DNA from: Terriglobales bacterium
Lineage (GTDB): Bacteria; Acidobacteriota; Terriglobia; Terriglobales; Acidobacteriaceae
Assembly: GCA_035691485.1 (NCBI GenBank)
Contig: DASSIZ010000058.1
Location: forward strand, 1-41,802
Reading direction: 5' to 3'
DNA length: 41,802 nt
Shown here: piece after piece, positions 1 through 41,802 of the stretch
How positions within the stretch are numbered: position 1 is the stretch's first letter
Layout: each line of letters opens with the position of its first letter
Made by a program: the position numbers and the translations under genes
The notes under the pieces: model-generated
Seen by the model: the letters and a program-made list of their open reading frames with translations, nothing else
Told to the model about the DNA's origin: nothing
Databases searched by the model: none

Positions 1-2
1 CG

Positions 3-641
3 GCGCGGCTGAGCCAGGAGAGCGTCGCGGCGCGCGATATGATTACGCGCTTCACCGAGCGCCGAGGCAGTCCACCGCAGACGCTGGGCGCGGACACGAC
101 GTACGGCAATGGCGAAATGCTGGACTGGCTCGAACAGCACAGCATCACAGGGCACATTCCGGTGAAGGAGTGTCCTTTAGGCAAAAGCAGTCTGTACAGC
201 GTGGAACAGTTCACCTATCGGCCTGAGAACAACAGCTACGTCTGTCCGGAAGGCAAGCAACTCACCTATGTAGGGATCAACGCACGCAACCGGACGCACC
301 TGTATGCGTCGACGCCAAAACGCTGCCACGACTGTTCGCAGAAAGCGCAATGCACACGAGGAAAGGCTCGGATCCTGCAGATTCACATTCACGAAGGAGC
401 ACGGCAGCGCGCCCGCTATCGGGCCCAGACGCCTGAGTTCAGCATCGCGTCGCGTGCTCGCAAGAAAGTCGAGGCTTTATTCGCCGAACTGAAGAATCAG
501 ATCGGATTACGCCGGCTGCGATTGCGCCGGATGAAGTTCGTACGAGAACAATTCTTCCTGGCGGCCGCCGCGCAGAATCTGAAACGCCTGGTCCGCTTCC
601 TCGCCCGAACGACATCGCCACAGGCGCAAGTAACCGCGTAA
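3..641 (+). CDS. IS1182-like transposase, C-terminal part (cut by window edge)
   Basis: The open frame runs in from the left edge without a start, so only the C-terminal part of a DDE transposase is seen; a Met at 39 is internal. The visible part begins R-L-S-Q-E-S-V-A-A-R-D and continues through ADTTYGNGEMLDW, a pattern typical of the second catalytic Asp block of IS1182/IS4-type enzymes. A Cys-rich insert follows (CHDCSQKAQC, near residue 97 of the visible part). The end has an Arg-rich block with FAELKNQIGLRRLRLRR, which carries the expected catalytic Glu, and a helical tail. The frame is uninterrupted and a terminal-repeat-like sequence lies about 70 bp past the stop, so the right half of the element looks intact. 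Whether the left half is complete cannot be judged here. Family assignment is by motif pattern. Confidence 0.8.
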   Translation, partial: ARLSQESVAARDMITRFTERRGSPPQTLGADTTYGNGEMLDWLEQHSITGHIPVKECPLGKSSLYSVEQFTYRPENNSYVCPEGKQLTYVGINARNRTHLYASTPKRCHDCSQKAQCTRGKARILQIHIHEGARQRARYRAQTPEFSIASRARKKVEALFAELKNQIGLRRLRLRRMKFVREQFFLAAAAQNLKRLVRFLARTTSPQAQVTA

Positions 642-712
642 AAAACAACAAGCAATGCGAGAGCACTAACAGGGAAACAACAGCTCAGTGAAGGAAGAGG
701 CTACCATCAACA

Positions 713-727
713 GGAGTTTTTCAACAG
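713..727. repeat. Probable right terminal inverted repeat of the IS
   Basis: GGAGTTTTTCAACAG lies about 70 bp after the transposase stop. Its reverse complement, CTGTTGAAAAACTCC, resembles the left end of many IS1182-type elements. The left end is outside the window, so pairing cannot be checked and the exact boundary (about 727) is inferred. Confidence 0.6.
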
Positions 728-729
728 CT

Positions 730-744
730 ACAGGCATTATCGTA
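730..744 (+). repeat. 15-bp direct repeat, copy 1
   Basis: ACAGGCATTATCGTA sits immediately beyond the presumed IS end and recurs exactly at 2006-2020. The two copies bracket the two minus-strand genes of unknown function. It is too long for the target duplication of a typical IS; it could be a remnant of an older insertion or an unrelated shared site. Confidence 0.6.
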
Positions 745-801
745 ACTTATGATTCTGCACCGGGAACAGTGCAAATTCGTTACTTACGCTAAGACGATTT
801 A

Positions 802-1617
802 TCACTCGTTGACGCGGACTTCACCTCGATGCGGTGGTAACCAGAGGCCGTTCTTCATATCTCTGAGCCGGTCCGTGGCACCTGAGCGTGCCCACTCTTC
901 GATGGAAGGGCTATTCTTCGTATTCGCAAGCACGTTGATGACGGTATCGCTGGCTTGGCGAAACGATAGCCACCATGCAGCTTGATATTCAACAAGTTCG
1001 TCCTTGGAATGAAGAAAGGGCTCCACGGCGGGAATAGCATCCTTACCGATCACCTCTTCGGCCCAACTGAAATAGTGGGTTGCCATCCTCCCGAGTGTCT
1101 TCGGCTTTGACCGAACAGAGTAGAACAGTTCCTCAGCGATTCCTGCCGGTGATGGCGAAACTGATGTGGCGGCTGATGACGGCCTCGGTGCAAGACGTAT
1201 CTCCATTTGCCAGACAGGAACTGCGACTTGCAGATTCTGTCCATCGCCTTTTAGAAAAAGAAGGTAACGCGATCCGGTTTCGAAAAATGCGGTGGGCGGC
1301 GCGATGTGATCTGGTGTTGGATACGGGCCGAAATCGTAGTATCGGAACCGTACAGAAGGAGAACGCAAAGTTCCTTTGAACACCCGGCCCACTTCGGCTT
1401 CCGCTATGAATTCATCCCGCTCGGCACTCCCGATTAATTCTTTCCTTCCCATTTTTTCCGTCTTGAGAATGGTTGCCGAACAGACGATTTCTGAGTAGCT
1501 GATTCTCTTTGCAAGAGAGGGTTCGTAGGCGAACGGCGGTTGCTGAGCGTATGCCCCGACTACCAGTAACGAGAAAAGAACGGCGACTTCGAGTGCGCCC
1601 AGCCTTGATCGGTCCAC
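802..1617 (-). CDS. Secreted protein of unknown function with possible C-terminal HEAT-like helices
   Basis: I do not recognise the family. The protein is 271 aa. It starts at GTG, with GAGGT a few bases upstream. Residues 8-25 form a hydrophobic signal peptide ending AYAQ, so the product is probably exported. The middle part (about 40-150) looks beta-rich, with EAEVGRVFKG and RFRYYDFG, as in small secreted beta-sandwich proteins. The C-terminal 90 residues (EELVEYQAAWW, DTVINVLANTKNSPSIEEWA) look helical and resemble one or two HEAT-like repeats. It has its own plausible promoter and no close partner. Its position between an IS end and fumC, inside a pair of 15-bp repeats, suggests an accessory gene. 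Confidence is high that it is a gene and low on any role. Confidence 0.7.
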   Translation of the reverse strand: MDRSRLGALEVAVLFSLLVVGAYAQQPPFAYEPSLAKRISYSEIVCSATILKTEKMGRKELIGSAERDEFIAEAEVGRVFKGTLRSPSVRFRYYDFGPYPTPDHIAPPTAFFETGSRYLLFLKGDGQNLQVAVPVWQMEIRLAPRPSSAATSVSPSPAGIAEELFYSVRSKPKTLGRMATHYFSWAEEVIGKDAIPAVEPFLHSKDELVEYQAAWWLSFRQASDTVINVLANTKNSPSIEEWARSGATDRLRDMKNGLWLPPHRGEVRVNE

Positions 1618-1640
1618 TTGACCTCAAATGAAACCGTCTA

Positions 1641-1669
1641 ATAGTAGCCAGTCTTGGGCAGGAAACCAA
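1641..1669 (-). promoter_or_regulatory. Possible sigma-70-type promoter for the secreted-protein gene
   Basis: Read on the minus strand, TTGGTT (1669-1664) and TACTAT (1646-1641) are separated by exactly 17 bp, with the GTG start about 25 bp further on. Spacing and hexamers fit a housekeeping promoter; there is no experimental support. Confidence 0.4.
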
Positions 1670-1735
1670 ATGCAAGCTGCGTCTTAAAACGATAAGTGGC
1701 GTGAACAGTCCTGCGTAAGTAATGCCGGACGGGCT

Positions 1736-1975
1736 TTAAACCAGATTGCCCATATCTGCTGAAGTGGCCCCACCGTCGCCCGTGACGGAAGGTGGTGGCG
1801 TTCGACCCGTCAGCCAATCAAGCACGGCGACAATGCCATAGATGGCTGCACCCTCGGCAACGACGAAGAACAATATGGCACCCACTGTAAACCAGAGCCA
1901 ACCAACGCCCACTGTCACGATGACGCAGACAACGTACAGGAAGCTTGCCCAACGCGGAACTCGACGGGTCGGCAT
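1736..1975 (-). CDS. Small membrane protein of unknown function (79 aa)
   Basis: This short protein has a basic N-terminus (MPTRRVPRW) and a hydrophobic span of about 45 residues (11-55) long enough for two transmembrane helices with a short turn. A polar Gly/Ser/Thr tail follows (about 60-79). No family is recognised. It is transcribed in the same direction as the secreted-protein gene downstream (about 120 bp gap) and could be cotranscribed with it, although that gene appears to have its own promoter. The positive-inside rule puts the N-terminus in the cytoplasm, and two helices would put the polar tail there too. Confidence 0.55.
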   Translation of the reverse strand: MPTRRVPRWASFLYVVCVIVTVGVGWLWFTVGAILFFVVAEGAAIYGIVAVLDWLTGRTPPPSVTGDGGATSADMGNLV

Positions 1976-2005
1976 AAGCGGATTCTACGCCAGTGATTGT
2001 CGATA

Positions 2006-2020
2006 ACAGGCATTATCGTA
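2006..2020 (+). repeat. 15-bp direct repeat, copy 2
   Basis: Exact second copy of ACAGGCATTATCGTA (first at 730-744). Here it lies within a small palindrome, CGATAA-N6-TTATCG (2001-2018), which the first copy lacks. Confidence 0.6.
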
Positions 2021-2066
2021 GGTTTGCGCCGTTTGTTCGCCGTAATCACGGTTTTGTTACAGGCTC

Positions 2067-2178
2067 TTAGTAGTTAGTAGTCAGGAGTTAGTAGTTAGCA
2101 CTTAGGAGCAAGAATCGGAGTCAACGCCTAACTGCCTAACTCCTAACTCCCAACTACTAACTCCTAATTACCAGCTCC
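2067..2178. repeat. Iterated-word foldback element (AGTTAGTAGT class)
   Basis: The left arm (2067-2108) repeats TAGTAGTTAGTAGT and GGAGTTAGTAGTTAG-like words. The right arm (2125-2178) repeats their reverse complements (CCTAACT, CTCCTAACTCC, CAACTACTAACTCC). About 15 bp of unrelated sequence separate them. The arms can pair in several registers. It lies directly past the fumC stop, so it may end or stabilise that transcript. It belongs to the family of such elements found across the window and shares its word with the element at 38441-38600. Confidence 0.75.
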
Positions 2179-2182
2179 TGTT

Positions 2183-3589
<1,407 letters not shown>

Positions 3590-3610
3590 TCGAGCGCTCC
3601 TCAACGCGGT

Positions 3611-3660
3611 AGCTAAGTACCGAGTCCCTGAGTACCTGAGAAAAAGCGAGTACCGAATGA
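3611..3660. repeat. Iterated-word element (GAGTACC class)
   Basis: Upstream of fumC, AGTACC-type words recur three times within 50 bp (GTACCGAGT, GAGTACC, GAGTACC), with CTGAG between. A similar cluster is at 17064-17100. It lies in the divergent fumC/ypdA interval, so it would be part of the fumC leader or promoter region. Confidence 0.5.
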
Positions 3661-3732
3661 AATTATAGTCTGCGTGGGCGCGCCGGTTGTGCGTTGGAGC
3701 ACATGCAGGTGTGACAGGTTGTCCCGGGCGAA

Positions 3733-3804
3733 ATCGCCGATTGCGGAACTGCGGAATTGCCGAACCGCCGATTCCGCGTGGCCGCAGTTACCCGGTTCGG
3801 CAAC
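3733..3804. repeat. Iterated-word foldback element (GCGGAATTGCCGAACC class)
   Basis: The left arm repeats TTGCGGAACTGCGGAATTGCC. The right arm carries GATTCCGCG, GCCGCAGTT and GGTTCGGCAA, the complements of those words. It lies 50 bp before the ypdA start. A one-armed relative (TTGCGGAAGTGCCGAACC) is at 37020-37048. Confidence 0.55.
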
Positions 3805-3854
3805 CCTCCTGACGTTCTGCGCACCGCTGCGGCCCCCGCCTGAATCCAATCACC

Positions 3855-4901
3855 GTGTCCGAAACGTTCGATGTAGTTGTCATTGGCGCCGGCCCCAGCG
3901 GCATGGCATCCGCCATTGAAGCGCAGCGCGCGGGCTTTCGCGTGGTGCTGATCGACAAGGGCTGCCTGGTCAATTCCTTGTTTCACTACCCGGCGAACAT
4001 GACTTTTTTCACCACGCCGGAGCTGCTGGAGATTGGCGACATTCCGTTTCCCAGTGCGCACATCAAGCCGACGCGCGAAGAGGCGCTGGAGTACTACCGC
4101 AAAGTTGCCGAGCATTACCGCCTGGATGTCCGGCCGTACCAGCGGGTGGACCAGGTCAGCGGCGGCGACGGCAATTTCCAGGTCCGCACCACGGCGGTGA
4201 ATCCCACGATTCTTGGCGCGCTGGAGGCGTCGGAGGAGCACCAACGGATTCCCGGGCGGGTCCGCGAATACCAGGCGCGCAAGCTGGTGGTTGCCACCGG
4301 CTACTACGATCTGCCCAACATCATGCACATACCGGGTGAGGAGCTGGCGAAGGTGTTCCATTACTATCGCGAGCCGCATCCTTTTTTTGATCGCGACGTG
4401 CTCATCATCGGCGGCAAAAACTCGGCCTCGATTGCGGCGCTGGAACTGTGGCGGCATGGTTCGCGCGTCACCCTGGTGCATCGCCAACCGGGGATGCACC
4501 CGCACGTCAAGTACTGGATCAGGCCCGACATCGAGAACCGGATCAAGAACGGAGAAATCGCCGCCTACTTCAACAGCACGGTCAGCGAGATTCGCGAGGA
4601 ATCAGTATTGATCCAGACCCCGAACGGCGAGGTCCGAGTGAAAAACGATTTCGTGTTTGCCCTGACCGGCTATCATCCCGATTACGCGTTTCTGCAAAGC
4701 CTCGGAGTGCGACTCACGCCCGAGGAGTGCCGCCCGATCGTGGATCACCAGACGCTGGAGACCAACGTTCCGGGAGTCTATGTTGCAGGCGTGATCGTGG
4801 CGGGCTCGCGCACCAGCGAAATCTTCATCGAAAACGGCCGCTTTCACGGGCAGCACATCGCGCAAGATTTGAAGAAGAAGCTCTCCGCTGCTGGCTCTTA
4901 G
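3855..4901 (+). CDS. ypdA: YpdA-family FAD/NAD(P) disulfide reductase (putative bacillithiol disulfide reductase)
   Basis: The 348-aa flavoprotein has an N-terminal dinucleotide-binding motif, VVVIGAGPSGMASA (8-21), and a second Rossmann motif, VLIIGGKNSASIAA (183-196). The C-terminal FAD-contact stretch VPGVYVAGVIV lies near 308-318. It lacks the CxxC redox pair of thioredoxin reductases, as expected for YpdA, which in Firmicutes reduces bacillithiol disulfide with NADPH. The conserved FFTTPELLEIGD region and overall length fit this subfamily. That the host makes bacillithiol is inference; no bsh genes are in the window. The start is GTG at 3855 without a clear Shine-Dalgarno; an in-frame CTG five codons upstream is possible. 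A lipoprotein gene follows 62 bp downstream. Confidence 0.85.
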   Translation: MSETFDVVVIGAGPSGMASAIEAQRAGFRVVLIDKGCLVNSLFHYPANMTFFTTPELLEIGDIPFPSAHIKPTREEALEYYRKVAEHYRLDVRPYQRVDQVSGGDGNFQVRTTAVNPTILGALEASEEHQRIPGRVREYQARKLVVATGYYDLPNIMHIPGEELAKVFHYYREPHPFFDRDVLIIGGKNSASIAALELWRHGSRVTLVHRQPGMHPHVKYWIRPDIENRIKNGEIAAYFNSTVSEIREESVLIQTPNGEVRVKNDFVFALTGYHPDYAFLQSLGVRLTPEECRPIVDHQTLETNVPGVYVAGVIVAGSRTSEIFIENGRFHGQHIAQDLKKKLSAAGS

Positions 4902-4916
4902 CTTTCAGGGGTGAGG

Positions 4917-4957
4917 TTCGACTTCTCACTTCTCACTTCATACTTCTGACTTCGACA
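4917..4957 (+). repeat. Iterated-word stretch (ACTTCTC class), one arm
   Basis: GACTTCTCACTTCTCACTTC is followed by ATACTTCTGACTTCG: four or five tandem degenerate copies of one 7-8-bp word, filling the gap between the reductase stop and the lipoprotein start. No complementary arm is seen. Confidence 0.45.
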
Positions 4958-4963
4958 AATACA

Positions 4964-5596
4964 ATGTTTCCCATGCGCACTTCCGTGATCGTGATGGTCC
5001 TGGCGGCCTCGCTGCTGGCCGCATGCAACAAGAGTTCCGAGCCGGCTGCGGTTTCTGCGCAGTCGGGCAACGCCGCCAAGCCTGCTGAAGCGAACCCGCC
5101 CGCCAACCTAAAGCCGGCCGACGCTTTCGGTCAAAAGCTGCAGGAGATTGCCGGGTCCGGGGCTAAGGACTGCGGACGACTGGCCTCGCAAGCGCCCGAG
5201 CCGACCCAGAAAGCCGGAGATTGCGCGATGGCGGCGGCGAAGGACAAGCACGCCTTCTATGTCGCGTATGACATGCCTGGACTGACGGTGGGCGTGGCCG
5301 GCAATTCGGAGGGCAAGCTGTTCACGGTCCAAGCGGAACAGGCGCAGGCGGGCGGGAAGGCGGAGGTGCACACCGCACCTTGTCCATCGGAATTGCGCAT
5401 CGCGCAGAGTGGACGCGTGACCTGCATGAAGCCGGGCGCCGGCATGCCAGGCATGGGCGGGGGCGCGAGCCCGCACGGCGCAATGCCGCCGGCCAGCGGG
5501 GAAAATCCGCACGGCGGCGGAATGATGAGCATGCCTCCGCCGGGAACTGCGAACCCGCATGGAAGCAGCAAGCCAGCGACTCCGCCAAAGCAGTAA
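4964..5596 (+). CDS. Lipoprotein with Met/His/Pro/Gly-rich tail, function unknown
   Basis: The 210-aa product begins with a signal sequence ending in the lipobox L-A-A-C (Cys21), so it should be lipid-anchored at the cell envelope. A proline/alanine linker leads to a small globular part (about 50-150) with four cysteines (in KDCGRL, GDCAMA, APCPSE and VTCMKP) that could form two disulfides. The last 60 residues are low-complexity MPGM, PHG and NPHG repeats, Met/His rich and reminiscent of metal-binding tails of periplasmic copper proteins; metal binding is inference. The ATG at 4964 is used; an ATG three codons later would keep a full signal peptide. The long in-frame opening upstream is the shadow of the reductase gene. 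Confidence 0.7.
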   Translation: MFPMRTSVIVMVLAASLLAACNKSSEPAAVSAQSGNAAKPAEANPPANLKPADAFGQKLQEIAGSGAKDCGRLASQAPEPTQKAGDCAMAAAKDKHAFYVAYDMPGLTVGVAGNSEGKLFTVQAEQAQAGGKAEVHTAPCPSELRIAQSGRVTCMKPGAGMPGMGGGASPHGAMPPASGENPHGGGMMSMPPPGTANPHGSSKPATPPKQ

Positions 5597-5599
5597 AAA

Positions 5600-5628
5600 G
5601 GGCTAGGAGCTAGGGGCTAGGAGCTACC
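5600..5628. repeat. Iterated-word stretch (GGCTAGGAGCTA class)
   Basis: GGCTAGGAGCTA-GGGGCTAGGAGCTA is a near-tandem repeat in the 33-bp gap between two convergent genes (lipoprotein on plus, plsC on minus). AGCT pairs with itself, so small hairpins are possible on either strand. Confidence 0.45.
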
Positions 5629-5629
5629 A

Positions 5630-6397
5630 CTACCCCCCTTTCTCGTACAGGTTCCGCACCGCCTGCTGCGCCGTCTCAGTCAAGGCGGCCAGGTTTTGCC
5701 GCGTATAGCCGGCCACCGGAATCGGATCGCCAATGATGAATTGCAGGCGCCGGCGGTGCAGGTGCGCGCTTCCCAGCGGCATCGCCTCATAGGTTCCAAG
5801 AATCGCCATGGGCACGACATCAACCCCGGCTTTCACTGCGACATAAAATGCTCCCCGCTTGAACGGCAGCATCTCGCCGCGAGGCGCGCGTTCGCCCTCA
5901 GGAAAAATCACCACCGACATTCCGCTGTTTAACGTTGCGATTGCGTTGCGCAAAGCACGCCGCGACAAGGCCAGGCTTTCCGGGGCGATTTCCAGCGCGC
6001 CTGCCATGCGCAGCCACCATCCGATGATGGGCACGCGGAACACCAGGCGGTGCGCCATGATCCGGAACTGGAATGGCAGGTAGCGGTAGAGAAGAGGAAT
6101 GTCCATGGCGGAAAGATGATTGGCGACGTAGAGCCGTGAGCGGGCGGGATCAATGCGATCCAGGCCGTGGACGGAAACCTCGGCGACCAATTGCAGGCAG
6201 ATCGCGGACCATAGCCGCACCACGGCGTTCCGCGCGCGGCCGCTGGTATCAAACAGTCCGGCAAGAAGCGAAACTGGCGCCAGGATAAGCGAGACCAGAA
6301 GGATGACCGGCCAATAGAGGAGAAGAGCGCGGGCCCAGCTGAGGAGGTGGCCGGCTGGATTCCGTGCGTCCCCACCGAGCCGGGGCTGAGGTTTCAA
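5630..6397 (-). CDS. plsC: 1-acyl-sn-glycerol-3-phosphate acyltransferase (PlsC family)
   Basis: The enzyme adds the second acyl chain to lysophosphatidic acid in membrane phospholipid synthesis. The acyltransferase block I motif NHLSAMD (93-99, HX4D) carries the catalytic His and Asp, and block III is FPEGERAPRG (165-174). A hydrophobic segment at about 25-48 should anchor it to the inner membrane. Length (up to 255 aa) is normal. The start is uncertain: the only early candidate is a TTG at 6397, which lies inside an iterated-word repeat and has no Shine-Dalgarno; the first ATG would be well inside the domain. It is convergent with the upstream lipoprotein gene. Other glycerolipid or ornithine-lipid acyltransferases of the same fold cannot be excluded. 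Confidence 0.88.
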   Translation of the reverse strand: MKPQPRLGGDARNPAGHLLSWARALLLYWPVILLVSLILAPVSLLAGLFDTSGRARNAVVRLWSAICLQLVAEVSVHGLDRIDPARSRLYVANHLSAMDIPLLYRYLPFQFRIMAHRLVFRVPIIGWWLRMAGALEIAPESLALSRRALRNAIATLNSGMSVVIFPEGERAPRGEMLPFKRGAFYVAVKAGVDVVPMAILGTYEAMPLGSAHLHRRRLQFIIGDPIPVAGYTRQNLAALTETAQQAVRNLYEKGG

Positions 6398-6476
6398 GTT
6401 TCACGTTTCACGTTGCCGGGCTGAGCGTATTGGCGCAGATCTTCGGAACGTGAAACTGGAAACGCGCAACGTGAAA
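6391..6476. repeat. Iterated-word foldback element (TGAAAC class)
   Basis: Left arm GTTTCAAGTTTCACGTTTCA (6391-6410, continuing CGTTG). Right arm AACGTGAAACTGGAAACGCG plus CAACGTGAAAG (6447-6476). About 30 bp of spacer lie between. Arm words are reverse complements in several registers. It lies between cyaY and plsC and overlaps the presumed plsC start. The same word builds the elements at 12191, 27312 and 28341. Confidence 0.75.
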
Positions 6477-6484
6477 GCAGTAGG

Positions 6485-6817
6485 TCAGTCCAGGTCAATC
6501 GCTTCCGTCTCCAACTGCTGGTTCATCAGGCGCGAGACCAGGGGCTTCAGGCCTTCGCCCGTTTTACCGAGCACGAAATCGTTCTGATCCTCGTTCCAAT
6601 CCAGTTTGAAACTGGTGGAGAGAGCGGAAATCCAAATCTGCTTGGCAGGCGCGTTGGGCGAAACCACAAAGCGGCCGGGAGGCTCTTCGAAGCTGATGTG
6701 GAGCGCGCCCGACTGATCTTCCACATCGAAGTCGGCGTCGCCTTCGGCGTCGATCAGGGATTGCTTCAGCGATTCCATCGCGGCGTCGGCATGGCGCCGG
6801 AATTCACGTTCTTCCAT
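6485..6817 (-). CDS. cyaY: Frataxin-like protein (CyaY family)
   Basis: Frataxins bind iron through acidic surfaces and regulate iron-sulfur cluster assembly. The 110-aa product starts EEREFRRHADAAMESLKQ, matching the first helix of CyaY, and is strongly acidic over the next 25 residues (IDAEGDADFDVEDQ). The conserved strand GRFVVSPNAPAKQIWIS and the WN-containing stretch FKLDWNEDQNDF are those of the family beta-sheet, and length is typical. I chose the ATG at 6817 because family members begin just before this helix; an in-frame ATG six codons upstream is possible. It is separated from plsC by an iterated-word element, so coupling to it is doubtful. Confidence 0.8.
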   Translation of the reverse strand: MEEREFRRHADAAMESLKQSLIDAEGDADFDVEDQSGALHISFEEPPGRFVVSPNAPAKQIWISALSTSFKLDWNEDQNDFVLGKTGEGLKPLVSRLMNQQLETEAIDLD

Positions 6818-6840
6818 GGCGCGGCATTCTAGCATTCGGT

Positions 6841-6867
6841 TGTCAGCTTTCAGCCATCAGCTTTCAA
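6841..6867. repeat. Iterated-word stretch (CAGCTTTCAG class)
   Basis: TGTCAGCTTTCAGCCATCAG followed by CTTTCAATCGG: CAGCTTTCA twice in 25 bp, just upstream of cyaY. The same word occurs at both ends of ssb (9545 and 10091). Confidence 0.5.
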
Positions 6868-7028
6868 TCGGCCCCGCCATGCAGTACCAATTAAGCACTG
6901 AGGCCCGGTCGCCATGGAGTGAGAGCGCCATGATTCTGGTTTCGAACCGCGGTTGAGGGCCCTCATCCGGCAGCCCAGATGGACGGGTGATCGGCAAGCG
7001 GAGCTATACTTTTCCGAGTGAGGATGAA

Positions 7029-7772
7029 ATGGCTGTTATTGCAGAAATCGCACCCGACCTGTACCGCATCTCGATTTATGTTCCCGAAATCAATCTCCAG
7101 TTCAATCACTTCCTGGTCCGCGACGACGAACCCATGCTTTTCCATACGGGGCTGAAGAGGATGTTCCCGCTGGTGCGCGAAAGCGTGGCCAAAATTCTGG
7201 ATCCGGCGCAGATTCGCTGGATCAGCTGGAGCCACTTCGAGTCCGACGAGTGCGGCTCGCTCAATCAATGGCTGGAAATTGCGCCCCGTGCCGTGCCGGC
7301 CTGCAGCCTGGTCGGTGCGATGGTAAGCGTCAACGATTTTGCCAGCCGCCCGGCGCGCGCGGTCGGGCCGCAGGACTTGATAGATACCGGGAAATATCGT
7401 TTCCGCTATTACCCAACGGCGCACGTGCCGCATGGCTGGGACGCTGGGGTGCTGTTCGAAGAGACAACGCAAACGCTGTTGTGCTCCGACCTGTTCCACC
7501 ACGACGGCGACGTGGAAGCCATCGCTTTATCGGATATCGTCGGCCGCGTGCGCGAGACGCTGAAGGCATATCAGCAGGGTCCGCTGGCCAACTACGTGCC
7601 CTACACGCCGAATACGGGCCGCATTCTGCATTCGCTGGCAGACCTGAAGCCGAAGCTGCTGGCCACCATGCACGGATCCAGCTTCAGCGGCAATGGCGAA
7701 CAGGCGCTGCGAGATTTGGCGGTGGTGATGCGAGAGGTCCTGGGCGAGGATTTATCCGCCAACGCCGCATAA
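7029..7772 (+). CDS. Metallo-beta-lactamase-fold protein resembling the flavodiiron diiron domain (ODP-like)
   Basis: The 247-aa single-domain protein follows the flavodiiron pattern: H69-x-E71-x-D73 in [10 protein letters not shown]132 in AHVPH, D154 in LCSDLF and H215 in TMHGSSF. These would hold two irons. The position after D73, normally His, is Glu74. The flavodoxin domain of true flavodiiron NO/O2 reductases is absent, as in stand-alone oxygen-binding diiron proteins. Activity towards O2, NO or another ligand is inferred only. The start ATG at 7029 has AGGA just upstream and fits the family start ([11 protein letters not shown]); an ATG at 6987 would add 14 unlikely residues. A PPOX-fold gene follows 11 bp downstream, so the two probably form an operon. 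Confidence 0.8.
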
Positions 7773-7783
7773 GGACGAAGACT

Positions 7784-8311
7784 ATGCCGAAAACGAAATC
7801 GCGTGCGGTCGCCGCGTCGTGGGCGAAGGTAAAGGTCGGCATTCCAAAGATGCCAGCACTCTACACCTCGCAACACCAGAAGAAATTTCTTCCGTGGAGC
7901 CACGCGGAAGAGCGGCTGGTGAACTCGCGAAGCTATTGGATCTGCACGACGCGACCGGACGGGCGTCCGCATTCGATGCCGGTGTGGGGGATGTGGGTGG
8001 AAGGCGCGCTCTACTTCGGCACCGCCCGCGACGCGCGCAAGGCGAAGAACCTGGCGCGCAATCCGGCAGTGTCCGTGCACCTGGAGTCCGGCGACGACGT
8101 GGTCATCCTGGAAGGGAAGGCGGCGGAGGCGAATGTTGCGGACAAAGAACTGCGTGCCAAGCTCGACGCCGAGAGCAAGCGGAAATACAGGATGCCGCTG
8201 CTGGTGATGCCGGAGAGCATCTGCTACCGGGTGCGCCCGCACGTGGTGCTGGCCTGGCTGGAAAAACAGTTTCCGTTCAACTCGACGAGATGGGAATTTG
8301 AAGCGGACTGA
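7784..8311 (+). CDS. Pyridoxamine 5'-phosphate oxidase-fold (FMN/F420-binding split barrel) protein
   Basis: The 175-aa product has the split-barrel signature: SYWICTTRPDGRPHSMPVWG near 50-69, then LYFGTARDARKAKNLARNP and VSVHLESGDDVVILEG. These are the phosphate-contacting and strand segments found in FMN- or F420-dependent PPOX-like proteins. It is not the biosynthetic PdxH, whose C-terminal motif is missing; the end is the short FEAD. Substrate is unknown, with flavin-linked reduction of small molecules the usual guess. The ATG at 7784 has AAGGA nine bases upstream. It follows the diiron-like gene by 11 bp, and a shared role in redox handling is plausible but unproven. Confidence 0.8.
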   Translation: MPKTKSRAVAASWAKVKVGIPKMPALYTSQHQKKFLPWSHAEERLVNSRSYWICTTRPDGRPHSMPVWGMWVEGALYFGTARDARKAKNLARNPAVSVHLESGDDVVILEGKAAEANVADKELRAKLDAESKRKYRMPLLVMPESICYRVRPHVVLAWLEKQFPFNSTRWEFEAD

Positions 8312-8315
8312 GCAT

Positions 8316-8726
8316 TTATTCCCTGTAAAACCTGGCCCCGGCCAGCGTGGCGATGACCAGGGCCGGCAGAGTTCCAATCATCAGCGGGATAACAGTTCGC
8401 GGCGGAAAGAGCCCGAAGGAACACCAGGTCGCATCTCCCAAGCTGACGATAAACCACCAGGCGAACGCCGCGATGACGGCGGTTCTCGCGCCGCGGCCAT
8501 AGAGTGGGTATAAGGCGGCATAGAGCCAAACGATGGAGATGCCCTCCATGAGATCAAGCACAACGTTGTAAGCAATAAATCCCGGCGTGGGTTTAGCCAG
8601 GCGGTTATTGGGCAGAGCGGCGAAATCGCGGCCGAGCAGCGCGGTGACCAGGGAACCGAGGATCACCCAAACCATCCCGGCCACGAGTCCGCAGCCGAGC
8701 ACGCGTGACCAATTGATTTTGCGCAT
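8316..8726 (-). CDS. Four-helix membrane protein of unknown function (136 aa)
   Basis: Hydrophobic segments at about 8-30, 50-75, 82-97 and 108-130 predict four transmembrane helices, with basic residues (MRKINWSR at the start, RFYRE at the end) placing both termini in the cytoplasm. I recognise no family; similar small proteins occur in acidobacterial genomes. It converges with the PPOX-fold gene, the stops being only 4 bp apart with no room for an independent terminator. The start at 8726 follows a long leader with no strong Shine-Dalgarno visible. Confidence 0.6.
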   Translation of the reverse strand: MRKINWSRVLGCGLVAGMVWVILGSLVTALLGRDFAALPNNRLAKPTPGFIAYNVVLDLMEGISIVWLYAALYPLYGRGARTAVIAAFAWWFIVSLGDATWCSFGLFPPRTVIPLMIGTLPALVIATLAGARFYRE

Positions 8727-8935
8727 GGCAGCTACGGATTGTACCCAGATGGGTCAAGCATGCTTCGTACCTCATCGCCCGTCGCAAGCACTGCAAGGGG
8801 AACAACGGGTTTCCCCACTGGACACAGTCGACCAACGCTGCCGGTTCAGGGCGAACCCTGCACCTCTGTAACTATGCGCCTGCGATGCCCAGCACTAAAC
8901 TAGGGTGCGACGGATCATACAAAGGCGGCACACAG

Positions 8936-9316
8936 ATGAGAAATCATTGGGTCGCAGTATTTGCACTCGTCGGCTCGCTGTTCTTCACCTGCCCCGCCGT
9001 CATGGCGGATCACGGGCAGGGACACGGCAAAGGAAATCCGCACGCTGAACGTGACGGCGATGACGATCACGGCTGGGAGCATCGCGAAGGCTACGAGTAC
9101 CGGGTGTTCGAGCGCGACGCGCGCCCGCCGGGATGGAGTCATGGCAAGAAAACAGGGTGGGGCAATTGCGGCATGCCCCCAGGCCAGGCCAAGAAATACG
9201 GCTGTCGCAGTTACGTTTACGAAGGACGTCGGCATTTTTACTACCAGGACGAGAGAGGCCGGATCATTGTTCGCCGACCTGAAATCTCCGTCCACGGCGG
9301 CATAGACGTCCACTGA
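8936..9316 (+). CDS. Secreted His/Gly-rich basic protein, function unknown
   Basis: The 126-aa product has a signal peptide (MRNHWVAVFALVGSLFF, cleavage near AVMA-DHG). A His/Asp/Gly-rich stretch follows (DHGQGHGKGNPH, DGDDDHGWEH). A more ordered half contains RPPGWSHGKKTGWGNC, MPPGQAKKYGC and a Tyr-rich strand region. The two Cys may pair. The N-terminal part could bind divalent metal, but that is inference. I chose the ATG at 8936 because the signal peptide begins there; an ATG at 8885 would put 17 polar residues in front of it. It stands alone, convergent with ssb. Confidence 0.65.
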   Translation: MRNHWVAVFALVGSLFFTCPAVMADHGQGHGKGNPHAERDGDDDHGWEHREGYEYRVFERDARPPGWSHGKKTGWGNCGMPPGQAKKYGCRSYVYEGRRHFYYQDERGRIIVRRPEISVHGGIDVH

Positions 9317-9342
9317 TTGGTTTGCGAAAGAGCTTTGGTTGC

Positions 9343-9367
9343 CACCCTGGCAAAAGCAGCCAGGGTG
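9343..9367. terminator. Stem-loop, possible bidirectional terminator; dispersed repeat copy 1
   Basis: CACCCTGGC-AAAAGCA-GCCAGGGTG: a perfect 9-bp stem with a 7-base loop, 26 bp past the stop of the secreted-protein gene. The same hairpin with nearly the same loop is at 23970-23998. No T-run follows, so a terminator role is only suggested by position. Confidence 0.5.
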
Positions 9368-9472
9368 AGCCACCGGTCCCGCAGAAACTCACAAAACTTA
9401 GATTCCTCGCGGGCTCCTTCGCTCCGCTCGGTACGCCCGCTCGGATTGACAAATATTTGGCCAGGTTTTTCC

Positions 9473-9538
9473 GCAGGCCTGAAGGCCTGCGCCACCCTGG
9501 TGTGGCACGGTTTTCTGCAGGCCTGAAGGCATGCGCCA
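9473..9538. repeat. Two tandem copies of a palindromic GCAGGCCTGAAGGCCTGC unit
   Basis: Copy 1 (9473-9494) has the perfect inverted repeat GCAGGCCT-GA-AGGCCTGC. Copy 2 (9517-9538) has one base changed (GGCATGC). Both are followed by GCCA and preceded by a T-run (TTTTTCC, TTTTCT), so read on the minus strand each resembles a hairpin followed by A's and on the plus strand a T-run followed by a hairpin. Lying between convergent genes, they may act in termination. Confidence 0.55.
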
Positions 9539-9544
9539 ACCCGG

Positions 9545-9573
9545 GCTGAGAGCTGGATAGCAGCTGAAAGCTA
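9545..9573. repeat. Iterated-word element (AGCTGAAAGCT class) at the ssb 3' end
   Basis: GCTGAGAGCTGGATAGCAGC and TGAAAGCTAG contain GAGAGCT and GAAAGCT words with AGCT self-complementarity. It touches the ssb stop. The partner words occur upstream of ssb at 10091-10194. Confidence 0.5.
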
Positions 9574-10044
9574 GAACGGAATGTCTTCGTCCGTAATCTG
9601 GGTGCTGGTTGCGTGCTCGGGTTCGGGCTGGCGCTGATCGAAATTTTGCGCGCCTGCGCTGCGCGAGCGTCCACCGCCACCTTCTCCCATATCGCCACCG
9701 CCGCCGCCGCGTCCACCCAGCAGGACCAGGTCATTGACCACGATGTCGGTGCGATATTTCTTTTGCCCGGTTTCCTTGTCGTCCCAGGAGTCGGTCTTGA
9801 GGCGGCCTTCGATGTAGATCTGGCTGCCTTTCTTGCAGTACTCGCCGACAATTTCCGCCGTTCTCTGCCAGGCAACCAGGCTGTGCCACTCGGTGCGGTC
9901 CTGCCAGTTGCCGTCCTTATCCTTAAAGCGCTCGTTGGTCGCCAGGGTGAACTTGGCCACGGGCGTGCCTTGCGGCGTGTACTTGACCTCGGGATCCTTG
10001 CCCAGGTGTCCGACCAGAATGACCTTATTTACGCTTTTCGCCAT
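9571..10044 (-). CDS. ssb: Single-stranded DNA-binding protein
   Basis: SSB coats single-stranded DNA during replication, repair and recombination and recruits partners through its C-terminal tip. The 157-aa product has the OB-fold start NKVILVGHLGKDPEVKYTP, the DNA-contact region TEWHSLVAWQRTAEIV, and EGRLKTDSWDD near 79-89. A Gly-rich linker (112-125) follows, and the tail ends in DEDIPF, the partner-binding hexapeptide. The ATG at 10044 has CAGGAG six bases upstream. It is flanked on both sides by iterated-word elements of the same class and is not in an obvious operon. Confidence 0.97.
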   Translation of the reverse strand: MAKSVNKVILVGHLGKDPEVKYTPQGTPVAKFTLATNERFKDKDGNWQDRTEWHSLVAWQRTAEIVGEYCKKGSQIYIEGRLKTDSWDDKETGQKKYRTDIVVNDLVLLGGRGGGGGDMGEGGGGRSRSAGAQNFDQRQPEPEHATSTQITDEDIPF

Positions 10045-10090
10045 GAAATGCTCCTGAAGAATGCGGTTGGAAGCGGCCAGTGTAGCAGAG

Positions 10091-10194
10091 CTGTCAGCGA
10101 TCAGCCATCAGCATTCAGCCGAGGCGGCCCGCCACCAGCGTTGCCAGCAGAAGCGCCGTAAGCTGACCGCCGAAAGCTGATAGCTGAAAGCTAC
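10091..10194. repeat. Iterated-word foldback element (CAGCTTTCAG / CTGAAAGCTG class)
   Basis: Left arm (10091-10120) CTGTCAGCGATCAGCCATCA, continuing GCATTCAGCC. Right arm (10161-10194) AGCTGACCGCCGAAAGCTGA, continuing TAGCTGAAAGCT. About 40 bp of unrelated GC-rich sequence separate them. TCAGC words on the left match GCTGA words on the right. It lies about 45 bp upstream of the ssb start, in the divergent interval with the dehydratase gene. Confidence 0.7.
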
Positions 10195-10196
10195 AC

Positions 10197-10412
10197 TTGT
10201 CACATTTTTGTCCGTAAGTTGCTGAAAAGTCGCAGTCGTGCCGCTCCGCTCGGCTCACCACTCCGCCGCTTGACCGCGATTTTCCCCCGTTCGACACAAT
10301 CCATTCTTCGTTCCTGTTTCGGACCCTGAGAATGGTCAGCGCCCGAAGCATGCCCAGGTGAGGATGGCAGAGGGCAACTCGGCACACCCCTATCCGGGGC
10401 GAAGGTGAGGAA
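10197..10412 (+). other. Long leader of the dehydratase operon; no assigned motif
   Basis: The 368-bp interval between the ssb and dehydratase starts holds the foldback element at 10091-10194 and then this 216-bp stretch. A weak promoter-like pair TTGACC (10270) and CACAAT (10295) has a 19-bp spacer. Downstream are local hairpin possibilities (ACCCTGAGAATGGTC, GCCCAGG, GGCAGAGGGCAACTC) and a Shine-Dalgarno GGTGAGGAA before the ATG. I could not match it to a known riboswitch class. Confidence 0.35.
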
Positions 10413-12188
10413 ATGAGCACATCTACGCAGATTCCTGCCAGCGGTCAAGGCTTAGTGCAGATTTCATCGCTCGAGGACATGATCCGCCAGCGTGTTGCCG
10501 AAGAGCGCGCGCGCCTGGAAAAAGAGGCGGGCGTGGTTCACAAGCAGGTACACCACTTCCATAAGCCCATTGAGCACACCTTCACCAAGGAGCAGCGACA
10601 CAAGACCACGCTGCTTTTTGGCGGCCTGACGTGGAAGCACGAAAAGCTGATCCACGGCGCCCTGGAGGGCCTTGGTTACCGCTGCGAAGTGGTGCCGGTG
10701 CCCGACGTCAAAGCTTTCCAGTTGGGCAAGGAATACGGCAACAACGGCCAGTGCAATCCGACCTATTTCACGGTCGGAAACCTGGTGCAGTACCTGCAGA
10801 AGCTGGAGGAATCCGGCGTCCGGCGAGAAGACCTGCTGAACAACTACATCTTCCTCACCGCCGGCGCGTGCGGGCCGTGCCGCTTCGGGATGTACGAAGC
10901 CGAGTACCGGCTGGCGCTGCGCAATGCCGGTTTTGACGGCTTCCGGGTGATGTTGTTCCAGCAGTCCGGCGGCCTGAACCAGAGCGAAGCCGAAGCCGGG
11001 CTGTGCATGAACCTGGACTTCTTCCTCAACCTGCTGAACGCGATGAACATGGGCGACGTGATCAACGAGATCGCGCACCAGATCCGTCCGTTCGAGGTCA
11101 ATGCCGGCGAAACCGATGCCATCCTGGACGAGTGCGTCGACTACATGCACGAAGTCTTAAAGAAGAAGTCACCGTGGTCAATCGAGGGAGCGTTGGGCAA
11201 GCTTGGGCAGAAGATCCCGATGAAGGGGACGGTCGAGTACCTTGGCAAGTTCCTGAACCAGCTCTACAGCGACGACTACGTGACCGCGTTGAACCACGTT
11301 CGCGACCGCTTTAACACCATCAAGGTAGACCGGCTGAGGGTGAAGCCGATCGTGAAGATCACGGGCGAGTTCTGGGCGCAGACTACCGAAGGCGACGGCA
11401 ACTTCAACATGTTCCCGTTCCTGGTGAGGGAGGGCGCGCAGATCATCGTGGAGCCGGTCGGCACCTGGATCATGTACATGATCCACCAGGTAGTGCAGAA
11501 GATCCGGGACACCAAGGGCCTGGAAGAAGGCGCGGTCCTGCCTCCGGCGTGGCGCCTGGACAAGCAGGCGAAGATCGAACTGAACTACCGGCAGAAGCTG
11601 GCCAAGCTGAAGGTGGCGGAAGTCATCTTCGCGCGCGAGTACCACAAGATCATTGACTCGCTGGGTGGCACGGCACACCGGCTGGTGAACCAGTACGAAC
11701 TGCAGCGCCTCGGACATCCTTATTACAACTCGCGCGCCGGCGGCGGCGAAGGCCACCTGGAAGTGGCGAAGAACATTTATTACTCAAACAAGGAACTGTG
11801 CCACATGGTGCTTTCGCTGAAGCCGTTCGGCTGCATGCCGTCGACCCAATCGGACGGAGCGCAGTCGGCGGTGGTGGCGCATTACAAGGACATGATCTTC
11901 CTGCCCATCGAAACTTCGGGTGAAGGCGAGATCAACGCCCACAGCCGGGTCCAGATGGCGCTCGGGGAGGCGAAGGCGAAGGCGAAGATCGAGATGAAGG
12001 AAGTGCTGGGGAAGGTCGGCAAGACCGCCGACGAACTGCACGCCTTCGTGGAAGCGCATCCGGAAATGCAGGCGGCGCTGTACAAGGTGCCGAAGTACAA
12101 GGGCGTGATCGGCACGGCGCCGAATTTCGCCATCCACGTCGCCGAGAAGATGGGCGCGCAAGTGCCGTACCACCAGGAAGCTCATTAG
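10413..12188 (+). CDS. 2-hydroxyacyl-CoA dehydratase D-component-like (HgdB/double-cubane-type) protein
   Basis: The 591-aa cytoplasmic protein resembles the HgdB-like C-terminal module of large activase/dehydratase proteins. After an N-terminal helix and a His-rich loop (about 43-55), the core starts at KTTLLFGGLTWKHEKLIHGA. Candidate cluster ligands are Cys114 (NNGQCNPTYF) and Cys153/Cys156 (GACGPCRFG), with Cys463 and Cys474 in the conserved end motif PFGCMPSTQSDG. In this family, radical dehydration or ATP-driven reduction needs a one-electron activase. That partner is encoded by the next gene 88 bp downstream. Substrate is unknown; the split into a separate subunit differs from the common single-chain form of about 1400 aa. 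The ATG at 10413 has GGTGAGGAA just upstream. Confidence 0.8.
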   Translation: MSTSTQIPASGQGLVQISSLEDMIRQRVAEERARLEKEAGVVHKQVHHFHKPIEHTFTKEQRHKTTLLFGGLTWKHEKLIHGALEGLGYRCEVVPVPDVKAFQLGKEYGNNGQCNPTYFTVGNLVQYLQKLEESGVRREDLLNNYIFLTAGACGPCRFGMYEAEYRLALRNAGFDGFRVMLFQQSGGLNQSEAEAGLCMNLDFFLNLLNAMNMGDVINEIAHQIRPFEVNAGETDAILDECVDYMHEVLKKKSPWSIEGALGKLGQKIPMKGTVEYLGKFLNQLYSDDYVTALNHVRDRFNTIKVDRLRVKPIVKITGEFWAQTTEGDGNFNMFPFLVREGAQIIVEPVGTWIMYMIHQVVQKIRDTKGLEEGAVLPPAWRLDKQAKIELNYRQKLAKLKVAEVIFAREYHKIIDSLGGTAHRLVNQYELQRLGHPYYNSRAGGGEGHLEVAKNIYYSNKELCHMVLSLKPFGCMPSTQSDGAQSAVVAHYKDMIFLPIETSGEGEINAHSRVQMALGEAKAKAKIEMKEVLGKVGKTADELHAFVEAHPEMQAALYKVPKYKGVIGTAPNFAIHVAEKMGAQVPYHQEAH

Positions 12189-12190
12189 CA

Positions 12191-12262
12191 ACGTTTCACG
12201 TTTCAAGTTTCATGTTTCACGTGTCCGCAGCCACGTGAAACGCGAAACGAGAAACCTCGAAA
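12191..12262. repeat. Iterated-word foldback element (TGAAAC class) inside the dehydratase operon
   Basis: Left arm (12191-12222) ACGTTTCACGTTTCAAGTTT plus CATGTTTCACGTG. Right arm (12231-12262) CACGTGAAACGCGAAACGAG plus AAACCTCGAAACG. Only 8 bp lie between, so a hairpin of about 30 bp per arm with mismatches is likely. It fills the gap between the two subunit genes and ends five bases before the Shine-Dalgarno of the second. Confidence 0.8.
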
Positions 12263-12276
12263 CGCTGAGAGGACAA

Positions 12277-15200
12277 ATGCCCGGACTGACCGAAAAGGCT
12301 GACCCGCAGAAAAAGTACGACCAGCTCTGGATGGGGTTGGATGTTGGTTCCACCACCGTCAAGGTCGTCATCATTGACGGCAACACCGACGACATCCTGT
12401 GGGCGGACTACCAGCGCCACGAGACCAAGCAGCCGGAGAAGGCCATCGAGATGCTGAAAGCCATCTCCGCCGACTTCCCCAACACGCCGACGGAGAATTT
12501 CCGGGCGTTCATCACCGGGTCGGGCGGCTCGGGGATCGCCAAGCACATTGGCGCGAAGTTCGTGCAGGAAGTCAACGCGGTTTCGCTGGCGGTAGAAAAG
12601 CTTTACCCGCAGTGCGGGTCGGTCATCGAGCTTGGCGGACAGGACGCCAAGATCATCATCTTTAAGGAAGACCCCGAGACCGGCAAGAAGAAGAAGCTGC
12701 CGTCGATGAACGATAAGTGCGCCGGCGGCACGGGCGCGGTGATTGACAAGATCAATGCCAAGCTCCGCATCCCTTCCGACCAGCTCTGCCAGATGGGCTA
12801 CAAGGGTCTGAAGCTGCACCCGGTGGCGGGCAAGTGCGGGGTGTTTGCCGAGACCGACATCAACGGCCTGCAGAAGCAGGGCGTCCCTCCCGATGAGCTG
12901 ATGGCGTCGCTGTTTGAGTCCATCGTGCAGCAGAACCTGTCAGTTTTGACGCGCGGCAACACGCTGCGCCCGGTGGTTCTCCTGCTGGGCGGGCCGAATT
13001 GCTACATCAAGGGCATGCGCGATTGCTGGAAAGTGAACATCCCGAAGATATGGGAAGAGCGCAATTACCCGCTGCCCGAGGGCGTGAACCCAGAAGAGCT
13101 GATCACCACGCCTGACAATGCGCAGTACTTTGCCTGCATCGGAGCGGTGGAGTACGGCAAGTCGGAGGATCCGGGCATCGGCCTCTATACCGGGTTCGAA
13201 AAGCTGGAGTGGTATATCACCGAGGGCCGGGCGCAGGAGAAAGCGAAGAAGGGCGGAGCGCAGGCGCTTGCCAAGTCGCCGGAAGAGCTTGACGAGTTCA
13301 AGACGAAATACACCAAGAAGAAATTTATTGCGAGCACGTTCCAGCCCGGGCAGGTGGTGGAAGGCTTCATCGGGATCGACGGCGGGTCGACCTCGACGAA
13401 GGCGGTGCTGGTGGACAAGGACCGCAACGTGCTGTGCAAGACCTACCAGCTCTCGAAGGGAAACCCGATCGAAGACACGCAAGAAGTGGTGGCAAAAGTA
13501 GCCAAGCAGGTCAGCGATCAAGGGGCAACCCTTAAAGTGTTAGGTGTAGGAACGACCGGCTACGCCAAGGACATCCTGAAGGACGCCGTGGGGGCCGACG
13601 TGGCGCTGGTGGAAACCGTCGCGCACACCCAGGCTGCGCTTCACTTCTACGCCGACGCGGACGTAATCTGCGACGTGGGCGGCCAGGACATCAAGATCAT
13701 CATCCTGAAAGATGGGCGGGTGAAGGACTTCAAGCTGAACACGCAATGCTCGGCGGGCAACGGTTACTTCCTGCAGGGGACCTGCGAGAGCTTCGGCTTC
13801 AAGGTGGAGGAATTTGCCGACATCGCCTTCAACGCCAAGGGCTACCCGCAGTTCGGTTACGGCTGCGCGGTGTTCATGCAGTCCGACATCGTGGACTTCC
13901 AGCGCCAGGGTTGGAAGCCGGAAGAGATCATGGCGGGGCTGTGCAACGTGCTGCCGAAGAACATCTGGCTGTACGTGTCGCAGATTCCGAACCTGTCGGC
14001 GATCGGGCGCAAGTTCATTTTGCAGGGCGGAACGCAGCACAACCTGGCGGCTGTGAAGTCGCAGGTGGACTTCATCGAGTCACGCTTCAAGGGCAAGGAA
14101 ATCAAGCCGGAGGTGATTGTCCACCAGCACTGCGGGGAAGCGGGCGCCATCGGTTGCGCCTTTGAAGCGGTGCGGTTGTGGGAGAACGGCAAGCAGACGA
14201 CGTTCATCGGGCTTGACCAAGTGGCCTCGATCAGCTTTACCACCACGCGCAACGAAGCCACGCGCTGCTATTTCTGCAAGAACAAATGCCTGCGCACGTT
14301 CATCGATGTGACGACGATGACGCCGAACCCGAACTACAAGCCGCCGGTGAAGACCAAGGTGCCGCTGGCCGACGGCGCGCAGCGGTTGATCATCGCCACC
14401 TGCGAGAAGGGAACGGTGGAGAACGTCGAGGAGATGCGCGTCATCAAGGGCGACATCGACGCCATCAAGAAAGAAAACCCGAACCTGGTGGAGATCGCAG
14501 CCAAGGCGGCATTCAAGAGCTACGAGCCACCGGTGGTGGCCGACCCGCTGCCCAAGCTGCAATTCACGGCGGCGCAGAAGAAACGCGCTGAGCTGATGAA
14601 GAAGCGCTCGGAACTGAAGATCGGCATGCCGAAGGCGCTGAACATGTACTCCTGCGGACCGTTCTTCACCGCCTACTTCGAATCGCTGGGGGTGAAAGCG
14701 GAAAACCTGATCTGGTCGGAGTACACCAGCGAGCAGCTTTACAAGGAAGGCGCGAAGCGCGGCGCGATTGACCCGTGCTTCCCGTCCAAGGTCGGCATTC
14801 CGCACGTGCACAACCTGCTCTACGCCATTCATCCGAAGAAGCAGCTGGACATCATCTTCTTCCCGATGATCGATTCGCTGCCCACCTTCCTGGTGAAGAC
14901 GCAGAGCTCGCGCGCCTGTCCGACGGTGACGGCCACGCCGGCGTCGGTGAAAGCCGCGTTCACCAAGGAGTCCGACCTGTTCACGGAAAAGGGCGTGATC
15001 TGGAAGGACACGCTCATCGAGCTGACCGATCCCAAGGTCGCGCATCGCCAGATGTACGACGACTGGAAAGAGATCCTCGGCTTGAGCGAGGAGGAGAACT
15101 ACCGCGCCGTGGAGCAGGGCTTCCAGGCGATGCTGAGGTTCGACAACGAGATCATGCGCGGCACCGCCCGCGAGGTGCTGAAGAAGCTGGAACGCGAGGA

Positions 15201-15873
15201 CAAGCTCGGCATCGTGCTGCTGGGGCGGCCGTACCACAACGATCCTGGCATCAACCACGAAATCCTGGAGGAATTCCAGAAGCTGGGTTACCCGATCTTC
15301 TCCCAGGACTCGCTGCCGCTGGATGACGAGATCATCTGGAAGCTGTTTGGAGACGAAGTCAAGATGGGCGTGATCTCGCACCCGCTGGACGTCAGCGACG
15401 CGTGGAAGAACTCGTACTCGGAGAACACGACGCGCAAGGTGTGGGCGGCGAAGTATATCGCGCGCCACCCGAACCTGGTGGCGCTGGAGCTTTCCAGCTT
15501 CAAGTGCGGCCACGACGCGCCGATCTACACGGTGATCGAGGAAGTCGTGGAGCACTCCGGCACACCATACTTCTGCTTCAAGGACATCGACGAGAACAAG
15601 CCGACCGGGTCGATCAAGATCCGGGTCGAAACCATCGGCTACTTCCTGAAGCGCTACCGCGAAGACATGGTGCGCAACAACCAGAAGCAGCTTACGGTGG
15701 AAGAGCAGCTCAAGCAATTCGAGCAGCGCCTGCGTCACGAATTAACTTTGGCCGCCAGTGTCGGCTCCAAGGCGGGTTGCTGTGGCACGGAAGAAACAGC
15801 ACCCGCGGAGCTGATATCGATCGCCGGCGCGGAGCAGCCGTCGCAGGACATGGTGGAAATGGCGGGAGACTGA
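12277..15873 (+). CDS. Tandem acyl-CoA dehydratase activase / DUF2229 protein (BcrA/BadF/HgdC-type ATPase, two copies)
   Basis: The 1198-aa protein carries two ASKHA ATPase domains. The first (about 16-295) has GLDVGSTTVK, ELGGQDAKII and the cluster-bridging cysteines Cys148 (NDKCAGGTG) and Cys187 (KCGVFAETD). The second (about 362-630) has GIDGGSTSTKA, DVGGQDIKII, Cys491 (NTQCSAGNG) and Cys530 (GCAVFMQSD). A Cys motif C-x2-C-x3-C (664-671) leads into the DUF2229 part, with YSCGPFF and DPCFPSKVG. Homologous HgdC dimers hold one [4Fe-4S] between subunits and use ATP to push electrons into the dehydratase; with both domains in one chain, the pair may be internal. I chose the ATG at 12277 (GAGAGGA upstream); an in-frame GTG at 12235 lies inside the repeat. 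It is coupled to the preceding HgdB-like gene. Confidence 0.87.
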   Translation: MPGLTEKADPQKKYDQLWMGLDVGSTTVKVVIIDGNTDDILWADYQRHETKQPEKAIEMLKAISADFPNTPTENFRAFITGSGGSGIAKHIGAKFVQEVNAVSLAVEKLYPQCGSVIELGGQDAKIIIFKEDPETGKKKKLPSMNDKCAGGTGAVIDKINAKLRIPSDQLCQMGYKGLKLHPVAGKCGVFAETDINGLQKQGVPPDELMASLFESIVQQNLSVLTRGNTLRPVVLLLGGPNCYIKGMRDCWKVNIPKIWEERNYPLPEGVNPEELITTPDNAQYFACIGAVEYGKSEDPGIGLYTGFEKLEWYITEGRAQEKAKKGGAQALAKSPEELDEFKTKYTKKKFIASTFQPGQVVEGFIGIDGGSTSTKAVLVDKDRNVLCKTYQLSKGNPIEDTQEVVAKVAKQVSDQGATLKVLGVGTTGYAKDILKDAVGADVALVETVAHTQAALHFYADADVICDVGGQDIKIIILKDGRVKDFKLNTQCSAGNGYFLQGTCESFGFKVEEFADIAFNAKGYPQFGYGCAVFMQSDIVDFQRQGWKPEEIMAGLCNVLPKNIWLYVSQIPNLSAIGRKFILQGGTQHNLAAVKSQVDFIESRFKGKEIKPEVIVHQHCGEAGAIGCAFEAVRLWENGKQTTFIGLDQVASISFTTTRNEATRCYFCKNKCLRTFIDVTTMTPNPNYKPPVKTKVPLADGAQRLIIATCEKGTVENVEEMRVIKGDIDAIKKENPNLVEIAAKAAFKSYEPPVVADPLPKLQFTAAQKKRAELMKKRSELKIGMPKALNMYSCGPFFTAYFESLGVKAENLIWSEYTSEQLYKEGAKRGAIDPCFPSKVGIPHVHNLLYAIHPKKQLDIIFFPMIDSLPTFLVKTQSSRACPTVTATPASVKAAFTKESDLFTEKGVIWKDTLIELTDPKVAHRQMYDDWKEILGLSEEENYRAVEQGFQAMLRFDNEIMRGTAREVLKKLEREDKLGIVLLGRPYHNDPGINHEILEEFQKLGYPIFSQDSLPLDDEIIWKLFGDEVKMGVISHPLDVSDAWKNSYSENTTRKVWAAKYIARHPNLVALELSSFKCGHDAPIYTVIEEVVEHSGTPYFCFKDIDENKPTGSIKIRVETIGYFLKRYREDMVRNNQKQLTVEEQLKQFEQRLRHELTLAASVGSKAGCCGTEETAPAELISIAGAEQPSQDMVEMAGD

Positions 15874-15898
15874 GAGAGTCGGTCAGGCGGTCAGTAAA
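15874..15898. repeat. Iterated-word stretch (GGTCAGTC class), one arm
   Basis: GAGAGTCGGTCAGGCGGTCAG: GGTCAG twice in 15 bp directly after the activase stop. Related words build the elements at 17002, 29425 and 40307. Confidence 0.4.
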
Positions 15899-15923
15899 GC
15901 CCCCATCATTGACGGTCCTGGGC

Positions 15924-15962
15924 GGCATGGCTCAAGCCGTGCCCTACCCAAAACTGTTTTTT
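15924..15962 (+). terminator. Rho-independent-type terminator after the activase gene
   Basis: GGCATGGC-TCAA-GCCGTGCC makes an 8-bp stem (one G-T pair) with a 4-base loop at 15924-15943, followed about 13 bases later by TTTTTT (15957-15962). It sits 50 bp past the stop of the two-gene operon. The gap before the T-run is longer than ideal. Confidence 0.55.
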
Positions 15963-16028
15963 ACATCTTTTAACCCGCTGCAATTCTGCCTCTTGCTAGA
16001 CTGACGTCTTACGAGGGGAGGAGGAATT

Positions 16029-16508
16029 ATGGCAACCGCGTCCACTAAAGCCCACTACGTTCCCGCCGGGTATCACACCGCGACCCCGTACCTGATGATC
16101 AGCAAGGGCAAGGCGGCCCAAGCGCTGGACTGGTACCGGGAGGTGTTCGGAGCGGCGGAAGTGATGCGCTTTCCGATGCCGGACGGCCGCATCGGGCACG
16201 CTGAGACCCAGATCGGGGACTCCCATATCATGCTGGCCGACGAATACCCGGAAATGGGCTACCAGGGCCCGGAAACGCTGGGCGGAAGCCCGGGGTTGAT
16301 CATGCTGTACGTCGAAAACGTCGATTCGGTGTTCAAGAGAGCGATCGAGCATGGCGCCAAGGTCAAGCAAGAGGTGAAAGATCAGTTCTACGGAGACCGC
16401 AACGGCACCATTACCGATCCGTTCGGGCATCACTGGACGCTCTCGACGCACTTCGAGGATGTCACTCCCGAAGAGATGAAGCGCCGCATGGCGTCCATGC
16501 AGAAGTAA
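16029..16508 (+). CDS. VOC-superfamily (glyoxalase/PhnB-like) protein
   Basis: The 159-aa protein has the two beta-alpha-beta-beta-beta modules of the vicinal oxygen chelate fold. The first runs TPYLMISKGKAAQALDWYRE to GRIGHAETQIGDSHIMLADE; the second GLIMLYVENVDSVFKRAIEHG to FYGDRNGTITDPFGHHWTLS. The DPFGHHW and DRNGTITDP motifs are typical of the PhnB/YfhN-like subgroup, which has no settled enzymatic role. It is not glyoxalase I by sequence. The ATG has a strong Shine-Dalgarno (GGGGAGGAGG) seven bases upstream, so translation should be efficient. It is monocistronic, bounded by hairpins at 15924 and 16539. Confidence 0.85.
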   Translation: MATASTKAHYVPAGYHTATPYLMISKGKAAQALDWYREVFGAAEVMRFPMPDGRIGHAETQIGDSHIMLADEYPEMGYQGPETLGGSPGLIMLYVENVDSVFKRAIEHGAKVKQEVKDQFYGDRNGTITDPFGHHWTLSTHFEDVTPEEMKRRMASMQK

Positions 16509-16538
16509 GGTCCAGCTCACCACCAGGACACCGATCAG

Positions 16539-16570
16539 CACCGAGGCGCACCGGGGAATCGGCCTCGGTG
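16539..16570 (+). terminator. Hairpin after the VOC gene, likely terminator
   Basis: CACCGAGGC (16539-16547) pairs perfectly with GCCTCGGTG (16562-16570) around a 14-base loop, followed by TATTTCTGT. It lies 30 bp after the VOC stop. The short T-rich tail makes it a moderate terminator. Confidence 0.55.
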
Positions 16571-16683
16571 TATTTCTGTGACCGCGTTGCCTCGTTTAAA
16601 CCAAGACCTGGATCGCGCCCTTTGTCCTACTGCGCCCGGCCCATCTTCCGCCATGAACCATCGACCACCGGCTCCAGCGCGTT

Positions 16684-16692
16684 TGTTACAAT
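16684..16692 (+). promoter_or_regulatory. Extended -10 promoter (TGTTACAAT)
   Basis: TG-T-TACAAT matches the extended -10 pattern and lies 24 bp before the ATG at 16717, giving a very short leader. There is no good -35, which extended -10 promoters can do without. Confidence 0.4.
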
Positions 16693-16716
16693 GAAACCGG
16701 GCGAGGTTCTGAACGG

Positions 16717-17001
16717 ATGGCGATGGAATCCGACAAGGTGATGTTCGAGATTTACCGCGAAGCGGCCTATACCGGCAAGTACCGGGTTGTGTATTACACC
16801 GAGCTGAACGAAAACAACAAGGAATGGGAGATCAATCGGGCCCTTTCCGGCGAGCACTTTTACGACGGATTCATCAAGAACTACCGTAAGGACGAGGCCA
16901 AAGACATCGTCGATGCCATTCTGAAGCGCCTCAATGACGGAGAGAAGCTGACGCCCGACGACATCGAAGCCGCGCTCAGCGAACATATCGCGGCAGGATA
17001 G
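16717..17001 (+). CDS. Conserved-looking small acidic protein, function unknown (94 aa)
   Basis: No family is recognised. The product is soluble, with a beta-rich N-terminal half (VMFEIYREAAYTGKYRVVYY, then TELNENNKEWEINRA) and a helical C-terminal half (AKDIVDAILKRLNDGEKLT, DDIEAALSEHI). This suggests a compact alpha/beta domain. No Cys, signal or membrane segment is present. It begins at 16717, with a second ATG two codons later. It has its own promoter-like sequence and is followed by iterated-word repeats, so it is probably transcribed alone, about 100 bp ahead of the ferredoxin gene. Confidence 0.7.
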   Translation: MAMESDKVMFEIYREAAYTGKYRVVYYTELNENNKEWEINRALSGEHFYDGFIKNYRKDEAKDIVDAILKRLNDGEKLTPDDIEAALSEHIAAG

Positions 17002-17100
17002 TCAGCCTATCAGTCCGTCAGCAAAGACGTTGCGACTGAGAGATTGACAGACCGCGGCCCATCGGAGTACCGAGTTACAGAAATACTGAGATACTGAAAA
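17002..17100. repeat. Iterated-word foldback (GTCAGTC and GAGTACC/ACTGAG classes adjoining)
   Basis: Part one (17002-17056): GTCAGCCTATCAGTCCGTCAG on the left, GACTGAGAGATTGACAGACC on the right. Part two (17064-17100): GGAGTACCGAGTTACAGAAA, then TACTGAGATACTGAAA. Two word classes sit side by side between the 94-aa protein gene and the ferredoxin gene; the second class otherwise occurs next to fumC (3611). Confidence 0.6.
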
Positions 17101-17105
17101 ACAAC

Positions 17106-17480
17106 ATGTCCACCGCCTCCGAAGCCAATCCCGGCATGGTTCCCGACGAGCTGAAGCAAGAGCCTCGATCCAAAGGCCTGACCACGGTGCGCAAGAAGAA
17201 GCCGAAAGAGCTGGCGGTGATCACCGAGTGCTGCACCGGATGCGCGGGGTCGCCGGCCTGCGTCGAATATTGTCCGGTGGAAGACTGCATGTTCTGGGTC
17301 CCGGATGAAGACCATCCGCCCTTCGGCCGCATCCAGGTCGATCCGATTCTCTGCATCGGCTGCAAGAAGTGCACCAGCAAGGGTCCGGATGGCGCCTTCC
17401 TCGACGGCTGCCCGTGGGACGCCATCGTCATGGTGGACACGGTCGAAGTGGAGAAGGAAGTCGGCGTGATGCCGTACTGA
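17106..17480 (+). CDS. Ferredoxin-type protein with two [4Fe-4S] motifs
   Basis: The 124-aa cytoplasmic protein has a basic 40-residue N-terminal extension, then a first cluster motif (Cys43-x2-Cys46-x5-Cys52-x3-Cys56, with extra Cys at 42 and 61) and a second (Cys83-x2-Cys86-x2-Cys89 plus Cys102-Pro). The sequence CTGCAGSPACVEYCPVEDC is unusual: the first motif has five residues between the second and third Cys instead of two, as in 7Fe/8Fe-type ferredoxins. It is an electron carrier whose partners are unknown; DUF420 and two further small genes follow in the same direction with short gaps, and the activase operon needing low-potential electrons lies 1.2 kb upstream. The start ATG at 17106 has only a weak ribosome-binding site. 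Confidence 0.82.
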   Translation: MSTASEANPGMVPDELKQEPRSKGLTTVRKKKPKELAVITECCTGCAGSPACVEYCPVEDCMFWVPDEDHPPFGRIQVDPILCIGCKKCTSKGPDGAFLDGCPWDAIVMVDTVEVEKEVGVMPY

Positions 17481-17501
17481 GCCACGGATACGAATACCAA
17501 C

Positions 17502-17924
17502 TTGTCATTGTTACCGACGGTGAACGCGGTCCTGAATGGAACCAGCGCGATCCTGATCGCCTCGGCGCACAAGTTCATTCGCCGCGGAAACGTGGTGGTC
17601 CACCGCGGGCTGATGATCGCGGCAGTGGCGACGTCGTCGCTGTTCTTCGCTTCCTACATTTACTATCACGCGCACGTCGGCAGCGTGCATTTCCAGGGAC
17701 AAGGCATCTCGCGTCCGATTTATTTCGCTATCCTGATCACGCACACGCTGCTGGCGGCCTCGATTCCGCCGCTGGTCATCATCACGTTGACGCTCGGGCT
17801 GCGACGGCGGGACCAGCGCCACCGGCGAATCGCGCGCTGGACCTACCCGATCTGGCTCTATGTCTCGATCACCGGGGTTGTGATTTACTTGATGCTGTAC
17901 CAGATCTTCCGCGCGCCCGTATGA
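17502..17924 (+). CDS. DUF420 membrane protein (YozB-like), likely cytochrome-oxidase-related
   Basis: The 140-aa product has four predicted transmembrane helices (about 3-22, 36-58, 70-95 and 112-134) with the conserved His-containing helix HRGLMIAAVATSSLFFASYI, and YYHAHVGSVHFQGQG in the loop. This matches DUF420, whose members sit next to oxidase assembly genes in many bacteria; a role in haem A or oxidase maturation is inferred from that context and from ctaA/ctaB lying 3-5 kb away. The start is TTG at 17502. The stop overlaps the start of the next gene (ATGA at 17921-17924), so the two are translationally coupled. Confidence 0.8.
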   Translation: MSLLPTVNAVLNGTSAILIASAHKFIRRGNVVVHRGLMIAAVATSSLFFASYIYYHAHVGSVHFQGQGISRPIYFAILITHTLLAASIPPLVIITLTLGLRRRDQRHRRIARWTYPIWLYVSITGVVIYLMLYQIFRAPV

Positions 17925-18196
17925 ATATGCCGATCGTGAAGCTCAAGATCGATGTTGGTGGGACCATTGGCCACGAAGCGTGGTATGGGATTCATCAGTT
18001 TCCGGAGAACCAGGGCGCGTTCTTCGGGCCTGAATTCGGCTCCAGCGGCGAGTGCAAGCATCCGGCGAACATTCCCCACCCGAAGGGCGAATGGATCGGC
18101 GCGGAAGTGATGGTCGCGACCAGCCTGCTGGCGCAGTACGCCATGTCCCATTATCTCGAGCAGGACCGCGTACTCGACGTCGATATCGAGGAATGA
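17921..18196 (+). CDS. Small protein of unknown function coupled to DUF420 (91 aa)
   Basis: The ATG overlaps the DUF420 stop by four bases (ATGA), strong evidence that this is a real gene. The product starts with beta-like KLKIDVGGTIGHEAWYG. It then has a Gly/Pro/His-rich middle containing a single Cys (SGECKHPANIPHPKGEW) and ends in a helix (VATSLLAQYAMSHYLEQ) plus an acidic tail DVDIEE. There are no membrane segments. I do not recognise the family. The middle part could bind a metal or cofactor, but nothing proves this. It is followed seven bases later by the HEAT/barrel-sandwich gene. Confidence 0.65.
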   Translation: MNMPIVKLKIDVGGTIGHEAWYGIHQFPENQGAFFGPEFGSSGECKHPANIPHPKGEWIGAEVMVATSLLAQYAMSHYLEQDRVLDVDIEE

Positions 18197-18203
18197 GGGA
18201 TTC

Positions 18204-19067
18204 TTGCCTTTACCGACCCCGATCGTGAAAGACGCAAACTTCGAGCACAAGCGGATGTCGGTGCGGAACCGGATCCTGTTCTTCGTGGTGGCGTGGGCGA
18301 TCGTGCTGCTGCCGTTTCTGTTCTGGCACAGCACCTGGTTCGGACGCCAGCTCACCGACGGGGAACTCGACCAGTACATCCACGACCAGCAAAAGCCTCG
18401 CCACATTCAGCACGCGTTGGTGCAACTCGGCGAGCGCATGGGACGGCACGATCCAAGCGCGCAACGTTGGTATCTGGACGCGGTTCGCCTGGCCTCCAGC
18501 CCAGTGGAGGAAATCCGCAACACGGACGCGTGGATCATGGGCCAGGACAACACGCGAGCGGAATTTCACCAGGCGCTGCTGCCGATGCTGAAGGATCCGT
18601 CCCCGATGGTCCGCTACAACGCCGCGCTGTCGCTGGTTCGATTCGGCGATGCCAGCGGGCGTCCGCAGTTGATCGAGATGCTGCAGCCGGTGAAGGTGAA
18701 TGCGCCGCACGCCGGAAGGGTGACAGACCTGGCGAAGGTGGGGGAAGCGATTCGTCAGAACGGAACGATTGCGAAGCTCGACGTCAACGGATCGACGGTC
18801 GAAGCGCGGTCGCCGATTGCGGGCCGGGTGCGCTCGTTCAGCGTGACGCGAGGGGCGCAAGTGCAGGCCGGAAGCGGCCTGGCGGTGATGGATCCGGGTC
18901 CTGAGCAGGTGTGGGAGGCGCTACGGGCGCTCTACCTGGTGGGCGAGAAGGAAGATTTGCCGGCGGTGCGGGCTTACGAGAGGGGCCAGGCAAACATGCC
19001 GGACCGCGTGCGAGACCAGGCCGTGCAGACAGAAAAGGCGATCGCGGAGCGGGAGCGAGGCAGGTAG
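18204..19067 (+). CDS. Membrane-anchored HEAT-repeat protein with embedded biotinyl/lipoyl-like domain
   Basis: The 287-aa product has one membrane helix (22-41), so most of it faces the periplasm. HEAT-like helices follow (about 62-160: IQHALVQLGERMG, FHQALLPMLKDPSPMVRYNA). A barrel-sandwich segment (about 164-230) has two half-motifs, APHAGRVTDLAKVGEAIRQN and ARSPIAGRVRSFSVTRGAQV, like the lipoyl-type hairpins of membrane-fusion proteins and without the modifiable Lys. A last helical repeat (234-285) closes the chain. I know no named family with this order. The start is TTG at 18204 with GAGGGA just before it; an ATG at 18255 would leave a shorter cytoplasmic tail. It is last of four co-directional genes beginning with the ferredoxin. 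Confidence 0.7.
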   Translation: MPLPTPIVKDANFEHKRMSVRNRILFFVVAWAIVLLPFLFWHSTWFGRQLTDGELDQYIHDQQKPRHIQHALVQLGERMGRHDPSAQRWYLDAVRLASSPVEEIRNTDAWIMGQDNTRAEFHQALLPMLKDPSPMVRYNAALSLVRFGDASGRPQLIEMLQPVKVNAPHAGRVTDLAKVGEAIRQNGTIAKLDVNGSTVEARSPIAGRVRSFSVTRGAQVQAGSGLAVMDPGPEQVWEALRALYLVGEKEDLPAVRAYERGQANMPDRVRDQAVQTEKAIAERERGR

Positions 19068-19141
19068 CGGTAGCTCGTAGCTGGTAGTTTGGAGGAGATC
19101 AGCCGAGCTGCCAGCTACTACTACCAACTACTGATTACTAC
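19064..19141. repeat. Iterated-word foldback (GGTAGCTCGTAGCTGGTAG class) between convergent operons
   Basis: Left arm GTAGCGGTAGCTCGTAGCTG plus GTAG; right arm GCTGCCAGCTACTACTACCA plus ACTACTGATTACTAC, with about 20 bp between. It touches the stop of the plus-strand HEAT gene and that of the minus-strand permease gene, the position expected for a bidirectional terminator. Confidence 0.7.
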
Positions 19142-19950
19142 GCTGCAGGTTTCGTGGTGCGGCGATTGGCGACCAGGAACGCGACCACGAACATCACCAG
19201 GGAAAATCCCGCCAATACAACCAGGCAAGTGCTCACGGCGAAGATGGCGCTGTTGGGGAAGAGCAGCGCGCGCAGGGCTTCGTTGCCGTAAGTCAGCGGA
19301 TTGATGCGCATCAGCAGGCGAATCCATCCGGAAGCGCCGGTGAGCGGGAACAGCGCGCCCGAGAGCAGCCACAGCGGAATCAGGAACAGGTTGATAACGG
19401 CGTGAAAGCCCTGCGAGGAATCCATGGGCCAGGCAATGATGAAGCCGAGCGCGGTCAGGGAGAACGAGACGAGAAAAACGTCGAGTACGATGAGGCCGAA
19501 CTGCGCCAGGCTGAAGTGGATGCCGAGCGCGGGCGCAAAGCAGAGGAAGACCAGTCCTTGAATCATGGCAAGCGTGGTGCCGCCGAGAACTTTGCCCAGC
19601 ACGATCACGGAGCGATTGACAGGCGCGACCAGAACGGAGAGCAGGAAGCCTTCCTTGCGGTCCTCGATCACCGACATCATGGTGAAGATGGAGGTGAACA
19701 GAACAATCATGATCAGCGCGCCAGGAAAGAAGTAATCGAGATAGTGCTGGTTGCCGGCGCCGCTGCCGCCGTTGAAGGAGGTGCCGAAGCCGGAGCCGAT
19801 GACGATCCAGAACAGGACCGGGGAGGCGATGACACCGACGACGCGCGAGCGCTGGCGATAGAAGCGAACCACCTCGCGCCACCACAGCGAGACCGCAGGA
19901 ATGATGGTCCCAACCGACGGCACGGGAACGGATTGGATGGCTGTAGTCAT
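19138..19950 (-). CDS. ABC-2-type transporter permease
   Basis: The 270-aa membrane protein has about six transmembrane helices and the ABC-2 landmarks: FYRQRSRVVGVIASPVLFWI near the start, an FFPGALIMIVLF helix, EDRKEGFLLSVLVAPVNRS (cytoplasmic coupling region, near 95-113) and LLSGALFPLTGASGW near 204-218. It would form a dimeric exporter channel with the ATPase encoded 115 bp upstream. Substrate is unknown; placement beside ctaB/ctaA is consistent with a role in cytochrome biogenesis but does not prove it. The start is ATG at 19950. Confidence 0.9.
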   Translation of the reverse strand: MTTAIQSVPVPSVGTIIPAVSLWWREVVRFYRQRSRVVGVIASPVLFWIVIGSGFGTSFNGGSGAGNQHYLDYFFPGALIMIVLFTSIFTMMSVIEDRKEGFLLSVLVAPVNRSVIVLGKVLGGTTLAMIQGLVFLCFAPALGIHFSLAQFGLIVLDVFLVSFSLTALGFIIAWPMDSSQGFHAVINLFLIPLWLLSGALFPLTGASGWIRLLMRINPLTYGNEALRALLFPNSAIFAVSTCLVVLAGFSLVMFVVAFLVANRRTTKPAA

Positions 19951-19952
19951 GG

Positions 19953-20070
19953 AGAATTTGGAAATCTGAAATTTGAAAAGTTGAAATTCGTCGCTGTCCG
20001 GGATTCAGGGTTGTCCTGCGAAGTCGGCAAGCCGAGCAAATTTCACATTCTCAAGTCTCCAATTTCAAAC
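19953..20070. repeat. Iterated-word foldback (GAAATTTG / CAAATTTC class) between ABC genes
   Basis: The left arm (19953-19990) contains AATTTGGAAATCTGAAATTT and GAAAAGTTGAAATTC. The right arm (20038-20070) contains AAATTTCACATTCTCAAGTC and TCCAATTTCAAACC. About 45 bp of GC-rich spacer lie between, itself holding GGCAAGCC. It occupies the gap between the ATPase and permease genes of one transporter. Confidence 0.65.
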
Positions 20071-21072
20071 CTCCTCCTTCTCGCCAGCGTTTTCGGTCCA
20101 GAAACGATGCCCGGTGCGATGGATGAAGACGTCTTCCAGGGTCGGCTTGCTGACCGATAGGGATTGAATCTCGCCGGGAAAGGCTTCGACCACATCGGTC
20201 ACGAAGCGATGCCCGTGTTCCCGCTCCAGGCGCACCTTTCCGCCGATCACAGTGGCATCGAGCCGGTAACGCTCCTTGATTCGCTGCGCGAGCGATTCCG
20301 GATCGGAAGCCTCGAGCAGGATGACGTCACCGCCGATTTCACGCCTGAGTTCCGCCGGGGTGCCGAGGGCGACCAGCTTGCCGTGGCTCAAAATGGCGAG
20401 GCGATCGCAGCGCTCGGCTTCCTCCATCAGGTGCGTGGTGACGATGACGGTGACGCGTTCCTGCTGGCGCAGGATTTGCAGGTACTGCCAGAGATCGCGG
20501 CGCGCGCCGGGATCGAGGCCGGTGGTGGGTTCGTCGAGCAACAGCACCGAGGGATGATGCAGCAGGCCCTTGGCAAGTTCCAGGCGACGCTGCATGCCGC
20601 CGGAGAAGGTCTCGGCGCGATCGTTGGCGCGGTCGGCGAGGCCGACGCGGACCAGCATCTCGGTGATGCGCTGGTTCAGCGAGGCACCGCTCAAGCCGTA
20701 AAGGTGCCCGACGTGGCGCAGATTTTCGGCGGCGCTCAGCTTCACGTCAATGCTTTGCGCCTGGAAAACGACGCCGATGTGCTGGCGCAAACCAGTGGGG
20801 TCGGTCGAGGCGTCGTGGCCCATGATGAGGGCGCGCCCACCGGAGGGCAGCATGAGGGTCGAAAGAATGCGGAAGAGCGTGGTTTTGCCGCTGCCGTTGG
20901 GGCCAAGCAGGCCGAAGATTTCCGCCGGACGGACGTCAAAAGAGACGCCGTCGAGCGCAGGACGTCCGTCGTAGAGATGGCGCAGGCCGGCGACCTGGAT
21001 GACAGGCGCCTGCGCGGCAAGTTGTGGTGAGACTTCGGCGGACACGGCCACAAGCCATTTTAGCAGGCGCAA
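20065..21072 (-). CDS. ABC transporter ATP-binding protein (ABC-2 type exporter)
   Basis: The 335-aa ATPase has Walker A GPNGSGKTT (57-65), Q-loop FQAQSID, signature SGGMQ (157-161), Walker B LLLDE (177-181) and the switch His in VTTHLMEEAERC. A C-terminal extension (about 245-335) after the nucleotide domain resembles the DUF4162 tail of drug-export ATPases. It energises the permease encoded next. The start is uncertain: a TTG at 21072 or GTG codons at 21051 and 21045 are all possible; the conserved part begins at VIQVAGLRHLYDG. It lies downstream of ctaB with a 42-bp gap. Confidence 0.92.
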   Translation of the reverse strand: MRLLKWLVAVSAEVSPQLAAQAPVIQVAGLRHLYDGRPALDGVSFDVRPAEIFGLLGPNGSGKTTLFRILSTLMLPSGGRALIMGHDASTDPTGLRQHIGVVFQAQSIDVKLSAAENLRHVGHLYGLSGASLNQRITEMLVRVGLADRANDRAETFSGGMQRRLELAKGLLHHPSVLLLDEPTTGLDPGARRDLWQYLQILRQQERVTVIVTTHLMEEAERCDRLAILSHGKLVALGTPAELRREIGGDVILLEASDPESLAQRIKERYRLDATVIGGKVRLEREHGHRFVTDVVEAFPGEIQSLSVSKPTLEDVFIHRTGHRFWTENAGEKEEV

Positions 21073-21114
21073 GGCTCCCGGTTGCGGCGATTGAAATGCC
21101 TTCGGCGAATTCGT

Positions 21115-22068
21115 TCAGCGCGCGTTGAGCATCATGAGGGCGAACAGGAGCGGGAGGTAGAAGACGGTTGCGAGCAGCAACTGGCGGGCGCGGCGCTTGG
21201 AATGGCCTGAGGTCAGAGGCTGCTTGAAGGTGGCGAGGCGGACGCCGTACCAGAGGAGCACGGACCCGAAGAGGATAGCTCCGGTGAGATAGATCCAGCC
21301 GGACATGTGCAGCAATGTCGGAGCAATGCTGACGGGCAAGAGGGCAATGGAGTAGAGCACGATTTCGCGCGAGGTCGCTTTGCCGGTGACTTCGACCACG
21401 GGGAGCATGCGGATATTGGCGCGCTGGTAGTCCTCGCGGTAGAGCCACGCGATGGAATAGAAGTGCGGGAACTGCCAGAAGAAGACGATGGCGAAAAGGA
21501 TAAGGCCTTCAACGTCGATGCGTCCGCGGATGGCGGTCCATCCGAGCAGCGGCGGCATGGCGCCGGGAAAGGCGCCAACAAAAGTACAAACGGGGGAAAC
21601 GCGCTTGAGCGGCGTGTAGGCGGCAAGATAGACGATGGCGGTGGCCAGCGCGAGGCATCCGGTCAGCAGGTTGCAGAAGAGCGCGAGGTAAAGCGCGCCG
21701 CCGAAGACCAGAATTCCCGAAACCATGGCGGCATGCACCATGCTCATGCGATTGGAGGGCAGCGGACGATGCGCGGTGCGGCGCATGAGGGCGTCAACGT
21801 CCTTCTCGAAGACCTCGTTGAGCGCGGCGGATCCGGCAGCGATGAGAGAAATACCGATGCAGGCGTGCAGGATGGCCCAGGATAGCTCGGGCAGTCCGGA
21901 GCGCGGGGCGGCGAAATAGGCTCCAGCCCAGGCGCTGAGGACAATCAGCGAGGTGACGCGAAGCTTGATGAGCTCGGAATAATCGCGCGCGAGCTGCTGG
22001 ACCCGCACGCGCGAGGGCGCGTGTGCCACAAGTTCCTGGGAGGGAATTGGGGGTTGAACGGTGCTCAT
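21115..22068 (-). CDS. ctaB: Protohaem IX farnesyltransferase (haem O synthase)
   Basis: Transfers a farnesyl group to haem B to make haem O, the precursor of haem A for haem-copper oxidases. The 317-aa integral membrane protein of the UbiA superfamily has the diphosphate/Mg-binding motif N84-x3-E88-x3-D92-x2-MRRT, and the second Asp-rich region near YREDYQRANIRMLPVV. About nine membrane helices are predicted. The ATG at 22068 overlaps the stop of ctaA (ATGA), so the pair is translationally coupled; a longer upstream reading belongs to the ctaA frame region. Family length and motif match CtaB/CyoE. Confidence 0.95.
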   Translation of the reverse strand: MSTVQPPIPSQELVAHAPSRVRVQQLARDYSELIKLRVTSLIVLSAWAGAYFAAPRSGLPELSWAILHACIGISLIAAGSAALNEVFEKDVDALMRRTAHRPLPSNRMSMVHAAMVSGILVFGGALYLALFCNLLTGCLALATAIVYLAAYTPLKRVSPVCTFVGAFPGAMPPLLGWTAIRGRIDVEGLILFAIVFFWQFPHFYSIAWLYREDYQRANIRMLPVVEVTGKATSREIVLYSIALLPVSIAPTLLHMSGWIYLTGAILFGSVLLWYGVRLATFKQPLTSGHSKRRARQLLLATVFYLPLLFALMMLNAR

Positions 22069-23012
22069 ACGGCCACCGGCTTTGCATGGGCGGGCACGCG
22101 CTCGGCAGTGGGAATGGCGACGTGGCGCCATGCCTGAATGGCGATGACGACGGTAGTCGCCAGGAGAAGCGCGCCAACGGAAACGTGGGCGACGGTGGTG
22201 TACACCATGGGCGCAAGCGGCTGGGGAGTGTCATGTCCCCACTCAACCCGGGTGAGCCAGGAGCCGAAGCCGAGCGCAAGCTGGACCATCAAAAGGGTCA
22301 GCAGCATGAGAGCCGGACGGCGGAGTTGCTGGACTTGCGAATATTCGCTGAGCACGCGCACGACGGTCCAAAGCAGAACAAAAGTCACGACCGCAGCACT
22401 GATGATGTGCGGCAGAAGTTTGATGCCGTGATGGCGAAAGGCGGCTCCGAGAATTAATTGCAGGTAAACGCAGAGGACGGCGGCGCTTGCCAGCCAAGGG
22501 AGGCTCGGACGCTTGGTCGGAAGCTGCATGCGCGGCTCCTGCACCCAGGTGCGGCCGGAGAAGAGCCAGAGCGCGACGACCAGGCAGAAGAACGTCTGGG
22601 CGAGGGTAGCGTGGGCGGAGGAGATACTGGGCGGCAGGTAATTCAGAACGGTGATGCCGCCGAGGACGCCCTGTGCGATCACCGTGCCGAGGGCGGCCCA
22701 GCCAAGCTTGCGCATCCAGGGACGGCGGTCGACCTTGGATGTCCAAACAGCAAGAATGATGGTGAGGACGCCGACCACTTGCGCGATGATGCGATGGCCG
22801 TGCTCCCAGCGAACGCCGCCCACCATGGGAACACTGAAGTAGCCGTAGGTAACGGGCCAATGATGGAACGAAGTCGGCCAATCGGGGACGGCGAGGCCGG
22901 CTTCGTTGCTGGTGACCAGGGCGCCGGCGATGATGAGCAGAAAAGTGCAGAAAGCGACCAGGGCGGCAAAGCGGTGGTGGGCTGCGTTATAAGGTGTGGT
23001 TAGTGAATGCAG
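22065..23012 (-). CDS. ctaA: Haem A synthase (CtaA/COX15 family), non-ATG start
   Basis: Oxidises the haem O methyl group to formyl to make haem A. With a CTG start the 315-aa product has the family N-terminus: a first helix (15-34), then SNEAGLAVPDWPT (35-47). The conserved Glu and His ligands are E70 and H73 (RWEHGHR), H134 (SSAHATLAQ), H202 (LLPHI) and H276 (VAHVSVGAL), matching the usual two haem sites. An ATG at 22826 would remove the first helix and the conserved PDWP block, so it is not the start. CTG at 23012 has GGAG seven bases upstream and gives the expected length; no ATG, GTG or TTG exists in frame between it and the PDWP block. The start lies inside an iterated-word element. It is coupled to ctaB by a 4-bp overlap. 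Confidence 0.9.
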   Translation of the reverse strand: MHSLTTPYNAAHHRFAALVAFCTFLLIIAGALVTSNEAGLAVPDWPTSFHHWPVTYGYFSVPMVGGVRWEHGHRIIAQVVGVLTIILAVWTSKVDRRPWMRKLGWAALGTVIAQGVLGGITVLNYLPPSISSAHATLAQTFFCLVVALWLFSGRTWVQEPRMQLPTKRPSLPWLASAAVLCVYLQLILGAAFRHHGIKLLPHIISAAVVTFVLLWTVVRVLSEYSQVQQLRRPALMLLTLLMVQLALGFGSWLTRVEWGHDTPQPLAPMVYTTVAHVSVGALLLATTVVIAIQAWRHVAIPTAERVPAHAKPVAV

Positions 23013-23097
23013 AACGTTACTCCAATGCAGAATTGTGAACGAAGAATGCAGAATGCCGCTGCTCTGACATTCTGCATTCTAAATTCATTCTGGATTC
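23005..23097. repeat. Iterated-word foldback (GAATGCAG / CTGCATTC class) over the ctaA start
   Basis: The left part (23005-23055) repeats TGAATGCAGAAC, CCAATGCAGAATTG and AGAATGCAGAATG. The right part (23068-23097) reads CATTCTGCATTCTAAATTCA then TTCTGG. GAATGCAGAA pairs with TTCTGCATTC. It fills the gap between the cupredoxin-like lipoprotein stop and ctaA and includes the likely ctaA ribosome-binding site. Confidence 0.7.
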
Positions 23098-23099
23098 CT

Positions 23100-23894
23100 C
23101 TACTGCATGGCGCCGGGGCCGCCGCCCTTCATGGTGAAGTCGACGGTCTTCGATTCCTTGGCGCCAACCGTGACCTGCTGGGTTTCAGTGCCGAGTTTTT
23201 CGTGCACGACAGCGATGGTGTAGGTGCCCGGCGGCAGCCCTTTCAGCGTGTACTTGCCATCCTTGTCAGTGACCGCGAAATAGGGGCTCTTGACCACGTT
23301 AATGTACATCTTCATCCAGGGATGCTGGTTACATTTCACCGGAAGCATGATTTCTTCGCGGGCGAAGCTCTTGTCGATAGGAGAAGCCTTGGGAGGCTGC
23401 GACTCGTTCCACTCGCGATTGTCTTTCGGGGTGGGGTGGATATTGTGAGTGGTGGGATCGCTGTTGATGACCTCGAACTTCTGGCCGGTCATGATGCCCA
23501 GGACATGGGGGTGATAACGGCAGCCCTTCTGGTCAAGCTGGACGGCATCCTTAGGGACGTCAAAGGTGCGGCTGCCGAGACCGTCCTTCACATAGACAAA
23601 AGCGTTTTCGAGATTGCCGTTGCTGGCCACGATGGTCTCGACGGTATTGTCGCCCTTGCAGGCGGGATCCTGGCTCATGTCAATCTTGGCGGCCTTGGGA
23701 ACGGCGCCGGGATACTTGACACTGCCGGTAATGGTAGCGGCGGTGGCGGGGTCAACGGGTGTAGCCGGGGCGGCGGCGGTGGCTGCCTTTTCTTCAGCCT
23801 TGTTGCTGGCCTGGGGTTCCTCTTTCTTGCTGCAAGCGAGCAGCAATGCGAGGAGAGCAAGCGTGAGCAGTACGAGGATCGATCTAATTTTCAT
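23100..23894 (-). CDS. Cupredoxin-like lipoprotein with C-terminal carboxypeptidase-regulatory-type domain
   Basis: The 264-aa product has a lipoprotein signal (LLLAC, Cys21) and an Ala/Glu linker. A domain at about 53-200 contains THNIHPTP (His150/153) and C188-x2-H191-x2-M194, the spacing of a blue-copper (cupredoxin) site. This is followed by DKDGKYTLKGLPPGTYTIAV (about 210-230), the hallmark of a carboxypeptidase-regulatory/Ig-like domain. An extracytoplasmic copper electron carrier is therefore plausible; copper binding is inferred from the motif. It lies directly downstream of the octahaem cytochrome and upstream of ctaA, so it may take electrons from the cytochrome complex. The ATG at 23894 has GAGAGG ten bases upstream and is preferred to an upstream start at 23945. 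Confidence 0.82.
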   Translation of the reverse strand: MKIRSILVLLTLALLALLLACSKKEEPQASNKAEEKAATAAAPATPVDPATAATITGSVKYPGAVPKAAKIDMSQDPACKGDNTVETIVASNGNLENAFVYVKDGLGSRTFDVPKDAVQLDQKGCRYHPHVLGIMTGQKFEVINSDPTTHNIHPTPKDNREWNESQPPKASPIDKSFAREEIMLPVKCNQHPWMKMYINVVKSPYFAVTDKDGKYTLKGLPPGTYTIAVVHEKLGTETQQVTVGAKESKTVDFTMKGGGPGAMQ

Positions 23895-23969
23895 AATGTG
23901 ACTGCCTCTCCGTTCAGTAATTGAGCCCATAGGAAATCTCAACATTTTACCGCGAGCGGGTTAAGAGAA

Positions 23970-23998
23970 CCCACCCTAGCAGAAGCAGCCAGGGTGGG
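23970..23998. terminator. Stem-loop after the octahaem cytochrome gene; dispersed repeat copy 2
   Basis: CCCACCCTAGC-AGAAGCA-GCCAGGGTGGG forms an 11-bp stem with one mismatch and a 7-base loop. It is nearly the same hairpin as 9343-9367. On the minus strand it follows the cytochrome stop by 18 bp and precedes the lipoprotein start by about 75 bp, so it may attenuate or separate the two parts of the array. Confidence 0.5.
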
Positions 23999-24015
23999 CC
24001 ACCCAACGGCGATGA

Positions 24016-27000
24016 TCAATTCTGGCCCGCGCCCGAGTTGGAACCGGGCTTGACCGTGCTCGAGGTCTTTTTGGCAGGGGCAGCGCTGCGCGGCAACTGA
24101 GCCGACAGGCGGCGCTGCTCCTCCGGCGTCAACTGAAAGATGTATCGAACCAGTAGCTTGGTTTGATCCTGGGGATAGTTTTGTAAGGAGGCCGGCGTGG
24201 GCCCGGCGAAGACGATGCGTCCCTTGTCGTCCTTCTTGAAGAGGCCGGAGGGCATGGCGGTGCCGGGGCTGATGTTGGCGGGATCCATGAGCCACCGCTC
24301 GGTCCAGCCGGGCTTGAGGCGCTCCTTGGCGAAGAGGAAATTGGGCGCGGTGGCGGTCTTGTCGTGCGCCGGGTCGCCGGTGGCGTGGCACTTCAGGCAA
24401 GGTGCGGCCTGGCTGGTAAAGAGAGCACGCGCCATGTCAGCTTCGCTGGCCGTCAGCAACTGCTGCTTCTGCGGAATGTAGGGAATGGGCTGCTGGGAAA
24501 GGGCCTGGAAGAAGCGGACCAGCTTGCGCAGCTCGTTTTCCGAGAAGAAGAACGTAGGCATGCGGACTGCGAGATACGGACGGATGCCGTTCTTATGCTG
24601 ATCGGCGGGGTTCGAGGCCAACGACGGGTTCGAGAGGAAGCGGAGCAGCCACTCGGGATCGACGCGGGCGCCCTCGGTGAGGAGCTTGGGAGGCAAGGTT
24701 TCCTTGGCATCCTGGTAGCGCGGCACGGTTTCGAGAGCGGTGGCCTGTCCGGGGGTGAACTGGTGGCAGCCGACGCAGTTGTACTTGCGCACGATCCACC
24801 AGCCTTCCTGGATGTCGCGTCGGGCGTCTTCAGGACGGTACTGGTAACTCGCGGGAAGGGAAGTTTCCTGGCTGCCAAGAAGGAACGTGGTGATGGCGCG
24901 GATCTGCTCCTTGGTGAGATGGGGATCCGGCATGCGAAGTTTTTCCGTCTCGCTCTTGATCATGCCCTGGTCGTACACATTGGGCATGGCGAGCTTGTGT
25001 TCGAAGAAGCCCTTGTGGTTATACCAATCGTGCGTGGCCGGCCCTTCGGGCAGTCGCTCGCGGATGGCGGCGTCCTTGATCGGCTCCTTGCCGTCCTCAG
25101 CGGGCCTGGTAAGCAGGGCGAAATCGAGGCGCTCGATGGGCTTGCTGCCTTCCTGAGTAAGCTCAGTACCGATGCGGCCTTCCTCTTCAAAGCCCGCTAT
25201 CTCATGGCAGCCGGCGCAGCCGAAGTGCAAGATCCACTTCTTGCCTTCGGCCTTGAGCCTGGGATCGTCCATGTAGGCGGCTTCGGGATAAGCGGAGGGA
25301 TCCTGGCGCTTTTGCGAGAGCAGGAAGGTGGCGATGTCGGCGACCTCGTCGTCGGCGAGGCGCAGGCTGGGCATGACCGTCATCTGCTCGATCTGCAGCT
25401 CGTGACCGTCGTTGGGACACTTGCTGTGATCGAAATCGAAGACGTAGGGCAGGCCCTTCTTGGCGTAATCCTCAGGGCCAATGTCCTTTTTCTCATACGG
25501 GCAGTAAGGGCGGGTGCGGACGCGCGGGTTCTTGATCCAGCGGAAGATGTAATCGTAATTCGCTTTTTCGCCGAGGCGGGTGAGATTGGCAGCGAAATCG
25601 CCGCCGATCCGGTCGGCGCCTTCACCGTTGGAGTGGCAGGCGAGGCAGCCCCGGGATTCAAACAGTTCCTTGCCGCGGGCGGCATTGCCGGCCGGCGCCT
25701 TGGGCAACTGGTCGTGAAGGGCCGATTGCCACAGGTAAGCCGAGATCGCCTTGATCTGGTCATCGTTGAGGCGGAAGTTCGGCATCTTGGTGTTAGGACG
25801 GAAGTCGGTGGGCTTCTTCAGCCAGACGGGTATCCAGTTCTTGTTGAGCTTTTCGCGAACTTCCTTAAGATCGGGGCCAATCTTCTTCATGTCGCGCAGC
25901 AGGGAAGAGGAGCGGAGGTCGAGCTGCTCGATGCGGCCCGCGATCTTGCTGTTTTCGACGCGCAAGGCCTCAGCGCGCTGATTGAGGCGGTTGGCTTCGT
26001 CGTTGGTTTCGGCGGTATCCGCCTGCTTCATGGAGATGGAAGCTTCGCGCAGGTTGTCGCGCTGCTGCTGCTCCATCTGCTTGATCTGCTGGCCAATGTT
26101 GAGCAGCTCTTCGGGTTCGCGATCGTAGCCTTCGTAGCGGTGGCATCCGTTGCAGCCGCGCTGGCGGAAGAGGAACTTGCCGTCGCTGATGGTCTGGCCG
26201 ACGGCGCCGGCCTGGAGGAACATGTCGGCCTGGTGACAGGTCTGGCAGCCGGCTTCGACGTTGGCTTTTCGGAATAGCGGCCAGAGCCAGTGCTCGTAGT
26301 AGCCATGCGCTTTTTCGACGCTGGTGGTGGCGCGGCCATTGCCTTGATGACAGGGCGAGCAGCCGAACTTGTCGGGGTCGTGGACCTTGAGCAGTTCAGG
26401 CTCAGGATGGCTGGTGAAGGCAAGCGCGTACTCGTCGGGAGACTTGCTTCCCTTGGGAGTCATCAGCGCGGCGGTGATGCGAACGGGCTCGCGCGCGCCC
26501 ATGTGGCAGGACTCGCAGCGGTCCACGATGTTGGCTTCCGCGACGTTGATCTGGACGATCTTGGGATCCCAGTCGGCGGTCTTGTTCTGCAGACCGCGAA
26601 GAGCATCGGGGGTGAGCGACACCATGTGTTCCTTGATCCAGGTGTCGCGGGCAAGCTTGGCCTCGTTGATGGGCTTGAGCAGATCGCCGAGCTCGCCGCC
26701 GAGCCGGCCCTTTTCGTCCTTCAGCTGGTTGTAGGTTTCTTCGAGTTGCTGAAAGTTGTATTTTTTGCGGGTGCCGTCGGGATAGACCACCTCAAATTGC
26801 TGCGCCTTGTACTTGTCGAGGTTCTTCTGCTTGGAGGCTTTGCCGCTGGCGCTGTCGTCGGTTTCGAGCTCATAGGTAAGGGCGTTGACGTAGGCGCGCT
26901 TGTCGGTAAAGACGCTTTGGACGGCGAGAATGTTGGCGGAAGTGGCGGCGAGCTTCTGGTTGAGTTCCTCGATCCGGGGTTGGGCCGACTTGTAGGCGGA

Positions 27001-27267
27001 CTGGTAGGCATCGTCGAGGGCGTGGTAGTCGGGATTGGTCTCCAGTTCTTTTTCCGACTGCGCCGATTGCGAGCGTGCCTGCTTGAGGAACGCGACATAG
27101 CGATCCTGGAAAGCGCGCTGGTAGCGCTTCCATGGACGCTGGCCGTAAGCCTCGTCCCACATGGCCCATAATAACGTCCCGATCAGCACCACGATAGCGA
27201 TGGTGTAGTGCAAGGCGTAGGATCTGGTCGTGATCGGGTCTTGCTCGGGAATTTGATCTTCCGGCAC
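24016..27267 (-). CDS. Membrane-anchored octahaem cytochrome c (1083 aa)
   Basis: One N-terminal helix (19-36) leads into a long extracytoplasmic chain. Residues about 50-205 are charged and helical, with coiled-coil character. Eight CxxCH haem motifs follow: C251, C303, C341, C372, C541, C684, C831 and C957. A second charged helical block (about 385-475) separates haems 4 and 5. The second half looks like repeated class-I cytochrome c units, each with a CxxCH and a later Met such as MPNFRLND, MPSLRLAD, MRMPDPHLTKEQIR or MPTFFFSENE. Adjacent Rieske and cytochrome b genes and no separate cytochrome c1 suggest it is the electron acceptor subunit of that quinol-oxidising complex. The last 40 residues are a Ser/Pro/Lys-rich tail. 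The start at 27267 follows the cytochrome b gene by 134 bp. Confidence 0.93.
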   Translation of the reverse strand: MPEDQIPEQDPITTRSYALHYTIAIVVLIGTLLWAMWDEAYGQRPWKRYQRAFQDRYVAFLKQARSQSAQSEKELETNPDYHALDDAYQSAYKSAQPRIEELNQKLAATSANILAVQSVFTDKRAYVNALTYELETDDSASGKASKQKNLDKYKAQQFEVVYPDGTRKKYNFQQLEETYNQLKDEKGRLGGELGDLLKPINEAKLARDTWIKEHMVSLTPDALRGLQNKTADWDPKIVQINVAEANIVDRCESCHMGAREPVRITAALMTPKGSKSPDEYALAFTSHPEPELLKVHDPDKFGCSPCHQGNGRATTSVEKAHGYYEHWLWPLFRKANVEAGCQTCHQADMFLQAGAVGQTISDGKFLFRQRGCNGCHRYEGYDREPEELLNIGQQIKQMEQQQRDNLREASISMKQADTAETNDEANRLNQRAEALRVENSKIAGRIEQLDLRSSSLLRDMKKIGPDLKEVREKLNKNWIPVWLKKPTDFRPNTKMPNFRLNDDQIKAISAYLWQSALHDQLPKAPAGNAARGKELFESRGCLACHSNGEGADRIGGDFAANLTRLGEKANYDYIFRWIKNPRVRTRPYCPYEKKDIGPEDYAKKGLPYVFDFDHSKCPNDGHELQIEQMTVMPSLRLADDEVADIATFLLSQKRQDPSAYPEAAYMDDPRLKAEGKKWILHFGCAGCHEIAGFEEEGRIGTELTQEGSKPIERLDFALLTRPAEDGKEPIKDAAIRERLPEGPATHDWYNHKGFFEHKLAMPNVYDQGMIKSETEKLRMPDPHLTKEQIRAITTFLLGSQETSLPASYQYRPEDARRDIQEGWWIVRKYNCVGCHQFTPGQATALETVPRYQDAKETLPPKLLTEGARVDPEWLLRFLSNPSLASNPADQHKNGIRPYLAVRMPTFFFSENELRKLVRFFQALSQQPIPYIPQKQQLLTASEADMARALFTSQAAPCLKCHATGDPAHDKTATAPNFLFAKERLKPGWTERWLMDPANISPGTAMPSGLFKKDDKGRIVFAGPTPASLQNYPQDQTKLLVRYIFQLTPEEQRRLSAQLPRSAAPAKKTSSTVKPGSNSGAGQN

Positions 27268-27311
27268 CGAATCTTCCTCCTACAAAACAGGGCCCGTGTC
27301 GTCCCTAAAAA

Positions 27312-27402
27312 GGTTTCACGTTTCAAGTTTCACGAGGGGCGAATCGATATACGTTTCGCTGATCCTGGCAACGTGAAACGTGAAACTCGAAACCTGAAAC
27401 GT
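27312..27402. repeat. Iterated-word foldback (TGAAAC class) between cytochrome b and octahaem cytochrome genes
   Basis: Left arm GGTTTCACGTTTCAAGTTTC plus ACG (27312-27334). Right arm AACGTGAAACGTGAAACTCG plus AAACCTGAAACG (27370-27402). A 35-bp spacer lies between. It runs up to the stop of the cytochrome b gene and lies inside the respiratory operon. Confidence 0.75.
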
Positions 27403-28331
27403 CATATATTGAACCAGGGCGTAATCCAAACATACTTGATGTGCAGCGCCAGTCGCAGCAGGATCTTGATGGGCAGAGCGAGCATGATCAGCATCAGGCC
27501 CATCGTGATCTGGTATTGAATCAGGCTCATGCGTTTCCAATCCTTCGGCATGCGGCGGCGGAAGAGCGCGGTCATCACGAAGCCGCCCACCGCGAAATAG
27601 CCGAGCACAATGATGGCGCCGAAAATCCCCTTGCCCAGGTTGGAGGTGATGCCGAATAAGTCCGGCAAGTCACGATTCACCTCGTAAATTAAGCGATTGT
27701 GGTCCCAGGTCTGGCCGGGCCAGAACCACTGCCATCCCGGACCGCGAATAAAGGTGCCGATGATGATCATCGAGACCCACAAAACGAGGAAGCCGAAACA
27801 GAAGGTGGCGATGGAAAACTTGCGCTGCTTCACGGTGTAGTAGCCGGCGCCCAGCGGATTGGTGTCGATGTAAGGAATCACCATCAAGCCGATGATGATG
27901 AGCGTGGGCATGACCACGCCTGCGATCCAGGGATCAAAGTAGACCAGCATTTCCTGCAGGCCGAGGAAGTACCAGGGCGCCTTGGCAGGATTCATCGTTA
28001 AATTGGGATTGGCAGGCTCTTCCAGCGGCGCGCTCATGGTGATGGACCAGACCATGAGGATGATAGTGACGATAATCGCGGCCAGGAATTCCATCCTCAG
28101 CAGGTAGGGCCAGACGTGGACTTCCTTCTGCCATCCGGGGCGGAAAGGCCAGGCCTTGCGATGGTGGGTTTTGGCGAGCGCGGGGTCGGCCTCGAGCTGC
28201 TCGATGAGCTGGTCGTTGGCCTTGGCCTGGCGCACCGCCAGCCAGGCATAAAACAGCACAAGCGGCAGCAGTGCCGTAATGGGGATGTTGTCAGGCGTGG
28301 TGGCGATCGTCCAGAGCTGGTGCAAATTCAT
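27402..28331 (-). CDS. Cytochrome b C-terminal subunit (subunit IV-like)
   Basis: The 309-aa protein is the second half of a split cytochrome b. It has the quinol-site loop in the variant form A-P-W-Y (118-121, in NPAKAPWYFLGLQEML) instead of PEWY, as in menaquinol-type complexes of several phyla. Membrane segments lie near 15-33, 80-98, 136-152 and 172-192, with two more in the last 90 residues, making it longer than plastid subunit IV. It pairs with the N-terminal cytochrome b gene upstream (91-bp gap filled by a repeat) and the Rieske protein. The start ATG is at 28331. Confidence 0.92.
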   Translation of the reverse strand: MNLHQLWTIATTPDNIPITALLPLVLFYAWLAVRQAKANDQLIEQLEADPALAKTHHRKAWPFRPGWQKEVHVWPYLLRMEFLAAIIVTIILMVWSITMSAPLEEPANPNLTMNPAKAPWYFLGLQEMLVYFDPWIAGVVMPTLIIIGLMVIPYIDTNPLGAGYYTVKQRKFSIATFCFGFLVLWVSMIIIGTFIRGPGWQWFWPGQTWDHNRLIYEVNRDLPDLFGITSNLGKGIFGAIIVLGYFAVGGFVMTALFRRRMPKDWKRMSLIQYQITMGLMLIMLALPIKILLRLALHIKYVWITPWFNI

Positions 28332-28340
28332 AAGAAAACC

Positions 28341-28417
28341 TGAGTTTCAATGTTTCAAAGTTTCAATGTTTCAAGGTCACTCATCGCGAAACTTTGAAAC
28401 ACAGAAACTTTGAAACG
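28341..28417. repeat. Iterated-word foldback (TGAAAC/TTTCAA class) between the two cytochrome b genes
   Basis: Left arm (28341-28375) GAGTTTCAATGTTTCAAAGT plus TTCAATGTTTCAAGG. Right arm (28387-28417) CGAAACTTTGAAACACAGAA plus ACTTTGAAACG. Only 11 bp lie between, so a large hairpin is possible in the message between two subunits of one complex. The word is a TTTCAA variant of the TGAAAC class. Confidence 0.75.
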
Positions 28418-28421
28418 TCCT

Positions 28422-29411
28422 TTACGTTCCTGCCGCCGATTGGGCGCGGCGCGGCTTATCGGCTTCGGAAGTAAGCATGACCGGGGCAGGGCCGGAGATG
28501 CCGCCATCCTTACGCACGCGCCAGAAGTGCACGATCATGAACACGGAAGCGATGATCGGGATGGCAATGCAATGCCAGATGTAGGCCCGCAGCAGGGCAT
28601 TGGCGTCCACGATGGAGCCGCCCAGCAGGCCGAAGCGAACGTCGTTGTAAGGCGTCATGCCGAGTTGCGGACCGAATGGACCTTCATGGCCGAGCAGCGG
28701 CGTCGCGCGCGCCATGTTGGTTCCCACGGTAACGGCCCAGAACCCGAGTTGATCGTCCGGCAGCAGGTAACCGGTGAAGGAAAGCAGCAGCGTGAGCACG
28801 AGCAGGATGACGCCGACGTTCCAGTTGAACTCGCGGGGCTTCTTGTAGCTGCCGGTGAGGAAGACGCGGAACATGTGCAGCTCGACGGCAATCACCATCA
28901 GGTGGGCGGCCCAGCGATGCATGTTGCGCAGAATCTTGCCGAAGGGAACGTCGTGCTCCAGGTAAAGGACGTCGCGGAAGGCCTGCACCTTGGTCGGGTG
29001 GTAATAGAACATCAGCAGCACGCCGGTGAAGGTGAGGACGATGAAAAGGTAGAAGGTGATGCCGCCCATGCCCCAGGTGAAGGGATAGCGCACGGCGTCA
29101 CGATTGATCTTGGCCGGGTGCAGGTGCAGGAAGACGTTGGACAGCACGCCGAGGGCGCGATTGCGCGGCGTCTCGTCGTGCTTATGGCGGAAGATCGAGG
29201 TATAGACCTGGGTCTTGGTCGGGTCCTTGAGGCCCTCGATCTGCTCCTTGACCTTGCCGGGCATTTCGGTGCGGAAGGCTTCGACCTCTTCCTTAACGAA
29301 AACGCCGACACCCTTTTTACCGTTCTTCGGCGCGGAACCATCGCCCGCGTTCGAGGGCGAAGGAGCTCCCGCTCCATTTCCGCCTGTAACCTTCACATCA
29401 TCGTCGGCCAT
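28422..29411 (-). CDS. Cytochrome b N-terminal subunit (b6-like)
   Basis: The 329-aa protein holds the two b haems of the complex. The ligand pairs are H165/H179 in MHRWAAHLMVIAVELHMFR and H280/H295 in IWHCIAIPIIASVFMIVHFW; the second pair is 15 residues apart, the spacing seen in b6-type proteins rather than the 14 of bc1. An unusual soluble N-terminal extension of about 100 residues (Gly/Ser/Pro-rich, then the helical EEVEAFRTEMPGKVKEQIEG) precedes the first helix. Four or five transmembrane helices follow. It is encoded between the Rieske gene (79 bp upstream) and the C-terminal subunit. Confidence 0.93.
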   Translation of the reverse strand: MADDDVKVTGGNGAGAPSPSNAGDGSAPKNGKKGVGVFVKEEVEAFRTEMPGKVKEQIEGLKDPTKTQVYTSIFRHKHDETPRNRALGVLSNVFLHLHPAKINRDAVRYPFTWGMGGITFYLFIVLTFTGVLLMFYYHPTKVQAFRDVLYLEHDVPFGKILRNMHRWAAHLMVIAVELHMFRVFLTGSYKKPREFNWNVGVILLVLTLLLSFTGYLLPDDQLGFWAVTVGTNMARATPLLGHEGPFGPQLGMTPYNDVRFGLLGGSIVDANALLRAYIWHCIAIPIIASVFMIVHFWRVRKDGGISGPAPVMLTSEADKPRRAQSAAGT

Positions 29412-29424
29412 AACACCTCGGAAA

Positions 29425-29488
29425 CTGACTGTCAGTCTTTCAATCGTTCATGGTTGCGCGGATCGACCGACAGACTGATGACAGAAAA
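29425..29488. repeat. Iterated-word foldback (GACTGTCAGTC class) between Rieske and cytochrome b genes
   Basis: GACTGTCAGTCTTTCAATCG on the left; CGACAGACTGATGACAGAA on the right (29466-29488). GACTGTCAGTC is itself nearly palindromic. It lies in the 79-bp intergenic gap inside the operon; the word family is shared with 15874, 17002 and 40307. Confidence 0.6.
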
Positions 29489-29490
29489 AC

Positions 29491-30621
29491 TCATACCGAC
29501 AGGAACGCTCCCGGATCGTCGAAATGACTGGCCTGTCCCTTGGGCCACTGGTAAAGGCGGCTGACATCGACCAGCACCTGGCCGTCGGGAGCGATCTCGA
29601 CATGGGCGCGGTCCATCGGCCGGGGCGCCGGGCCTTCGAAGTTGACGCCTTCGCTGTCGTAGCCGCTGCCATGGCAGGGACACTTGAACTTGTTCTCGCT
29701 GGGCTTCCAGTCGGGAGTGCAGCCCAGGTGCGTGCACTTGGCGTAAATCACGAACAGGCGTCCGGGGATGCGGTCCACCCAGATGCGGTATCGCTGCTGG
29801 AACTTGGTATCGACGCCGAGGCCGAAGTCGGAGGGATAACCGATCTTGAAGACCGTGCTCGGCTCGAACAAAGTACGCGGCAGGAAGAAGCGAAAAAAGG
29901 CCAGCAACCAGGTCGCGAGGAAGGCAATGACGCCGGTCCACACCAGGCGCCGGCGCGCGATGTCAGCTTCAGTGCCGATTTTTCCGGCGCTGCTGATGCC
30001 TCCTGCAGCGGCAGCTTTCGAGGTGCCGACGGCGGGCGTGCCGACATACCGAGTGGCCGCGCCGGTGCGCGCTGTCGGCGGCACATTGGGCATCACGGCA
30101 GCGGGTTTCGCAGCCGCAGGAGCAGCGGGCCGGGCTGCCGCGGGGGCAGCGGTAGCGGCGGCAGGCCCTGCGGGGGCGGCCGCAGGCGGAGCTTCGCCGA
30201 GAAGAAGTGCGACGTCCGTATCAGTGAGCGGCGGAAGGTTATTGCGCTTGCGGCGGGCCTGCTCGGCGGCGATGGAAGACTTGCTCCACTTGAAGCCGCC
30301 GTTCATCAGCTCAACGGCGGCGGGGCTGGGGGTGGCGGAAATTGCGGCGGGTGGAGCGGAAACAGCAGCGGGAGGTGCAGGCGCTGCGGCGGGGGCAGGG
30401 GCGGCGGCGGCAGGAGCAGCGGGTGCGTCGCCGCGCTCGAATGACATGGGCTGGCCGGCCCTGAGGGCTTCGACGTCTTCCTCCGAGATCAGCGGCAAGC
30501 CGGAACGCTTGCGATAAGCCTGCTCGGCGGCGATCACGGAATTGTTCAGTGGCTTGCGCGGCCAGGCGGGAAGCCGGCCGAGTTCACCGCCGGCCACAAC
30601 CTTGGATGCCTCATCAACCAT
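29491..30621 (-). CDS. Rieske [2Fe-2S] protein with long duplicated N-terminal extension
   Basis: The C-terminal 120 residues are a Rieske domain with cluster motifs C296-T-H298-L-G-C301 and C314-P-C316-H317-G-S, behind one membrane helix (about 227-247). The first 220 residues are unusual: two copies of a 25-30-residue helical motif (SVIAAEQAYRKRSGLPLISE at 28-47, SSIAAEQARRKRNNLPPLTD at 115-134) separated by Ala/Pro-rich linkers. This part lies before the membrane helix, so it should be cytoplasmic and could bind a partner. The gene begins three bases after the hemH stop, implying coupling. It donates electrons from quinol to the cytochrome c subunit. Low-complexity regions inflate length compared with typical Rieske proteins (about 150-200 aa). 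Confidence 0.92.
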   Translation of the reverse strand: MVDEASKVVAGGELGRLPAWPRKPLNNSVIAAEQAYRKRSGLPLISEEDVEALRAGQPMSFERGDAPAAPAAAAPAPAAAPAPPAAVSAPPAAISATPSPAAVELMNGGFKWSKSSIAAEQARRKRNNLPPLTDTDVALLLGEAPPAAAPAGPAAATAAPAAARPAAPAAAKPAAVMPNVPPTARTGAATRYVGTPAVGTSKAAAAGGISSAGKIGTEADIARRRLVWTGVIAFLATWLLAFFRFFLPRTLFEPSTVFKIGYPSDFGLGVDTKFQQRYRIWVDRIPGRLFVIYAKCTHLGCTPDWKPSENKFKCPCHGSGYDSEGVNFEGPAPRPMDRAHVEIAPDGQVLVDVSRLYQWPKGQASHFDDPGAFLSV

Positions 30622-30624
30622 TCT

Positions 30625-31656
30625 TTAATACCCCTTTGCCACAGCCCGCATGGGTGGAGCGGCGAATGCAGGTTCCTTTCTCATGCCCGGGACACAGGCG
30701 GTAACCAGTTGCGCCAACGCGCCGATGAAAATGGGCGAGTCGTTCAGGCCCTCGGTCATCTTGAAGCGGGTAATGCCGGCGGCGGTGGCGAGTTCCCGGG
30801 CTTCATGATTGATCTCGCCGAGAGTTTCGACATGGTCGGAAACAAACGAGATGGGAACCACGCAGACGTCCTTGATGCCGGCGGCGCCGAGTTCGCGGAG
30901 GGTGGAGCGCAAGGAAGGCTGCAGCCATTTGCTGGCGCCAACCTTGCTCTGGTAACAGAGGCGGTGACAGTTCAACCATCCGCCGCGCTTCTTGACCAGT
31001 GCGACCGTCTCTTCAATCTGGCGCTGGTAGGGATCGCCCTGCTCGATGACGGACACGGGAACACTGTGGGCGCTGAAGACGAGGACGACGTCGTCGGGAT
31101 CCGGGAAGCGGGCGAGCGTGTCCTCGATGCGCTCGACCAAGGCGTCCAGATAAAGGCTGTTGCGATAAAAGTCGTTGACCAGGGAAACCTGGCGCCCGGC
31201 GGCGGAAAATTTCCGGGTCCACTCGTTGAGGCTGCTGCCGGTCGTAGTCCTGGAGTACTGCGGGTACATAGGGAGCAAGACGATATTATCGCATTGCGAT
31301 GCATCGAGGGCGGCGACAGCCTCCTCGGTGAAGGGATGCCAGTAACGCATGGCGACGAAACAGCGGGCATCGAGACCTTCGGCGCAGAGACGTTTTTCCA
31401 GGGCCGAGGCCTGGCGCTCGGTGAGGCGGCGGATGGGGGAGCAGCCTCCGATCGCCTGGTAATGGTGCTGAACCTTGCGGGCGCGGGCGACGGAGATCAG
31501 CTTCGCCAGCGGCTTTCGGCCGAGGCGCGCCAAGGGAAAATCGATGATATCGGGATCGCAAAAAAGGTTATAGAGGAAGGGCTCGATGGCATCGAGCGAG
31601 TCTGGGCCGCCGAGTTGAAACAAGACCACACCTGTACGACGGTTTGTCCTCACCAT
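30625..31656 (-). CDS. hemH: Ferrochelatase (protohaem ferro-lyase)
   Basis: Inserts Fe2+ into protoporphyrin IX (or coproporphyrin III in some lineages) to make haem. The 343-aa product has the start VVLFQLGGPDSLDAIEPFL, the LPMYPQYSRTTTGSS loop near 128-142, the catalytic His in FSAHSVP (H197) and the acidic partner Glu in SDHVETLGEINHEA (E277). The ATG at 31656 starts just before the conserved first strand; an upstream alternative at 31716 adds 20 unconserved residues. It is the first gene of the respiratory array, three bases ahead of the Rieske gene, consistent with supplying haem to the cytochromes that follow. Confidence 0.94.
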   Translation of the reverse strand: MVRTNRRTGVVLFQLGGPDSLDAIEPFLYNLFCDPDIIDFPLARLGRKPLAKLISVARARKVQHHYQAIGGCSPIRRLTERQASALEKRLCAEGLDARCFVAMRYWHPFTEEAVAALDASQCDNIVLLPMYPQYSRTTTGSSLNEWTRKFSAAGRQVSLVNDFYRNSLYLDALVERIEDTLARFPDPDDVVLVFSAHSVPVSVIEQGDPYQRQIEETVALVKKRGGWLNCHRLCYQSKVGASKWLQPSLRSTLRELGAAGIKDVCVVPISFVSDHVETLGEINHEARELATAAGITRFKMTEGLNDSPIFIGALAQLVTACVPGMRKEPAFAAPPMRAVAKGY

Positions 31657-31800
31657 CCGGAAAAGCACCCCACAGCGCAGCAGGGCATGATATTCAAAAC
31701 GTCTGCTGCTCGTCAAACGACGCGGCGGGAATCACTGCCCTGAAAGCCGCGCTGGCTGCGGGTTTCGAAGGGGCACGATTTTATCGGAAGGAGAACGCTC

Positions 31801-31833
31801 CAGGTTTCGCGTTGCGCGTTTCACGTTCGCGAC
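31801..31833. repeat. Iterated-word stretch (TTTCACG class), one arm
   Basis: CAGGTTTCGCGTTGCGCGTT plus TCACGTTCGCG: degenerate TTTC(A/G)CG words in the 231-bp gap between the hemH start and the dehydrogenase stop. No second arm is clear. The rest of the gap (31657-31800) shows no gene that I can support. Confidence 0.4.
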
Positions 31834-31887
31834 GACAATCAGGCGGTGGTGGAGGCAAAGGGTTGAAAACCGGTTCGTCGGAGCAGG

Positions 31888-32934
31888 TCACGCTTGACGC
31901 GCGACCGGCTCGGGCGCCGCGGATTGCGGCTCGCATTGCATGGCTGCAATGACGGCGTCGGCGAACTGGGAAGTACCGGCGGTGCCGCCGACGTCGCGGG
32001 TGCGCGTGGACTTGTCGCGGTAGACCTTCTCGATGGCAGTGCGGATCCGCCAGGCGGCGTCGGATTCGCCGAGGTGGCGAAGCATCAGGATGGCGGAGCG
32101 GAGCAGGGCAGTGGGATTGGCGATATTGCGCCCGGCGATGTCGGGAGCAGAACCGTGAACCGCCTCGAAGATGGCGCAGCCCTCGCCGAAGTTGGCGCCG
32201 GGCACGACGCCAAGGCCGCCGACGAAGGCGGCGCAGAGGTCGCTGATGATGTCGCCGTAAAGATTTTCCAGCACCAGCATGTCGTACTGGTAAGGGTTGG
32301 TGACCAGTTGCATGCAGGTGTTGTCCACGATGTGCTCGCCGTAAGTGATTTCCGGGTACTCGCGGGCAACCTCGCGGGTGCAACGCAGGAACAGGCCGTC
32401 GGAAAGCTTCATGATGTTCGCCTTGTGAATGCAGTGAATGCGCTTGCGCTTGTTCTTGCGCGCGTATTCGAAGGCGAAGCGGGCGATGCGGGTGGAGGCT
32501 TTGGCGGTGATGATCTTCAGGCTCTCGACCACGCCGGGGACGACCTCGTGCTCGATTCCTGAGTAGAGTCCCTCCGTATTCTCGCGGATGATGATGAGGT
32601 CGACGTCGGGATAGCGGGTGGGAATGTGCGGCAGATTGCGAATGGGGCGGAAGTTGGCGTAAAGCTCGAAACGTTTGCGCAGGGCGACGTTGATGCTGGA
32701 GAAGCCCCCGCCGATCGGGGTGGTGATGGGACCTTTGAGCGCGACCTTGGTGCGTTCGAAGGAGTCGATCAGCGATTGCGGCAGGTACTCGTGGTATTTC
32801 TCATAGGCTTCGGCGCCGGCCTCCTGAGTGTCCCAATCAAACTTGACGCCGGTGGCCTGGAGAATGCGCACCGTGGCCGCGGTAATCTCGGGGCCAATGC
32901 CGTCGCCGGGGATGAGAGTGACTTTGTGAGCCAT
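31888..32934 (-). CDS. Isocitrate/isopropylmalate-type dehydrogenase (probably NAD-isocitrate)
   Basis: The 348-aa decarboxylating dehydrogenase begins KVTLIPGDGIGPEI. It carries the substrate block SSINVALRKRFELYANFRP with R-x9-R spacing and the Mg-binding NLYGDIISDLCAAFVGG. The nucleotide-contact end is EAVHGSAPDIAGRNIANP. The sequence SSINVALRKRF matches isocitrate-specific enzymes of the monomer-length eukaryote/IDH3-like group, and leuB is less likely. NAD rather than NADP use is inferred, as I did not check the specificity loop in detail. With fumC it would serve the TCA cycle. The ATG at 32934 starts the conserved part. An upstream start at 32991 is not preferred. Confidence 0.85.
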   Translation of the reverse strand: MAHKVTLIPGDGIGPEITAATVRILQATGVKFDWDTQEAGAEAYEKYHEYLPQSLIDSFERTKVALKGPITTPIGGGFSSINVALRKRFELYANFRPIRNLPHIPTRYPDVDLIIIRENTEGLYSGIEHEVVPGVVESLKIITAKASTRIARFAFEYARKNKRKRIHCIHKANIMKLSDGLFLRCTREVAREYPEITYGEHIVDNTCMQLVTNPYQYDMLVLENLYGDIISDLCAAFVGGLGVVPGANFGEGCAIFEAVHGSAPDIAGRNIANPTALLRSAILMLRHLGESDAAWRIRTAIEKVYRDKSTRTRDVGGTAGTSQFADAVIAAMQCEPQSAAPEPVARQA

Positions 32935-32956
32935 GAATGAATGCCGAATGCCGAAC
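32934..32956. repeat. Iterated-word stretch (GAATGCCGAATGCCG), one arm
   Basis: GAATGAATGCCGAATGCCG: three GAATG words at and just upstream of the dehydrogenase start. Related to the GAATGCAG element at 23005-23097. Confidence 0.4.
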
Positions 32957-33099
32957 GTACTTGGATGCATAACTGCTTCTGTTCGACCCATCCGAGTCTA
33001 CCAGTGGCACGCTGTTGCAGCATAGTTTCAGGGGCGGCACACCCAGGCTGAGTGGCATCAAACAGGATATTGGTCCTGGACGAATTGGAGTCAACATTG

Positions 33100-33906
33100 G
33101 TGTCTGACAAAACCGCCGACCGCATCCGCTCCGGTCTCAGCAAAGTTCCGCAGGTCACGCTTGTGTTCTGGGTGGTCAAGATTCTCGCCACCACACTGGG
33201 CGAGACGGGCGGCGACGCGCTATCCATGACTCTGAAGCTGGGATACCTGGTCAGTACCCTGATCTTTCTCGTATTTTTTGCCGTCACGCTGGCGGGACAG
33301 GTCTTTTCGAAGCGCTACCACCCGGTCGCCTACTGGACGGTGGTCGTGGCGACCACGACGGTGGGCACGACCACCTCCGACTACCTGGACCGAACGCTGG
33401 GGCTTGGGTACGTGAAGTCCTCGATCATGTTGTTCTGCGCGGTGCTGGTGGTGCTTTTTGCCTGGAAATTTGCGGCCGGCAGGATTGAATACCAGGACAT
33501 CACATCGCGGAGAGACGAAATTTTCTACTGGCTGGCCATCCTGGTTTCGAACACGCTGGGGACCGCGCTGGGCGACTTCATGGCGAGTTCGACCGGAATC
33601 GGCTTCGAGCGGGGCGCCCTGGTGTTTGCGGGACTGATCGCGCTGGTGGCGGCGGCCCACTTCTACACCAGCATTCCCGACAACGTGTTGTTCTGGGCGG
33701 CCTACGTTTTGACGCGGCCGCTGGGGGCGACGCTGGGCGACACGCTTACGAAATCGCATGCCGAGGGCGGACTCGGGCTGGGCCGGATTTACTCTTCGCT
33801 GGTCATCGCGGTGATGATGGTCTTCATGATTTCCTTGACGTCGCTGCGCAAGCGGGCACAATTTCCCGTGCATGGCGTCAGAGAAGCGGGCGCGGAAGGC
33901 GATTAA
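33100..33906 (+). CDS. COG4705-type membrane protein with four internal repeats
   Basis: The product (about 268 aa) is mostly membrane-embedded and has four related segments, each ending with a Leu/Gly-rich T-L-G-x3-G-D motif: ATTLGETGGDALS, TVGTTTSDYLD, NTLGTALGDFMA and PLGATLGDTLTK. Each is followed by one or two hydrophobic helices, giving about eight in total. This pattern is seen in the uncharacterised family COG4705; its role is unknown, though the conserved acidic motif within membrane helices suggests a transporter or ion-coupled protein. GGAG at 33087-33090 supports a start at GTG 33100 or the adjacent TTG 33097; a start at 33052 would add residues before the Shine-Dalgarno. Confidence 0.82.
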   Translation: MSDKTADRIRSGLSKVPQVTLVFWVVKILATTLGETGGDALSMTLKLGYLVSTLIFLVFFAVTLAGQVFSKRYHPVAYWTVVVATTTVGTTTSDYLDRTLGLGYVKSSIMLFCAVLVVLFAWKFAAGRIEYQDITSRRDEIFYWLAILVSNTLGTALGDFMASSTGIGFERGALVFAGLIALVAAAHFYTSIPDNVLFWAAYVLTRPLGATLGDTLTKSHAEGGLGLGRIYSSLVIAVMMVFMISLTSLRKRAQFPVHGVREAGAEGD

Positions 33907-34067
33907 GCCGCTGCAACCGGCTTGCCACATCGTTCCACAGGGCACGAGTGCGTTTGAGATGCGACCGCACCGCACCATCCTGTCGCTAACCATTGCCAAC
34001 CTGGCGGGTCTAACGAAGATGCAGGCCGAACTTTTTCCGTGCTGATTCGTATTGCACGTGAGAGAGC

Positions 34068-36383
34068 ATGCACTTCTATCCACGAATCGTGCTGTACGGG
34101 TTGATATTGGTTGCGACCGTCACGCGGATGCAGGGGGCGGAATCGGTGGCGCTGCAGCGCGTCTCGCATCCGCCACGGATTGAAGACTTCGGGCAGTCGC
34201 CGCCGCAGGGCGCCGCGCGTGAACTCACAAAAGTGAGCGGGTTTATCCAGAGCCAGCCCTCCGACGGCCAGCCGGCGACGCAGCGGACGGAGGCATATCT
34301 CGGTTACGACAGCACGAATGTCTATGTTGCGTTCGTTTGCGAAGACCAGTCGCCAGGGGCGATTCGCAGCCATCTGACCCGGCGCGAGCCCTCGACACCG
34401 TTCGATGCGGAAGACTATGTCGAAATCACTCTCGACACCTTCCGCGACCAGCGGCACGCATTCGTCTTTGACATCAACCCGCGCGGGGTGCAAGCGGACG
34501 CGCTGCGCACCGAAGGCCAAGGCAACGATTATTCCTGGGACACGGTATGGCATTCCTGGTCGCGGGTGACCGAGCGAGGCTTCGTCATCCTGGCAGCGAT
34601 TCCCTTCAAGAGCCTGCGCTTTCGTGGCTCATCGGCCGCGGGATGGGGAATCACGCTGATGCGGTATCTCTCCCGCAATGACGAGAACGACTACTGGCCG
34701 CGAGTTTCGTCGCGCATTTCGGGCCTTCTGAACCAGGAAGCAACTGTCACCGGACTGGAAAATATCTCTCCGTCCCGCAACATGCAATTCATTCCTTACG
34801 GAGAGGCAAGAAGCTTTCGTGCGCTCGACCAGCGCGATCCGGTGCAGCCGCGCTTCGATAGCTGCACGCTGTGCGGCAAGATCGGTCTGGATTCCAAGTT
34901 CGTGTTCCACAACAGCCTGGTGCTGGATACCACCATCCGGCCCGACTTCGCGCAGATCGAGTCCGACGAGCCGCAGAACACGATCAACCAGCGCTTTGAA
35001 GTTTTCTTTCCGGAGAAGCGCCCGTTTTTCCTGGAAAACTCGAATTTTTTCGAGGCGCCGCTGATTGCGGTCGGACTGCAGACGCGAATGGTTTTCACGC
35101 GGCGAATTTCCGACCCCACCGCGGGCGTGCGCTTGACCGGTAAGCAGGGGCCGTGGAACCTGGGATTTTTCGTGGTCGATGACCGTTCCCCCGGCGAGAT
35201 TGTCACCGATTCTGATCCCTTGCACGGCCAGCGCGCATACTTCGGGATCGGGCGAGTCAGCTACGACATCGGCAACCAATCCGCCATCGGCGCCATGTAT
35301 ACCCACCGCGAATTCCAGGGCATGTTCAACCGCGTGGGCGGGCTGGACGGCGTGTTCCGCCTCAATAAGAACTGGAGCGCAACCTATCGCGGTTACATGA
35401 GCTCGACACTGGATACGACCGGATACCTGTTCGGCCAACACCATGAGGGCGTGCTGTTCGGCAACGGCCGGCGGTTCACCCTCAGCCTGCAGTACCTGGA
35501 CATCACCCCGAACTTCCGCACCGAGACGGGCTTTGTGCCCCGCACCGACCAGCGCGCCCTCAACGAGTACGGACACTTCTACTTTCGTCCGGAAGGCAAG
35601 CATCTCGTCTTCCACGGGCCGGAAGAAAACGGGACGCAGATGTGGGACCAGACCAACACCGTGGTGCAGCAGGTCTTCAGCTTCGATTACGTGTTCGGAT
35701 TCCGCGGAAACATCATCGTGGCGCCGATCGTGGCGTATGAATCTGACGTGCTTCGCCCGCAGGATTTTCCGGGCCTACCGGGCAGGCGCCAGTTCGTGCA
35801 AGACGCCTGGGGCCTGGTTTTCAAAGGCAGTTTCAAGCGTTTCCTGAGCTGGAACACCAAGATCATCCGCGATGGAACACCGGTGGTGGTGCCGGCGGCC
35901 GGGCAGTTGCCGTACACGGGAAATGAAACTGCGATTACGCAAACGCTGACGGTGCGACCCACCGGCAGCCTGCAGATCGATAACACCTACATCCTCGACC
36001 AAGTGACAAACGGCGCCGTCCACCACGCCGTGTTCAACAACCACATCATCCGTTCCAAGTGGAACTACCAGTTCTCGCGCGAGCTCTCATTACGGTTCAT
36101 CGGCCAATACAACGGCTTGCTGTCCAACCCGGTTTACAGCTCGTTGCAGACGCAGAAGGCCGTCAACACCGACATCCTCCTTACCTACCTGGTCCACCCC
36201 GGGACGGCGATCTACGTGGGATACAACTCCAACCAGGAGAATGTGAGCCCGGGACTGTGCGTTCACTTGCCAGGATCGACGGAGTGCGACCCGAGCGGCA
36301 ACGGCCTGGTGCGCACCCGAGGCATTGGCAGCAACGACGGCAGGCTGTTTTTCGTGAAGGTCAGCTACCTGTGGCGGCGCTGA
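34068..36383 (+). CDS. CBM9-like / DUF5916 outer-membrane beta-barrel protein
   Basis: The 771-aa product has a signal peptide (LILVATVTRMQGAESVALQR, cleavage near QGA). An N-terminal carbohydrate-binding CBM9-like domain covers about 30-225 (AYLGYDSTNVYVAFVCEDQS, GFVILAAIPFKSLRF). The DUF5916 part contains FPEKRPFFLENSNFFEAPL (about 316-334), then many alternating polar/aromatic strands ending in a C-terminal strand with a terminal aromatic residue (VKVSYLWRR). This architecture is common in Acidobacteriota and Bacteroidetes, near or like TonB-dependent systems. A role in surface polysaccharide or proteolysis is inferred, not shown. The gene stands alone. Confidence 0.82.
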   Translation: MHFYPRIVLYGLILVATVTRMQGAESVALQRVSHPPRIEDFGQSPPQGAARELTKVSGFIQSQPSDGQPATQRTEAYLGYDSTNVYVAFVCEDQSPGAIRSHLTRREPSTPFDAEDYVEITLDTFRDQRHAFVFDINPRGVQADALRTEGQGNDYSWDTVWHSWSRVTERGFVILAAIPFKSLRFRGSSAAGWGITLMRYLSRNDENDYWPRVSSRISGLLNQEATVTGLENISPSRNMQFIPYGEARSFRALDQRDPVQPRFDSCTLCGKIGLDSKFVFHNSLVLDTTIRPDFAQIESDEPQNTINQRFEVFFPEKRPFFLENSNFFEAPLIAVGLQTRMVFTRRISDPTAGVRLTGKQGPWNLGFFVVDDRSPGEIVTDSDPLHGQRAYFGIGRVSYDIGNQSAIGAMYTHREFQGMFNRVGGLDGVFRLNKNWSATYRGYMSSTLDTTGYLFGQHHEGVLFGNGRRFTLSLQYLDITPNFRTETGFVPRTDQRALNEYGHFYFRPEGKHLVFHGPEENGTQMWDQTNTVVQQVFSFDYVFGFRGNIIVAPIVAYESDVLRPQDFPGLPGRRQFVQDAWGLVFKGSFKRFLSWNTKIIRDGTPVVVPAAGQLPYTGNETAITQTLTVRPTGSLQIDNTYILDQVTNGAVHHAVFNNHIIRSKWNYQFSRELSLRFIGQYNGLLSNPVYSSLQTQKAVNTDILLTYLVHPGTAIYVGYNSNQENVSPGLCVHLPGSTECDPSGNGLVRTRGIGSNDGRLFFVKVSYLWRR

Positions 36384-36460
36384 TGAAGTGGTGAGTAGGA
36401 ATCAGAACATATGCCGGGACCGGGCAAATGTGGGTCGCCCGCGCCGGGCAGTTGGGTTGT

Positions 36461-36964
36461 TCACTGGACCTTGGGGTCAAGGTTTTTCGCCTTGGCCGGC
36501 GCCGCCATGTCCTTGGCCTTGAGCAGGTCCTTCAACTCCAGCATGAACTCCTGCACGTCCTTGAAGTCGAGATAGACGGAAGCGAAGCGGACGTAGGCGA
36601 CTTTGTCGTGGCGGCGCAGGCGGTTCATGATCAGCTCGCCGATTTCGCTAGTCTTGCGCTCGCGCTCGGGAGAGTTGATGACGAACTCCTCGGCCTCGTT
36701 GACGATCTGCTCCAGTTTGCCGATGGAGATAGGACGTTTTTCGGAGGCGCGCATCAGGCCGTTGAGCACCTTCTGGCGGTCGAAGCGTTCGCGGCGGCCG
36801 TCCTTTTTCACCACCATGTAAGGAATTTCGTCAATGCGCTCGTAGGTGGTGAAACGCTTGCCGCACTTGAGGCACTCGCGGCGCCGGCGGATGGATTCGC
36901 CTTCCTTGCTCTCGCGGGAATCGACGACGCGGTCGTTTTCAAAAGCGCAAAAAGGGCACTTCAT
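36461..36964 (-). CDS. nrdR: Transcriptional repressor of ribonucleotide reductase genes
   Basis: The 167-aa protein starts MKCPFC and has a zinc ribbon (Cys3, Cys6, Cys31, Cys34 with ECLKCGKRFTTYER), followed by an ATP-cone domain beginning near residue 49 (VVKKDGRRERFDRQKVL) that binds ATP/dATP. It binds NrdR boxes in front of nrd genes and represses when dATP is high; no nrd genes are in the window. The ATG at 36964 is required by the MKCPFC start. A long-tail C-terminus (about 150-167) is rich in Lys/Ala. It is isolated between the beta-barrel gene and the flippase gene. Confidence 0.95.
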   Translation of the reverse strand: MKCPFCAFENDRVVDSRESKEGESIRRRRECLKCGKRFTTYERIDEIPYMVVKKDGRRERFDRQKVLNGLMRASEKRPISIGKLEQIVNEAEEFVINSPERERKTSEIGELIMNRLRRHDKVAYVRFASVYLDFKDVQEFMLELKDLLKAKDMAAPAKAKNLDPKVQ

Positions 36965-37019
36965 GTCGGAGGCTTGGCGTACCGATCCAAGGAGATTGTA
37001 CACGGGGCAGGGAAGGTGA

Positions 37020-37048
37020 ATTGCGGAAGTGCCGAACCGCGGGCCGCG
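37020..37048. repeat. Iterated-word stretch (TTGCGGAAGTGCCGAACC), one arm
   Basis: TTGCGGAAGTGCCGAACCGC then GGGCCGCGG, a relative of the element at 3733-3804, in the 85-bp interval between nrdR and the flippase-like gene. Confidence 0.35.
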
Positions 37049-37049
37049 G

Positions 37050-38396
37050 TCAGAGCTTGCGAGGCTCGCCGGGAGCCGGGAGTCCGAAGCCTGCAGCCTG
37101 GTGTTCGGCTTTGTGCTCCAGTTCTTCTTCTTCGTGCGCCTCGTGCGAGATCTTGCGCAGGGAGAGGTGTTCGCGGTGTGCCAGGACCAGGCCGACGGGG
37201 ATGACGGCCATGAAGGTTACCAGCCAGAGCAGAATGCCGCAGCTCACGGCAAGTTCGGGGGGAATGCCGTAGATGACCTGTAGCGCGCTGATGACTGCGA
37301 GCTGGCTGCCGCCGCCGACCGCGGGCAACTGCGCGACCGAGCCCACCATGCTGAAGCCCATGAGCAGAAGAACGTGGCTGAGGTCGAGATCAGAAAGGTG
37401 AGGCCGGTCGCCGATCCGCTTCAGCCGGCTTTTTCCCCGGAAGAGCCAATAGCCGTGCGTGTGGGGGGCATCCAGCCGCTCGATGTGATAGCCCTTGGCC
37501 TCCAACCCCTCGCGCAGTTGCGCGATAGTGAACTCGTCGAGTGCTTGCCCGGCCAGCAGCGGGAGCTCAGCAAGGTGCGCCGTTTCGACGTCGACCGCAT
37601 GCGGCTCGGGCCTCTGTCCTGCGGCTCGCGCCTGGCGGTATCCAGGCTCGGAGGGGTAAGAGTGCGCCACCGCGCGATAGGCGAGCGCAATCAGAAGCCA
37701 GATGGCCAGCGATAAAGCGGCGACCTGCATGAAGGAATAGCGGTCGCGAATGGTATCGAGGCCGACCCCAAAGGCGCGCGTCTTCTCCTCGAGGTGGTGA
37801 GCCAACTTGCTGGACAGCGGGGTGACCCGGCGGTGCAGGAAGGCGGCGACCTGCGGGCCGCGGGTGCGGATCAGGTAACAGATCGCCCCGACGGCGGCGA
37901 CGATGCCTGCCAGCACCACGGCCGCTTCCTGGAACCTCCCGATGTAGGGGTTCACTTGGATGCTGGTGGGAACGAACACATCGATGAGCATGAGCACGGC
38001 GAAGGCGCCGATGTCGAAGATGCGCTCGACCGTCCAGACCCCAATCTGCGAAGACAAGGAAACGTTTTCTTTCTTGGCGATCAGGTAGGGACGGACGAAC
38101 TCGCCGGGGCGCCCGAGCAGCGCCAGCCCGGTGAAACCGATGAAGGTGGGTCCGATTAGATCGCGGGATCGAGCGTTGCAGATGGGCTTGAGAAACACTT
38201 TCCAGCGGAGCGAGCGCAGCAGGTAGGTGACGTAAATGAGGGTGACGGCTAAGGCGAGGTGAGCGGCGTCGATGCCGGCAGACTCGGCGCGGAAGCGTCC
38301 CCAATCGAAGGCGCGCCAGTGCTGTATCTGGAGATAGATGAGCACTCCCAGCACAGCCAGGACCACGGCGGTCGTCAGAATTCGTTTTGTGCTCAT
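37050..38396 (-). CDS. Flippase-like membrane protein (lysylphosphatidylglycerol synthase TM family) with inserted domain
   Basis: The 448-aa membrane protein has the family's helices, including YLLRSLRWKVFLKP (57-70), GRPGEFVRPYLI (95-106), the VWTVERIFDIGAF helix and GSVAQLPAVGGGSQLAVISA (352-371). These match the UPF0104/LPG-synthase-TM superfamily of glycolipid-related proteins. Between helices at about 245 and 335 there is a 90-residue soluble insert, with the helical AELPLLAGQALDEFTIAQLR then EGLEAKGYHIERLDAPHT and YWLFRGKSRLKRI, not seen in the plain family. The last 40 residues are charged and histidine/glutamate-rich. Role: possible transfer or flipping of a lipid-linked sugar, inferred from the superfamily. 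The start ATG is at 38396. Confidence 0.82.
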   Translation of the reverse strand: MSTKRILTTAVVLAVLGVLIYLQIQHWRAFDWGRFRAESAGIDAAHLALAVTLIYVTYLLRSLRWKVFLKPICNARSRDLIGPTFIGFTGLALLGRPGEFVRPYLIAKKENVSLSSQIGVWTVERIFDIGAFAVLMLIDVFVPTSIQVNPYIGRFQEAAVVLAGIVAAVGAICYLIRTRGPQVAAFLHRRVTPLSSKLAHHLEEKTRAFGVGLDTIRDRYSFMQVAALSLAIWLLIALAYRAVAHSYPSEPGYRQARAAGQRPEPHAVDVETAHLAELPLLAGQALDEFTIAQLREGLEAKGYHIERLDAPHTHGYWLFRGKSRLKRIGDRPHLSDLDLSHVLLLMGFSMVGSVAQLPAVGGGSQLAVISALQVIYGIPPELAVSCGILLWLVTFMAVIPVGLVLAHREHLSLRKISHEAHEEEELEHKAEHQAAGFGLPAPGEPRKL

Positions 38397-38440
38397 CCCG
38401 CTGGCAACAAATTCAAAAGTAAACGAGGTGCGGAAAGAAA

Positions 38441-38600
38441 GCCAGTAGCTAAGGGAGTTAGTGCTTAGGAGTTAGCGTAACTGGTGCGCGCGCGGCAGCA
38501 ACCCGTTGATTGGGTACCGAGCTGGCGCCGAATACAGCTGAGCGCCATAGGCGAACACAAGCTCGCCACCCCTAACTACCAGCCCCCGACTACTAATTCC
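38441..38600. repeat. Iterated-word foldback (AGTTAGT class)
   Basis: Left arm (38441-38476) CCAGTAGCTAAGGGAGTTAG plus TGCTTAGGAGTTAGC. Right arm (38569-38600) ACCCCTAACTACCAGCCCCC plus GACTACTAATTCC. About 90 bp of unrelated sequence lie between, wider than other members. Its word is that of the element at 2067-2178, 36 kb away. It lies between the lytic transglycosylase stop and the flippase start. Confidence 0.65.
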
Positions 38601-38615
38601 TTTGTTGGATGCCGA

Positions 38616-39392
38616 TCACGAGCCCGGGACGGGGCTGGCGGCGGGTTTGGCTTCAGCGCGAGCCGATTTCGGAGGGTTTGGATTCTTGGTCTGGGCCTTG
38701 CGAGCGGCCAGTTTCTTGCGATTGTAATCGCGAATGATGCTGGAAACGTACGCGCGTGTCTCGCGGTAGGGAGGAACGCCCTGGTACTGCTCCACGCGGT
38801 GAGGCCCGGCATTGTAGGCGGCCAAGGCCTTCGCGAGATCGCCGTGATAGCGCGCCAGCAATTCGCGTAAGTAACGGGTGCCGCCATCGACGTTGTCTTG
38901 GGCATCGAAGGAGTTCTGGACGCCGAGTTTCGCAGCGGTGTCGGGCATCAACTGCATCAAGCCGCGCGCCCCTTTGGGAGAAACCGCCTTGGGATTGAAG
39001 CCGCTCTCGGCGCGAATGACACTGTCGATCAAGTCAGCATCCAGGAGATGCTTATCGCTGGCGGCGGCGACCACGGACTTCATGTCGACAGCGGAGAGTT
39101 GGGGCGCCGCGCTGGCCGGCGGGCGCGGCAGTTGTTCCTGGGAGAGATCGGTGATTTCCTCGGTCGGCACATCAACATAGCTGCTTTCCGAGGCGGTGGT
39201 GTAGAGGCGCGAAGTTTCGCCGCTGACGCTGCGGTGGTCAAAGCGCATGCTGAAACCGTTGCGCAAGGTGGCCACGTAGACCATGCCGGGTGCGCCAACG
39301 GCGGCGGCGGGTAACGGAGCAGCGGATGAATCGGCCCGGGCGACCGCTGTCATCACCGCCAGCAAAACCAAGATTTGTGCCAGGGTCCTCAT
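38616..39392 (-). CDS. Periplasmic lytic transglycosylase (SLT domain)
   Basis: Cleaves peptidoglycan glycan strands to 1,6-anhydro-muropeptides. The 258-aa product has a signal peptide (MRTLAQILVLLAVMTAVARA) and a linker. The SLT domain (about 100-225) has the catalytic Glu in IRAESGFNP (E129), GLMQLMP (144-150) and AYNAGP (192-197). The linker (about 35-100) is a Tyr/Thr-rich stretch of unknown role. A basic Lys/Arg/Pro tail ends the protein. It overlaps the HAD gene stop by four bases (ATGA), so translation is coupled. No membrane anchor other than the signal is seen. Confidence 0.92.
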   Translation of the reverse strand: MRTLAQILVLLAVMTAVARADSSAAPLPAAAVGAPGMVYVATLRNGFSMRFDHRSVSGETSRLYTTASESSYVDVPTEEITDLSQEQLPRPPASAAPQLSAVDMKSVVAAASDKHLLDADLIDSVIRAESGFNPKAVSPKGARGLMQLMPDTAAKLGVQNSFDAQDNVDGGTRYLRELLARYHGDLAKALAAYNAGPHRVEQYQGVPPYRETRAYVSSIIRDYNRKKLAARKAQTKNPNPPKSARAEAKPAASPVPGS

Positions 39393-40270
39393 AATTGTGA
39401 ATGCGACTTCGCGGCCCCCAATGGGGCGCCTAAAACCTGTTCGACGGCAGCAGCAACACCGCTCTGATCGTTGGATGCGGTCTCCGTCCAGCCAAACTGC
39501 TTCAGCTCAGAGCACGCGTTCCCCATTATGACCGGTACCCCGGCAAACTCAAGCATTTCCACATCATTATAGTTATCACCAATGGCCATGACCTGGTTAC
39601 GAATGATTCCCCGGTGGCTTGACCAGCGCTCCAGGGCGTGCCCCTTGGAGCAGCCGGAATGGAGGATGTCCACGATGGTCAGATCGCGGGCGATGTATTC
39701 CGTCTTGAGAACGGTGATCTCATTCGCCATTCCTGCCGAGGCCAGGCGAGCTTGCGCCTGGTGCATGCGGGCGACGCTGCCGCAGAACATCAATTGAATG
39801 GGATCAGTGACCAGAGCATCCTCCAGCGGCGCCACGCGCTCGATATAGGCCGCATTCTTGTCCATCCAGCGGCTGATGGAGGCGTGCAGCTCGTCGGTGC
39901 GCTCGACCACCAGGGCGCCGCGTCCCTCGCGCTCAAAGGTAAGGACAGCGTAGCCGCGAAATTCGTCCATGTAGCGGATCAGCTTGCGCGCGCTGGCGGC
40001 GGGCAGCTTGTCGGTGAAGAAGTGTTCGCCGCGGGTGGACATGGTGACGGCGCCATTGGAGCTGATCAGCCAGAGGTCGAAGCCGAGGGCCTGGGCAATC
40101 GGCATGGCAAAGATGTGACGGCGGCCGGTGACCAGGACAATCTCGATACCGGCATCGTGGGCTCGCCGCAGGGCCGCCAGGTTAGCGGCCGGGACTTGGA
40201 ATTGGGGATCGAGCAGGGTGCCATCAATGTCGATGGCGATCAGTCTGATATTCGGAGTCACTGGGTTCAT
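39389..40270 (-). CDS. HAD-superfamily hydrolase, Cof type
   Basis: The 293-aa phosphatase-like protein starts MNPVTPNIRL. Motif I is DIDGTLLD (14-21); motif II is in VLVTGRR; the Lys motif is in SKGHALERW; motif IV is GDNYNDVEML. A cap of the Cof/IIB type sits between motifs II and III. Such enzymes dephosphorylate sugar or cofactor phosphates; the substrate is unknown. The ATG at 40270 was selected because DIDGT starts 13 residues in; upstream in-frame codons belong to the iterated-word region. It ends in a four-base overlap with the lytic transglycosylase gene, which it precedes. Confidence 0.92.
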   Translation of the reverse strand: MNPVTPNIRLIAIDIDGTLLDPQFQVPAANLAALRRAHDAGIEIVLVTGRRHIFAMPIAQALGFDLWLISSNGAVTMSTRGEHFFTDKLPAASARKLIRYMDEFRGYAVLTFEREGRGALVVERTDELHASISRWMDKNAAYIERVAPLEDALVTDPIQLMFCGSVARMHQAQARLASAGMANEITVLKTEYIARDLTIVDILHSGCSKGHALERWSSHRGIIRNQVMAIGDNYNDVEMLEFAGVPVIMGNACSELKQFGWTETASNDQSGVAAAVEQVLGAPLGAAKSHSQL

Positions 40271-40306
40271 TCTAACGAAAAACAGGCGAACCGTGATTGT
40301 AGAGAA

Positions 40307-40366
40307 GTCGGTCAGCCGGTCAGTCGAACCGAGCGACTGAGAGACTAAAAGACTGACAGCTGACAG
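40307..40366. repeat. Iterated-word foldback (GTCAGTC / GACTGAC class)
   Basis: Left arm GTCGGTCAGCCGGTCAGTCG (40307-40327); right arm CGACTGAGAGACTAAAAGAC plus TGACAGCTGACAG (40334-40366). Only a few bases lie between, so a hairpin with internal mismatches is likely. It lies between the divergent HAD and NRAMP-related genes. The remaining leader (40367-40526) contains no gene or known riboswitch that I can support. Confidence 0.65.
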
Positions 40367-40526
40367 ATGGCCTGGAAAACCAGCCCGGGGGAGAATAATT
40401 TGCATGCGCCGGGCGAACGATTGTGGGTGACGCGATTGGAGGACGGCATTTATTCTGTTCGCGCTGTCGCGAGCATCGAACCCAAACGGCGCAGTTTTCG
40501 CCGGCAAACGCGCGGGGAACAGTCCA

Positions 40527-41798
40527 GTGGCACAACGAAAAAAATCGATGTTGCGCCCTGCCAAGCTGCTGCGCTATCGCCTGCTCGCGTTCCTGGCCGT
40601 GCTCGGGCCGGGGTTTATCACCGCCAACGTCGATAACGATCCGGGCGGCATTCTCACCTACTCGCAAGCGGGCGCGAAATTCGGATACGCGCTGCTGTGG
40701 ACGCTGATCCCGACGACGATCGCCTTGGTCGTGGTGCAGGAAATGGCGGCGCGCATGGGAGCGGTGACGGGCAAGGGCCTCTCCGACCTGATCCGGGAGG
40801 AGTTCGGGTTCCGGGCGACGTTCTTCACCATGCTGGTGCTGGGACTGGCAGACCTGGGGAACATCGCAGCGGAATTCGCCGGGATCGCGTCGGGCCTGGG
40901 CATTTTCGGAATCAGCAAGTATCTGACCGTACCGTTCGGCGCGGTGCTGGTATGGGCGGTGGTGGTTTACGGCACGTACAAACCGGTGGAACGGATCCTG
41001 CTGTTGTTCTCGCTGATCTACTTTTCCTACCCAATTTCGGCGTTGATGTCGCACCCGGACTGGATGGCCGCCATCCGGCAGACATTCGTTCCGACAGTGC
41101 AATTCAAATCGTCGGAGTACCTGGTGCTGGTCGTGGGCCTGGTAGGGACCACAATCACGCCCTGGATGCAGTTCTACCTGCAGGCTTCGATCGTGGAGAA
41201 GGGAATCACGGAGCGGCAGTACCGGCTGAGCCGGTGGGATGTGATTGTAGGCTGCCTGGTCACCGATATCGTCGCCTTCTTCATCGTGGTGGCCTGCGCG
41301 GCGACGCTGCATGTCAGCGGCATCCGCGAGATCACCGATGCCGCCGAGGCGGCGGTGGCGCTGAAGCCGCTGGCCGGACAGTTTGCCGCCATCTTGTTTG
41401 CCGTGGGACTGGTGAATGCGGCGCTGCTGTCGGCGGCGATTCTTCCGCTGGCGACGACCTACAACATCTGCGAAGGCCTGGGCTTTGAGTCGGGAGTGAA
41501 CAAGCGTTTTTCCGAAGCTCCCGTTTTTTACTCGATTTATACCGTTCTGATAATTTTTGGCGCCGGGATCGTGCTGCTGCCGCACATACCGCTGATCAAG
41601 CTGATCATCCTGTCCCAGGTGGCGAACGGCATCCTGCTGCCGTTCGTGCTTTTCTACATGCTGAAGCTGGTCAATCGATCCGACCTGATGGGAAAACACA
41701 AGAATTCGCGGCTGGCGAACGGCATCGCGGTGACTACCAGCGTGGTCATGGTAGGCCTGACGGTGGCCATGATCTGGACCACGCTGCTCGGCTCGTAA
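40527..41798 (+). CDS. NRAMP-related metal transporter with altered metal-site motifs
   Basis: The 423-aa protein has about eleven transmembrane helices and the NRAMP fold signatures GPGFITANVDNDPGG (27-41) and QAGAKFGYALLW. The canonical DPGN of helix 1 is DPGG here (D38-P-G-G41), and in helix 6 the usual A-x-x-M-P-H-N is replaced by T-T-I-T-P-W-M (208-214), so the Met and Asn ligands that favour Mn2+/Fe2+ are lost. This resembles the NRAMP-related magnesium transporter group (NRMT), inferred from the substitutions. Length is normal and the C-terminus is within the window. The GTG at 40527 has GGGGAA about seven bases upstream. It is divergent from the HAD gene. Confidence 0.88.
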   Translation: MAQRKKSMLRPAKLLRYRLLAFLAVLGPGFITANVDNDPGGILTYSQAGAKFGYALLWTLIPTTIALVVVQEMAARMGAVTGKGLSDLIREEFGFRATFFTMLVLGLADLGNIAAEFAGIASGLGIFGISKYLTVPFGAVLVWAVVVYGTYKPVERILLLFSLIYFSYPISALMSHPDWMAAIRQTFVPTVQFKSSEYLVLVVGLVGTTITPWMQFYLQASIVEKGITERQYRLSRWDVIVGCLVTDIVAFFIVVACAATLHVSGIREITDAAEAAVALKPLAGQFAAILFAVGLVNAALLSAAILPLATTYNICEGLGFESGVNKRFSEAPVFYSIYTVLIIFGAGIVLLPHIPLIKLIILSQVANGILLPFVLFYMLKLVNRSDLMGKHKNSRLANGIAVTTSVVMVGLTVAMIWTTLLGS

Positions 41799-41802
41799 GG
41801 CC

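Follow-up and report, generated by a model that had tools for sequence, protein, structure and literature searches.

What does an ATP-driven reductase with a doubled activase do in a bacterium that looks respiratory? The question is raised by a stretch of 41,802 nucleotides from a Terriglobales bacterium (contig DASSIZ010000058.1), referred to here as the window, in which genes for cytochrome b, a Rieske protein, a COX15-like protein and ferrochelatase bear out the impression of a respiratory host given in an earlier note. That note had described a separate HgdB-like open reading frame of 591 aa upstream of a 1198-aa activase protein. The layout holds, with two open reading frames on the same strand, 88 bp apart, and we call the subfamily they belong to A-type.

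The gene pair and its architecture

The pair comprises the following features.

10413..12188, + strand: HgdB-like reductase subunit, 591 aa, ATG start; conserved C114, C153, C156 and C474
12189..12276, + strand: intergenic gap of 88 bp between the HgdB-like and activase genes
12277..15873, + strand: activase-activase-DUF2229 protein, 1198 aa with ATG as start, or 1212 aa with the upstream GTG at 12235
12322..13266, + strand: activase domain 1, about residues 16-330 (borders approximate); C148, C187
13369..14166, + strand: activase domain 2, residues 365-630; C491, C530
14266..14403, + strand: four-cysteine site C664-x2-C667-x3-C671 ... C709, candidate relay [4Fe-4S]
14617..15315, + strand: DUF2229 (PF09989) match within an HgdB-like fold; three-cysteine site C834, C881, C1077, the last lying beyond the PF09989 match

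In the genome contig collection 360 relatives were confirmed, and among the best 80 of them plus the window the large gene comes next on the same strand in all 66 scorable loci, so the arrangement is not due to chance. The earlier note had expected both activase domains, DUF2229 and the HgdB-like part on a single chain of about 1400 aa. Such chains exist (24 proteins of 1390-1673 aa holding both parts among the scanned loci, many of which were retrieved because of their fusion). Two-gene forms are nonetheless frequent, and A-type pairs were split in every sequence read. A two-gene plasmalogen synthase, plsA-plsR, is moreover described from Clostridium perfringens (PMC12838417). The division into two genes, which the note had singled out, is thus ordinary for A-type and has a precedent, and we discarded it as a new feature.

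Fold and predicted cluster sites

In the large protein, Pfam recognizes the activase family PF01869 in two stretches (E 2.5e-72 for the whole protein) and DUF2229 at residues 781-1013 (E 4e-45); a match to methanogenesis marker 15 in the NCBIfam scan fell far under its cut-off. All 59 A-type and all 10 PlsA-clade proteins retain the activase cysteine pairs noted earlier (C148/C187 and C491/C530). The large protein thereby shows a hallmark of the BCR/HAD family, a BadF/BadG/BcrA/BcrD activase domain whose paired cysteines are conserved. The large protein has 11 conserved candidate cluster cysteines, the same set as in PlsA proteins; C834, C881 and C1077 of the DUF2229 part are conserved in A-type and PlsA rows alike. 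A divergent subgroup (L185-L187) has the C-x2-C-x3-C motif in an upstream open reading frame.

The 591-aa protein is more elusive. Taken singly it gave no convincing Pfam, NCBIfam or PDB-sequence match, and the curated 2-hydroxyacyl-CoA dehydratase models did not match it either (Pfam E up to 0.1; NCBIfam 0.01). BCR/HAD-family chains nevertheless rank top against its AlphaFold2 model (pLDDT 78), with 3o3m_B at Z 8.3 versus 6.8 for the best unrelated chain; the large-subunit model reaches Z 11.8 against the HadBC, BzdNO and DCCP family, versus 6.7. Foldseek returned weak E-values (best 6.2e-4 and 3.8e-4) and low TM-scores (about 0.3) for both models, and the fold call is based on family members occupying the top rows (1-6 and 1-10) of the structure matches. 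Among the cysteines listed earlier for this subunit, C114, C153, C156 and C474 are invariant across 44 HgdB-like proteins (alignment A1); C463 shows no conservation there and was dropped as a cluster ligand. The three-cysteine site C114/C156/C474 is kept in A-type and PlsA rows.

2-Hydroxyacyl-CoA dehydratases, benzoyl-CoA reductases and DCCP share the fold, the activase and the three-cysteine cluster site with A-type; their activases are separate proteins and they are not known to carry DUF2229. In DCCP and BzdN, six cysteines hold an [8Fe-9S] cluster, and in BzdO the catalytic [4Fe-4S] is held by Cys95, Cys128 and Cys380, as described in PMC11971306. A-type lacks a double-cubane set: four cysteines are conserved in the HgdB-like subunit and three in the DUF2229 part besides the four-cysteine site. 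Sequence and model together thus predict, for both subunits, an HgdB-type fold with a three-cysteine [4Fe-4S] site.

Evolutionary placement

By its sequence the pair is a member of a distinct subfamily of the BCR/HAD radical family, sister to the plasmalogen synthases PlsA/PlsR. These nearest relatives convert ester-linked membrane lipids into ethers, with sn-1 vinyl ethers as the plasmalogen synthase product. In a tree of 44 rows, A-type (24 rows, support 100/100) and PlsA (9 rows, 100/99) fall together on one side (100/100), with A-type as a separate sister clade rather than inside the PlsA clade; the FastTree topology is consistent with the later trees. Grouping A-type with C41-type, a paralogue from the same genome, was rejected (p-AU 7e-5). 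The nearest characterized clade is therefore a sister, with no close clustering with a characterized enzyme of the kind the earlier note had named as a possible objection, and the cluster cysteines, whose loss in orthologues it had also considered, are kept.

PlsA/PlsR resembles A-type in combining activase-activase-DUF2229 with an HgdB-like module, in the order of these domains, in the 11 cysteines of the large part and in its two-gene form, found in C. perfringens; it is fused in Enterococcus, Lactococcus and Bifidobacterium. In A-type, by comparison, the HgdB-like gene comes first and encodes 591 aa, versus 404 in Fusobacterium and 458 in Subdoligranulum. The extra cysteine C153 occurs in 32/33 A-type rows and 1/10 PlsA rows, and GPCRFG stands in 33/33 A-type rows where 8/10 PlsA rows have GG-x-CR. 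An Asn-His motif after the third HgdB cysteine, defined in this analysis, is found in all 10 PlsA-clade rows and in none of 33 A-type rows. Since A-type branches next to the PlsA clade and not within it, has a long stem (1.1 changes per site) and lacks this motif, its substrate may differ from that of PlsA.

Ger (Thermotoga maritima Tmari_0479, Desulfatibacillum alkenivorans) is likened to A-type by description, not by tree. It is reported as a PlsA homologue with two PF01869 domains that yields alkyl ethers on expression in Escherichia coli (PMC13274423, PMC11150832), and Ger and PlsA are said to be inseparable by sequence (PMC13274423). Ger2 of D. alkenivorans, though a close Ger homologue, did not produce ethers when expressed in E. 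coli (PMC11150832); homology alone therefore does not fix the product. The C41-type paralogue (G000:C41, L085) also pairs an activase-activase-DUF2229 protein with a separate HgdB-like gene; it differs from A-type in its reverse gene order, in its clade and in sequence (29-37% identity over three separate stretches), and it accompanies a second Tes homologue.

Genomic linkage and co-occurrence with a Tes-like enzyme

The neighbourhood of A-type pairs offers one functional lead, a radical SAM protein homologous to archaeal tetraether synthase (Tes-like; NCBIfam NF045702 E 1.4e-96, 324 bits, below the cut-off of 450; PDB 7tol E 1e-63). In four genomes, L069, L056, L072 and G412, its gene lies beside the pair in matching orientation. 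The order in L069 is Tes-like, radical SAM, HgdB-like and activase protein, with gaps of 113, 160 and 72 bp; elsewhere Tes-like lies downstream of the pair, at 1.2 kb (L056), 0.7 kb (L072) and 49 bp (G412). L056 and L072 belong to one sub-lineage (support 1.0) with L033 and L041, which have no such linkage, and L069 and G412 fall outside it. Such linkage is rare: besides G412 it is seen in 3 of 80 genome-contig loci, many of which are short, and in the host genome of the window the Tes-like gene is on a different contig from the pair.

Clustering of neighbours over 81 loci revealed no other recurrent functional neighbour that we recognized, the largest cluster being an antisense reading. The VOC-family gene at 16029-16508 is a weak candidate partner: a homologue is downstream in L190, though not in L003, L004 or L189. 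The ferredoxin at 17106-17480 is found downstream in L004, L189, L190 and L192, and in L041 at 70% identity; it was set aside as donor, occurring in none of the other 78 genome-contig loci, many of which are short.

Across 297 Acidobacteriota genomes, Tes-like is present in 24 of 26 with A-type versus 137 of 271 others (Fisher p 1.8e-5), an association confounded by shared ancestry as the 26 genomes represent 11 families, 9 of them with strong Tes-like. At E<1e-200 it occurs in 23 of 26 A-type genomes versus 3 of 35 with only other HgdB types, and at E<1e-180 in 24 of 28 A-type genomes reached via named loci, one of them a Zixibacterium. A table of 48 genomes, chosen for A- or C41-type and mostly typed by open-frame length and match strength rather than by tree, associates A-type with Tes-like (41/46 vs 0/2, p 0.02); p is 0.09 for C41-type with Tes-like and 0.5 for A-type with the second Tes. 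This second homologue, scanned against NCBIfam in one copy only (L277), is present in 27 of the 30 genomes with C41-type and in 1 of 18 without. Left out of the table were G271, G513 (coordinates identical to G001) and G517-G520 (C41-type not typed); G271 has an A-like pair (L187) and C41-type, with Tes-like and without the second Tes. Some A-type genomes have no Tes-like match within the thresholds applied (G049, G316, G333, G514 and G021), others show weak matches only (G222, G330 and G332), and the Tes-like protein of G451 is a fragment.

In the genus g31, Tes-like is near-universal (61/62 genomes) irrespective of A-type, which is found in 11/62. This pattern appears to parallel the published distribution of lipids: iso-diabolic acid is reported as abundant across 17 strains belonging to subdivisions 1 and 3, and its glycerol ether together with a brGDGT in 2 of them (PMC13274423). 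PlsAR and Tes homologues were earlier proposed for the brGDGTs of Solibacter usitatus, and in subdivision 4 ether lipids are attributed to elb genes, which are unrelated (PMC10087280).

Proposed function and alternatives

The reaction that the earlier note left as an unknown ATP-driven reduction or dehydration can be narrowed. An intact ATP-driven reductase of BCR/HAD type stands; because the nearest clade is PlsA/PlsR and because of the Tes-like linkage and co-occurrence, an ether-lipid role becomes the candidate. On these comparisons we lean towards the A-type pair being an ATP-dependent two-subunit reductase that makes ether lipids from ester lipids. A ferredoxin-type donor would reduce a [4Fe-4S] cluster that C148/C187/C491/C530 bind at the junction of the fused activase domains. 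ATP hydrolysis would then drive single electrons of very low potential by way of a cluster at C664/C667/C671/C709 onto the three-cysteine sites in the DUF2229 part and the HgdB-like subunit. There, the ester carbonyl of glycerol-bound acyl chains in membrane lipids would be reduced in one-electron steps with loss of water, giving vinyl or alkyl ethers, and the Tes-like partner would join chains into membrane-spanning lipids.

A catabolic enzyme acting on CoA thioesters, either a 2-hydroxyacyl-CoA dehydratase or an aryl-CoA reductase, would equally have the family fold in both subunits and a BzdO-like three-cysteine site. We consider this improbable: by eye, we recognized neither a CoA ligase nor a thiolase nor a gene for ring cleavage among the 25 largest neighbour clusters of the 81 loci, no dehydratase model matches the 591-aa protein, and the closest clade has lipids as its substrates. 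Corrinoid proteins and methanogenesis are also served by such activases, and most loci lack a recurrent partner, a VOC-family homologue sitting between both genes in 11/80; an ATP-driven reductase or activator for a cofactor, a quinone or a secondary metabolite would fit such loci, yet it is unlikely given the sister clade and the Tes-like linkage.

The pair might also serve a lipid pathway without forming ethers, by passing low-potential electrons to Tes-like or reducing another bond of membrane-spanning lipids. Linkage and co-occurrence are equally expected in that case, and the missing PlsA-clade motif speaks for it. The distribution in g31, however, implies that Tes-like does not need A-type there, and a pure electron carrier would have no need of a further subunit bearing another three-cysteine site, which makes this role rather improbable. 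Extending the ester-to-ether proposal, A-type and Tes-like may form a dedicated two-step module of chain joining and ester-to-ether reduction, by which Acidobacteriota and a small number of other phyla would make brGDGTs and the ethers of iso-diabolic acid, with C41-type and the second Tes homologue as a parallel module; we advance this tentatively, as a possibility somewhat short of even.

Implications

No description of the A-type subfamily was found in the titles or abstract openings of the literature searched. Its genes may already be listed in the 2022 Ger/Mss paper, since wording in PMC13274423 reads as though that work had detected mss and ger in Acidobacteria too. If A-type makes ethers, it bears on lipids that geologists use as thermometers of the past, for which the enzyme forming the ether bonds in Acidobacteria is described as unproven (PMC13274423, PMC8941075, PMC10087280). 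The pair is a direct candidate, as it shares the patchy distribution of the ether trait and is sometimes clustered with Tes-like. The system also informs us on how an oxygen-sensitive class of reductases works in respiratory soil bacteria. Should the two-step module be true, presence or absence of A-type would explain why only some of the Acidobacteria with iso-diabolic acid make ethers.

Gene pair and predicted folds

An earlier note had described a split two-gene system in this region, and both ORFs were found at the positions it claimed, 88 bp apart.

10413-12188, plus strand: small HgdB-like ORF, 591 aa
12277-15873, plus strand: large ORF, 1198 aa (ATG start at 12277)
16029-16508: VOC-family (glyoxalase-like) gene, downstream of the pair
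17106-17480: ferredoxin-like protein, 124 aa, with 4Fe-4S dicluster matches under the cut-off
18204-19067: HEAT-repeat protein containing a biotinyl/lipoyl-like segment; DUF420 and cytochrome genes lie nearby
Contig C41 (locus L085:6585-10975), minus strand: paralogous, C41-type DUF2229 reductase pair

The large protein comprises DUF2229 and two activase stretches. The small protein alone gave no convincing match in Pfam, NCBIfam or PDB sequences, its sole Pfam line being Phage_Mu_Gam, under the cut-off. Its AlphaFold2 model (44 sequences, pLDDT 78, pTM 0.78) has chains of the double-cubane cluster protein (DCCP), benzoyl-CoA reductase and (R)-2-hydroxyisocaproyl-CoA dehydratase as top structural matches, the best with Z 8.3 and rmsd 5.0 over 278 residues, against Z 6.8 for the best unrelated chain. 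For residues 636-1198 of the large protein, a model (48 sequences, pLDDT 82) gave a clearer match to these families: Z 11.8 and rmsd 4.4 over 271 residues, with the first unrelated chain at Z 6.7. Because of these matches, both halves, as modeled, look like HgdB-type reductase modules. An antisense open frame of 552 aa without gene evidence lies within the large gene (window 14080-15738, minus strand); such frames are frequent in GC-rich coding DNA.

Conservation of the split arrangement

We confirmed 360 relatives of the small protein and retained the best 80, labeled at NCBI as 74 Acidobacteriota, two Dadabacteria, one Zixibacterium, one Marinimicrobium, one Acidimicrobiia and one unclassified. 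In these best 80 of 360 plus the window, the large gene lies downstream of the small one, on the same strand, in 66/66 scorable loci, with a gap below 300 bp in 56. No fused protein of the window's subfamily (A-type) carrying both parts was found in the loci scanned; 24 non-A-type proteins have both. Among named records, Fusobacterium too has the split form (985 + 404 aa), and Listeria, Collinsella and Haliovirga have the fused one. The A-type HgdB-like genes of four genomes (G465, G316, G229, G128) are in two pieces or bear one stop, and are either broken genes or assembly errors. A single open frame of ~1790-1810 aa was reported over the HgdB-like match in G517, G431, G509 and G423; at odds with this, a TAG stop separates the two genes in the loci of G517 (L013) and G509 (L020). 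In a divergent A-like subgroup (loci L185, L186, L187) the large protein is divided into two ORFs, activase and DUF2229, and the four-cysteine site sits at the end of the activase ORF; directly upstream, L185 and L186 carry a TetR regulator whose nearest models are those of FadR.

A VOC homologue stands between the small and large genes in 11 of the 80 loci (best 80 of 360). The ferredoxin-like gene is retained downstream in close relatives, and its product is a possible electron donor. In two non-acidobacterial loci (L076:6132-7763, L079:2334-5815), sensor-kinase-like and response-regulator-like genes were seen by eye immediately upstream of the pair.

Relationship to plasmalogen synthases

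The window's genome holds two DUF2229 systems over the cut-off, the A-type pair and the C41-type paralogue, whose gene order is reversed. In genome G007 (L272:10342-19901) pairs of both types are divergently transcribed, 327 bp apart. We built a tree of concatenated DUF2229 and HgdB parts (44 rows, 813 columns, LG+C20, after removal of three long or odd rows), its named references being records of a plasmid collection. The 24 A-type rows fall on one side (support 100/100) and join (100/100) a nine-row clade of plasmalogen synthase PlsA/PlsR relatives (100/99), comprising Listeria, Fusobacterium, Collinsella, Haliovirga, Acetoanaerobium, Subdoligranulum and three fused acidobacterial proteins. 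A quick tree retaining the long rows agrees. Constraining A-type to group with C41-type was rejected (p-AU 7.3e-5). The clade's identity derives from passages of PMC9702350, naming Listeria in the context of plasmalogen synthase, and of PMC12838417; its other members carry the label by tree position. Since fused PlsA-clade copies share genomes with A-type (G111, at L156 and L179; G143; G072), A-type is a paralogue of PlsA, not an orthologue. Identity between the window's large protein and PlsA proteins is 28-31%, near the 30% cut-off applied in PMC13274423.

Both activase cysteine pairs pointed out earlier in the large protein (C148/C187, C491/C530) hold up, as cysteine in 59/59 A-type and 10/10 PlsA-clade proteins; the same counts apply to C664, C667, C671, C709, C834, C881 and C1077. 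In the small protein, C114, C156 and C474 are conserved in 33/33, 33/33 and 32/33 A-type sequences, with equivalents in the PlsA clade (10/10), C41-type (5/5) and other fused types (18/18, 17/18, 16/18). C153 is A-type-specific: 32/33, plus 3/3 of the divergent subgroup, against 1/10 PlsA, 0/5 C41-type and 1/18 other types. As described in parts of PMC11971306, the catalytic cluster of BzdO is bound by three cysteines and water and the double cubane of BzdN by six cysteines, a set not present in the window pair. The window's three small-protein sites read QCNPTYF, ACGPCRFG and PFGCMPSTQ. GPCRFG occurs in 33/33 A-type but 0/10 PlsA rows; the third cysteine is followed by Asn-His in 0/33 A-type but 10/10 PlsA rows, and GG-x-CR is present in 1/33 but 8/10. 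Judged from these motif differences, the predicted A-type active site is therefore akin to that of PlsA, yet different.

Association with tetraether synthase homologues

In locus L069 the pair is preceded by the gene for a 693-aa radical SAM protein, which scores 324 bits (cut-off 450) with NCBIfam NF045702 (tetraether lipid synthase Tes) and matches PDB 7tol at 1e-63. The same-strand cluster (L069:4557-13439) contains this Tes-like gene, a 331-aa radical SAM protein, the HgdB-like gene and the activase-DUF2229 gene. Tes-like homologues also adjoin the pair on the same strand in L056 and L072, and in G412 one lies 49 bp downstream of the large gene, same strand. Linkage thus amounts to 3/80 genome loci (tblastn, best 80 of 360) plus G412 (coordinates). 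As the 80 loci total 1.04 Mb, plain arithmetic rather than a computed control gives ~0.2 chance occurrences for a given one-per-5-Mb-genome gene. In the A-type trees, some inner forks of which are not firm, L056 and L072 form a group (support 1.0) together with L033 and L041, two loci showing no Tes-like gene nearby; L069 and G412 fall elsewhere.

Co-occurrence was counted in one draw of 297 Acidobacteriota genomes, calling A-type at >=39% identity to the 591-aa protein (26/297) and Tes-like at E<=1e-30 (161/297). Tes-like genes are found in 24/26 A-type genomes against 137/271 others (Fisher p 1.8e-5) and, at E<1e-200, in 23/26 against 3/35 genomes with other types only (p 1.4e-10); these p-values disregard kinship and are too small. 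The A-type genomes lacking Tes-like at E<1e-200 are G049, G316 and G222. The 26 represent 11 families, nine of which have a strong Tes-like gene in an A-type genome; in family f30 the copy, where printed, is often merely 52-53% identical to the query. Among 28 A-type genomes from loci chosen out of the best 80 of 360, 24 have Tes-like at E<1e-180, including the Zixibacterium (60% identity); matches in the two Dadabacteria are weak or of another kind, and there are none in the Marinimicrobium or G514. Within the window's family, genus g31 has Tes-like in 61/62 genomes and A-type in 11/62. The family of G503 has an A-type match <1e-30 in ~96/237 genomes.

A second Tes homologue, 36-39% identical to the Tes-like query, tracks C41-type, occurring in 27/30 genomes with it versus 1/18 without (48 genomes, mostly typed by open-frame length and match strength; G271, G513 and G517-G520 excluded). 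Its sole copy scanned (L277) exceeds the NF045702 cut-off at 581 bits. The window's genome carries all four: A-type, C41-type, Tes-like and second Tes (contigs C58, C41, C89, C55).

Membrane lipids and proposed function

Portions of PMC13274423 describe abundant iso-diabolic acid in 17 cultures of subdivisions 1 and 3, with its glycerol ether and a brGDGT in 2/17. According to parts of PMC8941075, E. aggregans makes brGDGTs at low oxygen and has one Tes homologue, 32% identical to archaeal Tes; the Koribacter and Solibacter homologues are 42 and 40% identical. We infer that the former is the Tes-like type and the latter two the second Tes type. Because Koribacter reportedly makes tetraesters, the second Tes by itself does not yield ethers. 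The Acidobacteriota counts given in excerpts from the Black Sea survey (PMC11868695) include no homologues of glycerol ester reductase (Ger).

From sequence and family knowledge, the pair would hold one bridging activase cluster, a four-cysteine relay and two open-site clusters, the predicted cofactor set of an ATP-driven one-electron reductase. In view of the distribution, the motif differences from PlsA and the effects of kinship, the pair may catalyze a lipid reaction other than ether formation, or act on a substrate unrelated to lipids. Given the PlsA sister clade and the Tes-like link, the best reading of the pair, and a somewhat better than even one, is that it would serve these bacteria as an ester-to-ether reductase.
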